64,000 bases of DNA. Origin: Isoptericola cucumis. Its GTDB lineage: Bacteria > Actinomycetota > Actinomycetes > Actinomycetales > Cellulomonadaceae. The position numbers and the translations under genes were made by a program. A model generated the notes under the pieces. The model saw only the letters and a program-made list of their open reading frames with translations, was not told where the DNA came from and did not search any database. The stretch lies in the NCBI RefSeq assembly GCF_014635665.1, contig NZ_BMDG01000002.1:62001-126000 (forward strand), written 5' to 3'. This document shows positions 1 to 64,000 of this stretch, one piece after another (position 1 is the stretch's first letter; every line of letters starts with the position of its first letter).

Positions 1-5
1 GGGCA

Positions 6-32
6 GGCCCGCGGGCACGACGGCCGCGGGCC
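6..32. terminator. Hairpin downstream of upp, possible terminator
   Basis: Perfect 9-bp inverted repeat, GGCCCGCGG then a 9-nt loop then CCGCGGGCC, lying about 65 nt past the upp stop. There is no U-tract on either side, so a termination role is only a guess. No gene is visible in the first 97 bases. Confidence 0.3.
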
Positions 33-97
33 GTGGGTCGCCCTCGGGCGCTGCGAGTACCGCTGACCGCGGCGGGCGCCGCCGACGGCGGGACCGG

Positions 98-733
98 TCA
101 GACGACGCCGTACAGGCGGTCGCCCGCGTCGCCCAGGCCGGGGACGATGTACTTGTTCTCGTCGAGCCGCTCGTCGACGGCGGCCACCACCAGCTGGACG
201 TCGACGCGGTCGCCGAGCGCCTCCTGCACGACCTCGAGCCCCTCGGGGGCGGCCAGCAGGCACACCGCGGTGACGTCGCGGGCCCCGCGCTCGAGCACGT
301 AGTCGATCGCCGCGACGAGCGTGGCGCCGGTGGCGAGCATCGGGTCGAGGAGGAAGACCTGGCGGTCGGACAGGTCGTCCGGCAGCCGGTTCGCGTACGT
401 GATCGCCTCGTACGTCGTCTCGTCGCGCTGCAGGCCGAGGAAGCCGACCTCCGCCGTCGGCAGCAGCCGTGTCATGCCCTCGAGCATGCCGAGGCCGGCG
501 CGCAGGATCGGGATGACGATGGGGCTCGGGTCGGAGAGGTTCACGCCCGTGGTCGTCGTGACCGGGGTGCGGATCTCCTTGGGCACGGTGCGCACGTGCC
601 GCGTCGCCTCGTAGGCCAGGAGGGTGACGAGCTCGTCGACCAGCTGACGGAACGTCGCCGACGGGGTGGACTCGTCACGCAGGACGGTGAGCTTGTGGGC
701 CACCAGGGGGTGGTCGGCGACGTGCAGGTGCAT
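98..733 (-). CDS. upp: Uracil phosphoribosyltransferase
   Basis: Makes UMP from uracil and PRPP in pyrimidine salvage; cytosolic. The 211-aa length is normal for bacterial Upp. The PRPP-binding loop is seen as [12 protein letters not shown] (about residues 127-138) and the C-terminal uracil-contacting segment as [12 protein letters not shown]. The ATG is preceded by TAGCGT at 740-745 with a 6-nt gap, which fits a leaderless transcript. It is divergent from tadA. The UraA-type permease at 38.2-39.5 kb would supply its substrate. Confidence 0.96.
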
Positions 734-739
734 GCCCCC

Positions 740-796
740 ACGCTACCGGGAGTTGTCAGAGTCAGGACCGTCTATACGCTGTCGTGAGTCTGACAA
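740..796. promoter_or_regulatory. upp/tadA divergent promoters with inverted repeat
   Basis: An inverted repeat, TTGTCAGAGTCA (753-764) and TGAGTCTGACAA (785-796), has 11 of 12 matching positions and a 20-nt spacer. Its left arm contains the candidate tadA -35 (TTGTCA, 753-758), with a -10 TACGCT at 775-780 and a 16-nt spacer. The upp -10 (TAGCGT, minus strand) is at 740-745. A repressor bound to both arms would bracket the tadA promoter. The regulator is unknown. Confidence 0.5.
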
Positions 797-809
797 GTCG
801 GGAGGGGAC

Positions 810-1352
810 GTGGGCGACGACGGCGGCCGTACGGCGGCGCAGGGCCTCGCCCTGCCGTGGGCCGACGGCGCGTTCCCGCCGGCGACGGTGAGCGGGCGGC
901 GCGCGGCGTGGGAGGCGCTCATGGGCCTGGCCCTGCACGAGGCGTCGCACGCCCTGGCCAGCGACGACGTCCCCGTGGGGGCGCTGGTCGTCGACGCCGA
1001 CGGGCGGCTCGTGGGACTGGGCCGCAACCGGCGGGAGGAGACGGGCGACCCGACGGCGCACGCCGAGGTGCTGGCGCTGCGGCAGGCGGCGGCGACGCGC
1101 GGCGAGTGGCGGCTGACCGGCTGCACCCTGGTCGTCACGCTCGAGCCGTGCGTGATGTGCGCCGGCGCGCTGCTCTCCGCGCGGGTGCGTCGCCTCGTCC
1201 TCGGCGCCTGGGACCCCAAGGCGGGCGCGACCGGGTCGGTCTGGGACCTCGTGCGCGACCAGCGGGCGAACCACGCCGTCGAGGTGGTCGGCGGGGTGCG
1301 CGAGGACGAGTGCGGCGCGATCCTGCGAGACTTCTTCGACACGCGGCGCTGA
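810..1352 (+). CDS. tadA: tRNA-specific adenosine deaminase TadA
   Basis: Deaminates A34 to inosine in tRNA-Arg(ACG). The zinc site is visible as HAE (in AHAEVLAL, near residue 75) and PCVMC (near residue 106), the cytidine/deoxycytidylate deaminase signature with Glu as proton shuttle. The GTG start at 810 is chosen because GGAGGGG lies at 801-807; this gives 180 aa. An upstream in-frame ATG at 666 would run into the upp coding region on the other strand and lacks a ribosome site. A related deaminase function is possible, but the length and PCVMC context favour TadA. Confidence 0.92.
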   Translation: MGDDGGRTAAQGLALPWADGAFPPATVSGRRAAWEALMGLALHEASHALASDDVPVGALVVDADGRLVGLGRNRREETGDPTAHAEVLALRQAAATRGEWRLTGCTLVVTLEPCVMCAGALLSARVRRLVLGAWDPKAGATGSVWDLVRDQRANHAVEVVGGVREDECGAILRDFFDTRR

Positions 1353-1432
1353 GCACCGGCCGCCGCCGGTCGCGACCTCGCTCCCGACCGCTCTCGACGA
1401 CGAGTCCGCACGACGACGGAGGTCTGCCCCGC

Positions 1433-2512
1433 ATGGACGACACGGCACGCACGGCTCCGACCGCCCCACCGGCCACCGGGCAGGGCCGGGCGCCGACGCT
1501 CGACGACTACGCCCGCCACAGCGCCTACTCCGACCCGGGCGGCCACGCGGCGCTGCTCGCCGCCGTCGACCCTGTCCCGGCCGCCATCGGTACGGCGGCG
1601 TGCACCGCCGTCGTGCACTACCGGGCGGGCCGACCGGTCCTCACCGACGAGCAGGGCGCCGACATCGACCGGCGCTGGCTCGCGTCGGTGCTCGACGCCG
1701 CGACCGACCGCTGCCCCGGCCCGCTCGACGCGGCCCGCGACCAGGCGCAGCAGGTGGCGGGCTGCTGCCGTGACCACACGCTGCTGTCGGTGGGCGTGCT
1801 GCGCGAGCACGGGATCCCGGCGCGCTCGCGGATCGGGTTCGCGGGCTACTTCGAACCGCCGTTCTTCCACGACCACGTGGTGGTGGAGCACTGGCAGGCC
1901 GCCGACCCCGCCGACCCCGCAAGCCCCGACCCGGACACCGGTGCCGCCGGGGGCCGGTGGGTGCGCTGGGACCCGGAGCTCACCGCCGACGGCCGGTGGG
2001 ACTTCGACGTGCACGACATGCCGACCGGGCCGGCGTCGCCGTTCCCGACGGCGGCCGAGGTGTGGCGGGCGATCCGCGCGGGCGAGGTGGACCCGGCGTC
2101 GTACGGCGTCGACCCCGGGTTGCCGCACCTGGGCGGCAAGGACTTCGTGCGGGGGTACGTGCTGCTCGAGCTCGCGCACCGGATGCGCGACGAGGTGCTG
2201 CTGTGGGACGTCTGGGGTGCGGCGCCCGACCTCCCCGGGATCGCCGGGCTGATGGGCCAGTCGCCGCCCGGGACGGTGCCGCTCGTGCGTCTCGAGCCCG
2301 AGACCTGGGACGCGCTGACCGACGCCCTCGCCACGCTGCTGGTGGCGGCCGACGCCGGGGACGCCGCCGCCGAGGAGGCGCTCGCGGCCCGGTACACGGC
2401 CGGGCTGGGCCCGCGCGGGCGCGTCGTCACGGCCTCGCCGTCCGGGCGGCTCGGGATCACGGACCTGGCGGCCCGCACGACGCGGTGGCGGGGCACGGGC
2501 GCGACCGACTGA
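1433..2512 (+). CDS. Transglutaminase-like domain protein
   Basis: A 359-aa cytosolic protein. The central segment (about residues 100-190) carries a transglutaminase/protease-like fold signature: a Cys in GCCRDHTLL, then GIPARSRIGF, then HDHVVVEHW, and an Asp in RWVRWDPEL, compatible with a Cys-His-Asp triad. There is no signal peptide. The ATG at 1433 follows GGAGG at 1418-1422. It may form a unit with tadA, 80 nt upstream. The substrate is unknown; this family includes peptidases and uncharacterised amidases. Confidence 0.72.
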   Translation: MDDTARTAPTAPPATGQGRAPTLDDYARHSAYSDPGGHAALLAAVDPVPAAIGTAACTAVVHYRAGRPVLTDEQGADIDRRWLASVLDAATDRCPGPLDAARDQAQQVAGCCRDHTLLSVGVLREHGIPARSRIGFAGYFEPPFFHDHVVVEHWQAADPADPASPDPDTGAAGGRWVRWDPELTADGRWDFDVHDMPTGPASPFPTAAEVWRAIRAGEVDPASYGVDPGLPHLGGKDFVRGYVLLELAHRMRDEVLLWDVWGAAPDLPGIAGLMGQSPPGTVPLVRLEPETWDALTDALATLLVAADAGDAAAEEALAARYTAGLGPRGRVVTASPSGRLGITDLAARTTRWRGTGATD

Positions 2513-2521
2513 TCGGGACCG

Positions 2522-3640
2522 TCAGCTCGCCGGGTTCGGGCGCGACGGGTCCCGGGCGGCCCGCACCGAGGCGACGTCGTCGACCACCACCACGATGTGA
2601 CGCACGCTCGTGATGAGCGACCCGTAGACGGGCCACCGGTCGCCGGGCAGCTGGTCACGGTTCTCCCAGGTGCGCTCGGCCAGCCGGTCGAGCCGTTCCA
2701 GGACGGGTGCGACCTCCGCGTCGGGGTCCGCGACCAGCCGTCCGGTCTCGCGCACCGTCGCGGACCACTCCTCGCGGAACCGGTCGTCCCACGTGCCGTC
2801 GGAGGTCGACTCGCGCAGCGTGCGTGCCAGATGCCGCAGGTGGGAGACGCCCTCGGCTACACGGCCCAGGATCTCGTCGTACCCGGCCTCGCGCCCCGGC
2901 TCCAGGTGCTGGTCGCGCCAGGCCCGAGGGCGCCGGGACGACCGTGCGGCCCGTCTCGGGTTCATCCGGGCGCTCTCCTGGGCGAACCGCACGGACTGCC
3001 ATGCGGAGTCGAGCTCGTGGTCGATCGCGACGGTCTCGGCGACCCAGGCGTCGGCGCGGTCGGTGTCCCAGCCGCTCGCCAGCTCGTCGCCGATCGCGGC
3101 GAGCATCCCGCCCATGCGGCGGTTGATGCTGTCCACGTACCGTGCCGCCTGCCGGTCCCGCAGCGGGGGCAGGACCAGCAGGTTCGCCACGACGCCGATC
3201 GCCACGCCCAGCCCGACCTCCACGAGACGGTCGACCAGCAGCGGAGCCTGCGACCCGAACCCGCTGCCCAGGATGAAGACGGCCGTCGTGGCGACGGCGA
3301 CGCCCTCGTCCCGCATCCATGCCAGGCGTGACACGACGAGTCCGACGAGGACGGCGAGGGCGAACGTCCACAGGCTGACGCCGAGGTACGTGCCCACCAG
3401 GAAGGACAGGGCGACACCGACGCCGGTCGCCACCGTGGTCTGCACGCCGCGGGCCAGCGACCGGTAGACGGTGGCGTGCACGGTCAGCAGCGCCGTCCAC
3501 GGCGCGAGGAACGGCAGCTGTGAGTCCAGGACGGTCACCGACAGCCACCACGCGGCAGTCGTGGCGCCGACGCACTTGAGGATCTGGATGCCGTCGGTCA
3601 GGACCTCGGGCGAGACGTGCGCCGCGGCACGGCCTCTCAT
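2522..3640 (-). CDS. FUSC-family membrane transporter
   Basis: A 372-aa membrane protein. About six hydrophobic segments fill residues 20-165, followed by a long charged cytoplasmic region with coiled-coil character. The pattern, including LPFLAPWTALLTVHATVYRSLARG, matches the fusaric-acid/aromatic-acid exporter (FUSC/ArAE) family, whose members export aromatic acids. The stop lies 9 nt from the convergent stop of the transglutaminase-like gene. The actual substrate cannot be read from the sequence. Confidence 0.78.
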   Translation of the reverse strand: MRGRAAAHVSPEVLTDGIQILKCVGATTAAWWLSVTVLDSQLPFLAPWTALLTVHATVYRSLARGVQTTVATGVGVALSFLVGTYLGVSLWTFALAVLVGLVVSRLAWMRDEGVAVATTAVFILGSGFGSQAPLLVDRLVEVGLGVAIGVVANLLVLPPLRDRQAARYVDSINRRMGGMLAAIGDELASGWDTDRADAWVAETVAIDHELDSAWQSVRFAQESARMNPRRAARSSRRPRAWRDQHLEPGREAGYDEILGRVAEGVSHLRHLARTLRESTSDGTWDDRFREEWSATVRETGRLVADPDAEVAPVLERLDRLAERTWENRDQLPGDRWPVYGSLITSVRHIVVVVDDVASVRAARDPSRPNPAS

Positions 3641-3724
3641 CGGTCTGCCGCCCCGGTCGCAGGCCGCGGACTCGTCGCTCGTCCGGGTGTGTGACGCATG
3701 AGGTCACGGTAAGGGCAGCGCCGC

Positions 3725-3757
3725 GTGGCTACCGGGTGGCTACCGGGTGGCCACGGG
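3725..3757. repeat. 11-bp tandem repeat, three copies
   Basis: GTGGCTACCGG is repeated perfectly at 3725-3735 and 3736-3746, with a degenerate third copy at 3747-3757. It fills the space between the start of the FUSC gene and the stop of the next flavoprotein gene, so copy number could vary between strains. Confidence 0.8.
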
Positions 3758-3761
3758 TGGG

Positions 3762-5294
3762 CTACAGCGGCGCGACGCGGACGCCGAACACCTCCCGCAG
3801 CGCGCGGCGGGCGGCGTGCCAGCCGCCCATGCCGTGCACGCCGGGCCCGGGCGGCGTCGACGCCGAGCACAGGTAGACGCCGCCCGCGCCCACGCGGTAC
3901 GGGTCCGCCCGCAGGGTGGGGCGTGCGACCAGCTGCCACATCGTCGCCGCGCCGGCGGCGATGTCCCCGCCGACGTAGTTCGCGTTGTGCTGCTCCATGG
4001 CGTCGCCCGGCACGCAGCGCGAGGCGACGACGACGTCGCGGAACCCCGGCGCGTACCGCTCGATCTGGGCCGTCACGGTCTCGGTGACGTCGAGGTCGGA
4101 GCCCGCGGGCACGTGGGTGTACGTCCACAGGGGGCGCCGCTCGCCCCGCGGCGTGGCCGCCCGCCGGGTGTCGTCCACGACGGTCGGGTCGCTGACCAGG
4201 CACACCGGCCGCTCGGCGTGCCGCCCGGAGCCGACCGCCGCCTCCGCCGCCGCCATCTGCTCGCGGGTGCCGCCGACGTGGACGGTGCCCGCCCGGCCGA
4301 CCAGCGGCTCCGCCCACGGCACCGGCCCGGACAGCACGTAGTCGACCTTCGCGGCGGCGTCGCCGTGGCGGAACCGGGACAGCGCGCCCCGCAGCCCGGG
4401 GGCCACGGCGTCCCCGAGCACCGCCAGCAGCGTGCGCGGGGTCGTGTCGAACAGGACGGCGCGCGCGGCCGGGAGGTCGGCGCGCGTCCGGACGGGGTGC
4501 CGCGTCACGACCGTGCCGCCGTGGGCCTCCAGGTCGGCCCGCAGCGCCGCGACGATCGCGCCGGACCCGCCGCGCGGGACCGGCCACCCGCCGTCGAACG
4601 GGTGGTGCGCGGCGGGGGAGGCGTGCGCGAGCGCGCCCAGCAGCAGCGAGGTCCCGGCACCGGCCAGCGAGGGCAGGGTCGTGATCGTGTGTGCCGCGAC
4701 GCCCGTCAGCAGCGCGGGGGCGGCGTCGCCGACGAACCGGGCGCCCCAGGCGCGCGTGCCCTGCTCGAGCAGGCCGAGCCCGAACCGCAGCGCGGCGGTC
4801 GTGCCGCGGACCGGCCGCCGCCCGTCGAGCACGCCGGGCGGCACCGAACGGCGGTCGCTCAGGCCCACGGCGACCACGGCCTCCCACTCCTGGGCGAGCG
4901 GCCCGAGCAGCGTCCGCCACGCCGTCGCGTCGGGCCCCAGGCCGTCGGCCGTGCGGTCGAGGTCGCGCCACGCGACGGCCGCGCGGCCGCCGGGCAGCGG
5001 CTGCGCGTACGACACGTCGGGGGTGCGCAGCTCGACGCCGTGCGCGGGCAGGTCGAACGCGCGGAAGAACGGCGACGCCCACGCCATCGGGTGCACCGCG
5101 GAGCACACGTCGTGCACGACGCCGGCGGGCAGGCCCGCGAGCAGGTCGCCGTCGTCGCCCGGGGCGAGGGTGCGGCAGCCGCCGCCCACCGTGGCCTCGG
5201 CCTCGAGGACCGTCACCGACAGACCCGCCCGCGCGAGCGTGACGGCGGCCGCGAGCCCGTTGGGCCCGGATCCCACGACGACGGCGTCCAGCAC
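3762..5294 (-). CDS. FAD-dependent phytoene desaturase-like oxidoreductase
   Basis: A 510-aa flavoprotein. The N-terminal dinucleotide-binding fold is clear: GSGPNGLAAAV, then VLEAEATVGGGCRT. The C-terminus has the matching FAD segment YLCSASTPPGPGVHGMGGW. This is the pattern of phytoene-desaturase/amine-oxidase-like proteins (PYROXD2/CrtI-like). No other carotenoid genes are nearby, so a carotenoid role is not supported. The GTG at 5294 is preferred because GAGGGGAG stands 6 nt upstream; an in-frame ATG at 5342 lacks such a site. Confidence 0.75.
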   Translation of the reverse strand: MLDAVVVGSGPNGLAAAVTLARAGLSVTVLEAEATVGGGCRTLAPGDDGDLLAGLPAGVVHDVCSAVHPMAWASPFFRAFDLPAHGVELRTPDVSYAQPLPGGRAAVAWRDLDRTADGLGPDATAWRTLLGPLAQEWEAVVAVGLSDRRSVPPGVLDGRRPVRGTTAALRFGLGLLEQGTRAWGARFVGDAAPALLTGVAAHTITTLPSLAGAGTSLLLGALAHASPAAHHPFDGGWPVPRGGSGAIVAALRADLEAHGGTVVTRHPVRTRADLPAARAVLFDTTPRTLLAVLGDAVAPGLRGALSRFRHGDAAAKVDYVLSGPVPWAEPLVGRAGTVHVGGTREQMAAAEAAVGSGRHAERPVCLVSDPTVVDDTRRAATPRGERRPLWTYTHVPAGSDLDVTETVTAQIERYAPGFRDVVVASRCVPGDAMEQHNANYVGGDIAAGAATMWQLVARPTLRADPYRVGAGGVYLCSASTPPGPGVHGMGGWHAARRALREVFGVRVAPL

Positions 5295-5419
5295 GCTGTG
5301 CTCCCCTCGGTCCCTGCTCTCCCTGCGATTCAACCATCGCACCGGACGCCCGACGGAGTGGGGTGATCCCTACCCTGACCTCGTGGGCAGCCGGCCTGCC
5401 GTGCCGGGGCACCGCGTCC

Positions 5420-5425
5420 TAGGGT
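5420..5425 (+). promoter_or_regulatory. -10 box TAGGGT of the sensor kinase operon
   Basis: TAGGGT ends 7 nt before the GTG at 5433 and no Shine-Dalgarno sequence is present, so the transcript is probably leaderless. The same arrangement recurs at many genes of this window. Confidence 0.55.
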
Positions 5426-5432
5426 CGTGGTC

Positions 5433-6878
5433 GTGACCAGAACCGCAACCGCCTCGGGCGCCGTGCCGGGCGCCGTACCGAGCGCCGGGCCGAGCATCGA
5501 GGCCCGCACCGCCCCCGCGCTGCTCGTGCCGGGCGCGTTCCGCCGTGCGCCCGTCTCGGCGCCGACCTTCCGGGCGCTCGCCCAGCTCGCCGTCGGCAGC
5601 TGGTGGTTGCTCCTCGCCGGGACCGCCCTGTGGGTGTCGGTCCTGGTGTCCGTGCTGCTGGTGCCCGTCCTCGGGATCGGGATCCCCGTGCTGGCGTTCT
5701 GGCTGGTCGTGGCCCGGTGGTTCGCGTCGGCGGAGCGCGGCCGGATCGCCGTGCAGACCGACGTCGTCGTCCCGGCCCCGGCGCCGCCCGCCGCGGGCCC
5801 GGGCTCGTGGCGCCGCCCGTGGCCCGCGCTGGTCGCGCCCCTGCGCGACTCGCGGGCCTGGTCGGCCGTCGGCTACGCCTTCCTCGGCCCTCTCCTCGCG
5901 ACGTTCGGGCTGCTGCTGGCGGCGACCCTCGCCGCCGGCGCGGTCGCCGTCGTCGTCCTCGCGGCGACGGGAGAGGCCGGGCAGCGGCTGGCCGTCGACG
6001 TGCCGTGGCCCCTGGCCCTGGTCGCCGCGCTCGTGCTCGCCGTCGTGCTGCTCTGGACGGCGGCCGTCCTCGCGCAGTACGCCTCCCTGCTCACGATCCG
6101 GCTGGCGGCCGCGCTGCTCGGGCCGTCGGCGTCCGAGGCCGCCCAGGCCCGCGCCGTCGCGGCCGAGGAGGAGGCGCGCACCGCCGAGCAGGCGGCGCAC
6201 GCGGCGCGGGAGCGCGCCGTCGTCCTCACCGAGACCCGCTCGCAGGCGGTCGCGGCCGCCGACGCCGAGCGCCGCCGCATCGAGCGCGACCTGCACGACG
6301 GCGCCCAGCAGCGCCTCGTCGCGCTGGGGGTCGAGCTCGGCGTCGCACGGCGCGGCGCCGACCGCGACCCGGCCGTCGCCACCGCCGCGCTGGAGCACGC
6401 GCACGGCGAGGTCAAGGAGACGCTGGCCGAGCTGCGGGACCTGGTGCGCGGCATCCACCCCGCCGTGCTGTCCGACCGCGGGCTCGACGCCGCGCTCTCG
6501 GCGCTCGCCGCCCGCAGCCCCGTCCCGGTGCGGGTCGAGGCGGAGGACCTCACGGCCGCCGACCCCGCCGCCCAGGCCGCCGCCTACTTCGTCGTCGCCG
6601 AGGCCCTGACCAACGTGGCCAAGCACGCGGAGGCGACGTCGGTCGACGTGCGCGCGCAGGTCGTGGGCAGCACGCCCGACGGCGACGGCGACGCCGACGC
6701 CCCCGCCCGCCTGCGCGTCGTCGTCGAGGACGACGGCCGCGGCGGCGCCGAGCCGGCGCCCGGCAGCGGCCTCGCCGGCCTGCGCGGCCGGGTCGCCGCG
6801 CTCGACGGCGTCTTCGAGCTCACCAGCCCGCCCGGCGCGGGCACCCGACTCACCGTGGAGGTGCCGTGCGCATCGTGA
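5433..6878 (+). CDS. Sensor histidine kinase with putative-sensor domain
   Basis: The membrane kinase of a two-component system, 481 aa from the leaderless GTG at 5433 (GTG at 5427 is an alternative). Residues about 30-220 form four hydrophobic segments of the Pfam 'putative sensor' type. They are followed by a coiled coil (AAEEEARTAEQAAHAARE), the HisKA_3 phosphoacceptor box in IERDLHDGAQQRLVALG, and an HATPase with N-box EALTNVAKHAEA and G-box GSGLAGLRGRVAALDG. It overlaps the response regulator by 13 nt, so translation is coupled. With the DUF4097 protein downstream this is a common actinobacterial envelope-sensing operon. The signal is unknown. Confidence 0.88.
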   Translation: MTRTATASGAVPGAVPSAGPSIEARTAPALLVPGAFRRAPVSAPTFRALAQLAVGSWWLLLAGTALWVSVLVSVLLVPVLGIGIPVLAFWLVVARWFASAERGRIAVQTDVVVPAPAPPAAGPGSWRRPWPALVAPLRDSRAWSAVGYAFLGPLLATFGLLLAATLAAGAVAVVVLAATGEAGQRLAVDVPWPLALVAALVLAVVLLWTAAVLAQYASLLTIRLAAALLGPSASEAAQARAVAAEEEARTAEQAAHAARERAVVLTETRSQAVAAADAERRRIERDLHDGAQQRLVALGVELGVARRGADRDPAVATAALEHAHGEVKETLAELRDLVRGIHPAVLSDRGLDAALSALAARSPVPVRVEAEDLTAADPAAQAAAYFVVAEALTNVAKHAEATSVDVRAQVVGSTPDGDGDADAPARLRVVVEDDGRGGAEPAPGSGLAGLRGRVAALDGVFELTSPPGAGTRLTVEVPCAS

Positions 6879-7528
6879 TCGCGGAGGACTCCGTCCTCCT
6901 CCTGGACGGACTCGTGCGGCTGCTGACGGCGGAGGGCCACGCGGTGACGGGGTACCGCACCGCCGACGAGCTGGTCGCGGCGCTGTCGCGGCCGGGCGTC
7001 ACGATGCCCGACCTGCTCGTCACCGACGTCCGCATGCCGCCGTCGCACACCGACGAGGGCCTGCGCGCGGCGCTGCACCTGCGCAGCCTGCACCCCGAGC
7101 TGCCGGTCCTCGTGCTCTCCCAGTACGTGGAGCAGCGGTACGCGTCCGAGCTGCTCGCGCGCGGCGCCCGCGGCCTCGGGTACGTGCTCAAGGACCGGAT
7201 CGCCGACGTCGACACGTTCCTCGACGCCGTCGACCGCGTGGCGCGGGGCGAGACCGTCATCGACTCCGAGGTGGTCACGCAGGTCATCGCCCGCAGCCGC
7301 CGCACCGACCTCGACGACCTGACCCGGCGCGAGCGCGAGGTGCTCGCGCTCATGGCCGAGGGGCGCTCGAACACCGCGATCGCGGACCGCCTCGTCGTGG
7401 GGATGGCCGCCGTCGAGAAGCACGTCACGAACATCCTCACCAAGCTCGGGCTGCCGCCCGACGCCGACGCCAACCGCCGTGTGCTCGCGGTGCTGCGCTG
7501 GCTCGACGAGAACGGAGCACGACCATGA
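6866..7528 (+). CDS. LuxR-family (NarL-type) response regulator
   Basis: A 220-aa partner of the upstream kinase. The receiver domain begins VRIVIAEDSVLLLDG, with the phosphoacceptor Asp in LVTDVRMPP. The C-terminal LuxR helix-turn-helix runs from LTRREREVLALMAEG through VEKHVTNILTKL. The GTG start at 6866 lies inside the 3' end of the kinase gene, behind GGAGG at 6857-6861. It probably controls its own operon. Confidence 0.9.
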   Translation: MRIVIAEDSVLLLDGLVRLLTAEGHAVTGYRTADELVAALSRPGVTMPDLLVTDVRMPPSHTDEGLRAALHLRSLHPELPVLVLSQYVEQRYASELLARGARGLGYVLKDRIADVDTFLDAVDRVARGETVIDSEVVTQVIARSRRTDLDDLTRREREVLALMAEGRSNTAIADRLVVGMAAVEKHVTNILTKLGLPPDADANRRVLAVLRWLDENGARP

Positions 7529-8433
7529 CCACCACCCAGCCCACCTTCCAGCCGGCGAGCCCGGCGCCCGCCCCGCGGCGCAGCGCGACCGGCCGGGTGC
7601 TGCTCGTGCTCGGTGTCGTGCTCGGGATCGCGACGGTCCTGTGGGTCGCGCTGTTCCTCGTCGACCTCGCGCTGTCGCGCGCGACGACGACGCACGAGTC
7701 GTACGCGGCCGCCGGGACGGTGGAGCTGGTCGCCGACGACGACGTGACCGTGCAGGTCGCCGAGGGCGGGGTCGAGGTCGACCGGATCGCGCACAGCGGC
7801 CTGACCGGCCCGACGTACCGCGCGGACGAGTCCGCCGACCGGCTCGTCGTGACCCACGAGTGCACCTCCTGGCTGTGGTTCGCCTCCCGCTGCGGCGGCG
7901 AGCTCGACGTGACGGTGCCGGCCGACACCGAGCTGGTGGTCCGCTCGTCCAACGGCGACGTGCTGGCCAGCGGCGTCGCGGGGGACGTCGAGCTGGAGTC
8001 GTCCAACGGCGACGTCGAGGCCGCCTCGCTCGGCGGCCGGCTGGACGTGTACAGCAGCAACGGGGACGTCGTCGTGCGCGAGGCCGCCGGTGACGTCGAC
8101 GCGCGCTCGTCCAACGGGGACGTCGAGGTGTCCGACGTGGGCGGGACGCTCGACGCCGAGACGAGCAACGGGCGCGTCGACGTCGACGGGGTGACCGGTG
8201 CGGCGGTGGCGGTCTCCAGCAGCGGCGACGTCGTCGTCGAGGGCGTCGGGGGCGACGTGCGCGCCGAGTCGAGCAACGGCGAGGTCACCGTGACCGGCGA
8301 CGGGGAGCCGGTGAACCTCGTGATGGACACGTCGAACGGGAGCCAGACCGTCGAGGGACCCACCGACCCGGCCTCGAGCCGGACCGTCGAGATCCGGTCG
8401 TCGAACGGCGACGTCTCCTACCTGGTGCCGTGA
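7525..8433 (+). CDS. DUF4097 beta-strand repeat membrane protein
   Basis: A 302-aa protein whose ATG overlaps the preceding stop (ATGA), making it the third gene of the kinase/regulator operon. One transmembrane segment (about residues 25-50) anchors a region built from repeated SSNGDV or SNGDVE units (about residues 130-300). This is the DUF4097 beta-helix-like fold, probably outside the membrane. The molecular role is unknown; families like this accompany envelope-stress two-component systems. Confidence 0.8.
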   Translation: MTTTQPTFQPASPAPAPRRSATGRVLLVLGVVLGIATVLWVALFLVDLALSRATTTHESYAAAGTVELVADDDVTVQVAEGGVEVDRIAHSGLTGPTYRADESADRLVVTHECTSWLWFASRCGGELDVTVPADTELVVRSSNGDVLASGVAGDVELESSNGDVEAASLGGRLDVYSSNGDVVVREAAGDVDARSSNGDVEVSDVGGTLDAETSNGRVDVDGVTGAAVAVSSSGDVVVEGVGGDVRAESSNGEVTVTGDGEPVNLVMDTSNGSQTVEGPTDPASSRTVEIRSSNGDVSYLVP

Positions 8434-8435
8434 CG

Positions 8436-8470
8436 GCCGCGGCCCGGGCGACGACCGCCCGGGCCGCGGC
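8436..8470. terminator. Bidirectional hairpin terminator
   Basis: A perfect 15-bp inverted repeat (arms 8436-8450 and 8456-8470, loop acgac) fills the gap between the convergent DUF4097 and thioesterase genes. It lacks a strong U-tract, as is common in high-GC genomes. Confidence 0.75.
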
Positions 8471-8472
8471 GC

Positions 8473-8919
8473 TCAGCGCCCGATCGTGATGGCGCGGCCG
8501 ACGTCGGGGCCGGGCGCGGTGCGCACGGCCTCGACCCGCGCGGCGACGTCCGGCGGGAACGGCGCCGCGCGCCCGCCCGCCACGTGCAGCCCCAGCACCT
8601 CCTCGGTCGCCCGCAGGCGACCGCCCGACCACAGCTCGTGCCACAGGTGCAGCAGCTTGCCGGTGGCGCCGACGACGCTCGAGCGGACCTCCAGCTCGGC
8701 GCCCGCGGACACCTCGTCGAGGTACCGCACGTGCGCCTCGACCGTGTACAGCGAGGCGTCGTGGGCCTCCCGGTACTCCGGGCCGAGCCCGACGTGGTCC
8801 ATCACCGCGTCCGTCGCGTGCCCGAGCACGAGCACGTAGTAGGCCTCGCTGAGGTGGCCGTTGTAGTCGATCCACTCGTCGCGGACCGGCTCGCGCCAGG
8901 GCGGCAGCACGCCGCTCAC
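8473..8919 (-). CDS. cdhB: Betainyl-CoA thioesterase (hotdog fold)
   Basis: A 148-aa hotdog thioesterase. The DYNGHLSEAYY motif is the 4-hydroxybenzoyl-CoA-thioesterase-like signature. It overlaps the carnitine dehydrogenase gene by GTGA and is last in the operon. In Pseudomonas the same trio is CdhC, CdhA and CdhB, and the thioesterase releases glycine betaine from betainyl-CoA. The family assignment comes from sequence; the substrate is inferred from context. Another acyl-CoA thioesterase activity cannot be excluded. Confidence 0.8.
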   Translation of the reverse strand: MSGVLPPWREPVRDEWIDYNGHLSEAYYVLVLGHATDAVMDHVGLGPEYREAHDASLYTVEAHVRYLDEVSAGAELEVRSSVVGATGKLLHLWHELWSGGRLRATEEVLGLHVAGGRAAPFPPDVAARVEAVRTAPGPDVGRAITIGR

Positions 8920-9875
8920 GCGCGCCCCGTGGCGCGCAGCAGGGCGACGACCTGGCGGTCGCGCTCGGCGACGAGGTCGTCGACGGTGCGGCCGTCCGCC
9001 TCGTCCTCGCAGCCGTGCACGACGGCGTCCCGCAGCCCGGGGGTGAGCTCGGGTGCGTCGAGCCGCGTCCACGGCGAGAGCAGCGACGGGCCGAAGTGGT
9101 CGAGCATGTGCGCCATGCCGCCCTGGCCGCCGGCCAGGTGGAACGTGAGCATGGGGCCCTGGAACGGCCACCGCAGGCCCGGCCCGTCGGTGATGGACCG
9201 GTCGATCTGCTCCACGGTCGCCTCGCCGGCGTCGACCATGTGCAGCGCCTCGCGCCACAGGGCCTCCTGCAGGCGGTTGGCGATGAAGCCCGGGACCTCG
9301 CGGTCCATGGTGATGACCGACTTCCCGGCGGCGCGCAGGAAGTCCGAGGCCCAGGTCACGGCGTCGTCGTCGGTCCGCTCGCCGCCCACGACCTCGACCA
9401 GCGGGACGAGGTACGGCGGGTTGAACGGGTGCCCGACGACGGTGCGGCCGGGGACGGCGCAGTCGGTCTGCATGTCGGTCATCGGGTAGCCCGACGTGGA
9501 GGAGGAGATCACCACGTGGTCGGCGGTGGCGGCGTCGATGTCGGCGAGCAGCCTCCGCTTGAGCTCGAGGTCCTCCGGCGCGCTCTCCTGCACGAAGTCG
9601 GTGCCCTCGACGGCCTCGGCCAGCGTGGCGCAGACGGTGAGGTTCGCCCGGTCGGCGCCGTCCGCGAGGCCGAGCTCGGTGAGCGCGGGCCAGGCCGCGT
9701 CCACCAGGTGGCGCAGCCGGGTCCCGAAGTCGGGGGCGGGGTCCCAGGCGCGCACCCGGTACCCGCGGGCGAGGAAGTAGGCCGCCCAGCCGCCGCCGAT
9801 GACGCCGGCGCCGACGCAGGTGACCGTGCGGACCTCGTCCGGGGCGGTGCGGACGGGTGCGGTGCGGGCGGTCAT
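8916..9875 (-). CDS. cdhA: L-carnitine 3-dehydrogenase
   Basis: Oxidises L-carnitine to 3-dehydrocarnitine with NAD. The 319-aa length is normal for the family. A Rossmann motif is visible near the N-terminus (VGAGVIGGGWAAYFLARG, about residues 20-37). The segments DFVQESAPEDLELKRRLL, ISSSTSGYPMTDMQ and GHPFNPPYLVPLVEVVGGE are typical of carnitine dehydrogenases within the 3-hydroxyacyl-CoA dehydrogenase superfamily. The ATG overlaps the CdhC gene stop by 4 nt. It is encoded between the other two enzymes of the pathway, which supports this substrate over a fatty acyl-CoA. Confidence 0.88.
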   Translation of the reverse strand: MTARTAPVRTAPDEVRTVTCVGAGVIGGGWAAYFLARGYRVRAWDPAPDFGTRLRHLVDAAWPALTELGLADGADRANLTVCATLAEAVEGTDFVQESAPEDLELKRRLLADIDAATADHVVISSSTSGYPMTDMQTDCAVPGRTVVGHPFNPPYLVPLVEVVGGERTDDDAVTWASDFLRAAGKSVITMDREVPGFIANRLQEALWREALHMVDAGEATVEQIDRSITDGPGLRWPFQGPMLTFHLAGGQGGMAHMLDHFGPSLLSPWTRLDAPELTPGLRDAVVHGCEDEADGRTVDDLVAERDRQVVALLRATGRA

Positions 9876-10759
9876 CGGGCGCCCTCCAGCTGCAGGATCT
9901 CGCGGGCGTCGTTCGCGGTGGCCACCTGCGCGCCCATCGACTCGATGATGGTCCGGGCCCGGGTGACGAGCTGCGCGTTGGTGGCCTTGACGCCCTTGCT
10001 CAGGTACAGGTTGTCCTCGAGGCCGACGCGCACGTGGCCGCCCAGCAGCACCGACTGCGCCACCCATGGCAGCTGCATGCGGCCGAGCGCGAACGACGAC
10101 CACACCGCGCCGTCGGGGAGCTGGTCGACCAGCGTCGCCAGCAGCCGCGGGTCGGCGGGCATGCCGTAGGGGACGTCCATGCACAGCTGGAACATCGTGG
10201 GGGAGTCGATCAGGCCCTCCGCGACGAGCTTCTTGGCGAAGACGAGCTGGCCGGTGTCGAAGATCTCCATCTCGACGCGGGTGCCGAGCTCCTGGATGCG
10301 GCGGGCGCCGTCGCGCAGGATGTCCGGGGTGCTGACGTAGACCAGGCTGCCCTCGCCGAAGTTGAGGCTGCCGCAGTCCAGGGTGCAGATGTCCGGCTTC
10401 ACGGTGCCGACGTGCTTGAGCCGCTCCACGCCGTTCACCAGGTCCGTCTCCGGCAGGATGGTGGTCGGCTCCTTCGGGTCGAGGTAGAGGTCCCCGCCCA
10501 TGCCGGCCGTGGTGTTGACGACCACGTCGACGTCGCTGGCGCGGATCAGCTCGACCGCCTCGCGGTACAGCTCCGTCTCGCGCGACGGCGCCCCGGTCTG
10601 CGGGTCGCGCACGTGGACGTGCACGATGGCGGCGCCCGCGCGGGCGGCGTCGATGCCCGCCTGGGCGATCTGCTCCGGGGTGACGGGCACGTGCTCCGAG
10701 CGGCCGACGGTGTCGCCGGCGCCGGTGAGCGCGCAGGTGATGATGACGTTGCGGTTCAT
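9872..10759 (-). CDS. cdhC: 3-dehydrocarnitine cleavage enzyme (BKACE family)
   Basis: A zinc-dependent beta-keto acid cleavage enzyme of 295 aa. In the carnitine pathway it converts 3-dehydrocarnitine and acetyl-CoA to betainyl-CoA and acetoacetate. The metal motif HVHVRDPQTG (about residues 48-57) and the C-terminal RVGLEDNLYLSKG are family hallmarks. The start is ATG behind GAGAGGA. BKACE members act on several beta-keto acids; the neighbouring carnitine dehydrogenase and thioesterase fix the likely substrate here. Confidence 0.86.
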   Translation of the reverse strand: MNRNVIITCALTGAGDTVGRSEHVPVTPEQIAQAGIDAARAGAAIVHVHVRDPQTGAPSRETELYREAVELIRASDVDVVVNTTAGMGGDLYLDPKEPTTILPETDLVNGVERLKHVGTVKPDICTLDCGSLNFGEGSLVYVSTPDILRDGARRIQELGTRVEMEIFDTGQLVFAKKLVAEGLIDSPTMFQLCMDVPYGMPADPRLLATLVDQLPDGAVWSSFALGRMQLPWVAQSVLLGGHVRVGLEDNLYLSKGVKATNAQLVTRARTIIESMGAQVATANDAREILQLEGAR

Positions 10760-10825
10760 GGTGTCCTCTCGGGGGTCTTCGAGGTCGGTCGAGCGGTCGG
10801 GCGGGCCGTCGGTCGAGGGCGCGGG

Positions 10826-12016
10826 TCAGGCGCGGGTGCGTGCCACCGCGTCGGCGATCGCCTGCAGGCCCAGGTAGCTGAGGTCGCGGTAGTGGCGGTC
10901 CTCCCACGCGTCGGCGTACGGCCACAGGGAGGTCTTGACCACGACGACGCCACGGTCGCGGTCGACGAGGGTGAACTGGCCGTGGCTGCCGTCGGCGACG
11001 AGCACCCGGCCCTCGCGGTCCAGCGGCCACCAGTGCCAGGAGTACCCGGCGTGGGTGGTGTAGGCGCTGGGCAGCCGGCCGGGGGCGAGGAACGGGTACG
11101 GCGGGACGCCGTCGCCGGCGACCCACCCGGCCGACAGCAGCCGGTCCCCGTCCGGGGTGCCGCCCACCCGGCCGTCCAGCGCGAGCAGGCCCACCCGGGC
11201 CCAGTCGCGCGCGGTGGCGGCGACGCCGCCACCGGCCATCGCGACGCCGTCGCCGTCCACGCCCACGACGGCCTCGTCGGCGCAGCCGAGGTCGGCCCAG
11301 AGCCGGCCCACGGCGTCGGCGAACGGCACGCCGGTGGCCCGCTCGCGCACCCAGTCGAGCACCTGGGAGTCGGCCGTGCAGTACTCCCACTGGGTGCCCG
11401 GCCGGTGCTTCGAGCGCGTCTGCGCGAGCTGCGATCGCGTGCTGCCGCCGGTGCGGAACGCGCCCACCAGCCGGGCGGCGGGGCCGGCGGGGTCGCGGTG
11501 GTCCTCGGTCCAGTCGAGCCCGGTCGTCATGGTGATGACGTCGGTGACGGTGCAGGCGTCGTAGCCGGAGCCGGCCAGCTCGGGCACGTGGTCGGTGACG
11601 CGGTCGGCCAGGGTCAGGTCGCCCTCGGTGACGGCGCGCCCGACCAGCGTCGCGAGCAGGGACTTCGTCATCGAGGCACCGAGGAACTTCGTCCGCGGGC
11701 CGAGCCCGTCGGCGTACCACTCGTGCACGACCTCGCCGCGGTCCAGCACGAGCAGGCTGGTGGCGTAGGTCTCCGCCCGCCAGCGGTCGAGGTCGGCGAG
11801 GTGCCCGGCGCCGGCGACCTCGACGTCCAGGTCCCGGGGCGCCTCGGGGAGGCGCGTGGGCCGGGGCGCGGCGACGCGCACGTGCGGCAGGGCCGGGGAG
11901 CCGCCGGCGGGCAGGTGCGGGTCGACGAACCGCAGCGCCGCGACGGACCGCTCGGCGGGCGGCGCGGCCTCGGGGCTCTGCGGGCTCTCGGGGGTGACGG
12001 TGCTCTCGGTGCTCAC
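10826..12016 (-). CDS. Cytoplasmic serine hydrolase of the carnitine operon
   Basis: A 396-aa beta-lactamase/class-C-fold hydrolase. The catalytic S-x-x-K is seen as SMTK in FLGASMTKSLL (about residue 150). A Tyr motif follows in WEYCTADSQVL and a third motif around HAGYSWHWW. No signal peptide is visible, so it should act inside the cell. The start is GTG behind GAGAGGAC, which overlaps the preceding ATPase stop. It lies between the importer and the carnitine enzymes, so it may release carnitine from an imported ester such as an acylcarnitine. That is inference. The closest described subgroup is probably the esterase/6-aminohexanoate-dimer hydrolase type. Confidence 0.75.
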   Translation of the reverse strand: MSTESTVTPESPQSPEAAPPAERSVAALRFVDPHLPAGGSPALPHVRVAAPRPTRLPEAPRDLDVEVAGAGHLADLDRWRAETYATSLLVLDRGEVVHEWYADGLGPRTKFLGASMTKSLLATLVGRAVTEGDLTLADRVTDHVPELAGSGYDACTVTDVITMTTGLDWTEDHRDPAGPAARLVGAFRTGGSTRSQLAQTRSKHRPGTQWEYCTADSQVLDWVRERATGVPFADAVGRLWADLGCADEAVVGVDGDGVAMAGGGVAATARDWARVGLLALDGRVGGTPDGDRLLSAGWVAGDGVPPYPFLAPGRLPSAYTTHAGYSWHWWPLDREGRVLVADGSHGQFTLVDRDRGVVVVKTSLWPYADAWEDRHYRDLSYLGLQAIADAVARTRA

Positions 12017-12025
12017 GGCGTCCTC

Positions 12026-13834
12026 TCAGTCGATGCGCGGGGTGTGGGCCAGCAGCGTCCGCGTGTACTCCTGCTGCGGATGCTCCATCACCTCCACGAC
12101 CGGCCCCGACTCCACGAGCCGGCCGGCCGAGAGGATGTCGACCCGGGTGGCGATGGACCGCACGAGCGCCAGGTTGTGCGTCACGAAGAGCATCGCGATG
12201 CCCCGCTGGGTGCGCAGGTGATCCAGCAGCTCGACGATCGAGCCCTGCACGGACACGTCGAGCGCCGAGGTGATCTCGTCGCAGACGAGGACGTCGGGCT
12301 GGGCGGCCAGCGCCCGGGCGATCGCGACGCGCTGCCGCTCGCCGCCGGAGAGCCGGTCGGTGCGCAGGTCGAGCACGGCGGGGCCGAGCGCGACCGCGTC
12401 GAGCAGGTCGACCACCCGGTCGGTGGCCTGGCTGCCGCGGGCGAGGCCGAAGAGCTCCATCGGTCGGCGCACCAGCTGGCCCACCGTCTGGCGGGGGTTC
12501 AGCGACAGGTACGGGTTCTGGAAGATGTACTGGATGCGGCGGCGGTCGTCGCCGGTGCGGCGCCGGCTGGAGCGCGCCAGCTCGTGGTCCTCGAACCGGA
12601 TCCGCCCTGTCCACTGCCGGTGCAGGCCGCCGACGGCGCGCGAGATGGTGGTCTTGCCGCTGCCGGACTCGCCGACGAGCGCCACGCACTCGCCCCGGGC
12701 GAGGTCGAACGAGACGTCGTGCACCACCTGGGTGCGGCCGTAGGAGACGTTCAGCCCCTCGACCGCGAGGACGACGTCGCGCTCCACCGACGGCGGGGCG
12801 TCGGGCACGCGGCCGAGGTCGATGTCCCACGGCCCGAGCTCGTCGGTGCGCAGGCACCGGGCCCAGTGGTCGGTGTCGAGCTCGACGGGCACCGGCTCCG
12901 TGGTGGCGCAGGCGTCGGTGGCGAAGACGCACCGGTCGTGGAACCGGCAGCCCGACGGCCGGTTGCCCGGCTGCGGGGTCCGGCCGGGGATGCCGGCGAG
13001 CGCGCGGGCCTGGCTGACGTGCGGGATCGCGTCCAGCAGCGCGCGCGTGTACGGGTGGGTCGGGGCGGAGAAGACCTGCTCGCGGCGGCCCAGCTCGACG
13101 ATCCGCCCGGCGTACACGACGGCCACCCGGTCGGCGACCGTGCCGATGACGGCGAGGTCGTGCGTGACGTACAGGGCGGCGACACCGTGCGCCTCGCAGA
13201 GCCGGTCCATGGTCTCGAGCACGAGGGTCTGCGTGGTGACGTCGAGGCCGGTGGTCGGCTCGTCCAGCACGAGCACCTTCGGGCGGGGCAGGAACGCCAT
13301 CGCCAGGGCCACGCGCTGCACCTGCCCGCCGGAGAGCTGGTGCGGGTAGCGGTCGAGGAACGCGTCGTCGTCGGGCAGCCCCACCTCGGCCAGCCCGGCC
13401 CGCGCCCGCTCGAGGCGCCCGGCGGGCGTGTCGATGCCGCGCAGCTCGAGGAGCTCGACGATCTGCCGCCCGATGCGGATGCTCGGGTTGAGCGCGGACG
13501 CCGGGTCCTGCGGCATGTACGCGACGTGCTCGCCGCGCAGCAGCCGGACGTCGTCGTCGGACAGGCCGAGCACCTCGTGGCCGTCGACGACGACCTCGCC
13601 GGCGTCGATCACGGCGCCGGCGCGGGCGTGCCCGAGCAGGGCGGTGCCGATCGTCGTCTTGCCGGAGCCGGACTCGCCGACCAGGCCGACGACCTCGCCG
13701 GGGCGCAGGGTGAGGTCGATCCCGTCGACGACGTCCACGTCGCCGGCGGCGAGCGCGACCCGCAGGCCGCGCACGGTGCAGACGGCGTCCGGCGCCTCGG
13801 TGGTCGCGGCGGCACGCGCGGTGGTGGCGGTCAT
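12026..13834 (-). CDS. Dpp/Opp-type ABC transporter, two fused ATPases
   Basis: A 602-aa protein holding two complete nucleotide-binding domains that are usually separate (DppD and DppF). The first domain (about residues 18-260) has GESGSGKTT, LSGGQVQRVALA and VLVLDEPTTGLD. An oligopeptide-ABC C-terminal extension with Cys residues follows (CRFHDRCVFATDAC). The second domain (about residues 325-600) has GESGSGKTT and LSGGERQRVAIA. The ATG overlaps the upstream permease gene by 4 nt. It powers uptake of the carnitine-related substrate. Confidence 0.9.
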   Translation of the reverse strand: MTATTARAAATTEAPDAVCTVRGLRVALAAGDVDVVDGIDLTLRPGEVVGLVGESGSGKTTIGTALLGHARAGAVIDAGEVVVDGHEVLGLSDDDVRLLRGEHVAYMPQDPASALNPSIRIGRQIVELLELRGIDTPAGRLERARAGLAEVGLPDDDAFLDRYPHQLSGGQVQRVALAMAFLPRPKVLVLDEPTTGLDVTTQTLVLETMDRLCEAHGVAALYVTHDLAVIGTVADRVAVVYAGRIVELGRREQVFSAPTHPYTRALLDAIPHVSQARALAGIPGRTPQPGNRPSGCRFHDRCVFATDACATTEPVPVELDTDHWARCLRTDELGPWDIDLGRVPDAPPSVERDVVLAVEGLNVSYGRTQVVHDVSFDLARGECVALVGESGSGKTTISRAVGGLHRQWTGRIRFEDHELARSSRRRTGDDRRRIQYIFQNPYLSLNPRQTVGQLVRRPMELFGLARGSQATDRVVDLLDAVALGPAVLDLRTDRLSGGERQRVAIARALAAQPDVLVCDEITSALDVSVQGSIVELLDHLRTQRGIAMLFVTHNLALVRSIATRVDILSAGRLVESGPVVEVMEHPQQEYTRTLLAHTPRID

Positions 13835-14739
13835 CGGTCGCCTCCCTTCGAGGTGAGCTGGGCGATGCCGTCGGCGGCGAGGTTCGTGCCGACCGCGAAG
13901 ATGCCGATCATGAGCACCGGCGCCAGCACGCCCCAGGGCTGGACCAGCAGCGCCAGCCGGTTCTCGTTGATCATCTGGCCCCAGTCGGCCGCGCCCGGGT
14001 CGGTGGAGAAGCCGAGGAACGCGATGCCGGCGACCATGCCGATGGAGTACGTGAGCCGCAGCCCGGCCTCGGCCAGGAGCGGTCCGCTCATGTTGGGCAG
14101 GACCTCGCGGACCACGATCCGCAGGCGGGACTCGCCGAGCGCCTCGGCGGAGGTCACGAAGTCGCGCCGGGTGAGGCCGAGGGCCACGCCGCGCGAGACC
14201 CGGGCGACGCGGGGCGCGTGCGAGATCCCGACGAGGACGACGATCAGCCACATGGTGGGCTCGGCCACGGTGGACAGCACCAGCAGGGTGAGCAGGATCT
14301 GCGGGAACGCGAGGACGGCGTCGTTGAGGCGCATGACGACCTCGTCGAACCAGCCGCCCACGTACGCGGCCAGGATGCCGACCAGCACGCCGAGCACCAG
14401 GCCCACGACGGTGGACAGGAGGGCGACGACGAGGACGGACAGGCCGCCGTGGAGCACCCGCGAGAGCACGTCCTGCCCCAGGTAGTCGGTGCCCAGCACG
14501 CCGGCGGTGCTGTACGGGTCGCCGGTGATCTCGTGCTCGCCGTGCGGCGCGAGCCACGGTCCGACCACGGCGACGAGCACGACGAACGCGGTGATGGCGA
14601 GGCCGACGACCAGGCGCGGCTGCCACGACCGGCGGCGGGACGCCGTGGAGGAGCCACCGGCGGGGGCGCCGTCGGCGGCGGGGGCGAGGGCGGTGCGGGC
14701 GGTCCCCGACGTGGCGGGGGCGGTGGCACGGGCAGTCAT
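13831..14739 (-). CDS. Dpp/Opp-type ABC permease (DppC-like)
   Basis: A 302-aa inner-membrane permease. An N-terminal disordered tail precedes the first transmembrane helix (about residues 42-62). Next comes the OppC-type GTDYLGQDVLSRVLHGG motif, four or five further helices, and the EAA-type loop EALGESRLRIVVREVLPN that contacts the ATPase. It overlaps both neighbours by 4 nt (ATGA). Confidence 0.9.
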   Translation of the reverse strand: MTARATAPATSGTARTALAPAADGAPAGGSSTASRRRSWQPRLVVGLAITAFVVLVAVVGPWLAPHGEHEITGDPYSTAGVLGTDYLGQDVLSRVLHGGLSVLVVALLSTVVGLVLGVLVGILAAYVGGWFDEVVMRLNDAVLAFPQILLTLLVLSTVAEPTMWLIVVLVGISHAPRVARVSRGVALGLTRRDFVTSAEALGESRLRIVVREVLPNMSGPLLAEAGLRLTYSIGMVAGIAFLGFSTDPGAADWGQMINENRLALLVQPWGVLAPVLMIGIFAVGTNLAADGIAQLTSKGGDR

Positions 14740-15806
14740 GAGCTGATCGCCGTCCTCTCTCGGGGCGTGCACAGGATGGACAGCACGTCGGCGACGAGGT
14801 TCACCACGACGTACACGGCGGCGACGATCATCGCGAGCGTCTGGACCATGGGGATGTCGCTGTTGCGGACGCTGTCGACGAGGCTCGCGCCGATCCCCGG
14901 GTACGAGAAGAGGTACTCGACGAGCACGATGCCGCTGGCCAGCCAGGCGAGCTGGAGGCCGATCACCTGGATGGCGGGCACGACGGCGTTGCGCAGCGCG
15001 TGCCGGCGCAGGACCACGCGCTCGGGCACGCCCTTGAGCCGCGCGAGCTCGACGTAGTCGCTGTCGAGGACGTCGAGCAGCGTCGAGCGCATGATGCGGA
15101 TGACGTACGGGGCGACGACCAGCACCAGGGTCACGACGGGCAGGATCATCGACGCGGGCTGGGTCCACGGGCCCTCGCCCCCGGCGCTGATCGTGACGGC
15201 CGGGAGGGCGTGGAAGACCACGGTGGAGAAGAGCGCCACGAGCACGATGCCGACGACGAACTCCGGCAGGCCGGCGAGCGTCAGCACGACGAGCTGGATG
15301 CCGTGGTCGAGCCGGCGCCCGCGGTGCCGCGCGCTGAGGAGCGCGACGGCGAACGAGACCGGGATGATGACGACGGCGGCGATCAGCACCAGGACGCCGC
15401 TGTTGACGACGCGGTCGCCGATGAGCTCGCCCACGGGGAGCCCGTTCGCGACGGACGTGCCGAGGTCGCCGCGCAGCAGGCCGCCGAACCAGTGCCAGTA
15501 TCGGTCCCACAGCGACTCGTCGAGGTGCAGCTGCTGGCGGATCTGCTCCGCGCGCCCGAGGTTGGTGGCGGCCTCCTTGCCGAGGATCGCCTTGACCGGG
15601 TCGCCCAGGGCGGCCGTGGCCAGGAAGACCAGCACGGACACGAGCCACAGGGTGAGCGCGGCGAGCCCCACCCGCCGGGCGGCCCAGAGGGTCCACGCGG
15701 TCGCGGGCGAGCGGCGGGCGCTGCTGGACCCGGAGGTCGTGGTGGCCGGCGGCCCGGCGGGCGGCCCTGCCGCGGGGGCGGGGTCGTGCGTGCGGACGGT
15801 GGTCAT
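14736..15806 (-). CDS. Dpp/Opp-type ABC permease (DppB-like)
   Basis: A 356-aa permease with a Pro/Ala-rich N-terminal tail, a first helix near residues 50-70, a periplasmic-side region, then five helices with an EAA loop near LKGVPERVVLRRHALRNAVVPA. It sits 1 nt after the binding-protein stop. It forms the transmembrane pore with the DppC-like subunit. Confidence 0.9.
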   Translation of the reverse strand: MTTVRTHDPAPAAGPPAGPPATTTSGSSSARRSPATAWTLWAARRVGLAALTLWLVSVLVFLATAALGDPVKAILGKEAATNLGRAEQIRQQLHLDESLWDRYWHWFGGLLRGDLGTSVANGLPVGELIGDRVVNSGVLVLIAAVVIIPVSFAVALLSARHRGRRLDHGIQLVVLTLAGLPEFVVGIVLVALFSTVVFHALPAVTISAGGEGPWTQPASMILPVVTLVLVVAPYVIRIMRSTLLDVLDSDYVELARLKGVPERVVLRRHALRNAVVPAIQVIGLQLAWLASGIVLVEYLFSYPGIGASLVDSVRNSDIPMVQTLAMIVAAVYVVVNLVADVLSILCTPRERTAISS

Positions 15807-15807
15807 G

Positions 15808-17391
15808 TCAGGCCCCCTCGACGAACGACACGCGGTGGAACTTGTAGCCCCCGCTGGGCAGGTACCGGTCGGGCTCGAAGCCCTGGACGAGGTTCGAGTA
15901 CCCGTCCACCTGCTTCTTGAAGCCCCAGACGATGAGGCCGCCGCGCTCGTGCTCGATCTCCTGGCAGCGGTGCAGGAGCTCGCCGCGCCGGGTCTCGTCG
16001 ACCGTCCGCGTCGCCTGCGCGAACAGCTCCTGGAACTCGGCGTCGTCGAAGTGGGTCTCGTTGTACGGCGAGCTCGGCAGCGCGCACGACGCGACCTGCG
16101 GCACGTAGTTGCGGGTCACCCAGAAGTCCTGGGCGAAGGGCCACTGGAGGTACTGCTCGCCGTAGAAGGTGTTGGGGTCCGCCTTGTTCAGGCGCACGTC
16201 GATGCCGGCCTTGCGCGCCTGGTCGACGAAGAGGTTCGCGGCCTCCACGCCGCCGGCGCCGACGGCGCTGGAGGTGACGAGCTCGACCTGGAGGTCCTCG
16301 TGCCCGGCCTGCTTGAGCAGCGAGCGGACCTTGTCGAGGTCCTGCTCGCGCTGCGGCAGGTCGTCGGCGTAGGCAGGGTCGAAGGGGGCGTACAGGTCGT
16401 TGCCGACGAACCCGTACCCGCCCAGCGCCTGGTCGATCATCTGCTGGCGGTCCACGACGAGGCGCATGGCCTCGCGCACCCGGACGTCGGAGAAGGGCTC
16501 GGTGTCGACGCGCATGGTGAAGGGCATCCAGGCGCCGGTGTCGGAGACGAGGGCGGACGAGCCCTGTTCGGCGACGGCGCCCGTGAGGTAGGAGGGCAGG
16601 TTGTCGATGCTCTGCACCTGCCCGGCCAGGAGGGCGTTGACCTTGGCGGCGTCGTCGGCGAAGTCGTAGATGACGAGCTCGTCGACCCAGGCCGCCTCGC
16701 CCCAGTAGTCGTCGTGCCGGCGGAAGCGGCTGAGCTGGCCGGGGGTGAAGGTGTCCGCCCGGAAGGCGCCGGTGCCGACCGGGTTCGCGGGGTCGAAGTC
16801 GGTGGGGACGATCCCGGCCGTGTACTCCGCGATCAGCTGGTCGAACACGGAGTAGGGCTGCTTGAGCGCGAACCGCACGGTGTGCTTGTCGAGCGCGCGG
16901 GAGTTCTTGATGTCCAGGACCTCGGTCAGGGGTCCGGCGGCGCCCGTCTCGGGGTCGGTGATGCGGGACATGGTAAAGAGCACGTCCTCGGCGGTCATCG
17001 TCTTGCCGTGGTGGAAGGCGACGTCGCGGCGCAGCTCGACGGTCCAGGAGGTGGCGTCGCGGTTCGGCGTCACCGCCGTCGCGAGCGCGGGGGCGAGCTG
17101 GTAGGCGGAGTCCCAGAACAGCAGCGGCTCGTACAGGTTGTTGACCCGCGCGATGTCGGGGTTGGTGACCGGGAAGTGCGGGTCGAGGGAGTCCTTGAGG
17201 CCGCCGCCGGTGGCGCCGTGGCTGAGGGTGCCGCCGCGCCGTCGTGGCGCTGCCGGATCGGGTGGCGGGGGGACGGTGCCGCACCCCGCGAGGGCGGTCG
17301 TGCCGACCGCTCCGGCCGCTGCGATCGCCGCCAGTCGGAGCACGTCCCGCCGCGAGATCCCGCGGCCACCTGGACCGAGTCCGTTGTAGAT
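15808..17391 (-). CDS. ABC substrate-binding lipoprotein, apparent AUC start
   Basis: A family-5 (DppA/OppA-like) solute-binding protein, about 527 aa. The N-terminus has a twin-arginine motif (SRRDVLRLAAIAAAG) and a lipobox LAGC, so it is a Tat-exported lipoprotein. Mature sequence such as GAFRADTFTPGQLSRFRRHDD and VDRQQMIDQAL is typical. No ATG, GTG, TTG or CTG occurs in frame between the promoter and the RR motif. AAGGAG (17398-17403) stands 6 nt before ATC at 17389-17391, which is the best start. The first canonical codon, GTG at 17341-17343, would delete the RR motif and has no ribosome site. Confidence 0.82.
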   Translation of the reverse strand: MYNGLGPGGRGISRRDVLRLAAIAAAGAVGTTALAGCGTVPPPPDPAAPRRRGGTLSHGATGGGLKDSLDPHFPVTNPDIARVNNLYEPLLFWDSAYQLAPALATAVTPNRDATSWTVELRRDVAFHHGKTMTAEDVLFTMSRITDPETGAAGPLTEVLDIKNSRALDKHTVRFALKQPYSVFDQLIAEYTAGIVPTDFDPANPVGTGAFRADTFTPGQLSRFRRHDDYWGEAAWVDELVIYDFADDAAKVNALLAGQVQSIDNLPSYLTGAVAEQGSSALVSDTGAWMPFTMRVDTEPFSDVRVREAMRLVVDRQQMIDQALGGYGFVGNDLYAPFDPAYADDLPQREQDLDKVRSLLKQAGHEDLQVELVTSSAVGAGGVEAANLFVDQARKAGIDVRLNKADPNTFYGEQYLQWPFAQDFWVTRNYVPQVASCALPSSPYNETHFDDAEFQELFAQATRTVDETRRGELLHRCQEIEHERGGLIVWGFKKQVDGYSNLVQGFEPDRYLPSGGYKFHRVSFVEGA

Positions 17392-17402
17392 TGTTCTCTC
17401 CT

Positions 17403-17465
17403 TGTTCGCATGACGAGCACCCTGTTGAACGATGCGAACATAGGGGCCGAGGTAGGTGACGTCAA
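17403..17465 (-). promoter_or_regulatory. Promoter and IclR-type operator of the carnitine operon
   Basis: On the minus strand, -35 TTGACG (17460-17465) and -10 TATGTT (17437-17442) are separated by exactly 17 nt. Inverted half-sites TGTTCGCAT (17403-17411) and ATGCGAACA (17432-17440) match perfectly, and the second overlaps the -10. Each lies within a looser dyad of the TGTTCG-N-CGAACA type used by IclR-family regulators. The divergent IclR gene is the obvious partner. Confidence 0.75.
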
Positions 17466-17512
17466 ACCGGCCTGGCAAGCCGGGCAAGGGATCGCAAAGG
17501 ACGGAGTCGGAG

Positions 17513-18313
17513 ATGGACGACGGGGTTCCCGAGGAGGTCGAGGTCGACGCCGGGCGGCGCAGCGGCCGGGTGCAGTCGGTCGACCGGGCCGTCGCCCTGC
17601 TGCGCGCCGTCGCCCGGTCGAGCAGCCCCGGGGACGCCACCGTGGCCGCGCTCGCCGTCCGGTGCGGGCTCAACCGCGCCACCGCGTGGCGGATCCTCAC
17701 GACCCTCGAGGCCGAGAGCATGGTGGCGTGCGACCGCCGCACCGGCCAGTGGCAGATCGGCGTCGGCCTGGTCGAGCTCGCCGGGACGACCGGGGTCGAC
17801 AGCCTGGTCCGCTCCGCCCAGCCGGTGCTGGAGCGCGTCAGCCTGCAGACGGGCGAGACCGCCGCGCTCGCCGTCTTCCGGGGTGACCGGCTGACCTACG
17901 TCGACGAGGTGGCGCCGACGTCCGTCGTGGCCGCGTCGTGGAAGGGCCGCACCGTGCCGGTGCACGCGACGTCGACCGGCAAGGTGCTGCTCGCGTTCCT
18001 GCCCGTGGAGTCGGCCCGCCGCCTGCTCGGGGCGCGGCTCAAGCGCTACACCGCCACCACCGTCACCGACCGGCACGCGCTGGACGCCGAGCTCGACGAG
18101 ACCCGGCGCCGCGGCTACGGCGTCTGCCGGGGCGAGTACGAGCCGTCCGCGTACGGGGTGTCGGCGCCGGTGCTCGACTCGCACGGCCACCCGCTCGCCG
18201 TGGTGAGCGTCTGGGGGCCGGGCAGCCGGCTCACGGAGGAACGGTTCGAGGCGCTGGGCGAGGTCGTGCGCGACGCGGCCGACACCATCGCGCGGCCGAG
18301 CCCGCGGCGCTGA
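17513..18313 (+). CDS. IclR-family regulator of the carnitine operon
   Basis: A 266-aa regulator. The N-terminal winged helix (about residues 20-80) includes TVAALAVRCGLNRATAWRIL. The C-terminal IclR effector domain has the usual ATSTGKVLLAFL and GYGVCRGEYEPSAYGVSAPV segments, the latter with the ligand-domain Cys. The ATG at 17513 is favoured because GGAG at 17503-17506 stands 6 nt upstream; a GTG at 17456 is in frame but poorly placed. It is divergent from the carnitine operon with paired half-sites between them. It is probably a repressor relieved by a carnitine metabolite, which is inference. Confidence 0.85.
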   Translation: MDDGVPEEVEVDAGRRSGRVQSVDRAVALLRAVARSSSPGDATVAALAVRCGLNRATAWRILTTLEAESMVACDRRTGQWQIGVGLVELAGTTGVDSLVRSAQPVLERVSLQTGETAALAVFRGDRLTYVDEVAPTSVVAASWKGRTVPVHATSTGKVLLAFLPVESARRLLGARLKRYTATTVTDRHALDAELDETRRRGYGVCRGEYEPSAYGVSAPVLDSHGHPLAVVSVWGPGSRLTEERFEALGEVVRDAADTIARPSPRR

Positions 18314-18314
18314 G

Positions 18315-18354
18315 CGGGCTGGCCCGCGGCCTCACGGGCTGGCCCGCGGCCTCA
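18315..18354. repeat. 20-bp perfect tandem duplication
   Basis: The unit CGGGCTGGCCCGCGGCCTCA occurs twice head to tail (18315-18334, 18335-18354). It fills the space between the convergent IclR and Sir2 genes; the last bases of copy two form the Sir2 stop codon. Each copy can fold (GGCC arms), so it may also act as a terminator. Confidence 0.85.
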
Positions 18355-19260
18355 GAGGCGGTCGGCGAGGGCGACGAGCGTCTCGGTGACGCCGTCGTCG
18401 ACCTTGAGGGTCGCGAGCGGGTCGCCGCGCGTCTCGCCCCGGTTGACGACGACGACCGGCTTGCCCGCCTTGGCCGCGTGCCGCACGAACCGCAGGCCGC
18501 TCATCACCGTCAGCGACGTGCCCGCGACCAGCAGCGCGTCGGCGTCGTCCACCAGCGCGTACGCGCGCTCGACCCGCTCGCGGGGCACGTTCTCGCCGAA
18601 GTAGACGATCTCCGGCTTGAGCACCCCGCCGCAGAACTCGCACGCCGCGGGCACGAAGTGGCTCGTCTGCTCGATGACGGCGTCCGCGTCCGGCGCGGTC
18701 TCGATGTCCGCCACCGTGGCGCCGTCCGCCAGCACCGACTCGATGAAGCCCGGGTTGAGCGCGTCGAGCCGGTCCGCCAGGTGCGCCCGGCTGATCACCC
18801 GCGAGCACTGCAGGCAGATCACCCGGTCGTAGCGGCCGTGCAGGTCGATGACGTGCCGCGACCCCGCGTCCTCGTGCAGCAGGTCGACGTTCTGGGTGAT
18901 GACGCCGCGCACGACCCCGCGGTCCTCCAGCGCCGCCAGCGCGCGGTGCCCGGCGTTCGGCTCCGTGCGGCGCACCACCTGCCAGCCCACGTGGTTGCGG
19001 GCCCAGTAGTGCCGGCGGAACGCCTCGTCGGCGACGAACTGCTGGTACGTCATCGGCGCGCGCTTCGGGGAGTCCGGGCTGCGGTAGTCCGGGATGCCCG
19101 AGTCGGTCGACACGCCCGCGCCGGTCAGCGCCGTCATCGTGCGGCCGGCGAGCACGCGCACGGCGTCGTCGACGGTGCCGTGGTGCACCACCGCGTCCGG
19201 CGGCAGCTCCCACCGCCGGTCCTGGTACGTCGGGGCGAGCGGCCGGGGCACGGGTTGCAC
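18352..19260 (-). CDS. Sir2-family NAD-dependent protein deacetylase
   Basis: A 302-aa sirtuin. The NAD-binding GAGVSTDSGIPDYRS is near residue 47, TQNVDLLH near 125, and the catalytic His in DLHGRYDRVICL. Zinc ligands are CLQC and CEFC, and GTSLTVMSG is in the C-terminal NAD pocket. It removes acyl groups from lysines using NAD. The GTG start has TAGGCT (19268-19273) 7 nt upstream, fitting a leaderless message. Confidence 0.93.
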   Translation of the reverse strand: MQPVPRPLAPTYQDRRWELPPDAVVHHGTVDDAVRVLAGRTMTALTGAGVSTDSGIPDYRSPDSPKRAPMTYQQFVADEAFRRHYWARNHVGWQVVRRTEPNAGHRALAALEDRGVVRGVITQNVDLLHEDAGSRHVIDLHGRYDRVICLQCSRVISRAHLADRLDALNPGFIESVLADGATVADIETAPDADAVIEQTSHFVPAACEFCGGVLKPEIVYFGENVPRERVERAYALVDDADALLVAGTSLTVMSGLRFVRHAAKAGKPVVVVNRGETRGDPLATLKVDDGVTETLVALADRL

Positions 19261-19303
19261 GCCTTCGAGCCTACGTCGCGTCCCTCGACGGGGCGGCCTC
19301 GCG

Positions 19304-20782
19304 TCAGCGCACCCGGTCGAGCTGCAGGTGGTCGAGGTTCCAGTTCTGGAACGCGTCGTCGGGCAGGCTCACGCGCACGGTGTGCCGGCCCTGCGTGAGG
19401 TGCTGCACGACGCCGCTGGCCTGCACCTCCTGCTTGTCGTGGCTCGTGGTGCTGAGCACGTCGACGCGCTCGCTCTCCGGGCCGCCGTCGAACGACACGG
19501 TGTAGACGCCGGCGGGTGTGTACGGGGAGGAGACCCGCGCGGACAGCTCGTAGCGTCCCGTGCGGGGGACGTCGACCTCGTACGTCAGCCACTCGCCGCC
19601 GCGCAGCCACGAGACGCGCACGTTGCCGTCGGCGTCGGAGATGTCGACGTCCTCGCCCGGCCGCATGTCGAGGTTGCCGCGGTTGCCGGCGTCGACGTCG
19701 TGGTAGGCGACGCCGGCGCCGCCGGGCGCGAAGTCCTCCGCCTGCACGCGCACGCTGCCGCGCGGGACCGCGTCGCCCTCGCCGGTGCGGAGCCAGCGCT
19801 CGATGGCCTCCACGTCGTCGGTCTGGACCATCGACGCGCGGAAGGTCGTGACGAGGCGCTCCCAGCCGCGGCTCGGGTCGACCAGCGACGCCTCGTCGGT
19901 CAGGTGGTCGGCGAGGCCGTCCCACATGGAGTTGGCCCACACCCGCGCCTCGCCGGCCATGCGCTCGAGGAACGGCGCCCGCGCGACCGCGTCCTGCTCG
20001 GTGCCGAACACGACCTCGTAGCCCACGGGCTGGTCGTCGCCGAACTCGTCGAACGAGGCGAGGTTGTCGTCGCTGATCATGTGCAGGTAGAGCGCGTCCG
20101 GGTGCGACTCGCGGAAGGCCTGCACCTCGTCGACCGGCGCGTCGGACTTGAACAGGCCGTTGCGCACCGTGCCCGTGTCGACCAGGACGTCCCAGATCTC
20201 CTCGCGCGCCGGCCAGCCCTTGTCGAGGTTGACGAGCCCGCGGTCGGCGACGAGCTCCATCGCCTCCGCCAGGGTCGGGACGCGCTCGTCGGTGAGGGCG
20301 GTCTGCGCGCCACCGAGGTGCTCCTTGAGCCGCAGCTCCTTGATCTCGGCCAGCGTGAAGGACGACACCTCGCCGGTGCCGTCCGTCGTGCGGTCCACCG
20401 TCGTGTCGTGCATGAGGACGGGGACGCCGTCCGCGGTCAGGCGCACGTCGAGCTCGACGATCTCCGCACCGTCGTCGAACGCGGCCTCGATGGCGGGCAG
20501 CGAGTTCTCGGGCGCCACGCGCCACTGGCCGCGGTGCGCGGCCGTGAGGATCTTCGCGTTCTTGCCGTGGTCCAGCAGGTCGCGGTACGCGCGCTCGGCG
20601 TCCGTGCGCCCGCCCTGGCCGTTGCCGCCGAACGCGAGGGTGGATGGTGCCTTGTCGGTGGTTGGGGCGGCCTCGGCGCCGCCGGTCGAGGTCGCGGCCG
20701 TCGTGCCGCCGACCGCCGCCGCTGCGGTGAGCGTGACGGCGAGAGCGGACGTGACCGTGCGGCGGAGTCGTGTGGAAGCCAT
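19304..20782 (-). CDS. Secreted glycerophosphodiester phosphodiesterase with carbohydrate-binding-like C-terminus
   Basis: A 492-aa exported protein with an Ala-rich signal peptide (about residues 1-39). The GDPD catalytic domain (about 78-335) shows AHRGQWRVAPENSL, ELDVRLTADGVPVLMHD and DRTTDGTG, providing the His, Glu and Asp metal/catalytic residues. The C-terminal 140 residues (from VRVQAEDFAPGGAG to DHLQLDRVR) resemble a CBM6/35-type jelly-roll, so it may bind a wall or plant glycan. It likely hydrolyses glycerophosphodiesters or teichoic-type polymers outside the cell. The ATG has TAGCGT 7 nt upstream (20790-20795). Confidence 0.88.
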   Translation of the reverse strand: MASTRLRRTVTSALAVTLTAAAAVGGTTAATSTGGAEAAPTTDKAPSTLAFGGNGQGGRTDAERAYRDLLDHGKNAKILTAAHRGQWRVAPENSLPAIEAAFDDGAEIVELDVRLTADGVPVLMHDTTVDRTTDGTGEVSSFTLAEIKELRLKEHLGGAQTALTDERVPTLAEAMELVADRGLVNLDKGWPAREEIWDVLVDTGTVRNGLFKSDAPVDEVQAFRESHPDALYLHMISDDNLASFDEFGDDQPVGYEVVFGTEQDAVARAPFLERMAGEARVWANSMWDGLADHLTDEASLVDPSRGWERLVTTFRASMVQTDDVEAIERWLRTGEGDAVPRGSVRVQAEDFAPGGAGVAYHDVDAGNRGNLDMRPGEDVDISDADGNVRVSWLRGGEWLTYEVDVPRTGRYELSARVSSPYTPAGVYTVSFDGGPESERVDVLSTTSHDKQEVQASGVVQHLTQGRHTVRVSLPDDAFQNWNLDHLQLDRVR

Positions 20783-20970
20783 GCCTCGGACGCTAGAGGC
20801 CGCAGGATGATCGGCAACCGCACCCGCGCGACCAGCAGGTGAAGACTGGCCGAACAGGTCGGACGCCGCTCGTCCGCCGGCCGGGACCGGCGGCGCGTCG
20901 GCACGTCAGGCCACGATTTCGGGTCTGCCGCTCCATTGGGTATCCTCGGACGGCCGGTTCTTCCGGCGGA

Positions 20971-21060
20971 GGTAGCGTGTCCGAGCGGCCTAAGGAGCAC
21001 GCCTCGAAAGCGTGTGTGGGTGAAAGTCCACCGTGGGTTCAAATCCCACCGCTACCGCCA
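20971..21060 (+). tRNA. tRNA-Ser (CGA)
   Basis: A 90-nt tRNA with a long variable arm, as expected for serine. The acceptor GGTAGCG (20971-20977) pairs with CGCTACC. Anticodon stem CACGC/GCGTG encloses the loop CTCGAAA, with anticodon CGA at 21005-21007. The T-arm has GGTTCAAATCC. Discriminator G and an encoded CCA end at 21060. Confidence 0.97.
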
Positions 21061-21077
21061 GGTCGACAGACCAGCAC

Positions 21078-21109
21078 GAAGGCCCCGCACCAGCAGGTGC
21101 GGGGCCTTC
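21078..21109 (+). terminator. Terminator after tRNA-Ser(CGA)
   Basis: A perfect 14-bp stem (GAAGGCCCCGCACC and its complement) with the loop agca, 17 nt after the tRNA CCA. The following sequence has only a weak T-run. Confidence 0.8.
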
Positions 21110-21167
21110 GTCGTCGCGGCAGGCGCCCTGAGCAGTCGGGTCCAGGTGACTCCACCGCCTGCGCGGC

Positions 21168-21539
21168 TCACACGGCGCGGACGGCCCGCCGATAGATCTC
21201 CGGCAGTGCGATGGCGTCGAGCTCGTCGAGCGGCGTCCACCGGAGCGCCTGGTGCTCCTCCGAGACCGTGACGGCGAGGTCACCGTCAGACGCGCACTCG
21301 TAGGCCACGATCAGCACCGTCCGGCCGGGCACGACCTCGAACGTGTCGGCGAGGAGCAGCCGCCCGGCGCGGACGTGGAGCGCGGTCTCCTCGGCGAGCT
21401 CGCGGACGACGGTCTCGCGCGGACGCTCGCCGTCCTCCAGCTGACCGCCGGGGAGCTCCCACTCACCGCGGTCGTTGAGGCACAGCAGGACGGCGCCTCG
21501 CACGATCAGCACGCCTTTGACCGACACGACCCATCGCAT
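21168..21539 (-). CDS. Nudix hydrolase
   Basis: A 123-aa single-domain Nudix protein. The Nudix box is complete: GGQLEDGERPRET (about 31-43) continuing to VVRELAEETAL, with the REL-EE metal ligands. Nudix enzymes cleave nucleoside-diphosphate-linked compounds; the substrate is not predictable. The ATG has TACGGT 6 nt upstream (21546-21551), so it is probably leaderless. Confidence 0.85.
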   Translation of the reverse strand: MRWVVSVKGVLIVRGAVLLCLNDRGEWELPGGQLEDGERPRETVVRELAEETALHVRAGRLLLADTFEVVPGRTVLIVAYECASDGDLAVTVSEEHQALRWTPLDELDAIALPEIYRRAVRAV

Positions 21540-21598
21540 ACCGTCACCGTAGGCGCGGCCATCGGGGCGCGGACACAGAAAGCAGGAGACGGCGACAC

Positions 21599-21925
21599 AT
21601 GAGCTCGCGACACGTGACGGGCCCCCACGACGACCAGGGCCCGGGCCTGCTGCAGGGAGCGGCCGTGGTCGGCGTCGCGCTCATCCAGGCTGGACTCGTC
21701 GGGCTGGTCGTCAGCACGTGGTGGCGGCACGCCGGCAACATCATCCAGGCTCCCGAGATCGGCTCGGCGCTGTGGCACGTCCTCACCGCGGTGCTGTTCG
21801 TCTGGGTGCTCGTCGCCGAGATCCGCGGCCTGGTGCGGGGGAGGAAGACGCCGCTGCTGGTGGTCTCCCTGGCGACCGGCGCGATGGTCGTCGTCGTCCT
21901 GCTCGAAGCCCTCGGGCCCCGTTAG
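21599..21925 (+). CDS. Small three-helix membrane protein
   Basis: A 108-aa protein not recognised as a named family. Three hydrophobic segments are visible (about 20-42, 57-75 and 85-103), separated by short polar loops, with RGLVRGRK as a probable cytoplasmic positive patch. GGAG at 21585-21588 precedes the ATG. It is convergent with the lipoprotein gene. Function unknown. Confidence 0.65.
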   Translation: MSSRHVTGPHDDQGPGLLQGAAVVGVALIQAGLVGLVVSTWWRHAGNIIQAPEIGSALWHVLTAVLFVWVLVAEIRGLVRGRKTPLLVVSLATGAMVVVVLLEALGPR

Positions 21926-21931
21926 CGTCCG

Positions 21932-22435
21932 TCAGCCGACGACGTCGATCCGGGCGAACGGGTTCTTCGCGCACCCGATGCTCGGGTCGATGTCACAGAC
22001 GGTCTTGGCGCCCTCGAGGCGCAGGGATATCTCCGCCTTGTCCACAGGGAAGTCGTCGGGGACTCGGAAGGTCCCCTCGGCGTCGCCGTCGCTGCTCGGG
22101 TCCAGGACGCCGAGATCCGCCGAGAGATATCCCTCGTCGGGATCGTCGGCGGGCGTCTCCGATCGGATCCGGACCTGGTAGCGAGCCTGGGCGGGCAAAC
22201 GCGTCTCGCAGTCGACGCCGTCGTGGTTGCCCACGGTCTCGACGTGCACCTCGCCGCCGGGCGAGACGCGTTGCGGCGTCACGACCGGGTCTTTGGGCGT
22301 GCAGTACGCCGTCGGCGCGACGGCGTCGACCAGGGCGCAGGCCGAGGTCGCCAGCAGTGCGAGTGCCACGGAGGCCCCGACCGTCCAGCGAGCCGTGCGG
22401 CGCCCGGGCGGGCCAGGAGACGTCTGCGTCGGCAC
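21932..22435 (-). CDS. Putative lipoprotein of unknown function
   Basis: A 167-aa protein. The N-terminus has RR-containing positive residues, a hydrophobic stretch and the lipobox-like ATSAC (Cys near residue 33), suggesting a lipoprotein. The mature part has Cys residues at both ends (AYCTPKD, VDCETRL, TVCDIDPSIGCAKNP) that could form disulphides. GTG start with TAGGTT 6 nt upstream (22442-22447). No family recognised. Confidence 0.65.
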   Translation of the reverse strand: MPTQTSPGPPGRRTARWTVGASVALALLATSACALVDAVAPTAYCTPKDPVVTPQRVSPGGEVHVETVGNHDGVDCETRLPAQARYQVRIRSETPADDPDEGYLSADLGVLDPSSDGDAEGTFRVPDDFPVDKAEISLRLEGAKTVCDIDPSIGCAKNPFARIDVVG

Positions 22436-22484
22436 GGGACCAACCTAGCCAGCCCGCGCGCACACCACGACAGGACCGCGACGG

Positions 22485-23096
22485 TCACCGATCGAGGTCG
22501 TAGACCACGTGCACGGCGTCCGATGACGGCGTGACGCTCCGCTGGACCAGCGCATGCCGTCGTGCGCCGGTGAACAGCGGGGTGCCGGACGCGAGGACGA
22601 CCGGGGAGATGTGCAGCCGCAGCTCGTCCAGCAGCCCGGCGTCCAGTGCGGACCCGACGGTGGCGCCGCCGCCCATGAGGACGACGTCCCGGTCGGCGCC
22701 GGCGCTCTGGGCGGCGGCACGGGCCGCGGTCGTCGCCTGGGCCACGGCGTCGCGCAGGCCCGTGGTGACGAACGTCCAGAACGGCAGCCGGGTGGTGGTG
22801 GGCGGGTCGCTCGTGACGACGAAGAACGCCGGCGTGGCCGCCTCGCTCCCGCCGTAGCCGAGCTCGTCGGTCCAGCCGTGCGGGCCGTCGACGATGTCGA
22901 ACAGCCCCCGGCCGAGGACGACCGCGCCGGTGGCGGCGGTCGCCGAGCGCAGCAGCGCCCGGTCGACGGGGTCGTCGCTGAACACCCACGTGTGCAGCGC
23001 CTCCCCGCCGTCGCCCAGGCCGTTGTCGAGGCCCGGGTCGGGCCCGGTGACGAACCCGTCCAAGGAGATCGAGATCTCGCCCACGGTTCTGGTCAT
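22485..23096 (-). CDS. Dihydrofolate reductase/RibD C-terminal-like protein
   Basis: A 203-aa protein with the RibD-C/DHFR-like fold. It begins with EISISLDGFVTGPD, has VLGRGLFDIVDG in the middle, VVLMGGGATVGSALDAGLLDELRLHISPVVLASG near residues 140-175, and ends in a typical VHVVYDLDR. It probably reduces a pterin- or pyrimidine-like substrate with NADPH, or is a stand-alone 'YyaP/YqjY' family member. It is not the housekeeping DHFR. Confidence 0.78.
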   Translation of the reverse strand: MTRTVGEISISLDGFVTGPDPGLDNGLGDGGEALHTWVFSDDPVDRALLRSATAATGAVVLGRGLFDIVDGPHGWTDELGYGGSEAATPAFFVVTSDPPTTTRLPFWTFVTTGLRDAVAQATTAARAAAQSAGADRDVVLMGGGATVGSALDAGLLDELRLHISPVVLASGTPLFTGARRHALVQRSVTPSSDAVHVVYDLDR

Positions 23097-23170
23097 GCGG
23101 GATAGACGGCCGTGACGGCGACGAATCATCGCGGTCTCTGCGCGCCAGCGCGCCGGGACGCGGTCTCCGC

Positions 23171-24235
23171 TCAGGTCTCGGCGAGCAGGCGGGCGATGCG
23201 CGCGTGCGTCATGAAGCTCTGGTTCATCCGCGAGTACGCGTGGAAGTTCAGGATCACGTGGGCCCGCTGGCGCGGGTAGAAGAACATGTGCGTGGCGAAG
23301 TGCCCCAGACCTCCGACGGGCTCGGGGAGCCCGCGCAGGAACGGCGGGGTGAACTCGCCGAACCGCACGGTCACCATGCCCGCGCCGTAGTGGATGCCGC
23401 GGCGCCGACGGTGCCGGGGCGTCGTCATCCACGCCAGCGTCTCGGGGGAGACGAGCCGCCCGTCGTGCAGCGCGCGTTGGAAGCTCACCAGGTCCGCGGG
23501 CGGCGCGACGATGCCGCCGCCGGCCCAGTCGAGGCTGATGCTGAGCGCGCGGCTGAGCTCGTGCCTGCCGAGCCAGAACGGCGCGACGTCGAGGCCGGCG
23601 AGGTCGGCGGGGGTGCGGGCGTCGCTGTACGGGGTGGAGCTGCGCCCCATCCCGGCCGGCTCGAAGACCCGCTCGCGCAGCTGGGCGTTGAACGTCTCTC
23701 CGGTGGCCTCCTCGACGATGCGGCCCATCAGCACGAACACGGTGTCGCTGTAGCGGAACGTCTCGCCCGGGCGCCCGACGGGCGGCAGGTGGTGCGTCTC
23801 CGCGAGCAGGGCGGCGGGCGACCAGTAGCGGTCGGGCAGGGCTGCGACGGACCGGGTGGAGACGGCCGTCCGCGTGCCCCGGGGAGGTTCGAAGAAGTCG
23901 GGCAGGCCGCTGGTGTGCGTGAGCAGGTGCTCGACGGTGACGTCCGCGGCGACGTCGACACCGGGCGCGGCGGGCAGACCGTCGAGGTCGGACGCCGGCA
24001 GCAGCTTGCCCACCGGGCTATCGAAGCCGAGGCGGCCCTGCTCGACCAGCTGCGCCACCACCGTCGCCGTCATCACCTTGCCGACGCTGGCCGTGTGGAA
24101 CGGCTGCGAGCCGCCGGTCTCGAGCTCCAGCCCGGGCGCGACGACGAGCACCTGGGGCGGTGGCATCACCGAGCGCCGGCGTCCCTTGCGCTCCAGCGAC
24201 GCCCGCAGCCGGTCGACCTCGTCCTGCCGTGCCAT
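23171..24235 (-). CDS. Serine hydrolase (class C beta-lactamase family)
   Basis: A 354-aa protein with the SxxK nucleophile in HTASVGKVMTA (about residue 50) and the Tyr motif YSD in FRYSDTVFVLMG. No signal peptide is seen. It is likely an esterase or peptidase-like hydrolase rather than a true beta-lactamase. The ATG at 24235 is chosen with GGGAG just upstream; an in-frame ATG at 24301 would sit inside the promoter/operator. It is divergent from padR with a palindrome over its -10, so PadR probably represses it. Confidence 0.78.
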   Translation of the reverse strand: MARQDEVDRLRASLERKGRRRSVMPPPQVLVVAPGLELETGGSQPFHTASVGKVMTATVVAQLVEQGRLGFDSPVGKLLPASDLDGLPAAPGVDVAADVTVEHLLTHTSGLPDFFEPPRGTRTAVSTRSVAALPDRYWSPAALLAETHHLPPVGRPGETFRYSDTVFVLMGRIVEEATGETFNAQLRERVFEPAGMGRSSTPYSDARTPADLAGLDVAPFWLGRHELSRALSISLDWAGGGIVAPPADLVSFQRALHDGRLVSPETLAWMTTPRHRRRRGIHYGAGMVTVRFGEFTPPFLRGLPEPVGGLGHFATHMFFYPRQRAHVILNFHAYSRMNQSFMTHARIARLLAET

Positions 24236-24266
24236 GACGTCTCCCTCGTCGGCGCGATAACTCTCA

Positions 24267-24301
24267 TAGACATGTCTACTAGATAGGTCTCTGAGGGTCA
24301 A
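24267..24301. promoter_or_regulatory. PadR-type operator over the serine hydrolase promoter
   Basis: A perfect 12-bp palindrome, TAGACATGTCTA (24267-24278). On the minus strand, -35 TTGACC (24296-24301) and -10 TAGACA (24273-24278) are 17 nt apart, so the palindrome covers the -10. A second imperfect copy, AGACCTATCT on the minus strand, lies in the spacer. The padR -10 TAGGGT is at 24307-24312. Confidence 0.65.
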
Positions 24302-24318
24302 CGGTCTAGGGTCGCCCC

Positions 24319-24861
24319 ATGGCGCACGTGATCCTCGGTCTGCTCCTGCTCCGGCCGCAGAGCCTCTACGACCTCGTGAAGAGCTTTGAGGCCGGCGTCT
24401 CGCTCTTCTACAGCGCCAGCTCCGGCAGCATCCGCCGCGCGCTGGAGTCGCTGCTGACCCGCGGCCTCATCGAGGTGGCCGAGGTCGCCCCGGACGCGCG
24501 CGGCCGCAAGACGTACCGGGTGACCGACGCGGGCGCTGCCGAGTTCCGGGCCTGGATGACCGGCCCGATGACGGGGCCCGACGCCGAGGCGGCCGCCCTG
24601 CCCCGGCTCTTCTTCCTCGGCCTGCTGGAGCCCGACGAGCGCGGCGACGTCCTGTCGCGCATCACGGCGCGGGTCGAGAAGGACCTCGCGCGGCTCGAGG
24701 CCGTGCGCGAGCAGCTCGACGGCCAGGAGATCCCCGAGGAGTTCGGCGACATCTACCCGTTCCAGCGCGCGACGCTGGACTACGGGCTCGCCTCCGCCCG
24801 CTTCGCGCGCGAGTGGTTCCAGCGGTTCGCGGCGGACCACCCGGGGCGAGCCGCGGGCTGA
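24319..24861 (+). CDS. PadR-family transcriptional regulator
   Basis: A 180-aa regulator. The PadR winged helix occupies residues 1-75 (MAHVILGLLLLRPQSLYDLVK, then SGSIRRALESLLTRGLIEV and GRKTYRVTDAG). It is followed by a C-terminal helical (Vir_act_alpha_C-like) dimerisation part. The ATG has TAGGGT 6 nt upstream and no Shine-Dalgarno, so it is leaderless. It is divergent from the serine hydrolase gene it probably controls. Confidence 0.88.
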   Translation: MAHVILGLLLLRPQSLYDLVKSFEAGVSLFYSASSGSIRRALESLLTRGLIEVAEVAPDARGRKTYRVTDAGAAEFRAWMTGPMTGPDAEAAALPRLFFLGLLEPDERGDVLSRITARVEKDLARLEAVREQLDGQEIPEEFGDIYPFQRATLDYGLASARFAREWFQRFAADHPGRAAG

Positions 24862-24936
24862 CGAACGGTCGCGCACCGGGGCGCTCGGCGCTAAAGTCGT
24901 CCCGCCGGTCGAGCCAAGGCTGGTCCGCTTTCAGCC

Positions 24937-25602
24937 GTGTCGGAGGCGACCGTGCTCGCAGATACCACCGCGACCCAGGAGCCCTCGGGGTTCCGGTCTC
25001 CCCACCTGGTCGGCCGATTCCGCGTCGAGCCGTCGACCGGCCGTTGGGCCTGGTCGGACGAGATCTACCACCTGCACGGGTTCGAACCGCACGAGGTCGT
25101 GCCCACCACGGACCTCGTGCTCGCGCACACCCACCCGGACGACCGCGAGGGGTTCCGGGACCTGCTCGGCTCGGCGAGCCGCAGCGGCGCCGCCTTCTCG
25201 AGCGTGCACCGGGTCGTGACCGCCAAGCGCCGTGAGCTCACGGTCACCGTCGTCGGGTGCGCGCGCCCTGCGGCCGCCGCGGCGCGGTCCACGGAGATGA
25301 CGGGCTACTTCGTCGACCTCACCACCGCGGTCGCCGAGCGCGCACGGGAGCGCGCCATGGCGGACATCCGCGCCGCCGCGGCGAGCCGAGGGGCGATCGA
25401 GCAGGCCAAGGGCGTGATCGCCGTCCTGTTCGACGTCGAGGCGGACCATGCGTTCGAGATGATGCGCAAGGCGTCGAACGACCACAACGTGCCGGTACGG
25501 GAGCTGGCGCAGCAGGTGGTCGACGTCGTGCACCGTCGGGAGATCGACCGCCGGGCCGCCATCGACCTGCTGCTCGGCGTCGGGCGCCCCTCCGGGCGCT
25601 AG
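24937..25602 (+). CDS. PAS-ANTAR domain protein
   Basis: A 221-aa putative RNA-binding antiterminator. The N-terminal PAS_3-type sensor (about 30-125) includes WSDEIYHLHGFEPHEVVP and HPDDREGF. The C-terminal ANTAR helices (about 145-205) begin ASRGAIEQAKGVIAVLFDVEADHAFEMMRKAS. ANTAR domains bind paired hairpins in nascent mRNA to prevent termination. GTG start; a TAAAGT -10 candidate lies at 24892-24897. Its TAG stop overlaps the stop of the convergent ANTAR gene. Confidence 0.85.
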   Translation: MSEATVLADTTATQEPSGFRSPHLVGRFRVEPSTGRWAWSDEIYHLHGFEPHEVVPTTDLVLAHTHPDDREGFRDLLGSASRSGAAFSSVHRVVTAKRRELTVTVVGCARPAAAAARSTEMTGYFVDLTTAVAERARERAMADIRAAAASRGAIEQAKGVIAVLFDVEADHAFEMMRKASNDHNVPVRELAQQVVDVVHRREIDRRAAIDLLLGVGRPSGR

Positions 25603-26303
25603 GAGTCCTCGGTCCGGGTCTCCAGCGCGTCGGCGTCGTCGGTGAACGTCAGGCGTCGTGACACCACCGCGTCGGCGACGTCCTGCAGGGTCACGCCCTC
25701 GGAGAAGGCGTGCGCCCGCAGCACGACGAGCGCGTCGGGCGGCGGGATGCGCAGGAGCGCGGCGACCATGCCCATCGCCTGCTGGACGCGGGCACGCGAC
25801 GCGCCCCCGAGCTGGTCGGCGTCCGCGAGCACGGCCGTGCCCACCGCGTCCGCGAGGAACTGCGCGTCCTCCAGGCCTCGGGCGAGGTGCTCGGCGGTCA
25901 CGTACAGCCCCAGCACGCCGACGGCCTGACCCGCGACGCGCACGGGCACGGCATACCACCAGGCGGGCCCGCCCACGGTGCCGGCCAGGTGGGAGAACAC
26001 GGGGAACTCGTCGTCGGCGACCGGGGCGTCGCGCAGCGGGGCGACGACGATCCGGTCGTCCAGGAGCGCCTGCCTCCCGGGTCCTTCGCCGAGCACCTCC
26101 TGGAGGCTCTCGATCTCGGCGACCGTCCGGTCGGAGGTCGTGACGGTCAGTTGCTCGCCCGGCCCGGCCGAGAGCGTCAGCGTGCCGCCCTGCGCGCCGA
26201 GGACCGTCACGCACGCCCGGCACATGCGTGCCGCCACCGACAGGTCGGCGTCGACGGTCGACAGCGTCCGCGCGAACAGGCCCAGCAGCTCGGAGGTGTT
26301 CAC
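25599..26303 (-). CDS. GAF-ANTAR domain protein
   Basis: A 234-aa protein. A GAF-type sensor (about 15-165) ends with WWYAVPVRVAGQAVGVLGLYV. The ANTAR domain (about 170-228) has SRARVQQAMGMVAALLRIPPPDALVVLRAHAFSEG. The GTG at 26303 is chosen with GGAG upstream. The stop is the reverse of the CTAG shared with the convergent PAS-ANTAR gene. Probably a signal-responsive antiterminator; ligand unknown. Confidence 0.83.
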   Translation of the reverse strand: MNTSELLGLFARTLSTVDADLSVAARMCRACVTVLGAQGGTLTLSAGPGEQLTVTTSDRTVAEIESLQEVLGEGPGRQALLDDRIVVAPLRDAPVADDEFPVFSHLAGTVGGPAWWYAVPVRVAGQAVGVLGLYVTAEHLARGLEDAQFLADAVGTAVLADADQLGGASRARVQQAMGMVAALLRIPPPDALVVLRAHAFSEGVTLQDVADAVVSRRLTFTDDADALETRTEDS

Positions 26304-26385
26304 AGCTCGCTCCGTCCTGTCGCTGTCCGTCAATGTTCCCACCGATCGCCGGCCCACGCGTCGTCGCGAGGAGCGGCCTGACGCG

Positions 26386-27126
26386 TCAGCGGTCGGTGCC
26401 GCCGACCGCGTCCCCTTCACCGCCGATGACGAGCGACCGCAGGATGCTCTCCGCGACCGCCCGCTCGGCGAGGCCCCGCTGCCCGGCCGCCGACCGCAGC
26501 AGGCGCCGCGCCTCCTCCTCGGTGCAGTCGTCGGAGACCATGATCACGCCCACCGCCTGCTCGACCGCCGCCTCGTCCGACATCGTGCGGTAGAAGCCGG
26601 CGACGGCGTCGCCCAGGTCCGCGAACTGCAGCTGCAGGCGCACCGCGTCGGCCGCGAGCCGGGCCGAGGCGGACGCGGCGTCGGCGAGCCCGGCGGGCCA
26701 CTCGCCGTCGTCGACCGAGTACACGTTGATGGCGACCCGGACGCCGGGCCCGACCGCGGCCGGCACCGCCAGCGCCTTGGCGAAGCCCTCGCGCGCGGCC
26801 GCGGTGGACCACGCCTCCCACGCGGGCGGCGCCGTCGGGACCGACGTCGAGAGGACGACGTCGTCGCGCATCGCGTCGATGCACGGCCCCGTGTCCGCCC
26901 TGGCCTCGGCCTGGTCGCACCGTCCCGCCCCGGGTGTGCTGCTCCCTGCGCGGAGCGAGACCCCGTGCTCGCGGAGGGTGATGCTCGCCTCGACGCGGTG
27001 GCCGAGGACGAGCGCCGCGCGCTGCGCGTACTCCTCGAGGTATCGCAAGAGGGCCATGGGAGGCACCGTACGCCCGGGGGCGGCAGCCGCCATCTCGTCG
27101 TCGCGGGCGGGCGTCGCTCCGGTCAC
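26386..27126 (-). CDS. GAF-ANTAR-like protein coupled to a GT87 enzyme
   Basis: A 246-aa protein. The GAF-like N-terminal part (about 30-165) contains DTGPCIDAMRDD, a motif common in actinobacterial GAF-ANTAR proteins. The ANTAR part (about 180-238) has DEAAVEQAVGVIMVSDDCTEEEARRLLRSAA. The start GTG overlaps the stop of the upstream membrane glycosyltransferase (GTGA, 27123-27126), so the two are translated together. It is the third ANTAR protein in 2.2 kb. Confidence 0.8.
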   Translation of the reverse strand: MTGATPARDDEMAAAAPGRTVPPMALLRYLEEYAQRAALVLGHRVEASITLREHGVSLRAGSSTPGAGRCDQAEARADTGPCIDAMRDDVVLSTSVPTAPPAWEAWSTAAAREGFAKALAVPAAVGPGVRVAINVYSVDDGEWPAGLADAASASARLAADAVRLQLQFADLGDAVAGFYRTMSDEAAVEQAVGVIMVSDDCTEEEARRLLRSAAGQRGLAERAVAESILRSLVIGGEGDAVGGTDR

Positions 27127-28409
27127 GACGTGACGCCCTCACGGCGTGCCGCACGGTGGCGGCCGAGCTCGGCCAGGCGCCAGACGGCGCCGGCGAGCAG
27201 CACCACGAGCCCGGCGTTGCGCAGGGCCTCGACGACGACCATCCACGCCTCGCCGTCCAGGAACGGCCCGTACGCGACGGGGTACACCAGATAGGTCGCG
27301 AACGCGACGGCCAGCACGCCCACGGCGGGCGGCGCCCAGATCCGCCTCGTGCCGGGAGCGGAGAGCGCGAGCGCCGCGGCGAGCGGCGGGCCGACCCAGG
27401 CGACGAACTGCGGCGACCCGACCTTGTTGAACACGATGAGCGCCAGCAGGAGCGCGGCCGCGCCGAGGAGCAGCACCTCGCCGCCGTGGCCGGGGCGTCG
27501 TCGTGCCGCCCACCACACGAGGGCCGCGAGGGCCAGGGTCGCCAGGGGCAGCACCCAGTCGAGCACCCCGGCCAGCCGTTGCGCGGCGGCCCCCGGCACC
27601 TCGTAGGTGAAGATCTCCTCGTTGTACTCGAAGCGCACGCCCGGGTCCCACAGCCGCGCGACGCTGAACCACGTGGCCGCGACCGACTCGGCCTGCAGCG
27701 TGCGGGCGTCCTGCTGGCCGAACACGCTGAGCGCGCGCGTGCCTGCGCCGCCCGCCACGGCCAGCCCGACGACGACCACGCTGACCGCCGCGCCGGGCAC
27801 GACGACGTGCCGCCACAGGTCGGCGCCCCGCCGCCGGGTGGCGGCGAGCGCGACGACCACCGCGCCGGGCGCGATCTTGATCCAGGCGCCGGCGGTCGCG
27901 ACGGCCGCCGCCAGGGCCGGTCGTCGTCCCGCGAGCACGAGCGCGACCAGGATCAGCGGCGCGATGACGCCGTCGAGCCGGCCGAGGAAGATCGGGCCGA
28001 GGGCCAGGAGGAACGCCAGCCACCACCACGCGCCCAGCACCCCGCGGGGCGTGGCGCGCACCAGCACGACGACCGCGACGGCGTCGAGCAGCACGACCAT
28101 CGCCGTCCACGCGATCTCGTAGCCGAGCAGGCCGGAGGTGAACAGCGCCGGGAGCGTGACGGGCACGAGCGCGCCCGCCGGGTAGACCCAGTCGAAGTCC
28201 AGCACCGGCCACTCGCCGGTGGCGAGGCCCGTGCGCGCCCACCACTCGTACAGCGTGACGTCGCCGTAGATCGTGTTCGCCCAGCCGATCGCGTCGCTCA
28301 CCAGCCAGGCGTGCACCACGACGAACCCGAGCGCGAGCAGCCAGCGCGACCGGAGGACGGCGGGGCCGCTCCGGCGTCGGCGTGCGGGAGCGGGCGCGGC
28401 TGAGGGCAC
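27123..28409 (-). CDS. GT87-family membrane glycosyltransferase
   Basis: A 428-aa polytopic membrane protein with 9-11 hydrophobic segments. After the first helix come GDVTLYEWWARTGLATGEWP and DFDWVYPAGALVPV; GRLDGVIAPLILVALVLAGRR and AWIKIAPGAV follow. This is the DUF2029/GT87 pattern of polyprenyl-phosphate-mannose-dependent mannosyltransferases. It probably adds sugars to lipoglycan on the outer face of the membrane. It heads an operon with the GAF-ANTAR gene. Confidence 0.78.
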   Translation of the reverse strand: MPSAAPAPARRRRSGPAVLRSRWLLALGFVVVHAWLVSDAIGWANTIYGDVTLYEWWARTGLATGEWPVLDFDWVYPAGALVPVTLPALFTSGLLGYEIAWTAMVVLLDAVAVVVLVRATPRGVLGAWWWLAFLLALGPIFLGRLDGVIAPLILVALVLAGRRPALAAAVATAGAWIKIAPGAVVVALAATRRRGADLWRHVVVPGAAVSVVVVGLAVAGGAGTRALSVFGQQDARTLQAESVAATWFSVARLWDPGVRFEYNEEIFTYEVPGAAAQRLAGVLDWVLPLATLALAALVWWAARRRPGHGGEVLLLGAAALLLALIVFNKVGSPQFVAWVGPPLAAALALSAPGTRRIWAPPAVGVLAVAFATYLVYPVAYGPFLDGEAWMVVVEALRNAGLVVLLAGAVWRLAELGRHRAARREGVTS

Positions 28410-28493
28410 GCCGCCATCGTGTCAGACCGCCGCCGCGCGCCGGGGCGAGCGCGGCGCCCGCGGACGGAGATGCGAGATACGGGCGTCACCGTC

Positions 28494-28516
28494 TAGGGTT
28501 TCGGATACCCGAAACC
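28494..28516 (+). promoter_or_regulatory. Palindromic operator overlapping the mntH -10
   Basis: Inverted repeat GGTTTCGG-atac-CCGAAACC at 28497-28516, perfect over 8 bp per arm. The candidate -10 TAGGGT (28494-28499) overlaps its left edge. In front of an Nramp transporter this is most likely the site of a DtxR/MntR-type or Fur-type metal repressor, which is inference. Confidence 0.65.
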
Positions 28517-28557
28517 TCCCGTGGTGATGGCGCCACGGCCGACCCGCAGGAGCATGC

Positions 28558-29919
28558 ATGCCCCGACCCGGTCCCGTCCCGGCGACCTCCGTGTCCGGCC
28601 CGCCCCCGGGGGGGCCGCCGCGAGGCGGTGGAGAGCGCGGCCGCGGCCACGGGGTGCGCACCGCGCGGTTGGTGACCCTCCTCGGCCCGGCGTTCGTCGC
28701 CGCGATCGCGTACGTGGACCCGGGCAACGTCGCCGCGAACCTCACGGCCGGCGCCCGGTTCGGCTACCTCCTGGTGTGGGTGCTCGTCGCGGCGAACGCG
28801 ATGGCGGTGCTCGTGCAGTACCTGTCGGCGAAGCTCGGCGTCGTCACGGGCCGGTCGCTGCCCGAGGTGCTCGCCGACCGGATGTCGCGGCGCGGGCGCG
28901 TCGCCTACTGGGTGCAGGCGGAGGTCGTGGCGATGGCGACCGACCTCGCCGAGGTGATCGGCGGTGCCATCGCGCTGCACCTGCTGTTCGGGGTGCCCCT
29001 GGTGCTGGGTGGCGTCATCACGGGGGTCGTCTCGATGCTCGTGCTGACCGTGCAGCAGCGGCGCGGCCAGCGCGTCTTCGAGTCGGTCGTGACGTCGATG
29101 CTCGTCGTGCTCACGATCGGGTTCTGCGCCGGCCTGTTCTTCGCGCCGCCGGACCCGGGGGCGGTGCTGCAGGGCCTGGTGCCGCGGCTCGACGGGCCGG
29201 AGTCCGTGCTCCTGGCGGCGTCGATGCTGGGTGCCACCGTCATGCCGCACGCGATCTACCTGCACTCCTCGCTCGCGCGCGACCGGGTGCGGCACGACGC
29301 GCGGGTCCGGGAGGCCCGCCGGCTCGCCCGCGGGGACGTCGCGGCCGCCGGCGAGCCGCAGGTCACCACCATCCGTCGCCTGCTCACGGCCACGCGGTGG
29401 GACGTCGTGGCGGCGCTCGTCGTCGCGGGCGGGGTCAACATCGCGATGCTGCTGCTCGCGGCCGCGAACCTGCCCGGCCGCACGGGCACGGACTCGATCG
29501 AGGGCGCGCACGCCGCGATCGCCGAGTCGCTCGGGCCCGTGGTCGCGGTGCTCTTCGGGGTCGGGCTGCTGGCCTCCGGGCTCGCGTCGACGTCGGTCGG
29601 CGCGTACGCCGGGGCCGAGATCATGGCGGGGCTGCTGCGCGTGCGCGTCTCGCTGCTGACCCGGCGCCTGGTCACCCTCGTCCCCGCGATCGTCCTGCTC
29701 GCCACGGGGATCTCGCCGACCTGGATGCTCGTCATCAGCCAGGTGGTGCTGAGCTTCGGCATCCCGTTCGCGATGATCCCCCTGGTCCGCGTCACCCGGG
29801 ACGCCCGGCTGCTCGGGGAGCACCGCAACGCGCTGGGCACGCAGGTGGCCGCGTGGGTCGTGGCGGGCGTGATCGTCGCGCTCAACGTCGCGCTGCTCTG
29901 GCTGACGTTCACCGCCTGA
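28558..29919 (+). CDS. mntH: Nramp-family divalent metal transporter
   Basis: A 453-aa proton-coupled Mn(II)/Fe(II) importer with about 11 transmembrane helices. The metal site in helix 1 is seen as YVDPGNVAANL (Asp, Asn), and the helix 6 motif as GATVMPHAIYLHS (Met, His). A Gly/Pro-rich cytoplasmic N-terminus of about 30 residues precedes the core. AGGAG lies before the ATG. The palindrome at 28497-28516 suggests repression by metal. Confidence 0.9.
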   Translation: MPRPGPVPATSVSGPPPGGPPRGGGERGRGHGVRTARLVTLLGPAFVAAIAYVDPGNVAANLTAGARFGYLLVWVLVAANAMAVLVQYLSAKLGVVTGRSLPEVLADRMSRRGRVAYWVQAEVVAMATDLAEVIGGAIALHLLFGVPLVLGGVITGVVSMLVLTVQQRRGQRVFESVVTSMLVVLTIGFCAGLFFAPPDPGAVLQGLVPRLDGPESVLLAASMLGATVMPHAIYLHSSLARDRVRHDARVREARRLARGDVAAAGEPQVTTIRRLLTATRWDVVAALVVAGGVNIAMLLLAAANLPGRTGTDSIEGAHAAIAESLGPVVAVLFGVGLLASGLASTSVGAYAGAEIMAGLLRVRVSLLTRRLVTLVPAIVLLATGISPTWMLVISQVVLSFGIPFAMIPLVRVTRDARLLGEHRNALGTQVAAWVVAGVIVALNVALLWLTFTA

Positions 29920-29931
29920 GCGCGAGGTGCT

Positions 29932-30420
29932 TCACCGCCGGCCCGCGACGGCGGCCTCCAGGCGGTCGACGAACGTGGCCTGGGCGCGGACGACGGCGCG
30001 GCGTGCGTCGTCGGGCGTGAACCAGGCGACGCGGTCGATCTCGGGGATCTCGAGACGCCGTCCCGAGCGTGGTGGCCACTCGATCTCGACGGTGTTGCTC
30101 CGGGCCTGGTCGAGGTCCGGGCCCGGGGGCGGCCACTCGCGCGCCCAGGCGAGGACGCGCTTGCCGGACCGCTGGCGCACCTCTCCGAGGTCGACGTCGG
30201 GGGTCGACGCCGGCGGTAGCGGCAGGCCGAGCTCCTCGGCGGCCTCGCGCAGCGCCGCGGCGTGGGGCTCCTCGTCCGGGTCGAGCTCGCCCTTGAGGAC
30301 CGACCATGCCCCCTCGTCCTTGCGTGCCCAGAACGGGCCGCCCATGTGCCCGAGCAGGACCTCGATCTCGCTCCCCGGCGCCGTCCGGTAGAGCAGCAGC
30401 CCCGCGCTCGTCGTCGCCAT
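29932..30420 (-). CDS. Nudix hydrolase
   Basis: A 162-aa protein starting with a typical SAGLLLYR strand. The Nudix box is KGELDPDEEPHAAALREAAEELG (about 43-65), with the canonical first Gly and REx2EE. C-terminal FTPDDARRAVVRAQATFVDRLEA resembles the DUF4916/MutT-like 'NUDIX domain protein' group of actinobacteria. Substrate unknown. Convergent with mntH, 12 nt apart. Confidence 0.82.
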   Translation of the reverse strand: MATTSAGLLLYRTAPGSEIEVLLGHMGGPFWARKDEGAWSVLKGELDPDEEPHAAALREAAEELGLPLPPASTPDVDLGEVRQRSGKRVLAWAREWPPPGPDLDQARSNTVEIEWPPRSGRRLEIPEIDRVAWFTPDDARRAVVRAQATFVDRLEAAVAGRR

Positions 30421-30502
30421 CGCCCCAGTCTCACGCGCACCGCCGCGTGCCGCCCCGTGAGGGCGGCGTCGGACGGGCCGACAGAGTGAGACGGAGTATC
30501 GC

Positions 30503-30581
30503 TTGACTTGAGACGCGGTCGCGGTCCACGATGGAGGGAGACCGGCGTCGTCATTCCACCAGCCTTGTGGCGGCGCCGGTC
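30503..30581 (+). promoter_or_regulatory. Acyl-CoA dehydrogenase promoter and 5' UTR hairpin
   Basis: -35 TTGACT (30503-30508) and a poor -10 CACGAT (30527-30532) are 18 nt apart. The predicted transcript starts close to an 8-bp stem, GACCGGCG (30540-30547) with CGCCGGTC (30574-30581), enclosing a smaller CCAC/GTGG stem. It may stabilise the mRNA. Confidence 0.4.
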
Positions 30582-30632
30582 GTTCTCCTTCTCCACCGGG
30601 CCCGCTCGGACCCCCGCGCAGAGAGGTCGTCG

Positions 30633-31877
30633 ATGACCCGCAACGCCCCCGTCATGCCCGGCGTGACCGCCCCCGACTACGACGTCTCGCAGCCGCTCGA
30701 CCTCGACTACGTCGGCGCGTTCGCCGACATCGGCACCGAGGCCCGTGCGCACCAGCTCGCCGTGCGCGAGTTCGTCCAGGACGAGGTCCTGCCCGTCATC
30801 GACGGCTACTGGGAGCGCGCCGAGGTGCCGTTCGACCTCGTCAAGAAGCTCGCCGAGCGCGACTTCCTGCGCGACGGCGTCGACGTGCCCGGCCGCCCGC
30901 GCGTGAGCTTCATGGCCGAGGGCCTGGCCAGCATGGAGATGTCGCGCGGCGACGGCTCGGTCGCGACGATCTGCGGTGTCCAGGGCGGGCTCGCGCTGCG
31001 CTCCATCGTCATGCACGGCTCGCCCGAGCAGGTCGAGAAGTACGCCGAGCCCATGGCCCGCGGGGAGATCCTCGGCGCGTTCGCGCTCACCGAGCCCACC
31101 CACGGCTCGGACTCCGTCTCGCTCGAGACGACCGCCCGCAAGGAGACCCGCGACGGCGTCGAGGGCTACGCCATCAGCGGCGAGAAGAAGTGGATCGGCT
31201 TCGGCTCCTGCGGCGACATCACCGTCGTCTGGGCCCGCCTGGTCGGCGACGACGGCGACAACCAGGTGCACGGCTTCATCGTGCCGCAGGACGCGCCGGG
31301 CTACACCGCCACGACCATCGAGGGCAAGGTGTCGCTGCGTGCCATCTGGCAGGCGCACATCCTGTTCGACGACGTCTTCGTCCCGGCCGACGCGGCGCTG
31401 CCGAAGGCGACGTCCTTCAAGGCGACGGCCGCCGTGCTGTTCGCGACCCGACTCGCCGTCGCCTGGTCGGCGGTCGGGCACGCGATCGCCTGCTACGAGG
31501 CGGCGGCCGCGTACTCGACGCAGCGCATCCAGTTCGGCCGGCCGCTGGCGAAGAATCAGATGGTCCAGGAGCGGCTCACCCGCATGCTGTCGCTGGTCAC
31601 CCAGATGCAGCTGCTGGTCGCGCAGATCACGCGCCTGGCCGACGCCGGCACGCTCACGGGCGAGCAGGCGTCGCTGGCGAAGTACACGACCACGCGGCAG
31701 GCCCGTGAGGTCGCGTCGATCGCCCGCGACATGCTCGGCGGCAACGGCATCCTGCTCGGCAACCGCGTGGCGCGGCACTTCGCGGACCTCGAGGCGCTGC
31801 ACACCTACGAGGGCACCGAGTCCATGCAGGCGCTCATCGTGGGCCGCGACATCACCGGCGTCTCCGCGTTCGCCTGA
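30633..31877 (+). CDS. Acyl-CoA dehydrogenase (glutaryl-CoA dehydrogenase-like)
   Basis: A 414-aa flavoenzyme. FAD/substrate motifs are AFALTEPTHGSDSVSLET (about 150-167) and KKWIGFGSCGDITVVWAR. In the C-terminal domain, RIQFGRPLAKNQMVQERL and LGGNGI lead to LHTYEGTESMQALIVGRDITG, where the Glu of YEGT is the catalytic base. The arrangement is that of glutaryl-CoA and related short-chain dehydrogenases. No electron-transfer or degradation genes are adjacent. The ATG at 30633 follows GAGAGG. Confidence 0.85.
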   Translation: MTRNAPVMPGVTAPDYDVSQPLDLDYVGAFADIGTEARAHQLAVREFVQDEVLPVIDGYWERAEVPFDLVKKLAERDFLRDGVDVPGRPRVSFMAEGLASMEMSRGDGSVATICGVQGGLALRSIVMHGSPEQVEKYAEPMARGEILGAFALTEPTHGSDSVSLETTARKETRDGVEGYAISGEKKWIGFGSCGDITVVWARLVGDDGDNQVHGFIVPQDAPGYTATTIEGKVSLRAIWQAHILFDDVFVPADAALPKATSFKATAAVLFATRLAVAWSAVGHAIACYEAAAAYSTQRIQFGRPLAKNQMVQERLTRMLSLVTQMQLLVAQITRLADAGTLTGEQASLAKYTTTRQAREVASIARDMLGGNGILLGNRVARHFADLEALHTYEGTESMQALIVGRDITGVSAFA

Positions 31878-32003
31878 GACGCAGCGCAGGGTGGGGGCCG
31901 AGGGACGAGGCACGCGCCCGGAGCGGAGTCGTGGGTGAACGCGGCAGAGAGTGCAGTGTTCGCCTGAGGCCCGTCGCCGCCCTGATGGGGAAGGATGGGC
32001 GGC

Positions 32004-32804
32004 ATGTCGCGACACCAGCGTCTCAATGACATCCTCGGGCTCGTCGCCGAGCGGGGGCGGCTCGGCGTCGAGGAGGCCGCGGAGTGCCTCGGCGTCTCGG
32101 TGGCCACGGTGCGCCGGGACTTCGACCACCTCGCGCAGCAGCAGCTGCTCACCCGCACCCACGGTGGAGTGGTGTCGGGGGCGGCGTCGCTCGACCTGCC
32201 GCTGAGCTACAAGATCGCGCGGAACGCCGACGCCAAGCGCCGGATCGCGGCGGCGGCCGCCGCGATGGTGCCGATCGGCAGCACCGTCGCGCTGAACGGC
32301 GGGACGACCACCCACGAGGTCGCGCGCGCGATCGCCAGCCGGCCGGACCTCGCGTCGGGCGACGGCGGCCCGAGCGTCACGGTCGTCACCAACGCGCTGA
32401 ACATCGCCACCGAGCTCGCGGTGCGCCCCCAGGTGAAGATCCTCGTCGTGGGGGGCGTCGCGCGGCCGCAGTCGTACGAGCTGATCGGCCCGCTCACGGC
32501 GCCCGCCCTGGAGCAGGTGTGGGTGGACATCGCGTTCCTCGGCGTGGACGCCGTGGACCCGCGGCGCGGGGCGATGGCGCACCACGAGGGCGAGGCCGCC
32601 GTGAACCGGGAGCTCGCGAGCCGGGCGGAGCGGGTCGTGGTCGTGGCCGACGCGTCGAAGCTGGGGGCCGCGGCGTTCGCGCTCATCTGCGACTCGGCGC
32701 AGCTCGACGTGCTGCTCACCGACACGGACCCCGGCCCCGACGTGCGCGCGGCGTTCCGCGAGCACGGGGTGGAGGTCGTCGTCGCCGGCACGGCCGCGCC
32801 CTGA
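32004..32804 (+). CDS. DeoR/GlpR-family sugar-responsive regulator
   Basis: A 266-aa regulator. The N-terminal DeoR winged helix starts SRHQRLNDILGLVAERGRLGVEEAAECLGVS and continues VATVRRDFDHLAQQ. The C-terminal DeoRC domain has NGGTTTHEVARAI, VVTNALNIATEL and the sugar-phosphate loop FLGVDAVD. The ATG at 32004 is preferred (GGAAGG 9 nt upstream); an ATG at 31995 is possible. It probably senses a phosphorylated sugar. No adjacent sugar operon shows what it controls. Confidence 0.88.
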   Translation: MSRHQRLNDILGLVAERGRLGVEEAAECLGVSVATVRRDFDHLAQQQLLTRTHGGVVSGAASLDLPLSYKIARNADAKRRIAAAAAAMVPIGSTVALNGGTTTHEVARAIASRPDLASGDGGPSVTVVTNALNIATELAVRPQVKILVVGGVARPQSYELIGPLTAPALEQVWVDIAFLGVDAVDPRRGAMAHHEGEAAVNRELASRAERVVVVADASKLGAAAFALICDSAQLDVLLTDTDPGPDVRAAFREHGVEVVVAGTAAP

Positions 32805-32808
32805 CGGG

Positions 32809-33525
32809 TCAGGTCGTGAGGGACGCCCTCGCCGCCGCCTCGGCCTGCTCACGCCGGTGGATGCGCCACCAGACGAAGAAGCCGACCAGCGTGAAGGCGC
32901 CGTAGAACACGTACATCGACGCGGTGGCCCAGTAGCCGGCGGAGAGCAGGAGCGGCACGCCGACGACGTCGACGGCGACCCACACCAGCCAGAACTCGAC
33001 CCAGCCCTTGGCCATGCCGTAGGTGGCGATCAGGGAGCCCATGAAGATCCACGCGTCGGCCCACACGGGCTCGTAGGAGCCGAGGGCCCGGAAGAGGGGC
33101 GTCAGCAGCAGGGTGCCGCCCACCAGCGCGACGACGATCCCGACGCGCTGCGGGCCCGACGCCCAGCGCGGGTGCACGGCGGCGCCGCCCTCCGCGGGGA
33201 TCTTGCCGTCGGCGCGGACCTCGAGGTCGGCGCGCTGCGTCCGGCGCCACTGCACCCAGCCGTAGATGCTCACGGCGAGGAACATCACCTGCCGCCCGGC
33301 CTGGCCGAGCATGTCGGCGCGGCTGGTGTCCCCGAACCACGACCCCATGAACACGGTGAAGAGCACCAGGTTGCCGACGATGCCCACCGGCCAGGCCCAC
33401 ACCTTGCGGCTCATGCCGCCCAGCGCGGACGCCAGGCCGAACAGGTTGCCGATGATCTCGCGCCAGAGCAGCTGCTGGTCGCCGATGGTCAGCGTGGCGT
33501 CGAACAGGGCGCGGATGGCGTCCAT
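32809..33525 (-). CDS. ribM: PnuC-family transporter, probably riboflavin uptake
   Basis: A 238-aa membrane protein with about seven or eight helices in the PnuC fold (GNLFGLASALGGMSRKVWAWPVG; ADMLGQAGRQVMFLAVSIYGWVQW). PnuC proteins import nicotinamide riboside by facilitated diffusion; the actinobacterial RibM/PnuX subgroup imports riboflavin. The FMN riboswitch 125 nt upstream on the same strand makes riboflavin the likely substrate. The stop lies 4 nt from the convergent DeoR gene stop. A start ATG follows GGGAGAGG. Confidence 0.85.
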   Translation of the reverse strand: MDAIRALFDATLTIGDQQLLWREIIGNLFGLASALGGMSRKVWAWPVGIVGNLVLFTVFMGSWFGDTSRADMLGQAGRQVMFLAVSIYGWVQWRRTQRADLEVRADGKIPAEGGAAVHPRWASGPQRVGIVVALVGGTLLLTPLFRALGSYEPVWADAWIFMGSLIATYGMAKGWVEFWLVWVAVDVVGVPLLLSAGYWATASMYVFYGAFTLVGFFVWWRIHRREQAEAAARASLTT

Positions 33526-33650
33526 CGGATCCTCTCCCGGTCAGCCGTGCGGGCGCCGGGGGGACGGACGGCGGCCGCCGGCCCTCGGGGGCGCGACGAC
33601 ACGACGACCGGGCGGCGCCCACCCGTCACCGGGCGTGCGCCGCACGTGCT

Positions 33651-33775
33651 GCCTCCCATCCGGACTTTCACCGTCGGCCCTGGATTTCCACCAGGTCAAC
33701 CGTGCCCTCCGCGAATAGCGGGGTCACGGGTCGCGGGCTGTCACCGCCGGTTCGGAATTGCACCGACCCCGGAGC
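33651..33775 (-). ncRNA. FMN riboswitch (RFN element)
   Basis: Read on the minus strand, the conserved RFN segments appear in order: GGGTCGGTGCAATTCCGAAC, CCGGCGGTGACAG, CCCGCGA, TTGACCTGGTGGAAATCCAG and CGACGGTGAAAGTCCGGATG, ending GGGAGG. These match the FMN aptamer core. The remaining 125 nt to the start codon is very GC-rich (for example a GGCGGCCGCC palindrome) and can form the expression platform. FMN binding should switch off the downstream transporter gene. Confidence 0.93.
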
Positions 33776-33866
33776 ACGTACGTGCGTGTCTCACCGCCGG
33801 AGGTTCCCGGCGGCGTCCTGCACAACGCAGGATGCCACAGGTGCATTCCCGCGACGTGCGGTCGCC

Positions 33867-34706
33867 TCAGGCGAGGGCGTCGCGGACGGCCCGCGCGACC
33901 GCGTCGGGCCCGGCGCCGGGCTCGAGCACCGTCACGATGACGCGGCGCCCGTCCGAGCCCGACGTGCGGGTCCGGACGGCCGGGGCCTCGTCGGCGGGTG
34001 CGTCGGCCGCTCCGCGCGCGGGCTCGGCGGGCTCGACGGCCGGGGCGGTGTCCGGGGCGTCGTCGTCCGACCGGGGGAGCGGGTGGACCGCCGCCCGGCG
34101 CAGGTCGAGGAACGCCTCCTCGAGCTCGGGCCGCAGGTCGAGGTGGGGGTTGCGCAGCCACCGGCGCAGGATCGCGTTGTGGACCGCGACGACGGACGCG
34201 GCGAACGCGATCGACATCGTCGTCATGGAGCGGTCCGGGGGCAGCGTGTCGCGCAGGTAGGCGGTGAAGGCGCGCTCGTAACGGTGCGTCGTGACGAGCT
34301 CGCGGTCGCGCAGCGCCGGCACCTGCTGCAGCAGCGTGTGCCGGGCGATCGACGTCTCCCGCTGGCCCACGTGGTGGTCGAAGACGAGCCGCGCCGCCCG
34401 GCACACCTCGAGGTACGGGTCGGTCGCGGGGTCCCAGGCGCGCTCGGGCGCGCGGCCGTTCTCCTCGCTGGCCCGGGCCTCGGGCCGGGTGGCGGCGAGC
34501 ATGACGACCACCTCCTCCAGCAGGAGCTCGTGGTCGGCGAAGATCACGTCCTCCTTGGAGCGGAAGCGGCGGAAGAACGTGGCACGACTGACCTGCGCGG
34601 CGTCGGCGATCTCCTCGACGGTGGTCTGCTCGTATCCCTGGCGCGAGAACAGGTCGATGGCTGCGTCGACGGCCTGGGCGTGGGTGTGCGTCCGGACGGC
34701 GGTCAT
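33867..34706 (-). CDS. TetR-family transcriptional regulator
   Basis: A 279-aa regulator. The HTH (about residues 8-55) shows AAIDLFSRQGYEQTTVEEIADAAQVSRATFFRRFRSKEDV. It is longer than usual because of an acidic, Ala/Pro-rich segment (about 215-250) before a short C-terminal extension (RRVIVTVLEPGAGPDAVARAVRDALA). Its ligand and targets are unknown. Two small hairpins lie between it and the riboswitch (CGCCGG/CCGGCG near 33800; TCCTGC/GCAGGA near 33820) and may insulate the two. Confidence 0.85.
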   Translation of the reverse strand: MTAVRTHTHAQAVDAAIDLFSRQGYEQTTVEEIADAAQVSRATFFRRFRSKEDVIFADHELLLEEVVVMLAATRPEARASEENGRAPERAWDPATDPYLEVCRAARLVFDHHVGQRETSIARHTLLQQVPALRDRELVTTHRYERAFTAYLRDTLPPDRSMTTMSIAFAASVVAVHNAILRRWLRNPHLDLRPELEEAFLDLRRAAVHPLPRSDDDAPDTAPAVEPAEPARGAADAPADEAPAVRTRTSGSDGRRVIVTVLEPGAGPDAVARAVRDALA

Positions 34707-34771
34707 GGGCAGGAGGCTACTCCGCACCGCGGCCGTTCCCCGTACCCGTCCGGTGGCGGTCGGTGTCGCGG

Positions 34772-35956
34772 TCAGGTCGTCAGCCGGTAGAACCGGAAGA
34801 ACGAGAAGTCGTCGATCGGCAGCACCTCGACCCCGGAGTAGCCCGCCTCGCGGGCGTACCGGCGCAGCGTCGCGGGGCGCAGCACGGTGCCCGTGCCGAC
34901 CGACGGGGTGCTCGACAGCCCGTCCGGCAGGCAGACGAACAGGCTGTACCCGTACATGAGGCGGTCGACGTCGTCGGCGGGCGCCCGCAGCTCGTCGGCC
35001 ACGGCCTCGTCCATCACGACGACGACGCCGTCGGGCCGCACCGCGCGCCGCACGGCGTCGAGCACGGGCACGGGCTGGGGCATGTCGTGGACGCACTCGA
35101 ACGCGAAGGCGGCGTCGAACGGGGCCGCGTCGCCGGGCCCCTCGCCGAGGCCGGCCGCCAGCGCCGCGGCGTCGGCCAGGTGGAACGTCACCCGGTCGGC
35201 GAGCCCTGCACGCGCGGCCGCCTCGCGGGCGGCCGCGACGGACGGCGCGTCGACGTCGACGCCGTGCAGCCGCGCCGCCGGGTAGGCGCGCGCCAGCGCG
35301 AGCGTCGACCACCCGAAGCCGCAGCCGACGTCGACGACCCGGGCGCCGGGCCGGGCCAGCACGTCGTGCACGGCCGGCACCCCGGCGAGCGCCGGGGCGA
35401 GGCGCAGGTCGAACCACGGCCGGTTGGCGCCGGCCTGGGCCTGGCGGGCGTCGTCGCCGAGCTGCTCCCACGACACCCCGCCGCCGGCGCGGTACGCCGC
35501 GAGCAGGTGGGGCAGCTGGGGGCCGATCGCCGCGAGGAACCGTGCGAGCGGGGCCGTGTACGCGAGGGACGAGGCGTCGGTGAGGACCTCGGCCTGCGCC
35601 GGCGGGAGCGCGTACGCGCGGGCGCGGCCGGCCGCCGGCGGGTCGTCCGGCGGTCCCAGCACGGCGCCGTCGTCGGCGACGACGAGGATCCCGGACGCGG
35701 CCTGCTGCTCGAGCCACTCGCGGGCGTACCGCTCGACGGTGCCCGTCGTCGCGGCGAGCGCGCCGGACGTGAGCGGGCCGGAGTCGACGAGCGCCCGGTA
35801 CCACCCGAGCCGGTCCCCGAGGTGCACCGCGAGCAGGTCGATCGCGCCGAGGGTGGCGGCCAGGAGCCGCTCCGCGAACTCGTCCACGCTCGGTGACGGT
35901 GACGGTGACGGTGGCGGGACGGAGGTGTCGGCGGGGGCGTCGTCGGTGGTGGCCAT
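34772..35956 (-). CDS. Class I SAM-dependent methyltransferase
   Basis: A 394-aa protein. An N-terminal winged-helix-like dimerisation region (about 25-160) precedes a methyltransferase domain with motif I VVDVGCGFGWSTLALARAYP (about 208-227), LHGVDVDAPS (motif II), and FDAAFAFECVHDMPQPVPVL. This layout resembles O-methyltransferase-type enzymes and similar 'methyltransferase 12' proteins. A (GACGGT)n microsatellite near 35895-35911 encodes a Ser-Pro run at the N-terminus. Substrate unknown. Confidence 0.82.
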   Translation of the reverse strand: MATTDDAPADTSVPPPSPSPSPSVDEFAERLLAATLGAIDLLAVHLGDRLGWYRALVDSGPLTSGALAATTGTVERYAREWLEQQAASGILVVADDGAVLGPPDDPPAAGRARAYALPPAQAEVLTDASSLAYTAPLARFLAAIGPQLPHLLAAYRAGGGVSWEQLGDDARQAQAGANRPWFDLRLAPALAGVPAVHDVLARPGARVVDVGCGFGWSTLALARAYPAARLHGVDVDAPSVAAAREAAARAGLADRVTFHLADAAALAAGLGEGPGDAAPFDAAFAFECVHDMPQPVPVLDAVRRAVRPDGVVVVMDEAVADELRAPADDVDRLMYGYSLFVCLPDGLSSTPSVGTGTVLRPATLRRYAREAGYSGVEVLPIDDFSFFRFYRLTT

Positions 35957-36090
35957 GGGTGCCTCCGCGCGCGTGCCCGCGCCGGCCGCGGACAGGCCGG
36001 GCGTCGCGGGCGGCGGCGCCCCTCTCGACGCTAGACCCCGGGACGACGGCGGTCGACGCCCGGGGCGGGTGACTTCGGTGGCGACGCCCG

Positions 36091-36309
36091 TCAGCGATCG
36101 GAGGGACGGCCCCGGCGCTGCTCGTCGAAGCCCGCGTCGGGACGCCGCGCACGCTGCAGGAACCGGATCTCGCGCACGGCGATCCCGGCGGCGAGGGCGA
36201 ACGGGATCCACGCCCACACCCGGCCGCGCAGCACGAGCACGAGCATGAGGACGGCGACGACGACGGCCCCGACGACCGTCGCGACGCTCGACCACTGCAC
36301 CTTGCGCAC
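36091..36309 (-). CDS. Small two-helix membrane protein
   Basis: A 72-aa protein with two hydrophobic segments (about 8-28 and 32-46) and a basic/acidic C-terminal tail. Not recognised. The GTG start has TAGGGT 6 nt upstream (36316-36321), the same leaderless arrangement as its divergent neighbour, which supports it being real. Confidence 0.6.
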   Translation of the reverse strand: MRKVQWSSVATVVGAVVVAVLMLVLVLRGRVWAWIPFALAAGIAVREIRFLQRARRPDAGFDEQRRGRPSDR

Positions 36310-36315
36310 GGGGCG

Positions 36316-36399
36316 ACCCTACCGAGGTCCGCCGTGCAGGGCGGGCACCGGACCGGGGCGGGCCGACGACGCACGGCGTCCCGACGGCGTGGGTAGGGT
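36316..36399. promoter_or_regulatory. Divergent leaderless promoters
   Basis: TAGGGT occurs on the minus strand at 36316-36321 (6 nt before a GTG) and on the plus strand at 36394-36399 (7 nt before a GTG), giving back-to-back promoters about 70 nt apart. Confidence 0.6.
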
Positions 36400-36406
36400 G
36401 GCGAGC

Positions 36407-37060
36407 GTGACCTCCGTGACCACGACGCCCTCGCCCGAGACCATCTCCGACGGCGGCACGGTGCCCGTCGTCGACGTCTTCGTCGACCCGTTGTGTCCGT
36501 TCGCGTGGATCACGTCGCGGTGGGCGCTCGAGGTGGCCGCCCAGCGCGAGCTGCGGCTCACGTTCCGGCTGATGAGCCTCTACCTCCTCAACGAGGGGCG
36601 TGACCTGCCGGCCGACTACCGCGCCAAGATCGACGGCTCCCGCGGCATCGGCCGCGTCGCGGCCGCCGTCCAGGCCGACCACGGCCCCGACGCCTTCTCG
36701 GCCTTCTACACCGCCGTCGGCACGCGCATCCACCCGCAGGGCCGCACCGACCTCGACGCCGTCGCGGCCGAGGGCCTCGCCGAGGCGCACCTGCCCGCGA
36801 GCCTCGCCGACGCCGCCACGAGCGACGCCTACGACGACGCGCTGGCCGCGTCCCACCGGGCCGGCATGGCCCCGGTGGGGGAGGACGTCGGCACGCCCAC
36901 GCTCCACGTCGACGGCGTGGCCTTCTTCGGCCCCGTCCTCACGCGCGTCCCGCGCGGCGAGGACGCGCTGCGGGTGTTCGACGGCGCCCGGGCGCTGGCG
37001 TCGTTCCCGGAGTTCTTCGAGCTGAAGCGCTCCCGCACGAGCGACCCGACCTTCTCCTGA
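36407..37060 (+). CDS. Rv2466c-family thioredoxin-fold protein (mycothiol-linked)
   Basis: A 217-aa DsbA/thioredoxin-fold protein. The active-site region VFVDPLCPFAWITSRWALEV (about 24-43) matches the family of the mycobacterial mycothiol-dependent nitroreductase/reductase Rv2466c, and GTPTLHVDGVAFFGPVLTRVP is the cis-Pro region. Here the motif is C-P-F-A, so the second Cys of the CxxC is absent and only a monothiol (mycothiol-exchange) mechanism is possible. GTG start, leaderless. The LLM oxidoreductase follows 79 nt later. Confidence 0.83.
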   Translation: MTSVTTTPSPETISDGGTVPVVDVFVDPLCPFAWITSRWALEVAAQRELRLTFRLMSLYLLNEGRDLPADYRAKIDGSRGIGRVAAAVQADHGPDAFSAFYTAVGTRIHPQGRTDLDAVAAEGLAEAHLPASLADAATSDAYDDALAASHRAGMAPVGEDVGTPTLHVDGVAFFGPVLTRVPRGEDALRVFDGARALASFPEFFELKRSRTSDPTFS

Positions 37061-37139
37061 CTCCCGTTCACTCCCCGTTCCGACCCGCGCGGGCCGCCGG
37101 CCGCGGCAGGCCCGCCCCACCACCGAGAGACGGACTGAC

Positions 37140-38063
37140 ATGACCCTCGACCTTCGTGTCTTCACCGAGCCCCAGCAGGGCGCCACCTACGACGACCAGC
37201 TCGCCGTCGCCCAGGCGACCGAGAAGCTCGGCTTCAGCGCGTTCTTCCGTTCCGACCACTACCTGGCGATGGGCGGCGACGGCCTGCCCGGCCCCACCGA
37301 CTCGTGGACCACCCTCGCGGGCCTGGCGCGCGACACCTCCACGGTGCGGCTCGGCACGCTCGTGTCGTCGGCGACGTTCCGGCACCCCGGGGTGCTGGCC
37401 GTCCAGGTCGCGCAGGTGGACCAGATGTCGGGCGGGCGGGTCGAGCTCGGCCTCGGCGCAGGCTGGTTCGCGCGCGAGCACGAGGCGTACGGCATCCCGT
37501 TCCCCGACAAGCGGTTCGGCCTCCTCACCGAGCAGCTCGAGATCCTCACGGGGATGTGGGCGACGCCGGCCGGCGAGACGTTCTCCCACCACGGCACGCA
37601 CTACACGCTCACCGACTCCCCGGCGCTGCCGAAGCCGGCCCAGGAGAAGCTTCCCGTGATCGTCGGCGGCGGTGGCCCGACCCGCACCCCGGCGCTCGCG
37701 GCGCGGTTCGCCGACGAGTACAACCAGGGGTTCCCGGAGCTCGACTCCGTCGCGCCGCGCATCGGCGTCATCAACGACGCGCTGGCCGCGGCCGGCCGCA
37801 CGCCCGAGTCGCTCGTGCAGTCCGTGGCGCTCGTGCTCGCCGTCGGCAAGGACGAGGCCGAGTTCACGCGCCGCGCCGCCGCGATCGGGCGCGAGCCCGC
37901 CGAGCTGCGCGAGCACGGCGTCGCCGGCACGGTGTCCGAGGCCGTGGACCTGCTGGGGTCGCTGCGCGACCAGGGCGTCCAGCGGGTCTACCTGCAGACG
38001 CTGGACCTGCAGGACCTCGACCACCTGGACCTGGTGGCGCGCGAGGTCGCGACGCAGCTCTGA
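37140..38063 (+). CDS. LLM-class F420-dependent oxidoreductase
   Basis: A 307-aa luciferase-like (alpha/beta barrel) protein of the F420-dependent type. AQATEKLGFSAFFRSDHYLAM, STVRLGTLVSSATFRHPGVLA, VELGLGAGWFAREHEAYGI and PVIVGGGGPTRTPALAARFADEYN are characteristic. It probably transfers hydride between F420 (or FMN) and an unknown substrate. A short hairpin follows its stop (38070-38089). Confidence 0.87.
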   Translation: MTLDLRVFTEPQQGATYDDQLAVAQATEKLGFSAFFRSDHYLAMGGDGLPGPTDSWTTLAGLARDTSTVRLGTLVSSATFRHPGVLAVQVAQVDQMSGGRVELGLGAGWFAREHEAYGIPFPDKRFGLLTEQLEILTGMWATPAGETFSHHGTHYTLTDSPALPKPAQEKLPVIVGGGGPTRTPALAARFADEYNQGFPELDSVAPRIGVINDALAAAGRTPESLVQSVALVLAVGKDEAEFTRRAAAIGREPAELREHGVAGTVSEAVDLLGSLRDQGVQRVYLQTLDLQDLDHLDLVAREVATQL

Positions 38064-38069
38064 GCGTGC

Positions 38070-38089
38070 GCCCGGCCGTCGGGCCGGGC
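38070..38089 (+). terminator. Hairpin after the LLM oxidoreductase
   Basis: GCCCGGCC-gtcg-GGCCGGGC, an 8-bp perfect stem starting 7 nt after the stop. No U-tract. Confidence 0.55.
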
Positions 38090-38195
38090 TCACGGGTGTG
38101 GGTACTCTGTGCGGCGGCAATCTTCACCGGACGTTCACGGGCGAGCGGCTGGGTGAGCACGGCGGCCCGCACCGGGCCCGACGGACGGAGCACCT

Positions 38196-39512
38196 ATGAG
38201 CCTCGGCTGGACCCTGCACGGCGACGGCAAGCACGTCGGACCCGGTGACGTCGTCGCCCCCGAGGAACGGATGAGCTGGCCGCGCACGATCGGCATCGGC
38301 ATGCAGCACGTGGTGGCGATGTTCGGCTCCACGTTCATCGTGCCGCTCATCACGGGGTTCTCGCCCGCGACCACGCTGTTCTTCTCGGCGATCGGCACGG
38401 CGCTGTTCCTGCTGGTCACGCGCAACCGGCTGCCCAGCTACCTGGGCTCCAGCTTCGCCTTCATCGCGCCGATCGGGGCCGCGACGGTGTCGCACGGGCA
38501 GTCGGTGGCCGTGGGCGGCATCCTCGTCACGGGCCTCGTGCTCGCCGCGATCGGCACGGTGGTGCACTTCGCCGGCGCGCGCTGGATCGACGTCGTCATG
38601 CCGCCGATCGTCACCGGCACGATCGTCGCCCTCATCGGCCTCAACCTGGCGCCGGCGGCGTGGGACAACTTCAAGCTGGCTCCGGTCACGGCGGTGATCA
38701 CCCTGGCGGCGATCATCCTCGTGACGGTGCTGTTCAAGGGGATCCTGGGGCGTCTGTCGATCCTCGTCGGCGTGGCGATCGGGTACGTCGCCGCGCTGCT
38801 CCAGGGCGAGGTCGACTTCACTGACGTCGAGCGGGCGGACTGGTTCGGCTTCCCGCACTTCGTCACGCCGTCGTTCGACCCGGCGGTGCTGGGGCTGTTC
38901 GTCCCCGTGGTGCTGGTGCTGGTCGCGGAGAACGTGGGCCACGTGAAGTCCGTGGCGGCGATGACGGGCAAGAACCTCGACCACCTCACGGGCCGCGCGC
39001 TGTTCAGCGACGGCATCGCGACCACGCTCGCGGGCGTGGGCGGCGGCTCCGGCACCACCACGTACGCGGAGAACATCGGCGTCATGGCCGCCACGCGCGT
39101 GTACTCGACGGCGGCGTACTGGGTGGCCGCGGCGACGGCGCTGCTGCTGTCGATGTCGCCCAAGTTCGGCGCGCTGATCGCCACGATCCCCGCGGGCGTG
39201 CTGGGCGGGGCGACGACGATGCTCTACGGGATGATCGGCATCCTCGGCGCCCGCATCTGGGTGCAGAACCGGGTGGACTTCGGCGACCCGGTGAACCTGA
39301 CGACGGCGGCCGTGCCGCTCATCATCGGCATCGCGAACTTCACCTGGGTGGTGGGGGACCTGACCTTCGAGGGAATCGCGCTCGGCACGGCCTCTGCCCT
39401 GGTGATCTACCACGGGATGCGGGCGGTGGCCCGGTGGCGCGGCACGGTCGCCGAGCCGGCGTCGCCGGCGTCGGCCCCGGCCGGCAGCGAGACGGACGGC
39501 ACCCGGCGGTGA
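38196..39512 (+). CDS. uraA: Uracil/xanthine permease (NCS2 family)
   Basis: A 438-aa symporter with about 12-14 helices. The NCS2 signature is visible: GVGGGSGTTTYAENIGVMAATRVYS (about 284-308), with the conserved Glu/Asn/Thr, preceded by VAENVGHVKSV (helix 8 Glu). Most likely a proton-coupled uracil importer; xanthine is possible. It complements upp at the window start. TACTCT at 38103-38108 is a possible -10. Confidence 0.88.
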   Translation: MSLGWTLHGDGKHVGPGDVVAPEERMSWPRTIGIGMQHVVAMFGSTFIVPLITGFSPATTLFFSAIGTALFLLVTRNRLPSYLGSSFAFIAPIGAATVSHGQSVAVGGILVTGLVLAAIGTVVHFAGARWIDVVMPPIVTGTIVALIGLNLAPAAWDNFKLAPVTAVITLAAIILVTVLFKGILGRLSILVGVAIGYVAALLQGEVDFTDVERADWFGFPHFVTPSFDPAVLGLFVPVVLVLVAENVGHVKSVAAMTGKNLDHLTGRALFSDGIATTLAGVGGGSGTTTYAENIGVMAATRVYSTAAYWVAAATALLLSMSPKFGALIATIPAGVLGGATTMLYGMIGILGARIWVQNRVDFGDPVNLTTAAVPLIIGIANFTWVVGDLTFEGIALGTASALVIYHGMRAVARWRGTVAEPASPASAPAGSETDGTRR

Positions 39513-39521
39513 CCCGGCGGC

Positions 39522-39552
39522 CGGGCCCGACGTCGTCGGACGGTCGGGCCCG
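39522..39552. terminator. Bidirectional terminator between uraA and LytR_C gene
   Basis: CGGGCCCGAC and its perfect complement GTCGGGCCCG (39522-39531, 39543-39552) with an 11-nt loop that can add three more pairs. It sits between convergent genes. Confidence 0.7.
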
Positions 39553-39557
39553 TGCCG

Positions 39558-40205
39558 TCAGGCGGCGGTCTTGACGGCCTGCGCCGGCTTCTCCGCCGGG
39601 ATCGGGGTGATCTCGTCGGCGGCGAGGCAGCCCTGCACGTCCTGCATGGGGGTGTCGGCGGTGAGCAGCACCTGCTCCTCGTCGAGCGGCGGGCTGTACC
39701 GGTTGCCGACCAGCAGGTCGACCGACGCGCCCTTGCGGTCGTCGAGGACGAGCCGCACGTCCGGGATCTGCGCCGCGACGGTGTAGGCGCGGGTGATGCC
39801 CTTGGTGCCGAACCGCAGCTCGGACTCCTCGACCTGGCTGTTCATGTTGCCGGTGGAGGTGACGTTGAAGCCCCGCTCCTCGAGGACCTCGGCGTTCGCG
39901 TTCGCGACGCCGCCCGTCTCGGAGGCGTTGAACACGCGCACCTTGATCTTCTCGTAGGCCACGGGCAGGGCGCCGTCGGGCTGGCCCTCCACGGGCGGGA
40001 GGCAGGGCTCCGGCTGCGGCACGGCGGCGACCGGCGTGTAGACAGGCCTGGAGAACGGGGTGCTGATCGCGCCGGAGTACGCGGCGAGCGCGCCGAGCGC
40101 CGCCATCAGCAGGAACGCGATGAGGAGCCCGAAGACGACAGCCTGACGCTCGTGCTCGCGCCGGCGGCGCGCCACGCGCACAGGGTCCTGGGCTGGTGAT
40201 GTCAC
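39558..40205 (-). CDS. LytR_C-domain membrane protein
   Basis: A 215-aa protein. A short basic N-terminus (RRRREHERQ), one transmembrane helix (about 23-45) and an extracytoplasmic LytR_C domain (KVRVFNASETGGVANANAEVLEERGFNV, about 87-114, then LVLDDRKGASVDLLVGNRYS). LytR_C accompanies LCP wall-polymer ligases but also occurs alone, as here. It probably acts at the cell wall. It is downstream of, and likely co-transcribed with, the 98-aa gene at 40243. Confidence 0.83.
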   Translation of the reverse strand: MTSPAQDPVRVARRRREHERQAVVFGLLIAFLLMAALGALAAYSGAISTPFSRPVYTPVAAVPQPEPCLPPVEGQPDGALPVAYEKIKVRVFNASETGGVANANAEVLEERGFNVTSTGNMNSQVEESELRFGTKGITRAYTVAAQIPDVRLVLDDRKGASVDLLVGNRYSPPLDEEQVLLTADTPMQDVQGCLAADEITPIPAEKPAQAVKTAA

Positions 40206-40242
40206 GCGAAGAAACTACCTGAGTTCGGCCGTTCGGGACGGG

Positions 40243-40539
40243 TCAACGGACTGTGAGGACGCGCGCATGCAGCACCGGGCGCTGTTGCAGGGCGGCGCGC
40301 ACGGCGCGGTGCAGGCCGTCCTCGAGGTAGAGGACGCCCTCGTACTCGACGACGTGGGCGAAGAGGTCGCCGAAGAAGGTGCTGTCCTGGGCGAGCAGAT
40401 GGTCGAGGTCGAGCGTCCGCTTGGTCGTGACCAGTTCGTCGAGCCGCACCTGCCGCGGGGGCACGTCGACCCAGTCCTTGGCACTCACGTGCCCGTGGTC
40501 GGGGTACGGACGGCCGTCCCCCACGGCCTTGAAGATCAT
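40243..40539 (-). CDS. Conserved actinobacterial protein (VapB-like in annotations)
   Basis: A 98-aa soluble protein (MIFKAVGDGRPYPDHG; DLDHLLAQDSTFFGDLFAHVVE; LYLEDGLHRAVRAALQQRPVLHARVL). It matches a small, highly conserved actinobacterial family often labelled 'VapB family antitoxin'. No PIN toxin or other toxin gene adjoins it, so a toxin-antitoxin role is doubtful. It lies 37 nt upstream of the LytR_C gene. Confidence 0.75.
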   Translation of the reverse strand: MIFKAVGDGRPYPDHGHVSAKDWVDVPPRQVRLDELVTTKRTLDLDHLLAQDSTFFGDLFAHVVEYEGVLYLEDGLHRAVRAALQQRPVLHARVLTVR

Positions 40540-40712
40540 GGCTGACATCGTAGGGGGCTTGCCCGGGGCTCCCGGCGGCTCGCTGCGCGACACGGACACG
40601 ATTCGGACACAACTCCGGACCGTGCCGGGCGTCCCGGAGCCGTCCTGGGCCCGTCGAGGTGACCGGTTGACGCCGCGTCCCGGGGACGGGCAGGCTGATT
40701 CCTGCACGGCCG

Positions 40713-40726
40713 TGGGAGCGCTTCCA
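40713..40726 (+). promoter_or_regulatory. CebR/CelR-type operator
   Basis: TGGGAGCGCTTCCA differs at one position from the palindrome TGGGAGCGCTCCCA bound by the LacI-family cellulose-utilisation repressors CebR (Streptomyces) and CelR (Thermobifida). It lies 65 nt before the GH6 start. Cellobiose would be the expected inducer. The repressor gene is not in this window. Confidence 0.85.
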
Positions 40727-40790
40727 CACCGGTGGGTCGGCAGGAGGCGCGCCGCGGCACCGGATCGGCATCGGGTCAAAGGAGATCTCC

Positions 40791-42110
40791 ATGTCCGTCG
40801 TCACCCGTCCCACGTCCCGGCGAGCCGCGCGCGGCGCCGGCGCCCGTCGGCGCCTGGCCGCGGTCGCGGCTCTCGCCGGCCTCGGCCTCCTCGGCGCGTC
40901 GTCGGCCGCCGCGTCGCCGCCCCCGCCACCGGACCCCGCGCTGTGGGTCAACCCGGACAGCACGACGCTCGAGCACGTCGCCGAGCTCGGCCTGACCGGC
41001 GACGCGCGGGACGACGCGCTCGCCCTCGCGGGCGTCCCGTCCGCCTCGTGGTTCACCGGCGGCACCCCGCGCGAGGTGAAGCAGCAGGTCAAGGAGGTCG
41101 CCGTCGGCGCCCATGCAGCCGGCGAGGTGCCCCTGCTCGTCGCCTACAACCTGCCGTTCCGCGACTGCGCGCAGTACTCGGCCGGCGGGGCGACGTCGCT
41201 CGAGGAGTACACGGCGTGGATCGACGGCTTCGCGAAGGGCATCGGCAACAAGCAGGCGATCGTGGTCCTCGAGCCCGACGGGCTGGGGATCATCCCCTGG
41301 TACACGACGTTCGAGGGCACGCAGGAGTGGTGCCAGCCCGCCGAGGCGGACCCGGAGACGGCGGCCGCGGAGCGGTTCGCCATGCTGAACCACGCCGTCG
41401 ACACCCTCGGCGCGCTGCCGGGCACGAAGGTCTACCTCGACGGCACGAACACCAAGTGGCTCAACGTGGGCGACAACACCGACCGCCTGGTGAAGGCCGG
41501 AGTCGAGCGGGCCGACGGCTTCTTCCTCAACGCCTCGAACTACCAGTACACCGAGAACTCCGTGGCGTACGGGCGATGGATCTCGTCGTGCCTCGCGCTC
41601 GTCACGCAGGCCGGCGGGGCGCTCGGCGACTGCGGGAACCAGTACTGGAACGGCGGCCCCGCGAACGGCTGGGAGGGCGTGGAGATGTCGCACTACGGGC
41701 GATGGACCTCGGGCGACCCGGACCCGGCGCTGGACACGGCCGGCGTGGACTCGCGCTATGCCGAGCAGCTCGGCGGCGTCGAGCCCACGACGGGCTTCGT
41801 CGTCGACACCTCGCGCAACGGGCAGGGGCCGTGGGACCCGGCGACGTCGGAGAACACCTATGCCGACGCCGAGGACTGGTGCAACCCGCCCGGGCGCGGG
41901 CTGGGCGTGCGCCCCACGCTCGACACCGGCGAGCCGCTGGTCGACGCCTACCTGTGGATCAAGGTGCCGGGGGAGTCCGACGGCCAGTGCTTCCGTGGCA
42001 CGGGAGGCCCGCTCGACCCCGAGCGCGGCATGGTCGACCCGCCTGCCGGGCAGTGGTTCGTCGAGCAGGCCGACGAGCTGGTCGACCTGGCGGCCCCGCC
42101 CCTGGGGTAG
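40791..42110 (+). CDS. Secreted GH6 cellulase (single domain)
   Basis: A 439-aa exported glycoside hydrolase family 6 enzyme, which cleaves beta-1,4-glucan with inversion. The signal peptide (about 1-42) has an Arg-rich start (RRRLAAVAALAG), possibly Tat. Catalytic motifs are YNLPFRDCAQYS (Asp125) and LEPDGLGI (Asp163, likely proton donor), then VDTSRNG and PGESDGQC. Cys pairs fit the usual GH6 disulphides. No carbohydrate-binding module or linker is present, unlike Cellulomonas fimi CenA. Strong ribosome site AAAGGAG at 40778-40784. Regulated through the CebR-type box. Endo- versus exo-activity cannot be decided here. Confidence 0.93.
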   Translation: MSVVTRPTSRRAARGAGARRRLAAVAALAGLGLLGASSAAASPPPPPDPALWVNPDSTTLEHVAELGLTGDARDDALALAGVPSASWFTGGTPREVKQQVKEVAVGAHAAGEVPLLVAYNLPFRDCAQYSAGGATSLEEYTAWIDGFAKGIGNKQAIVVLEPDGLGIIPWYTTFEGTQEWCQPAEADPETAAAERFAMLNHAVDTLGALPGTKVYLDGTNTKWLNVGDNTDRLVKAGVERADGFFLNASNYQYTENSVAYGRWISSCLALVTQAGGALGDCGNQYWNGGPANGWEGVEMSHYGRWTSGDPDPALDTAGVDSRYAEQLGGVEPTTGFVVDTSRNGQGPWDPATSENTYADAEDWCNPPGRGLGVRPTLDTGEPLVDAYLWIKVPGESDGQCFRGTGGPLDPERGMVDPPAGQWFVEQADELVDLAAPPLG

Positions 42111-42128
42111 CAGGCGGCCGACGGGTGG

Positions 42129-42899
42129 TCAGCCCGCCGGCTTGCGGAGCTCGACCAGGTGGCGGGCCGAGTGCGCGACGAACGGGCCGTCCGTCTCGAG
42201 GCGCTCGTGCAGGGTGCGCAGCTCGTCGCGGTACGCGTCGGAGGTGAAGCCCGGCACCATCCACACGACCTTGCGGAGGAACCACACCACCGCGCCGACG
42301 TCGTGGAACTCGATGCGCAGGCGCTCCGCGCGCAGGTCCACCAGCTCCAGCCCGGCCGCCCGCGCGGCCGCGACCTCGTCCTCGGGCTCGCGGCCGCGCC
42401 GGACCTCCTCGGGCTGCGGGCCGAGGAAGTGCTCGACCAGCTCGAAGACGCTCGCCGGCCCGACGTGCTGGGCCAGGTACGTACCGCCCGGGCGCAGCAC
42501 GCGGGCGATCTCGGACCACGCCGGCACCACGGGGTGCCGGCTGGTGACGAGGTCGAACGCCGCGTCCCCGAACGGGAGCGGCGTCGCGGCCGAGTCGTCG
42601 TGCGCCACGACGGCGACTCCCCGTGGGTGCAGGAGGGCCGTGGCGGCGGCGACGTTCGGCGGCCAGCCCTCGGTCGCGACGGCCAGGCGGGGGAGCGAAG
42701 GTGCGGCGGCGAGCACCTCGCCGCCACCGGTCTGCAGGTCGAGCGCGGCGTCCACGGTGCCGAGCCGCTCGTGCAGCAGGCGGGAGTAGCCCCAGCTCGG
42801 GCGCTCCTCGGTGGCGCGCCCCTCCAGCCACGAGAAGTCCCAGCCCTCCATGGGGGCGGCGTCGGCCTCAGCGACGAGGTCCTCGAACGATCGATCCAT
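42129..42899 (-). CDS. Class I SAM-dependent methyltransferase
   Basis: A 256-aa methyltransferase. It starts DRSFEDLVAEADAAPMEGWDFSWLEGRATEERPSW, with a degenerate motif I (DLQTGGGEVLAAAP). PFGDAAFDLVTSRHPV and ARVLRPGGTYLAQHVG correspond to motifs III and IV. It resembles a widespread actinobacterial group annotated only as methyltransferase. The ATG at 42899 is chosen; an ATG at 42908 is an alternative. Convergent with the cellulase. Confidence 0.78.
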   Translation of the reverse strand: MDRSFEDLVAEADAAPMEGWDFSWLEGRATEERPSWGYSRLLHERLGTVDAALDLQTGGGEVLAAAPSLPRLAVATEGWPPNVAAATALLHPRGVAVVAHDDSAATPLPFGDAAFDLVTSRHPVVPAWSEIARVLRPGGTYLAQHVGPASVFELVEHFLGPQPEEVRRGREPEDEVAAARAAGLELVDLRAERLRIEFHDVGAVVWFLRKVVWMVPGFTSDAYRDELRTLHERLETDGPFVAHSARHLVELRKPAG

Positions 42900-42990
42900 G
42901 CCTGTCATCGTGCCCGTGCGCCCGCGGGCGTCGCACGAGCATTTCGGTCGGGCCGACGCCCGACCGGGCGCGTGCGGCAGCGGGAACGAC

Positions 42991-43025
42991 GACGGGGCCC
43001 GCACCGTGTCGGTGCGGGCCCCGTC
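42991..43025 (-). terminator. Terminator after tRNA-Ser(GGA)
   Basis: A 15-bp perfect stem (42991-43005 with 43011-43025) and 5-nt loop, directly downstream of the tRNA on the minus strand. Confidence 0.8.
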
Positions 43026-43027
43026 TG

Positions 43028-43115
43028 TGGCGGAGGATGGGGGATTCGAACCCCCGAGGGCGTGAACCCAACACGCTTTCCAAGCGTGCGCCATAGGCCG
43101 CTAGGCGAATCCTCC
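43028..43115 (-). tRNA. tRNA-Ser (GGA)
   Basis: An 88-nt class II tRNA. On the minus strand GGAGGAT pairs with ATCCTCC, followed by discriminator G and encoded CCA. Anticodon stem CACGC/GCGTG holds loop TTGGAAA, with anticodon GGA at 43079-43081. The T-arm has GGGGTTCGAATCCCCC. A long variable arm is present. Confidence 0.97.
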
Positions 43116-43273
43116 TGGAGCGCGGCCCGCATCCTGCGCAGGCAGCCCCAGAAGAATAGCCGACACCCCTGCCGGGCTCCGAATCGGCGCGGCGTGACGG
43201 TCGTCTCGGCCGGCTGCCGCCCTCGGTCAGGGGGCCGGTTTCGGGTCCGGGCAGGGTCTCGGTTAGGCTGGGT

Positions 43274-43367
43274 GCAGACCCCTCGTGCGGCATCATCTCG
43301 CCGAACTCCCCCAGGGCCGGAAGGCAGCAAGGGTAGGTGAGCTCTGGTGGGTGTGCGAGGGGTCCTT
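43274..43367 (+). ncRNA. ffs: Signal recognition particle RNA (4.5S type)
   Basis: The terminal stem GACCCCTCG (43277-43285) pairs with CGAGGGGTC (43356-43364). The conserved helix 8 region GGGCCGGAAGGCAGCAAGGGTAGG with its GGAA loop and asymmetric AGCA bulge identifies the bacterial small SRP RNA that binds Ffh. The -10 box TAGGCT at 43264-43269 fits a start near 43276. Ends are approximate. Confidence 0.93.
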
Positions 43368-43368
43368 A

Positions 43369-43412
43369 CTGTCTCAGGACGGGCCTCGAGCTGTCTCCGG
43401 ACGGGCCCCGAG
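43369..43412. repeat. 22-bp imperfect tandem repeat after ffs
   Basis: CTGTCTCAGGACGGGCCTCG-AG (43369-43390) is followed directly by a copy with two substitutions (43391-43412). Each unit can fold through its GGACGGGCC and CTCGAG parts and may act as a terminator for the SRP RNA. Confidence 0.7.
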
Positions 43413-43814
43413 CCGGCCCCGAAGCGCCGCCGCTGCTGTGGGCCAGGTCACCGAATCCACGATGTGGATGCCGAAGCGATCGCATCGTGGGATTTCCGGG
43501 TCGCCGGCTTGGTGGGTGCGCCGGTCGGATGGTCACCTTGAGCCATGCCCCGCATCGCCACCGCAGCCCCGACGACCGCGCGCCCCTGTTCGCGCGGCGT
43601 CATGCGCTGCCGTGCGGCCGCTGCGGGGCGAATGTGCGAGGGACGCTGACCCCGAGCGTCTGACGGCGCGCCCCTCGGCGCCGCCGTCCTCCGAAGCCCG
43701 GTACGACCGGGCTTCCGCAATACCTGCGCCCGCCCTGCGCTGATGGCCCGGGCCGCCGCCCCTCATGCTCACGACGACGCCTCCACCGGTGTCGCCTGCC
43801 CCGGAAGGACACCC
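43413..43814 (+). other. Long structured leader upstream of metQ
   Basis: About 400 nt without a convincing gene. ATCCAC (43455-43460) can pair with GTGGAT (43464-43469), or the longer AATCCACGAT (43454-43463) with ATCGTGGGATT (43484-43494, one bulge); these are mutually exclusive. A strong hairpin GAAGCCCGGT-acg-ACCGGGCTTC lies at 43693-43715. No SAM-I, SAM-II or SAM-IV riboswitch core was recognised. It may be a regulatory leader of the methionine operon. Confidence 0.45.
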
Positions 43815-44750
43815 ATGTCCCGCAGCACCTCCCGCCCCACCGCCCGCCGCACCGTGCGCACCGTCGGCGCGCTCGCCGCCGTCGCGCTCACCGCCGCCGC
43901 CTGCGCGCCGGGCAGCAGCGACGCGGCCGACGGCGCCGCCACCGGCTCCGCCGAGGACCCGGTCAAGATCGGCGTCGTCTCCTCCGGCGAGGACTACTGG
44001 GAGACCTTCACCCAGGCCGCCGCCGACGAGGGGATCACGGTCGAGATCGTGAACTTCTCCGACTACCAGCTGCCCAACCAGGGCCTCACGGACGGGGACC
44101 TGGACCTCAACCAGTTCCAGCACCTGCAGTTCCTCGCCGGGTACAACGTCAACTCGGGCGCGGACCTCACGCCGATCGGCGCGACCGCCGTCTACCCGCT
44201 GGCGCTGTACTCCGCGACGCACGAGTCCGTCGAGGACATCCCCGACGGCGGCGAGGTCGCCATCCCCAACGACGACACCAACCAGGCGCGCGCGCTGCTC
44301 GTGCTGCAGGAGGCCGGGCTGATCACGCTCGAGGGCGGCGGCACCGCGTTCTCCACGCCGGCCGACGTCGTCGCGGAGAAGTCCAAGGTCACCGTCACCC
44401 CCGTGGACGCCGCGCAGACCGCGCTCGCGCTGCAGGACGTGGACGCCTCGATCATCAACAACGACTTCGTCGGCGACGCCGGGCTCACCTCCGACGACGC
44501 GATCTTCTCCGACGACCCGGACTCCGCCGCCGCCGAGCCCTACATCAACGTGTGGGTGTCGCGGGCGGAGGACAAGGATGACGAGACGCTCAACAAGCTG
44601 ATCGACATCTTCCACACCCCGGAGATCGAGAAGGGCGTGCTCGAGGCCTCCGGGGACACGGGCGTCATCAAGGACAACGACGCCGCCGACCTGCAGCGCA
44701 TCCTCGACGGCATCGAGGGCGACCTCGCCGGAACCGAGGCGCAGGGCTGA
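43815..44750 (+). CDS. metQ: Methionine ABC transporter binding lipoprotein
   Basis: A 311-aa NlpA/MetQ-family lipoprotein. Signal with lipobox TAAAC (Cys near residue 30). The mature part shows VVSSGEDYWETFTQAAADEGITVEIVNFSDY, LDLNQFQHLQFL, IPNDDTNQARALLVLQEAGLI and VDASIINNDFV, all MetQ hallmarks. GGAAGGA (43803-43809) precedes the ATG. Its stop overlaps the metN start by one base (TGATG). Confidence 0.93.
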   Translation: MSRSTSRPTARRTVRTVGALAAVALTAAACAPGSSDAADGAATGSAEDPVKIGVVSSGEDYWETFTQAAADEGITVEIVNFSDYQLPNQGLTDGDLDLNQFQHLQFLAGYNVNSGADLTPIGATAVYPLALYSATHESVEDIPDGGEVAIPNDDTNQARALLVLQEAGLITLEGGGTAFSTPADVVAEKSKVTVTPVDAAQTALALQDVDASIINNDFVGDAGLTSDDAIFSDDPDSAAAEPYINVWVSRAEDKDDETLNKLIDIFHTPEIEKGVLEASGDTGVIKDNDAADLQRILDGIEGDLAGTEAQG

Positions 44751-45835
44751 TGCCCACGGCCACGGGCGAGACGATCATCAGCTTTCGGGAGGCCGCCAAG
44801 GTCTTCGACGGTCGCAAGGGTGCCGAGGTGCGCGCCGTCGACGGCGTCACCCTCGACGTCCGCGCCGGAGAGATCTTCGGCGTCATCGGGTACTCCGGCG
44901 CGGGCAAGTCCACGCTGGTGCGGCTGGTGAACGCCCTGGAGCGGACGACGAGCGGTGCCGTGGTCGTCGACGGCACCGACCTCACCGGGCTGTCCGAGGC
45001 CCGGCTGCGGCCCGTCCGCGCCGGCATCGGGATGATCTTCCAGCAGTTCAACCTGCTGAGCTCGCGGACCGTGGCCGGCAACGTCGCGTACCCGCTCGAG
45101 GTCGCCGGCTGGTCCGCCGCCCGGCGCCGTGAGCGGGTGCGCGAGCTCCTCGACTTCGTCGGCATCGCCGACAAGGCGGACGTCTACCCGGCGAAGCTGT
45201 CCGGCGGCCAGAAGCAGCGCGTCGGCATCGCCCGGGCGCTCGCGACCAACCCGAAGATCCTGCTCGCGGACGAGGCCACCTCGGCGCTCGACCCCGAGAC
45301 CACGCACGACGTGCTCGCCCTGCTGCAGCGCGTCAACCGCGAGCTGGGCATCACCGTCGTCGTCATCACGCACGAGATGGACGTCGTGCGCTCCATCTGC
45401 CACCGCGTCGCCGTCATGGAGCACGGCAAGGTCGTGGAGCTGGGCGACGCCTACCAGGTGTTCAGCGCCCCCACGCAGGAGGTCACGCGGCGGTTCGTCT
45501 CGACCGCGCTCAAGGACCGCCCGTCGGTCGCCGTGATCGAGCGCCTGCGCACGCGGCACGCCGGTCGCATCGTCACCGTCGGCGTCGACGACGTGACCGG
45601 CTCGTCGGCGCACGTCACGCACGTGCTCCGCGAGCACGGCGTGGACGGCACCATCGTCTACGGCGGCATCACCGAGGTCGCCGAGCGGCCGTACGGGTCG
45701 CTCACCGTCGAGCTCGTCGGGCCCGACGACGCGGTGCGCGCCGCCCTCGCCGGGCTGCGCTCCGTCACCGACGTCGTCGACCACGGCACCGCCCGCGACC
45801 CCCTGGGTGCGCCGGACGAAGGGAACGACCGATGA
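44750..45835 (+). CDS. metN: Methionine ABC transporter ATPase
   Basis: A 361-aa ATPase with Walker A GYSGAGKST, signature LSGGQKQRVGIARAL, Walker B ILLADEATSALD and switch His in THEMD. The C-terminal NIL domain (about 265-340; GSSAHVTHVLREHGVDGTIVYGGITEV) binds methionine and causes trans-inhibition in E. coli MetN. Tightly coupled on both sides. Confidence 0.94.
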   Translation: MPTATGETIISFREAAKVFDGRKGAEVRAVDGVTLDVRAGEIFGVIGYSGAGKSTLVRLVNALERTTSGAVVVDGTDLTGLSEARLRPVRAGIGMIFQQFNLLSSRTVAGNVAYPLEVAGWSAARRRERVRELLDFVGIADKADVYPAKLSGGQKQRVGIARALATNPKILLADEATSALDPETTHDVLALLQRVNRELGITVVVITHEMDVVRSICHRVAVMEHGKVVELGDAYQVFSAPTQEVTRRFVSTALKDRPSVAVIERLRTRHAGRIVTVGVDDVTGSSAHVTHVLREHGVDGTIVYGGITEVAERPYGSLTVELVGPDDAVRAALAGLRSVTDVVDHGTARDPLGAPDEGNDR

Positions 45836-46488
45836 CCGCCGACCAGCTCCTGCCGCTGCTGTGGCAGGCGTTCCTCGAGACGGCCTGGATGGTGATGGTG
45901 GCGCTCGCCGTGGGCGGGGTCTGCGGCCTCGCGATCGGCATGGGGCTGTACCTGACGCGGCCGGGCAACCTGCTCGCCAACCGGCCCGTGTTCGCGGTGC
46001 TGAACCTGGCCGTGAACATCGTGCGGCCCATCCCGTTCATCATCTTCCTCGTCGCGCTCGGGCCGGTGACCCGCGCCGTCGTGGGCAAGACGATCGGCAT
46101 CGAGGCGTTCGCGTTCGCGATGTGCGTGATGTCGTCGTTCGTGTTCGCGCGGCTGGTGGAGCAGAACCTCGTGTCGATCGACCCGGGCGTCGTCGAGGCG
46201 GCGCGCGCGATGGGCGCGTCGCCGCTGCGGATCGTGCGCACCGTGCTCATCCCCGAGGCGCTGTCGCCGCTGATCCTCGGGACCACGTTCCTGTTCGTGG
46301 GCGTGCTCGACATGTCCGCCATCGGCGGGTATCTCGGCGCCGGCGGCCTGGGCGACTTCGCCATCCAGTACGGCTACCGGCAGTTCGACTGGGGTGTCAC
46401 CGCGGTCGTCGTGGCGATCATCATCGTCATCGTGCAGCTCGTGCAGTGGCTGGGGAACACGCTCGCGAGGCGTGCGTTGCGGCGCTGA
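45832..46488 (+). CDS. metI: Methionine ABC transporter permease
   Basis: A 218-aa permease with five or six helices. The EAA loop EAARAMGASPLRIVRTVLIPEALSPLILG (about 122-150) and GYLGAGGLGDFAIQYGY near the end are typical of MetI. ATGA overlap with metN. Confidence 0.94.
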   Translation: MTADQLLPLLWQAFLETAWMVMVALAVGGVCGLAIGMGLYLTRPGNLLANRPVFAVLNLAVNIVRPIPFIIFLVALGPVTRAVVGKTIGIEAFAFAMCVMSSFVFARLVEQNLVSIDPGVVEAARAMGASPLRIVRTVLIPEALSPLILGTTFLFVGVLDMSAIGGYLGAGGLGDFAIQYGYRQFDWGVTAVVVAIIIVIVQLVQWLGNTLARRALRR

Positions 46489-46489
46489 G

Positions 46490-46662
46490 GCCCGGCGACC
46501 TCGTGCCGGGCCCGGGCACGCCGCCACGGCCGACCCCGGACCCGAAGCCGCTGCCGTCCCTGGGCGCGGACGCGGAGGCCGCGGTGCTCGGCGTGCTCGA
46601 CCGCATCCAGCTCGAGCCGGGCGAGCTCGGCTGCGGCCCGAACCTCTACGTCGTCGGGTCAG
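46490..46662 (+). pseudogene. Possible gene remnant between metI and the ABC exporter
   Basis: About 170 nt with protein-like coding in one plus-strand frame (GADAEAAVLGVLDRIQLEPGELGCGPNLYVVG) but no start signal. The frame continues into sequence antisense to the next gene, so its end is missing. It may be the fragment of a lost gene, or chance. No family recognised. Confidence 0.3.
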
Positions 46663-47465
46663 ACGTCGGTGAGCCGCCGCCACTGCGCGACGACGAGCGC
46701 CGCCCCGGCAGGCGCGACGGCCGCCGTCAGCGCGAGGGCGCCCCCGCCGACGCCGGCCGCGGCGGCGGGGCCGCCCGTCCCGGTCCACAGCGACGGCACC
46801 GCGTAGGGGAACCAGGAGCCGCCGCCGACGAGCACGACCAGCTGCGTGAGCGCCACCACGCCGATCAGCGCGCCGACGGTGGCGAGCGGGCTGCGGGTCG
46901 CCGTCGCGACGGCCGCGAACGGCACCGCGAGGCCCGCGGCCAGCACCCCCGCGCCCAGGGCGCGCCCGGCCGCGGCCCACGCCGTCGAGCCGAACGACCC
47001 GGACGCCGCGGCGGTGACCGCCGCCGACAGCGCCACGGTCAGGCCGATCGCGACCAGCACGCACGCTGCCGTCCAGGCGAGCACCACCAGACCCCGCGCG
47101 AGCGCGACCGTGCCGCGGGGCGTCGCGAGGCCGAAGTACGCGCCCGCCCGCCCGTCGGCGAGGGGCTGCCCGAACACCGCCGCGGCGGCGAACCCGCCCG
47201 CCATCAGCGCCGCGACGGCGAGGACCTGGCCGGCGACGCCGAGGTGCGTCGTCGCGGGGTCACCCGTCGCGTACGCCGCGAGCTTCGGCGCCCCCGCGCC
47301 GTCGACGGCGCCCGAGCGGGCGAGCGCGGTCAGTCCCACCGCGGCGAGCGGGACGAGGAGGACGAGCAGCGGGGTGGCCACCCGCTGGACGGTGGACCGT
47401 CGCCAGGCGAGCACCTCGACGCGCAGCGCCGTACCGAGGGCGGTCATCGCACCGAGGGCGGTCAT
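46659..47465 (-). CDS. ABC exporter membrane subunit
   Basis: A 268-aa membrane protein with six hydrophobic segments (first about 30-48) of the ABC-2/CcmB-like kind. The ATG at 47465 overlaps the ATPase stop (ATGA). An 18-bp duplication at the start encodes MTALGA followed by MTALGT, giving two possible initiation codons. Substrate unknown. Confidence 0.75.
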   Translation of the reverse strand: MTALGAMTALGTALRVEVLAWRRSTVQRVATPLLVLLVPLAAVGLTALARSGAVDGAGAPKLAAYATGDPATTHLGVAGQVLAVAALMAGGFAAAAVFGQPLADGRAGAYFGLATPRGTVALARGLVVLAWTAACVLVAIGLTVALSAAVTAAASGSFGSTAWAAAGRALGAGVLAAGLAVPFAAVATATRSPLATVGALIGVVALTQLVVLVGGGSWFPYAVPSLWTGTGGPAAAAGVGGGALALTAAVAPAGAALVVAQWRRLTDV

Positions 47466-47468
47466 GCG
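47433..47468. repeat. 18-bp tandem duplication over a start codon
   Basis: ACCGAGGGCGGTCATCGC (47433-47450) is followed by ACCGAGGGCGGTCATGCG (47451-47468), identical over the first 15 nt. Each copy contains a minus-strand ATG in frame with the ABC membrane subunit. Confidence 0.8.
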
Positions 47469-48244
47469 GCTCTCCGGCCGCGCGGTGCCCGGCCGCCCGC
47501 GCCGGCGGGAGCGTCGGGGCCGGAGCCCGGGGTGTCGGCGGCGAGGACCATGGCGAAGAAGCGGCGCTCGATGTCGGCGCCCCGCGGGTCCAGCTCGCCG
47601 ACGACGCGGCCGGCGTGCACGACGGCGACGCGGTCCGCCACCCGCGCCACCTCGTCCAGGTGGTGGCTCGAGACCAGCACCGCGGCCCCCGCGCGGGCGC
47701 GCTCGCGCACCAGCTCGCGGACCAGGACCACGCCGCGCGGGTCCAGCGCCGACGTGGGCTCGTCCAGCACGAGGGCCGCCGGGTCGTGCACCGTCGCGCA
47801 GGCGACACCGAGCCGTTGCGCGTTGCCGGCCGACAGGTCGCGGGCCCGGGCGCCCGCCCAGGCCGCGAGGTCGAGCCGGCCGACGGCGGCGGCGCCCGCG
47901 GCCGTGACCTGTGCGCGCGGCACCCCGTTCAGGAGCGCGGCCGCGCGCAGGTTCTCCGCGACGGTCAGGGCCGGGTCGACCAGCGGCGCGCCCACGACGT
48001 TCCCGACGCGGCGGGCGGTCGCGACGTCGAGCCGGGCCGGGTCGCGCTGCAGCACGCGCGCCGTGCCCGACGCCGGGCGCAGGCGTCCGGTGAGCACGCG
48101 CAGCGCGGTGGTCTTGCCGGCGCCGTTGAGCCCGATCATCGCCACGACCTCGCCGGGGTCGACCTTCAGGGAGAGGCCGTCGAGGGCCGGCCGGGTGCCG
48201 AACGAGCGGCGGACGGCGTCGAGGAGGAGGGCCGGGGTCGTCAC
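47462..48244 (-). CDS. ABC exporter ATPase
   Basis: A 260-aa ATPase of the drug/CcmA type: Walker A GLNGAGKTTALRVLTG, signature LSAGNAQRLGVACA (Ala-Gly in place of Gly-Gly), Walker B ALVLDEPTSALD and H-loop SSHHLDEV. GTG start overlapping the TetR stop (GTGA). Together with the membrane subunit and the TetR gene it forms a three-gene, self-regulated efflux operon. Confidence 0.88.
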   Translation of the reverse strand: MTTPALLLDAVRRSFGTRPALDGLSLKVDPGEVVAMIGLNGAGKTTALRVLTGRLRPASGTARVLQRDPARLDVATARRVGNVVGAPLVDPALTVAENLRAAALLNGVPRAQVTAAGAAAVGRLDLAAWAGARARDLSAGNAQRLGVACATVHDPAALVLDEPTSALDPRGVVLVRELVRERARAGAAVLVSSHHLDEVARVADRVAVVHAGRVVGELDPRGADIERRFFAMVLAADTPGSGPDAPAGAGGRAPRGRRAA

Positions 48245-48801
48245 GACGCCTGCCCCAGCAGGTCGAGGGCGCGGGTGACGACGGCACCGAGCGACTCGCC
48301 GTCGTCAGGCGGTTCCAGCAGGGCGGCCGTGCAGGCGCCGAGACAGGCGGCGGCGGCGACCCGGGCGTCGAGGCGGGCGACGCCGTCGTGGACGAGGCGG
48401 CCGACGATCGCGTCCTCCGTCGCGGCGGTGGCGGCGACGACGGCGGCCCGCAGCGCGGGGTTCGCGGCGACCAGGGCGACGCGCCGGCGGGCGGTGGCGT
48501 CCTCGTCGGGGTCGATCTCGCCGAGCGCCGCGCGCATGCCGAGCCGCACGCGCTCGAACGGCGGGAGGACGGCCGGCTGTGCGGCGACGACGTCGGCGAT
48601 GAGCGGGTCGTAGGGATCGGTGACGAGGACGGCGTCCTTGGTGGGGAAGTGGCGGAAGAACGTCATCGGGGTCACGCCGGCGGCGTCCGCGACCTGAGCG
48701 ACCGTCGTCGGCTCGTAGCCCTGCCGCTCGAAGAGGTCGAGCGCGGCGTCGAGGATGCGGGCCCGGGTGCGCCGGGCGCGCGGGCTGCTCAGGTGGACCA
48801 T
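48241..48801 (-). CDS. TetR-family regulator of the ABC exporter
   Basis: A 186-aa regulator, with HTH ILDAALDLFERQGYEPTTVAQVADAAGVTPMTFFRHFPTKDAVL (about 15-58) and a C-terminal ligand domain with AATAATEDAIVGRLVHDGV. First gene of the exporter operon. The ATG has -10 TAACAT (48808-48813) 6 nt upstream, so it is leaderless, and the palindrome at 48804-48828 covers that -10. Confidence 0.88.
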   Translation of the reverse strand: MVHLSSPRARRTRARILDAALDLFERQGYEPTTVAQVADAAGVTPMTFFRHFPTKDAVLVTDPYDPLIADVVAAQPAVLPPFERVRLGMRAALGEIDPDEDATARRRVALVAANPALRAAVVAATAATEDAIVGRLVHDGVARLDARVAAAACLGACTAALLEPPDDGESLGAVVTRALDLLGQAS

Positions 48802-48803
48802 CC

Positions 48804-48828
48804 CTGAATGTTACTCGCTAACATTCAG
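48804..48828. promoter_or_regulatory. 25-bp TetR operator
   Basis: A perfect inverted repeat, CTGAATGTTA - ctcgc - TAACATTCAG, two bases upstream of the TetR start codon and overlapping its -10. Its form and position fit autorepression of the TetR-ABC operon. Confidence 0.85.
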
Positions 48829-48858
48829 CCGGGACCAGTCACGGGGCCGGAGCGCGGG

Positions 48859-49395
48859 TCACGTCGTCGCGCGAGCGGTCGCTGCCAGGGCGAGGCTCCC
48901 GGTGCCGCCCAGGATCGCCACCTGCGCGATCGTCGTCATCCACACGATCGTGAACGGGATGACGGTCACGTTCTTGATCGCGAGCTCCCAGGCGACGAAC
49001 GTCGTGTGCGCGTCGGGGGGAAGGGCGCCCGCGACGGCGGCGGGGATCACCTTCGCCACCACGGTCAGCGCGACGAGCAGCACGGCGCTCGCGAGGAGCA
49101 TCCCGGTGTGCGCGTCGACGAAGCGGGAGAACCGGGGCCCCACCTGCGACCAGCCCGCGTCGGAACCGCGGAACAGTGCCCGCACGACCCAGAGCACGAA
49201 CAGCATGCGGACGGCCGTCGTGAAGACCTCGCCCGCGACGCCTCCGGCCCAGGCGAACCGTTCCCCGCCGCCGACGGCGAGGAAGCGTTGTGCCGACGCG
49301 AGGATCCCGAACCCTGCGACGACGGGGTAGTGCCGGACGGTGAACGACAGGGCCTGGCCGAAGGTCGTCCAGGCCTCGGCGAACGCGACGTTCAT
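48859..49395 (-). CDS. Membrane protein of unknown function
   Basis: A 178-aa protein with four hydrophobic segments (about 22-38, 48-70, 95-120 and 138-170) and conserved-looking polar parts (SDAGWSQVGPRFSRFVDAHTG). No family recognised with confidence. The ATG at 49395 follows GGGAGG. It is divergent from marR and likely under its control. Confidence 0.7.
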   Translation of the reverse strand: MNVAFAEAWTTFGQALSFTVRHYPVVAGFGILASAQRFLAVGGGERFAWAGGVAGEVFTTAVRMLFVLWVVRALFRGSDAGWSQVGPRFSRFVDAHTGMLLASAVLLVALTVVAKVIPAAVAGALPPDAHTTFVAWELAIKNVTVIPFTIVWMTTIAQVAILGGTGSLALAATARATT

Positions 49396-49469
49396 GGTCG
49401 CCTCCCTATGCTTCGGTTGAGTGAACAGTTTAGCATACTGAACTATAGACCGTGATGGAGGATATGACC
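49396..49469. promoter_or_regulatory. AT-rich divergent promoter with MarR-type repeats
   Basis: One of the few AT-rich spots in the window. It contains the inverted pair CAGT-N7-ACTG (within CAGTTTAGCATACTG), TGAAC direct repeats, a TTGAGT box and TATAGA close to marR. MarR proteins usually bind such short palindromes between divergent genes. Exact -35/-10 assignments are uncertain. Confidence 0.5.
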
Positions 49470-49997
49470 ATGACGACGGACGGGGCATCGGTGGGAACGA
49501 GCGGGCACGACGACCCGGCGGCGCGGATGGGGACCGAGCTCAGCGACGCGGTCGTGCTGTTCCACGACGCGCTCGGGTCGCTCATGGGGCTGTCCGCGCC
49601 CGACCACAAGGCGCTCGGGATCCTGCGGCGCGAGGGCCCGATGTCCGCGTCCGCGCTCGCGCGCCGCACCGGGCTCACGGCGGGGGCGGTCACGGGGCTC
49701 GTCGACCGGCTGGAGCGCGGTGGTCACGCCCGGCGCGAGCGCGACCCGGACGACCGGCGCCGCCTGGTCATCGCGGCCGGCGGGCCCGTGTCGCCCGGGC
49801 TTGCGGCGGCGTTCGCGGGGCTGGGGAAGGGCATGGCCGAGGTGACGGCGCAGTTCACGCCTGCCGAGCTCGCGGTCGTCGCCCGCTGGGTCGAGCTCAC
49901 GACGGCCACGCTGCGCGAGCAGGTGGACGAGATCGCCCGCCTGCGGGCCTCGGAGGCGGCCGGGAGCCCGTCCCCGGACGGCTCGTCCACCGGGTGA
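49470..49997 (+). CDS. MarR-family transcriptional regulator
   Basis: A 175-aa regulator with a winged helix: HKALGILRREGPMSASALARRTGLTAGAVTGLVDRLERGGHARRERDPDDRRR (about 45-95), including the DDRR wing. GGAG (49458-49461) is 8 nt before the ATG at 49470; earlier ATG/GTG codons at 49452-49464 are less well spaced. Probably represses the divergent membrane protein gene. Confidence 0.87.
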   Translation: MTTDGASVGTSGHDDPAARMGTELSDAVVLFHDALGSLMGLSAPDHKALGILRREGPMSASALARRTGLTAGAVTGLVDRLERGGHARRERDPDDRRRLVIAAGGPVSPGLAAAFAGLGKGMAEVTAQFTPAELAVVARWVELTTATLREQVDEIARLRASEAAGSPSPDGSSTG

Positions 49998-50029
49998 GGA
50001 CGGCGCTCGTCGCTGTCGGCGGAGGCGTC

Positions 50030-50035
50030 TAGGGT
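50030..50035 (+). promoter_or_regulatory. -10 box TAGGGT of dnaX
   Basis: TAGGGT ends 6 nt before the dnaX GTG and no Shine-Dalgarno sequence is present, so a leaderless dnaX mRNA is likely. Confidence 0.6.
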
Positions 50036-50041
50036 TGGCGG

Positions 50042-52693
50042 GTGACCACCGCTCTGTACCGCCGCTACCGGCCCGAGACGTTCGCCGAGGTGATCGGCCA
50101 GGAGCACGTCACCGCACCGCTCATGCAGGCGCTGCGCAGCGGGCGCGTCAACCACGCCTACCTGTTCTCCGGGCCGCGCGGCTGCGGCAAGACGACGTCG
50201 GCCCGCATCCTCGCGCGCACGCTGAACTGCGCGCGCAACACGCCGGAGAAGCCGCTGGACACGCCGTGCGGGGAGTGCCCGTCGTGCGTCGAGCTGGCCC
50301 GCGGCGGCCCCGGCTCGCTCGACGTCGTCGAGATCGACGCGGCCAGCCACAACGGCGTCGACGACGCGCGCGACCTGCGCGAGCGCGCCACGTTCGCCCC
50401 CGCCCGCGACCGGTACAAGATCTTCATCCTCGACGAGGCGCACATGGTGACGCCGCAGGGCTTCAACGCCCTGCTCAAGATCGTCGAGGAGCCCCCGCCG
50501 CACATCAAGTTCGTGTTCGCGACGACGGAGCCGGACAAGGTCATCGGCACCATCCGCTCGCGCACCCACCACTACCCGTTCCGGCTGGTCCCGCCGGACG
50601 TGCTCGGGCCGTACCTCGAGCAGCTCTGCGCGGCCGAGGGCGTCGAGCTCGGCGGCGGCGTGGTGCCGCTCGTCACGCGCGCGGGCGGCGGCTCCGTGCG
50701 CGACAGCCTCTCCGTGCTCGACCAGCTCATCGCGGGCGCCACCGGCGGGACCGTCGAGTACGACACCGCCGTCGGGCTGCTCGGCTTCACGCACGCCACC
50801 CTGCTCGACGACGTGGTGGACGCGCTGGCCGCGCGCGACGGCGCCTCGATCTTCCGCGTCGTCGACCAGGTGATCGCCACGGGCCACGAGCCGCGGCGCT
50901 TCGTGGAGGACGTCCTCGAACGGCTGCGCGACCTCATCGTCATCGCCGTCTCGGGCGACGCCGCCGAGGCCGTGCTGCGCGGCCTGCCCGCCGACCAGCT
51001 CGAACGGATGCGCACCCAGGCCGGCCGGCTCGGCGTGGCGGAGCTGTCCCGGGCCGCCGACCTCGTCAACGCCGCCCTCACCGAGATGACCGGCGCCACG
51101 TCGCCGCGCCTCCACCTGGAGCTGCTGTGCGCCCGGCTGCTGCTGCCCGGTGCCGACGACGGCGCCCAGGGCCTGGCCGCACGGATCGACCGGCTCGAGC
51201 GCGGCCGGATCGCGGCCGGCGGCACGTCCGTGCCGTCCGGTCCGCACGCGGACGGCGACGCCTCCGCGACGTCCGCCCCGCCGGCGTCCGCGGGCGGGGG
51301 CGGAGGGCTGAGCGGCGCCGCCGCCGCCCGCGCCGCCCTGCAGGCGAGCCGGCGTCCGGTCGCGGAGCCCGAGCCCGAGTCCGAGCCTGTCGCGCAGCCG
51401 GAGCCGGTCGCGGAACCGGAGCGCGCCGCCGAGGCCGAGCCGGTCGCGGAGCCCGAGCCGGTTGCGGAGCCCGAGCCCGCCGCCGAGCCCGAGCCGGTTG
51501 CGGAGCCCGACTCCGAGCCGCACGCGGAGCCGGAGCCCGACTCCGAGCCGCACGCGGAGCCGGAGCCCGACTCCGAGCCGCACGCGGAGCCCGAGCCCAC
51601 GACGGTCGAGCCTGTCGAGGTCCCTTCGTCCGTCGAGCCCGAGCCGATGGTGGCCGAGCCCGGTGAGACCACTCCGTCCACCGATCCGGGGCCCGATCCC
51701 GCGCCGTCCGCTCCCGCGAGCGCCGTCACCACCGAGGTGGTCCGGCGGCGCTGGCGCGAGGTCCTGGGCGCCATCCAGAGCCCGCAGGCCGCGGCGTTCC
51801 TCGGGGAGAACGCCCAGGTGCTGACCCTCGAGGGCGACCTGCTGCGCCTCGGGTTCGCGCCGTCCGTCGTCGGGCTCGCGCGCCGCGGACGGCCGGAGAC
51901 CATCTCGGACGCCGTCTACCAGGCGCTCGGCGTGGCGGTGCAGGTCGAGATCGTCGAGAACGAGGCCGGCGGGCGTCCTCGGGAGGCCGGCGGCTCCTCG
52001 GTCCAGTCCGATCCGGGCGGTGACGCTGCCGAGGAGCCCGACGACCCGGAGTGGCCCGACGTCCCCCCGCTCGGCGAGGGGAGCTCCGGCGGTGGGGGCG
52101 GCGATATCGCCGGCGGAGGCCCGGGGACCGGCACCCGGCCCTCCGGCGGCACCGGCCCCGTCGCGACGGTCTCCGCCGCGGCGGTTCCGGCTCCCGGCCC
52201 GCGGGCGACCGCGCACGCCGGCGGCGGCGTCGCGGTGGCGGAGCGGCCCGCGCGCAGCGCCGCCGACGACGCGGACGCGGCCTGGCTCGCCGGCACGCCC
52301 GCGGCGGAGCCCGCGTCGTGGGCACGGGAGCCGGCTCCCGACGACCCGGGGCCCGCCGACCAGGTCGAGGCCCGGCCGGAGGAGGAATCGCCGCCCCCGC
52401 CGTGGGACGAGGGGCCGGCACCGGCCTCGCGCCCCCAGCCCGCGGCGCCTCCGGCGCCCGCGACGGCGCCGGGCGGGCCGCAGGTCCGGGAGACTCCCCG
52501 GCAGGCGGCCGAGCGCCGCGTGCGCGAGGCGCAGCAGACGCCGGGCCCGGCGCGGCCGGGGGCCGGGTCGGCGATGGACGACGAGCCGTCCGCCGACGAC
52601 CCGGACATCACGTCGGTCGGCCTGCACGGCGTCCCCCTCGTGGTCCAGGTGCTCGACGGCAAGATCATCGACGAGGTCACGGAGCAGCCCTGA
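50042..52693 (+). CDS. dnaX: DNA polymerase III gamma/tau subunit
   Basis: The 883-aa clamp-loader ATPase. Walker A is [13 protein letters not shown] (about 45-57), zinc ligands lie in [20 protein letters not shown], Walker B is IFILDEAHM, and sensor 1 is [11 protein letters not shown]. After the AAA+ and collar domains (to about 370) comes a long disordered region with Glu-Pro repeats (about 440-545), a folded domain ([16 protein letters not shown], about 565-655), a second disordered stretch and the conserved C-terminal tail [20 protein letters not shown] start. No frameshift (A6-type) slippage site was noticed. Confidence 0.95.
51509..51598. repeat. 30-bp tandem repeat inside dnaX
   Basis: Three consecutive 30-bp units encode [10 protein letters not shown]; the first two are identical and the third has one substitution. 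Shorter GAGCCGGTTGCGGAGCCC-type units precede them (about 51440-51508). All are in frame, so copy changes would alter linker length without breaking the gene. Confidence 0.85.
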
Positions 52694-52694
52694 C

Positions 52695-53117
52695 ATGACG
52701 ACCCCCACCACGACGCTGCACATCGTCGCAGCGGTGATCGTGCGCGCCGACGGCCGTGCGCTGCTCGTGCGCAAGCACGGGACGACCTCGTTCATGCAGG
52801 TGGGCGGCAAGATCGAGCCGGGCGAGGACCCGGCCGCGGCGCTCGTGCGCGAGTGCGCGGAGGAGATCGGGCTCGTCGTCGACCCGGCGCAGGCACGCCC
52901 GCTCACCCGGCGCAGCGCCGTCGCCGCGAACGAGCCCGACCACGTCGTCGACGCCCACGTCTTCGAGGTCGACCTGCCCGACGGCTTCGACCTCCAGGTG
53001 CAGGCCGAGCTGGCCGAGCACGTGTGGGTGGACCCGGCGGCCCCGGTCGCGCCGCACCCGATCGCCCCGCTGTCCGTCGACCTCCTCGCCGAGGTCGCGC
53101 GGTCCGCGCCGAGCTAG
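52695..53117 (+). CDS. Nudix hydrolase after dnaX
   Basis: A 140-aa Nudix protein. The box GGKIEPGEDPAAALVRECAEEIGL (about 37-60) is complete, with ECAEE in place of RE-EE at the second position. The start begins 1 nt after the dnaX stop, so the two are co-transcribed. Possibly a nucleotide-pool cleaning enzyme; the substrate is unknown. Confidence 0.85.
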   Translation: MTTPTTTLHIVAAVIVRADGRALLVRKHGTTSFMQVGGKIEPGEDPAAALVRECAEEIGLVVDPAQARPLTRRSAVAANEPDHVVDAHVFEVDLPDGFDLQVQAELAEHVWVDPAAPVAPHPIAPLSVDLLAEVARSAPS

Positions 53118-53133
53118 CACCGACCTCTCGAGG

Positions 53134-53150
53134 GCCGGGACTACCCCGGC
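53134..53150. terminator. Hairpin between convergent Nudix genes
   Basis: GCCGGG-actac-CCCGGC, a 6-bp stem that overlaps the stop codon of the minus-strand Nudix gene. Confidence 0.45.
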
Positions 53151-53665
53151 AGGGACGGGCGGAGGTCGTCGAGCCAGTCGCGGAAGTTGGCGACGCTGTC
53201 GGGCATGAACGGCAGCTCGGCCAGCATCTCGAGCAGCCGGCCGGGCGTCACCCAGGCACCCCAGGCGACCTCCTCCGCCTGCCAGACGATCGGCCCGTCG
53301 GTGGTGCACTCGTAGCGGAACTCGCGCATGCGGGTGCGCTCGTCCGCGTAGTCCGCCCAGCCGAGCGGCGTCAGCACGACCCCGGTCACGCCGAGCTCCT
53401 CGGCCAGCTCGCGACGCGCGGAGTCCAGCGGGTCCTCCCCGGCGCGCAGCACGCCGCCCGCGCAGAAGTCGTACCGCCCCGGGTAGAGGTCCTTGGTGTC
53501 GGTGCGGCGGTGCACGTAGACGTCGCCCACGCCGTTGCGCACGACGACGGCCGTGGCCGCGTGCCGCAGGTTCTCCGCCCGCATCCGGGCGCGGGTGGCG
53601 GTGCCGCACGGGCGGCCGGCCTCGTCGTAGAGCGCCACGACCTCGGCCGCGGGGGAAGGGTCCAT
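53141..53665 (-). CDS. Nudix hydrolase (IPP-isomerase-like/YfcD group)
   Basis: A 174-aa Nudix protein. AAEVVALYDEAGRPCGTATRARMRAENLRHAATAVVV and VYVHRRTDTKDLYPGRYD are typical of the YfcD/isopentenyl-diphosphate-isomerase-like subgroup. The Nudix box is GGVLRAGEDPLDSARRELAEELGV. The substrate is unknown. Convergent with the preceding Nudix gene. Confidence 0.86.
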   Translation of the reverse strand: MDPSPAAEVVALYDEAGRPCGTATRARMRAENLRHAATAVVVRNGVGDVYVHRRTDTKDLYPGRYDFCAGGVLRAGEDPLDSARRELAEELGVTGVVLTPLGWADYADERTRMREFRYECTTDGPIVWQAEEVAWGAWVTPGRLLEMLAELPFMPDSVANFRDWLDDLRPSLPG

Positions 53666-53692
53666 GCGTGCATCCTGCCGCAGGGCCGGCTC

Positions 53693-55000
53693 TCAGCCGC
53701 GGGTCAGGGCCTCCGTGAGCACCCGGCCCTGGGCGCCGGCCGGCGCGTCGACGCCCAGCAGCGCGGCGATCGTCGGGGCCAGGTCCACGTGCCGGGGGTC
53801 GCGGGGCTCGCGGTGCGGCAGCACCCCGGCGCCGGCGAGCACCAGCGGCACCTCGAGGTCGGTCGTCGCGCCGTGGCGCCCGGCGGGGGCGGCGGGCGCG
53901 GGGCCGAACGACCAGCCCGGTTCCGGCTCCACGACGAGGTCCCCGTGCCGCGGGCTCATCCGCATCCGGCGCTGGTCGTCCTCGTCGTACACGGCGCGCA
54001 CCTGCGGCAGCGCCTCGAGCGCACGACGGATCCGGCCCTCGGCGGCCGGGTCGTGGGCGGCGTCGCCCAGCAGGGTGAGGTCGGCGACGCCCCCGACGAC
54101 GACCGCCACGTCGGTGCCGGGCGAGGGCGACCTCCCGGAGGTCAGCGCCTCGGCCCGGTAGCCGGCGTCGGCGATCGCGGCCAGGCCCTCGGCGGCGAAG
54201 CCCTTGTCGAAGGTCGTCATGCCGTGGTCGCCGGTGACGACGAAGGTCGTGCGGCCGTAGATGCCCGCGTCCTTGGTGGCCTGCACGAGCCGGCCGAGCT
54301 GGGCGTCGAGCTCGGTGAGCGCCGCCGGGATCCCCGGGTGCCGGTCGCCGCCCGCGTGGCCGAGCGCGTCGAGCGTGTCGCAGTAGACCGCCGTCAGCTC
54401 CGGCAGGCCGTTCGCCCGCACCTCCTGGCCGCCGGAGCTCACGGGCTCGCCGGCCAGCACGGCCACGGCGTCGTCCACCCGGCGGGAGCAGTCGCCGCCG
54501 GGCTGCGTGTACAGGCCGTCCGGGTCGCCGTAGGCCACGCCGTGGTCCTGCAGGATGAACCACTGCGACGAGAACACGGTGCCGCCGTCGTCCCGGACCG
54601 CCTCGGCGATCGTCGGGACGGCGAGCTCGCGCTGCTGCCCGCGGGCCGTGCCGGAGACGGGGTCGAACCAGTACGCGGAGTTGAGGTGCCGCTCCGGCCA
54701 CGCGCCGGTCGCGACGGACGACCACGACGGGTTCGTGATCGACGTCATGACGCCCGTCGACGTCGTGAGCGAGCCGCGCCGCAGCAGCCGCTCCAGGTGC
54801 GGCATCGGCGCCCGGCCGACGTACTCGGCGTCGAACCCGTCCAGCGCGAGCAGCACCACGTGGTCGGCGGGCGCTCGGCCCCCTCCGGGACGGTCGGCGC
54901 TCGGGTCGCCGGCGGGGGCGGCCGCGGCGGGCATCCCGACGGCGAGGGCGGACAGGGCGGCGACAGCGGCGGACAGGGGCCGGGCCCAGCGTCGGGTCAT
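53693..55000 (-). CDS. Secreted alkaline phosphatase-superfamily phosphodiesterase
   Basis: A 435-aa exported enzyme. Signal peptide about 1-28. Metal ligands appear in VVLLALDGFDAEYV and VTGDHGMTTFDK, and the nucleophile region in SITNPSWSSVATGAWP. This is the nucleotide pyrophosphatase/phosphodiesterase (NPP) type of the alkaline phosphatase superfamily, probably cleaving phosphodiesters outside the cell. The ATG has TAGTTT 7 nt upstream (55008-55013), leaderless. Confidence 0.84.
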   Translation of the reverse strand: MTRRWARPLSAAVAALSALAVGMPAAAAPAGDPSADRPGGGRAPADHVVLLALDGFDAEYVGRAPMPHLERLLRRGSLTTSTGVMTSITNPSWSSVATGAWPERHLNSAYWFDPVSGTARGQQRELAVPTIAEAVRDDGGTVFSSQWFILQDHGVAYGDPDGLYTQPGGDCSRRVDDAVAVLAGEPVSSGGQEVRANGLPELTAVYCDTLDALGHAGGDRHPGIPAALTELDAQLGRLVQATKDAGIYGRTTFVVTGDHGMTTFDKGFAAEGLAAIADAGYRAEALTSGRSPSPGTDVAVVVGGVADLTLLGDAAHDPAAEGRIRRALEALPQVRAVYDEDDQRRMRMSPRHGDLVVEPEPGWSFGPAPAAPAGRHGATTDLEVPLVLAGAGVLPHREPRDPRHVDLAPTIAALLGVDAPAGAQGRVLTEALTRG

Positions 55001-55094
55001 GACGTCGAAACTAGGGCCCGGGCGCCCGGAGGGCAGCCGCTGGACCGAGAGTTCCCCGACTCGTCATCCTCCGGTCACCGGCGCCCGGGGCGCA

Positions 55095-55122
55095 TGACAG
55101 ATGTCACGGCGCACCGGTGCGC
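55095..55122. promoter_or_regulatory. Two adjacent palindromes before the ABC/kinase operon
   Basis: TGACA-ga-TGTCA (55095-55106) is followed after 2 nt by the perfect 14-bp palindrome GCGCACCGGTGCGC (55109-55122). Both lie 65-90 nt upstream of the ATPase start and may bind the operon's own response regulator; this is inference. Confidence 0.45.
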
Positions 55123-55186
55123 GGCTCCCACGGACCGGTGAGGGGCGGCACTACCCGCGGTGGCGCGGCGTCGCCAGGGTGGTGGC

Positions 55187-56167
55187 ATGACATCGGAACC
55201 GATCATCCACGTCCGCGGGGCGCGCCGCCGGTACGGCTCGTTCGAGGCGGTCCGTGGCGTGGACCTCGACGTCCGGCGCGGTGAGCTGGTCGCGCTGCTC
55301 GGCACCAACGGCGCCGGCAAGACGTCGTTCGTCGAGCTCGTCGAGGGGCTGGCGCCCGCCGCCGGCGGCACGGTGCGCGTGCTGGGTCACGACCCGTACC
55401 GCGAGCGCGCCGCGATCGTCGGGTCGCTCGGCATCATGCTGCAGAGCGCGGGGTTCTCCGGCGACCTCACCGTGGCCGAGACGGCCCGCACGTGGGCGGG
55501 CACGCTCACGAGGCCGCGGCCCGTGCGCGAGGTGCTGGCCGCCGTCGGCATGGGCCACCGGGCCGACGTGCGGGTGGCGAGCCTGTCCGGGGGCGAGAAG
55601 CGGCGCCTGGACCTGGCGCTCGCGACGATGGGGGACCCGGAGGTGCTGTTCCTCGACGAGCCCACGACGGGCCTCGACCCGGAGAGCCGCCGGGCCACCT
55701 GGCGGCTGGTGCAGGGCATGCTCGCCGCGGGCACCACCGTGCTGCTCACCACGCACTACCTGGAGGAGGCGGAGCAGCTGGCCGACCGGATCGCGATCCT
55801 GCAGTCCGGGCGCGTGGTGCGCTCGGGGACGGTGGCGGACATCGTCGCCGCCGAGCCCGCGCGGGTGGAGTGCGTGGTGCGCAACCGGGAGGGCCGCGTG
55901 GTCGTGCCCTCGGCCGCGGACCTGCCGGCGCTCGCCGGCGTCGTCGGCGCCCCCGACGTCGACCGCACCGGCCGGCTGCACCTGCGGACCACGAGCCTCC
56001 AGGACGACCTGTTCACCCTGCTGCAGTGGGCGGACGCCCGACGGCTGCGCCTCGACGACCTGGACGCCCGGTCGGCGTCGCTCGAGCAGGCGTTCCTCGC
56101 CATGGACGACACCGGCACCCACGACACCGGCACCCACGACACCGACGACACGGAGGTGGCGGCATGA
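55187..56167 (+). CDS. ABC transporter ATPase
   Basis: A 326-aa ATPase of the DrrA/CcmA type: Walker A GTNGAGKTS, signature SLSGGEKRRLDLALA, Walker B VLFLDEPTTGLD, H-loop TTHYLEEAEQ. The C-terminus carries a repeated His/Asp tail (DDTGTHDTGTHDTDD) from a 15-bp DNA duplication. First of four overlapping genes (ATPase, permease, kinase, regulator). Confidence 0.9.
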   Translation: MTSEPIIHVRGARRRYGSFEAVRGVDLDVRRGELVALLGTNGAGKTSFVELVEGLAPAAGGTVRVLGHDPYRERAAIVGSLGIMLQSAGFSGDLTVAETARTWAGTLTRPRPVREVLAAVGMGHRADVRVASLSGGEKRRLDLALATMGDPEVLFLDEPTTGLDPESRRATWRLVQGMLAAGTTVLLTTHYLEEAEQLADRIAILQSGRVVRSGTVADIVAAEPARVECVVRNREGRVVVPSAADLPALAGVVGAPDVDRTGRLHLRTTSLQDDLFTLLQWADARRLRLDDLDARSASLEQAFLAMDDTGTHDTGTHDTDDTEVAA

Positions 56168-57006
56168 CCACCACGACCACGGCCACGACCCGGCGCCGCA
56201 CCGGCCCGGCGGCGCCGCCGACCGTCAGCCCGCGCCGCGTCTGGGCGCTCGCCCGCGCGGAGCTGCTGCTGCTCGTGCGCAACCGCACCGCGCTGTTCAA
56301 CGCGCTCGCCCTGCCGCCCCTGAGCGTGGCGCTGTTCGCCGCTGTCGGCGGGATCGGCGACGGCATGCCGGAGGCCATGGGTGCGATGCTGCTGAACCTC
56401 CTGGTGTTCATGGCGCTCGCGTTCGTCGTGTACTACAACCTCACCGTCGCGTACGTGGCGCGGCGCGAGGAGCTGGTGCTCAAGCGCTACCTGGTCGGCG
56501 AGTGCTCGCGGGCGGAGATCCTCGCGGGGGCCGCCGTCCCCGCGTTCGCCGTCGCGCTGGCGCAGACGGTGCTGGGCGTCGTGGCGGTGTCGGTGTTCCT
56601 CGAGCCGCCGGCGTTCGTGAACCCGCTGCTCATGGTGGTGGCCGTGGTGGGTGGCGCGGTGATGCTGACGACCCTCGCCGCCGCGACGTCGGGCCTGTCG
56701 CGGACGGTCGAGTCGGCGCAGCTCACCACCCTCCCGCTGCTGATCGTGGCGATCCCGTTCGCCGGGCTGTTCGGCGTGCCGGTCGCGTCGAGCGGGGTGC
56801 TGGACACCGTCGGCACGTTCACGCCCCTGCGCCCGATCACCGACCTCATGCTGCTCGGCGCGGCCGGCATCGACGGCGACGGCACGGTGCTGACGTTCGC
56901 GGAGACGTTCGCCGCGGCGCGGCTCCCGTGGGCGGTCCTGGTCGCCTGGACGGTCCTGGCCGCGCTCGCCGCGCGCCGGTGGATGCGCTGGGAGCCGCGC
57001 AGGTGA
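56164..57006 (+). CDS. ABC-2 type permease
   Basis: A 280-aa membrane protein with six hydrophobic segments and a typical ABC-2 layout: RAELLLLVRNRTALFNALALPPLSVALF at the first helix and EELVLKRYLVGECSRAEILAG in the first cytoplasmic loop. ATGA overlap with the ATPase gene. It probably exports a drug, lipid or peptide. Confidence 0.88.
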   Translation: MTTTTTATTRRRTGPAAPPTVSPRRVWALARAELLLLVRNRTALFNALALPPLSVALFAAVGGIGDGMPEAMGAMLLNLLVFMALAFVVYYNLTVAYVARREELVLKRYLVGECSRAEILAGAAVPAFAVALAQTVLGVVAVSVFLEPPAFVNPLLMVVAVVGGAVMLTTLAAATSGLSRTVESAQLTTLPLLIVAIPFAGLFGVPVASSGVLDTVGTFTPLRPITDLMLLGAAGIDGDGTVLTFAETFAAARLPWAVLVAWTVLAALAARRWMRWEPRR

Positions 57007-58289
57007 CGACGCCGGCGACCGCGCCGGAGGGCCGGTCGTGGCAGGCTGACCCCGTGACGACGAGCCGGCCCGCCGCGACCCTCGCCGGCGGAGCGCGTGG
57101 GGTCGAGGTGTACACCCGCGTCAGCCTGTACCTGTTCGTGCTGCTCGAGCCCTTCCTCTACCTGTCCGTGGTGGCCGCCCTGTCGACCGCGGACGCGGTG
57201 CCGTCCGTGCCGCAGGCGCTGGTGCTCGTCGCCCTGGTGGCCGTGCACACCGGATCGTGCCTCGTCACCGTCCACCGGGGTTTCGACGGGCCGCTGCTGC
57301 GGGGCCGCCGGCCCGGGGGCGTCGTCGTCGCGCTGGTCGCGTCGACGGTCGCGCTGGTCGTGGCGGCGCTCGTCCTCCTGCCGGGGTACGAGGGCGGCGG
57401 CCTGCGCGAGGACCCGCGGTCGGCGCTGGTCGCCGTGTGCGGGGCCGCGACGGTCGGCGCGCTGGCTGTCGCGGTCCCGCTCGGGCGGCTCGCGCTGGTC
57501 GGGCTCGTCGTGCCGCTCGTCGTCGGCGCCGGGCGGCTCGTCTCCGGCGAACCCGTGGCGGTGGTCCCCCTCGCGCTGGCGACCTACGTCTTCGTCATGT
57601 TCTGGGCCGGGACGCTGCGCATGTCCATGTGGATCGTCGAGGTGGTGCGCGCGCTCGACGACGCACGCGAGGTCGCCGCCCGCCTCGCCGTCGCGGAGGA
57701 GCGGCTGCGCATCTCCCGCGACATGCACGACGTCGTGGGGAGGGCGCTGTCGGCGGTCGCGGTGAAGGCGGAGCTCGCCGCCGCCCTGGCCCGGCGGGGC
57801 GACCCGCGCGGCGCGGACCAGATGGACGACGTGCGCACGCTCGCCCAGGACTCCCTGCGGGAGGTGCGCGGCGTCGTCGCCGGGTATCGCGCGGCCGACC
57901 TGGTGACCGAGCTCGACGGCGCCCGGTCGGTGCTGCACGCGGCGGGGACGGCCGTGCGCGTCGTGGGCGACGTGCCCGACCTCGCGGCCCGGCAGGTCGA
58001 GGCGCTCGCCTGGGTCGTGCGCGAGGCCGTGACCAACATCGTGCGGCACTCGGCGGCGACCGAGTGCCGGATCGACCTGGAGCCGGGGGAGCGGGAGATG
58101 GTGCTGCGGGTGAGCAACGACGGCGCACGGACCGGCGTGGACGGCGTCGCGGGCCTGGGCGGGGGGTCGGGGCTGGCGGGGCTCCGGGAGCGGCTGGCCG
58201 CCGTCGGCGGGACGCTCGAAATCGCGGCCGACGGCGACCGGTTCGTCGTCACGGCGCGGGTGCCGGCACCGGCGGGGGTGGCCGCATGA
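57003..58289 (+). CDS. Sensor histidine kinase (DesK type)
   Basis: A 428-aa kinase (GTG at 57003, overlapping the permease stop by GTGA, GGGAG upstream; GTG at 57055 is an alternative). Four to six helices (about 40-205) are followed by the HisKA_3 box RLRISRDMHDVVGRALSAVAVKAEL, an N-box in VVREAVTNIVRHS and GGGSGLAGLRERLAAVGG. Encoded with an ABC exporter, it may sense exporter substrate or membrane state. Confidence 0.88.
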   Translation: MTTPATAPEGRSWQADPVTTSRPAATLAGGARGVEVYTRVSLYLFVLLEPFLYLSVVAALSTADAVPSVPQALVLVALVAVHTGSCLVTVHRGFDGPLLRGRRPGGVVVALVASTVALVVAALVLLPGYEGGGLREDPRSALVAVCGAATVGALAVAVPLGRLALVGLVVPLVVGAGRLVSGEPVAVVPLALATYVFVMFWAGTLRMSMWIVEVVRALDDAREVAARLAVAEERLRISRDMHDVVGRALSAVAVKAELAAALARRGDPRGADQMDDVRTLAQDSLREVRGVVAGYRAADLVTELDGARSVLHAAGTAVRVVGDVPDLAARQVEALAWVVREAVTNIVRHSAATECRIDLEPGEREMVLRVSNDGARTGVDGVAGLGGGSGLAGLRERLAAVGGTLEIAADGDRFVVTARVPAPAGVAA

Positions 58290-58891
58290 TCCGGGTCGTG
58301 CTCGCGGACGACGAGACCCTGATCCGCGACGCCGTCGCCCAGCTCCTCGGCCTCGAGGACGACCTGGAGGTGGTGGCCGTGGCCGGCGACGGCCCGGCCG
58401 CGATCGCCGCGATCCGTGAGCACCGCCCGGACGTCGCCGTCCTGGACCTGCAGATGCCCGGCGCGGACGGCATCGAGGTCGCGGAGACGGTCCGCCGCAC
58501 GCAGCCGGGGTGCCAGGTGGTCGTCGTCACCAGCCACGGCCGGCCCGGCTACCTCAAGAAGGCGCTCGCGGCGGGGGTGCGGGGCTTCCTGCCGAAGACG
58601 GTGCCGGCGACGGTGCTGGCGGGGGCGGTGCGGCAGGTGGCCGGCGGCGGGCGTTACCTCGACCCGGAGCTCGCGGCCGACGCCATCTCGGCCGGAGACT
58701 CGCCGCTGACCCCGCGCGAGGCGGACGTGCTGGAGCTCGCGGCCGAGGGGGCGCCGGTCGAGGAGATCGCCCGTCGCGCGTCGCTCGCCGCGGGGACGGT
58801 GCGCAACTACCTCTCGTCCGCGGTCGCGAAGCTCGGCGTCAGCAACCGGCACGAGGCCGTGCGCCTGGCGCGCTCCCAGGGCTGGATCTGA
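58286..58891 (+). CDS. LuxR-family response regulator (DesR type)
   Basis: A 201-aa regulator. The receiver has [17 protein letters not shown], phosphoacceptor Asp in [13 protein letters not shown] and Lys in FLPKTVP. The LuxR HTH is [48 protein letters not shown] overlap with the kinase. Probably activates the ABC operon it belongs to. Confidence 0.9.
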
Positions 58892-58926
58892 GCGCTCGGG
58901 CGGTCCCGGTGGTCGGTGGCGCACCG

Positions 58927-58932
58927 TAGGCT
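58927..58932 (+). promoter_or_regulatory. -10 box TAGGCT of recR
   Basis: TAGGCT ends 8 nt before the recR GTG and no ribosome-binding sequence is seen, again suggesting a leaderless start. Confidence 0.5.
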
Positions 58933-58940
58933 GGTCGATT

Positions 58941-59540
58941 GTGTACGAGGGCGCAGTCCAGGACCTGATCGACGAGCTCGGCCGCCTTCCCGGCGTCGGG
59001 CCCAAGAGCGCGCAGCGGATCGCGTTCCACCTGCTGGCGACGGACGCCGCCGACGTGCGGCGGCTCGTCGACGCGCTCACGGAGGTCAAGGCGCGCGTGC
59101 AGTTCTGCGAGACGTGCGGCAACGTCGCCGAGTCCAACACGTGCCGCATCTGCGCCGACCCGCGCCGCAACGCCGAGGTGATCTGCGTCGTCGAGGAGCC
59201 CAAGGACGTCGTCGCGATCGAGCGCACCCGCGAGTTCCGCGGCAAGTACCACGTGCTCGGCGGCGCCATCAACCCGATCGACAACGTCGGCCCGGACGAC
59301 CTGCGCATCAGCCAGCTCATGTCCCGCCTCGCCGACGGCACGGTCACCGAGGTCATCCTCGCCACCGACCCGAACGTCGAGGGCGAGGCCACGGCCACCT
59401 ACCTGTCGCGCCTCATCGGGCCGATGGGGGTCACCGTCTCCCGCCTCGCGTCGGGGTTGCCCGTCGGGGGAGACTTGGAGTACGCGGACGAGGTCACCCT
59501 CGGCCGGGCGTTCGAGGGTCGGCGGGTCGTCGGCAGCTGA
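58941..59540 (+). CDS. recR: Recombination mediator RecR
   Basis: A 199-aa RecF-pathway protein. It shows the helix-hairpin-helix [24 protein letters not shown], the zinc finger [18 protein letters not shown], the Toprim motif [27 protein letters not shown] and the Walker-like C-terminal [15 protein letters not shown]. Typical length. GTG start. No ybaB precedes it, unlike most bacteria. Confidence 0.96.
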
Positions 59541-59601
59541 CACGGCTGCCGGGCCGCGCGACAGACGGCGCCGCCTGTCACGGCGCAGGAAGGGGCAGAT
59601 C

Positions 59602-60171
59602 GTGGGGGAGATCGAGGCGGGCTCGGAGTACCGCGACGTCGCCGAGCAGATGTCGGCGCAGGCCAGGACGTTCCTGTCGACGACGACGACGGTCGCCTCG
59701 GGCTCTGCGCCCGGCGCCGAGCTGTCGCTGCTCATCCTCGCCACCTCCGACCTGCTCGCCGCCGGCGCGCGCCTGGCCGCCATCGTCGACGTCGTGCCCG
59801 TCGAGCGGTTCGAGCCCGACGCCGGCCCCGAGACCGACGTCGACCCGCTGCGCGACGCGCTCGCGAAGATGTTCGACGGCTTCGACGACTACGTCGAGGT
59901 GTCCGACCCCGCGCTGAGCACCGACGTCGCCCCGGCCACCCTCTCCGGCGACCTGGCCTGCATCGCCGAGGAGCTCGCCAAGGGGCTGCAGCACTACGAC
60001 GACGGCCACGAGCTCGAGGGGCTGTGGTGGTGGCAGTTCAGCTACCTGTCGTCGTGGGGCGAGCGGGCGGCGTCCGCGCTGCGCGTGCTGCAGGGGGTGC
60101 TGGCGCACCTGCGGCTCGACGTCGCCGACGACGTCGCCGCCGAGGCGGAGTACGACGCGCTCCACTCCTGA
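59602..60171 (+). CDS. DUF5063-family protein
   Basis: A 189-aa soluble, acidic, helical protein (FLSTTTTVASGS near the N-terminus; DIAEELAKGLQHYDDG-type segment; ELEGLWWWQFSYLSSWGERAASALRVLQG near residues 140-168). It matches the DUF5063 family, which commonly follows recR in actinobacteria. Function unknown. GTG start. Confidence 0.78.
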   Translation: MGEIEAGSEYRDVAEQMSAQARTFLSTTTTVASGSAPGAELSLLILATSDLLAAGARLAAIVDVVPVERFEPDAGPETDVDPLRDALAKMFDGFDDYVEVSDPALSTDVAPATLSGDLACIAEELAKGLQHYDDGHELEGLWWWQFSYLSSWGERAASALRVLQGVLAHLRLDVADDVAAEAEYDALHS

Positions 60172-60222
60172 CGGGAGCCCTGACCGGGTCCTCCCACCGG
60201 GCGGCGTGCGAAGATCTCCCGC

Positions 60223-61005
60223 GTGCCCGACCTCGACGTCCTCACCATCGTCCTGCTGGTCCTGGCCGGGCTGACCGCCGGCTGGGTCGACGCGGTCGTC
60301 GGCGGCGGCGGGCTCATCCAGCTCCCCGCGCTGCTGCTGGTGCCGGGCATCTCGCCCGTGCAGGCGCTGGCGACCAACAAGCTCGCCTCGATCATGGGCA
60401 CGTCGACCAGCGCGATCACCTACTACCGCCGGGTGGGTCCCGACCTCACGACCGCGGGCCCGATGGCGCTCGCGGCGCTGACGGGCGCCTTCGGGGGCGC
60501 GGCGCTGGCGGCGCAGCTGCCCGCCGAGCTGTTCACGCCGATCATCCTCGTCGTGCTGATCGCGGTGGCCACGTACACGGTGCTGAAGCCGAGGCTCGGG
60601 GCGCAGACCGACCTGCGCTGGGAGGGCAACCGGCACCGGTGGACGGCGGCCGGCATCGGCCTGGTGATCGGCGCCTACGACGGGCTGCTCGGCCCCGGTA
60701 CGGGCACCTTCCTGGTGATCGCGCTGGTGAGCGTGCTGGGGTACGCGTTCCTGCCGGCGTCGGCGCTCGCGAAGATCGTCAACTTCGCGACCAACCTCGG
60801 CGCGCTGCTGTTCTTCGTGCCGCACGGCGCCGTCATCTGGGGGCTGGGCCTGGCGATGGGGGCGGCGAACCTCGTGGGCGCGTACGTCGGGGCGCGGATG
60901 GCCGTGGCGAAGGGCAGCGGCTTCGTGCGCGTCATCTTCGTCGTCGTGGTGGGTGCGCTGATCGTCAAGCTCGGGTACGACGTCGTGCGCGACTGGACGG
61001 CCTGA
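60223..61005 (+). CDS. TauE/SafE-family sulfite exporter-like permease
   Basis: A 260-aa membrane protein with eight helices. Repeated TauE motifs are visible: AGLTAGWVDAVVGGGGLIQLPALLLVPG with QALATNKLASIMGT in the first half, and GAYDGLLGPGTGTFLVIALV with SALAKIVNFATNLGAL in the second half. It probably exports a small sulfur-containing or organic anion. GTG start. Confidence 0.86.
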   Translation: MPDLDVLTIVLLVLAGLTAGWVDAVVGGGGLIQLPALLLVPGISPVQALATNKLASIMGTSTSAITYYRRVGPDLTTAGPMALAALTGAFGGAALAAQLPAELFTPIILVVLIAVATYTVLKPRLGAQTDLRWEGNRHRWTAAGIGLVIGAYDGLLGPGTGTFLVIALVSVLGYAFLPASALAKIVNFATNLGALLFFVPHGAVIWGLGLAMGAANLVGAYVGARMAVAKGSGFVRVIFVVVVGALIVKLGYDVVRDWTA

Positions 61006-61018
61006 GCCCCGGCGGCCG

Positions 61019-61918
61019 TCAGCGGGCCAGCAGGTCGCGCAGCGCGGCCAGCACCTCGTCGGGCGCGCTCTCCGCCATGAAGTGCCCGGCCGTGGTGGTG
61101 CGGTGGTCCAGGTCGGGTGCCCAGGCACCCCAGAGGCCGGCGGCGTCGTAGCCGAGCGCGGCACCCCAGTCCTGCTGCACGACGGTCACCGGCATGGCCA
61201 GCCGCCGCCCGGCGTCACGGTCGGCGCGGTCGTGCTCGACGTCGACGCCCGCCGACGCGCGGTAGTCGGCGACGATCGATCCCACCGCCTCCCGCGACCG
61301 CCGCAGGTACTCGGCGCGCACGTCCGCGTCGAACGGTGCGGGCGTGCCGGGCGGCGTCCAGGCGTCGAGGAAGTGGCCGAAGAACGTGTCGGCGGCCCCG
61401 GTGATCATGGCCTCCGGAAGTCCGGCGGGCTGGGCCATGAGGTACAGGTGGAAGGCGACGGCCGCGTCGGCGCCGTGCAGCACGTCCCACATGTCGAGGG
61501 TGGGCAGGACGTCGAGCACCGCGAGGTGCGTCACGACCTCCGGGTGGTCGAGACCCGCGCGGACGGCGACGAGCGCGCCACGGTCGTGACCGGCCAGGGC
61601 GAACCGGTCGACGCCGAGCGCTGCCGCGATCCGCACGACGTCGCGGGCCATGGTGCGCTTGGAGTAGGTGTCGGGGGAGGACCCGGCGGGCTTGTCGCTC
61701 GCGCCGTAGCCGCGCAGGTCGGGCACGACGACCGTGTGGTCGGCGGCGAGGGCGGGGGCGACGTGCCGCCAGCACAGGTGGGTCTGCGGGAAGCCGTGCA
61801 GCAGCACGACCGCTCGGCCGGAGCGGCCGGAGCCGCCGACGGCCGCGTGCAGCGCGACGTCGTCGTCCACGGTGACGCGCACGTCGTGGAAGCCGGGGAT
61901 GTTGGTGGGGGAGGTCAT
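61019..61918 (-). CDS. Alpha/beta hydrolase (haloacetate dehalogenase/epoxide hydrolase-like)
   Basis: A 299-aa hydrolase. The oxyanion motif is LLHGFPQTHLCWRHVAPALA, the nucleophile elbow GHDRGALVAVR has Asp (near residue 110) rather than Ser, and the catalytic His is in AGHFMAES. An Asp nucleophile is typical of dehalogenases and epoxide hydrolases. SLLG-type cap residues include WDVLHGADAAVAFHLYLMAQPAGLPE. It is divergent from a BTAD regulator with 84 nt between them, which may control it. Confidence 0.84.
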   Translation of the reverse strand: MTSPTNIPGFHDVRVTVDDDVALHAAVGGSGRSGRAVVLLHGFPQTHLCWRHVAPALAADHTVVVPDLRGYGASDKPAGSSPDTYSKRTMARDVVRIAAALGVDRFALAGHDRGALVAVRAGLDHPEVVTHLAVLDVLPTLDMWDVLHGADAAVAFHLYLMAQPAGLPEAMITGAADTFFGHFLDAWTPPGTPAPFDADVRAEYLRRSREAVGSIVADYRASAGVDVEHDRADRDAGRRLAMPVTVVQQDWGAALGYDAAGLWGAWAPDLDHRTTTAGHFMAESAPDEVLAALRDLLAR

Positions 61919-62002
61919 GGTTCTCCTCGTGGTGGTCGGTCGTGGAGGTGTGCCCAGCCTCGGCGCCACCGATGAGCGCTGGATGAGCAGGAGGACCGAC
62001 GG

Positions 62003-63949
62003 ATGGTGACGATCGGCGTCCTGGGGCCGATGACGGCCTGGGGCGACGACGGCGCGGACCTCGCGCTGCGCGGGCCGCGGCACCGTGAGCTGCTCGGCCG
62101 GCTGGCCGCCGCCCGCGGCCGTGCGGTGAGCGTCGTCGCGCTGGTCGACGACCTCTGGGACGACCCGCCCCCGGGCGCCGTCGCCGCCGTGCGCACGTTC
62201 GTCGCCGCGCTGCGCCGAGCGCTGGAACCGGACCGGGCGCCGCGTGCGCCGGCACGCCTGCTCGTGACGCAGGGGCCCGGCTACGCCCTGCGGCTCCCGG
62301 CCGGCGCCGTGGACGCGGACCGCGCCGCGCACCTGGTCGGCGAGGCGGCGCACCTGCCGGCCGCCGCCGCCCTCGGTCGGCTGGACGCCGCGCTCGGGCT
62401 GTGGCGGGGCGAGGCGTACGCGGGGGTGGACGCGCCGTGGGCGCACGCCGAGCGGGCACGCCTCGACGAGCTGCGGCTCGGCGCCGTCGAGCAGCGTGCA
62501 GACGCCCTCCTGGCGCTGGACCGTACCCGGGACGCGGTCGCCGACCTGGAGCAGCACGTCGTGACGCAGCCGTGGCGGGAGGAGGGCTGGCGCCTGCTCG
62601 CCCTGGCCCTGCACCAGGCGGGCCGGCAGGCCGACGCGCGTACCGTGCTCCGGCGCGCGCGTCGGACGCTCGCCGAGGAGCTCGGCCTCGACCCCGGGCC
62701 ACGGCTGGCGCAGGCCGAGGCGCGGGTCCTGCGCGGCGAGGAGGCGGGCGGGCCGGACCTCTGGGCGCGGGCGGCGGACACGTTCGCCCGCACCACGACC
62801 GGCGGCGCGTCCCGGCTCGAGCAGTCGGCGACCCTCCTGGGCGCGGCCGCGGTGGCGGGTGGGCTCGCCGAGTCGCGTGCCCAGCGGCTCGCGGTGCTGC
62901 GGGCCGCGGAACGCCGGGGGGAGCCGGCCCGCACGGCCCGGGTGCTCGACGCGGTGCACGTCCCGAGCGTGTGGCCGGTGCCGGACGACGCGGCGGAGGC
63001 GGCGGCCGTGGCCGCCGTCGCCCGGCGCACGCTGCGCGCCCTCGGCCCCGGCGCCCGGGACCGGGTCCGTTCGAGGCTGCTCGCCACGCTCGCCACGGAG
63101 CTGCGGGGGTCACGGGGGAGCCTCGGCCCGGAGGCGGCCGCGGAGGCCGAGGCGCTGGCCCGGCGCACCGGCGACGCGGCGACGCTCGCCCGCGCCCTGG
63201 GCGCGCGGGCGCTCCACAGGGGCGACCGGGCCGGGCGCGCCGCCGAGCGCGACACGATCGGCGCCGAGCTCGTCGACGTCGCCGCCTCGGCCGGGCTCGC
63301 GACGGACGAGATCCTCGGTCACCTGGTGCGGGTGCAGGCGCGCACGGCGCTCGGCGACCTGGCCGGCGCAGCGGGCCACGCCGCCGCGGCGGGCCGGCTC
63401 GCGTCCGACCACGACCGGCCGCTCGTCGAGGTGCTCACGTCGTGGTGGACCGTCGTGCGCGCCGCGGCCGAGGGGGCGCCGACCGCCGAGGTCGAGGACG
63501 CGGTGCGGGCGGCGGCCGCCGGGCTCGCCGGCACCGGGATGACCGGCGTGCGGGACGGGCTGGAGACGATCGCGCTGCTGAGCCTGCGGGTCGGGCGGGG
63601 CGCCGCCGGCGCCGGTGCCGGGCTCGCCGCCGGCGCCGCTGGGCCGTACGCCGCCTGGGTCGCCCCGTGGACCCTGCTCGCGGCCGGACGACCCGACGAG
63701 GCGCGCCGCGCCCTCGCCCGGGTCGGCGACCCGCCGCCGGGGCTGCTCGTCGAGGCGCTGTGGGTGCTCGCCGGCAGGGCGGCCGTCGCGCTCGGCGACC
63801 GCCGGGTCGCGACGCGGGCGCGGGACGCGCTGGCGCCCGCGGCGGGTGAGCTGGCCGCGGGCAGCGGGCTGCTCACCGCGGGCCCGGTCGACGACCATCT
63901 CGCGGCGCTGGACCGGTTCCTCGCGGGGCCGCCCGGCGCCACGACCTGA
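62003..63949 (+). CDS. BTAD-domain (SARP/AfsR-like) transcriptional regulator
   Basis: A 648-aa protein. The N-terminal OmpR-type winged helix (about 1-95; TIGVLGPMTAWGDDG, LRGPRHRELLGRLAAARGRAVSV and LLVTQGPGYALRL) is followed by a BTAD domain (about 100-245; GEAYAGVDAPWAHAERARLDELRLGAVEQRADALLAL and EELGLDPGPRLAQAEARVL). The remaining 400 residues are Ala-rich helical repeats, TPR-like, without the ATPase (NB-ARC) seen in AfsR. AGGAGG near 61988 precedes the ATG. Probably regulates the divergent hydrolase. No biosynthetic cluster is visible. Confidence 0.82.
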   Translation: MVTIGVLGPMTAWGDDGADLALRGPRHRELLGRLAAARGRAVSVVALVDDLWDDPPPGAVAAVRTFVAALRRALEPDRAPRAPARLLVTQGPGYALRLPAGAVDADRAAHLVGEAAHLPAAAALGRLDAALGLWRGEAYAGVDAPWAHAERARLDELRLGAVEQRADALLALDRTRDAVADLEQHVVTQPWREEGWRLLALALHQAGRQADARTVLRRARRTLAEELGLDPGPRLAQAEARVLRGEEAGGPDLWARAADTFARTTTGGASRLEQSATLLGAAAVAGGLAESRAQRLAVLRAAERRGEPARTARVLDAVHVPSVWPVPDDAAEAAAVAAVARRTLRALGPGARDRVRSRLLATLATELRGSRGSLGPEAAAEAEALARRTGDAATLARALGARALHRGDRAGRAAERDTIGAELVDVAASAGLATDEILGHLVRVQARTALGDLAGAAGHAAAAGRLASDHDRPLVEVLTSWWTVVRAAAEGAPTAEVEDAVRAAAAGLAGTGMTGVRDGLETIALLSLRVGRGAAGAGAGLAAGAAGPYAAWVAPWTLLAAGRPDEARRALARVGDPPPGLLVEALWVLAGRAAVALGDRRVATRARDALAPAAGELAAGSGLLTAGPVDDHLAALDRFLAGPPGATT

Positions 63950-64000
63950 GACGCCCTTCGTCCGAGGCGCGGGCACGGTCTACCATCGTCGGGCCAACAT

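Follow-up and report, generated by a model that had tools for sequence, protein, structure and literature searches.

The window, the whole 64,000-nucleotide stretch of DNA that was analysed, holds an operon which, with a probability of roughly 55%, serves to import an ester of carnitine, the likeliest being a short-chain O-acylcarnitine, and to break it down to glycine betaine. Positions 8473-18313 (Table 1) hold a single array of genes for a thioesterase (TE), a carnitine dehydrogenase (CDH), a BKACE enzyme, a serine hydrolase (SH) and all parts of a Dpp/Opp-type importer, together with a divergently oriented IclR gene. In the proposed sequence of events, the binding lipoprotein and the importer would take the ester into the cell, and the cytosolic SH would split it into an acid and carnitine. 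CDH would convert carnitine to 3-dehydrocarnitine, which BKACE would combine with acetyl-CoA to yield betainyl-CoA and acetoacetate, and TE would then free glycine betaine from its CoA ester. Glycine betaine may be the end product or an osmolyte; two markers of its breakdown are missing from the organism's own genome.

Organization of the Array

Transcription runs from right to left through the binding protein gene (SBP), two permease genes, a fused double ATPase gene (ABC), SH, BKACE, CDH, and TE. Overlaps of 4 nt join P1/P2, P2/ABC, BKACE/CDH, and CDH/TE, and short gaps separate SBP from P1 (1 nt), ABC from SH (9 nt), and SH from BKACE (66 nt). The first-pass annotation had reported overlapping BKACE, carnitine dehydrogenase and thioesterase genes, and these are present where it placed them; the Opp/Dpp-type importer, the SxxK hydrolase, and the divergent IclR gene which it had also described are borne out by their Pfam domains. 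It had further proposed a search for the same gene order elsewhere, and this order was found again in other genera, so that the array is more than a chance grouping. The families, the gene order, and the conservation of that order are direct observations.

Table 1: Features of the array and its control region (positions within the window).
Feature	Position	Strand	Basis
TE, hotdog thioesterase (putative betainyl-CoA thioesterase)	8473..8919	-	PF13279 4HBT_2, E 2.2e-25
CDH, putative L-carnitine 3-dehydrogenase	8916..9875	-	PF02737 + PF00725
BKACE	9872..10759	-	PF05853, E 3.8e-97
SH, cytosolic NylB-like serine hydrolase (SMTK), proposed carnitine-ester hydrolase	10826..12016	-	PF00144
ABC, fused double ATPase, Dpp/Opp type	12026..13834	-	PF00005 twice + oligo_HPY PF08352
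P2, DppC/OppC-type permease	13831..14739	-	PF00528 + OppC_N PF12911
P1, DppB/OppB-type permease	14736..15806	-	PF00528 + PF19300
SBP, family-5 substrate-binding lipoprotein	15808..~17391	-	PF00496, E 3.2e-70
Candidate operator, perfect 9-bp inverted repeat	17403..17440	-	read from sequence
Candidate sigma-70-like promoter	17437..17465	-	read from sequence
IclR-family regulator, divergent	17513..18313	+	PF09339 + PF01614

Enzymes of the Probable Carnitine Route

The three families of the route (PF02737/PF00725, PF05853, and PF13279) are encoded together in one overlapping array. That these genes lead from carnitine to glycine betaine, as had been claimed, is very likely on sequence grounds and well supported by the gene families and the conserved context, the chemistry being taken from established family knowledge. 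The best NCBIfam model for CDH is L-carnitine dehydrogenase PRK07066 (327.6 bits, below the cut-off of 414); the fusion model PRK07531 scores 283.4 bits, below its cut-off of 592. HxH and GLEDN stretches are visible in BKACE.

The three enzymes might instead be paralogues with a different substrate, acting on another 3-hydroxy acid, a reading that is quite improbable. It would agree with the scores of CDH, BKACE, and TE, all under the NCBI cut-offs for named functions, and with the lambda-crystallins being the best solved relatives of CDH. However, the best CDH model is that of L-carnitine dehydrogenase, TE matches the thioesterase part (positions 351-477) of PRK07531, the model for the fused carnitine 3-dehydrogenase, at a score below cut-off, and Brevibacterium-type homologues are CDH-TE fusions. 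Two features of related loci also speak for carnitine: a BetI-type C-terminal domain was found by a Pfam scan of a regulator in one of them, and a BCCT gene adjoins two, L043 and L135.

Importer and Control Region

The SBP_bac_5 lipoprotein, the two BPD permeases, and the two ATPase domains with oligo_HPY make up an importer of the Dpp/Opp type, which differs from its known relatives in that both ATPases are fused in one protein and the genes adjoin those of carnitine enzymes. At E 0.001 SBP_bac_5 is the sole Pfam family that SBP matches, and SBP is not a member of the CaiX-CbcWV quaternary-amine class; CaiX presumably belongs to another transporter class than SBP_bac_5. Among solved structures, the closest binding proteins carry annotations for nickel, agropine-type, and unknown ligands, and none for carnitine. 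In the open-licence literature searched, no description of an importer of the Dpp type that takes up carnitine or carnitine esters was recognised. Two loci with relatives of SBP lie near an MttB-family gene, a link to quaternary amines.

The start of SBP is likely an ATC at 17391, which would correct the gene model; a GTG at 17343 is the alternative. In the aligned start regions this ATC is conserved in three genomes, and no in-frame ATG, GTG, or TTG lies upstream of the twin-arginine stretch. The candidate promoter reads TTGACG - 17 nt - TATGTT, both boxes being largely kept in two relatives. A candidate operator (TGTTCGCAT / ATGCGAACA, arms 17432-17440 and 17403-17411) overlaps the -10 box and ends beside the ribosome site; its repeat is imperfect in two relatives. 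The divergent IclR protein, whose longest frame starts at GTG 17456 and whose nearest NCBIfam model is BhcR (173.6 bits, cut-off 350), probably controls the one promoter.

The Serine Hydrolase

SH aligns with 6-aminohexanoate-dimer hydrolase at E 1.3e-43 with Ser115, Lys118, and Tyr212 in register, and these three residues are invariant in 6 orthologues. About 305 residues align with NylB, and the matching SxxK and Tyr place SH among the NylB-like PF00144 hydrolases. It differs from NylB in that the EDY stretch reads EDH, with His173 invariant in the six orthologues, and in its gene context, which is carnitine catabolism. A search of the class returned 4 orthologues besides the gene itself, with 58-61% identity, 4/4 in the same array behind IclR; others occur in the same array in Isoptericola BMS4 and Nocardioides insulae and, as far as the contig end, in a Nocardioidaceae MAG. 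In sum, 7 other orthologues were found (identity at least 56%), all in the same array, one of which is cut by a contig end. The same IclR-headed array occurs without SH in L133. In the distant locus L083, a PF00144 protein with about 30% identity to SH is encoded near BKACE, possibly a chance neighbour.

The nearest characterised relative of SH hydrolyses an amide. This amidase, the peptide type of the importer, and the presence of an amidase and an M20 enzyme in the related loci L057 and L060 would fit the import of an amide or peptide-like carnitine conjugate, or of another carnitine precursor, with SH as a NylB-like amidase. Such a role is highly improbable, given that the counterparts of SH elsewhere are EstB-type, HSL-type, and HocS-like enzymes, that the closest solved structures, for the types looked up, are those of esterases (carboxylesterases and acetyl esterases for the EstB and HSL types), and that no common natural carnitine amide could be named.

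Hydrolases in Related Loci

Among 56 scoreable loci that combine CDH and BKACE with a Dpp importer, 46 hold a hydrolase of one of three families (37 EstB-type, 6 HSL, and 3 NylB-like). A further two have a divergent gene of a fourth, HocS-like kind. No hydrolase was found in the remaining 8, L133 among them, where Pfam scans beside L124, L131, and L147 returned no esterase family and the other loci were read by eye. In 0 of 18 Dpp-less CDH+BKACE loci was a hydrolase of the families searched found. The tally omits L088 and L160 (their genomes are already represented by L039 and L056), L162 (no BKACE), and loci with CDH less than 60% identical; L129 and L165, at contig ends, were left unscored, and L112, where a mis-called ATPase interrupts the run, was scored as EstB after the locus had been viewed as a whole. 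The binding protein was used to find the 80 named loci, which biases the sample to Dpp-linked loci. In CDH-based samples Fisher's test gives p 4e-6 (8/9 vs 0/18), ignoring ancestry, and the tree holds only two phylogenetically independent contrasts of Dpp-linked with Dpp-less loci; for these reasons no significance is claimed for the link between importer and hydrolase.

The slot held by EstB in a sister locus is taken by an HSL enzyme in Arthrobacter mobilis, and the cassette is also present on a Citricoccus plasmid, there with an EstB-type serine hydrolase. EstB still lies directly behind the importer in seven loci with no CDH nearby, and four Kocuria genomes have importer and EstB without a CDH orthologue (best identity 31-32%). 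Among four proteobacterial plasmid loci (L189-L192), L191 alone shows a hydrolase right behind CDH. In Novosphingobium, a hydrolase next to BKACE-CDH/TE belongs to PF00561, as against PF00144 for SH, and has no measurable similarity to the HSL type. Two candidates were set aside: c2, the gene before BKACE in most other loci, considered as a replacement hydrolase, is a TetR-type regulator by sequence and one Pfam scan (the scan with the BetI-type domain mentioned above), and an Abhydrolase_1 gene near the Dpp-less L076 was left uncounted, as it sits behind TE after another gene.

The importer could also carry free carnitine, perhaps with related betaines, the hydrolase being an optional add-on for esters that enter anyhow, as with hocS. 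This is unlikely, although the 8 Dpp-linked loci with no hydrolase found and the MttB-family gene near two loci are in its favour, as is the hocS operon, where CbcWV is the partner of the binding protein (PMC5806209). Against it stand the 0/18 Dpp-less loci with a hydrolase of the families searched, the position of EstB right behind the importer in the seven loci without CDH nearby, and the four BCCT carriers of the own genome, which could serve free betaines.

The larger, ester-type substrate suggested by the first-pass annotation thus gains ground in part. We infer such a substrate more firmly because the SH orthologues are dedicated to this array and hydrolases of several families occur in Dpp-linked loci, and none of the three families searched in Dpp-less ones; the two independent contrasts, the 8/56 loci, and the Kocuria importer and esterase without CDH weigh on the other side. 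A broader proposal is more tentative, at somewhat less than even odds: the Dpp importer and an exchangeable cytosolic hydrolase would be a dedicated device for carnitine-ester uptake, spread as a cassette among actinobacteria, with four hydrolase families of two folds recruited to the same job; in Kocuria, lacking CDH, it may harvest carnitine, for example as an osmolyte. One fold comprises the NylB-like and EstB-type enzymes (PF00144), the other the alpha/beta hydrolases of the HSL type and the HocS-like kind; the product of hocS itself is probably of this second fold.

Relation to Known Systems and Significance

That a carnitine operon includes an esterase gene is already known, since the Pseudomonas operon caiX-cdhCAB-hocS contains hocS, for a short-chain acylcarnitine hydrolase (PMC5806209). 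The operon of P. aeruginosa likewise unites CDH, BKACE, thioesterase, binding protein, and acylcarnitine hydrolase (PMC5806209). There, CaiX works with the CbcWV transporter under the regulator CdhR, whereas the array described here has a complete importer of the Dpp type, a hydrolase of family PF00144, and a regulator of the IclR family; the two differ in the class of the importer and in that of the hydrolase. In Acinetobacter baumannii a carnitine carrier gene also lies beside an acylcarnitine hydrolase gene (PMC6562126), but the carrier is of the BCCT type and the route uses the Rieske oxygenase CntA/B, in contrast to the importer and CDH/BKACE here.

Similar gene sets with hydrolases that appear interchangeable from their sequences occur in other soil actinobacteria. 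If the carnitine-ester reading is true, the operon would be a candidate for active acylcarnitine uptake via a peptide-type ABC importer and would give a function to the "serine hydrolase" genes that follow importers of this type in many loci of actinobacteria. It would also offer a natural test of enzyme replacement, in which hydrolases of different folds serve one reaction in one operon, and names assigned automatically, for instance peptide importer or nylon-oligomer hydrolase, would need correcting.

Structure of the Probable Operon and Enzyme Assignments

The gene set described in the first-pass annotation, namely, a carnitine dehydrogenase, a BKACE enzyme, a thioesterase, a serine hydrolase, importer genes, and a divergent IclR gene, is borne out in this 4.46 Mb genome (see the table). 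Neighboring genes of the array overlap by 4 nt at four junctions, and the remaining gaps are 1, 9, and 66 nt; the eight genes are therefore likely to form one operon. Among named relatives, the closest one found, with a 91% identical binding protein, is Isoptericola sp. BMS4. The −10 box of the candidate promoter is conserved across the three genomes compared; the two genomes other than the own one have only an imperfect form of the inverted repeat. The IclR protein would repress the operon promoter.

The SBP gene is devoid of a usual start codon ahead of its twin-arginine stretch. Upstream of SBP, Isoptericola BMS4 and Nocardioides insulae (L088 and L089) have exactly the same 32-nt stretch around the ATC, and in the latter ATG, GTG, and TTG are all absent at this place. 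A rare AUC start codon looks likely.

Coordinates of the features discussed (window positions unless another locus is named)
Feature	Location	Strand, order, or basis
SBP (family-5 binding lipoprotein), P1 and P2 (permeases), ABC (fused double ATPase), SH (NylB-like serine hydrolase), BKACE, CDH (putative L-carnitine 3-dehydrogenase), TE (hotdog thioesterase); divergent IclR gene	8473-18313	eight genes right to left
Candidate sigma-70-like promoter: TTGACG, 17 nt, TATGTT	between IclR and SBP	sequence
Perfect 9-bp inverted repeat	between IclR and SBP, overlapping the −10 box	sequence
SBP start region: AAGGAG, 6 nt, then ATC at 17391	17375-17406	minus
Glycerophosphodiester phosphodiesterase with CBM6 domain, near the operon	19304-20782	minus
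MttB-family (PF06253) genes near binding-protein relatives	L128:19790-21220; L155:5529-6968	
PF00144 protein ~30% identical to SH, near BKACE and CDH of a distant genome	L083:9673-10902	opposite strand

The top model for CDH is L-carnitine dehydrogenase (327.6 bits, below the cut-off of 414), BKACE is a clear member of PF05853, and TE resembles the thioesterase portion of the fused carnitine 3-dehydrogenase model with a score under its cut-off; several CDH-TE fusions occur among the homologues. In SH, a signal peptide is not apparent by eye. The protein aligns with 6-aminohexanoate-dimer hydrolase over ~305 residues (E 1.3e-43); its Ser, Lys, and Tyr line up with those of that enzyme, and all three are invariant across six SH orthologues.

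Distribution and Mobility of the Array

At E 1e-45, 34 of the 297 genomes searched in the order have CDH, including two of the six genomes of the genus; at E 1e-60, it is present in 14 of the 396 searched in the phylum (own genome counted in both). The SH search at E 1e-35 in 394 genomes of the class gave 16 matches: the own gene, four at 58-61%, and eleven at ≤38% identity. All of the four lie within the identical array behind IclR. Isoptericola BMS4 and Nocardioides insulae carry this array as well; the gene order, which the first annotation proposed to look for in other actinobacteria, thus recurs. A Nocardioidaceae MAG has the same array as far as SH, at which point the contig ends. SBP, CDH, BKACE, and TE are all absent near the three weaker matches inspected, one of which (L212) lies on a stretch of only 6.9 kb; another of the three, L210, is accompanied by a segment of an ABC ATPase that shares 36% identity with that of the importer. 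Among the 297 genomes of the order, only two have SH at E 1e-50, both from the own genus. SH is apparently dedicated to this array. The SH gene of L209 (G942 contig 1) contains one in-frame TGA, so that either the copy has decayed or the sequence is in error.

Since BKACE and CDH of the window are 88% and 84% identical to those of Nocardioides insulae, horizontal transfer is suggested. In Citricoccus sp. SGAir0253, a plasmid of 138 kb (L188, NZ_CP039425.1) carries a nine-gene cassette in the order TetR, BKACE, CDH, TE, SBP, two permeases, ATPase, and serine hydrolase.

Hydrolases Associated with the Importer

For 49 of the CDH places (L039-L087) and for 80 named loci retrieved via the binding protein, the neighborhood was annotated by means of BLAST and a codon-based gene caller. 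The tree was built on 76 loci, after removal of duplicates, with CDH at ≥60% identity and BKACE; 58 are linked to a Dpp-type importer and 18 are not. Two of the 58 were unscorable, and the hydrolase counts rest on 56: EstB-type PF00144 in 37, HSL-type PF07859 in 6, NylB-like SH in 3, and none of these in 10. Two of the latter, Arthrobacter L149 and L154, have a divergent alpha/beta hydrolase gene adjoining the regulator, 38-39% identical to a Novosphingobium plasmid hydrolase located behind BKACE and CDH/TE. With this HocS-like kind included, none of the four kinds was found in 8 of the 56 linked loci or in any of the 18 Dpp-less ones. In the CDH-based samples alone, the proportions with a hydrolase are 8/9 for Dpp-linked versus 0/18 for Dpp-less loci. 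Because just two contrasts in the tree are independent, the association is a pattern, short of proof.

In a well-supported group of four Arthrobacter loci, the slot behind the ATPase holds EstB in L153 and an HSL enzyme in L151, and neither in L149 and L154, which have the divergent HocS-like gene instead. That hydrolases of different folds fill the same role points to a shared reaction. This would be ester hydrolysis, since carboxylesterases and acetyl esterases are the closest solved structures for EstB-type and HSL-type enzymes. EstB and SH share just 23-25% identity, even though both are PF00144 members.

Two observations count against an ester: among characterised proteins, SH is closest to an amidase, and the loci L057 and L060 also contain an amidase and an M20 enzyme. 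The IclR-headed array of L133 (Nocardioides mangrovi) is missing SH. EstB was searched in eleven genomes whose loci are without a hydrolase or unscored (a twelfth, L089, is an SH genome): relatives at 32-45% identity are located elsewhere in eight, and are absent at E 1e-15 in L061, L091, and L129.

Seven loci possess the importer and EstB without CDH nearby. Three are Saccharopolyspora genomes with a CDH orthologue (74-76%) at another place; in the four Kocuria genomes (L158, L163, L164, and L167), the orthologue is absent genome-wide (best match 31-32%). On account of these seven loci, importer and esterase are a unit in its own right, which supports the import of an ester, yet CDH is not required and an ester other than that of carnitine is possible. 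The MttB-family neighbors at L128 and L155 (two actinobacterial MAGs, one Thermoleophilia) are another quaternary-amine link.

Fate of the Products and Comparison with Known Systems

In the carnitine ester reading, the importer would take up the ester, SH would cleave off the acid, and CDH, BKACE, and TE would convert carnitine to glycine betaine. In the own genome, the FAO_M domain of dimethylglycine and sarcosine dehydrogenases and the PF00848 Rieske alpha subunit were not found, and the single PF02574 match, inside a 1610-residue frame, is in keeping with MetH. The genome encodes four BCCT carriers. Glycine betaine may serve as an osmolyte or be the end of the route, and carbon may be gained from acetoacetate and the freed acid.

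The P. aeruginosa caiX-cdhCAB-hocS system includes the CbcWV transporter and a hydrolase for short-chain acylcarnitines (PMC5806209), and in A. baumannii the acylcarnitine hydrolase gene adjoins that of a BCCT carnitine carrier (PMC6562126). Compared with these systems, what sets the operon in the window apart is its Dpp-type importer together with its hydrolase of PF00144. The operon yields a testable substrate prediction.
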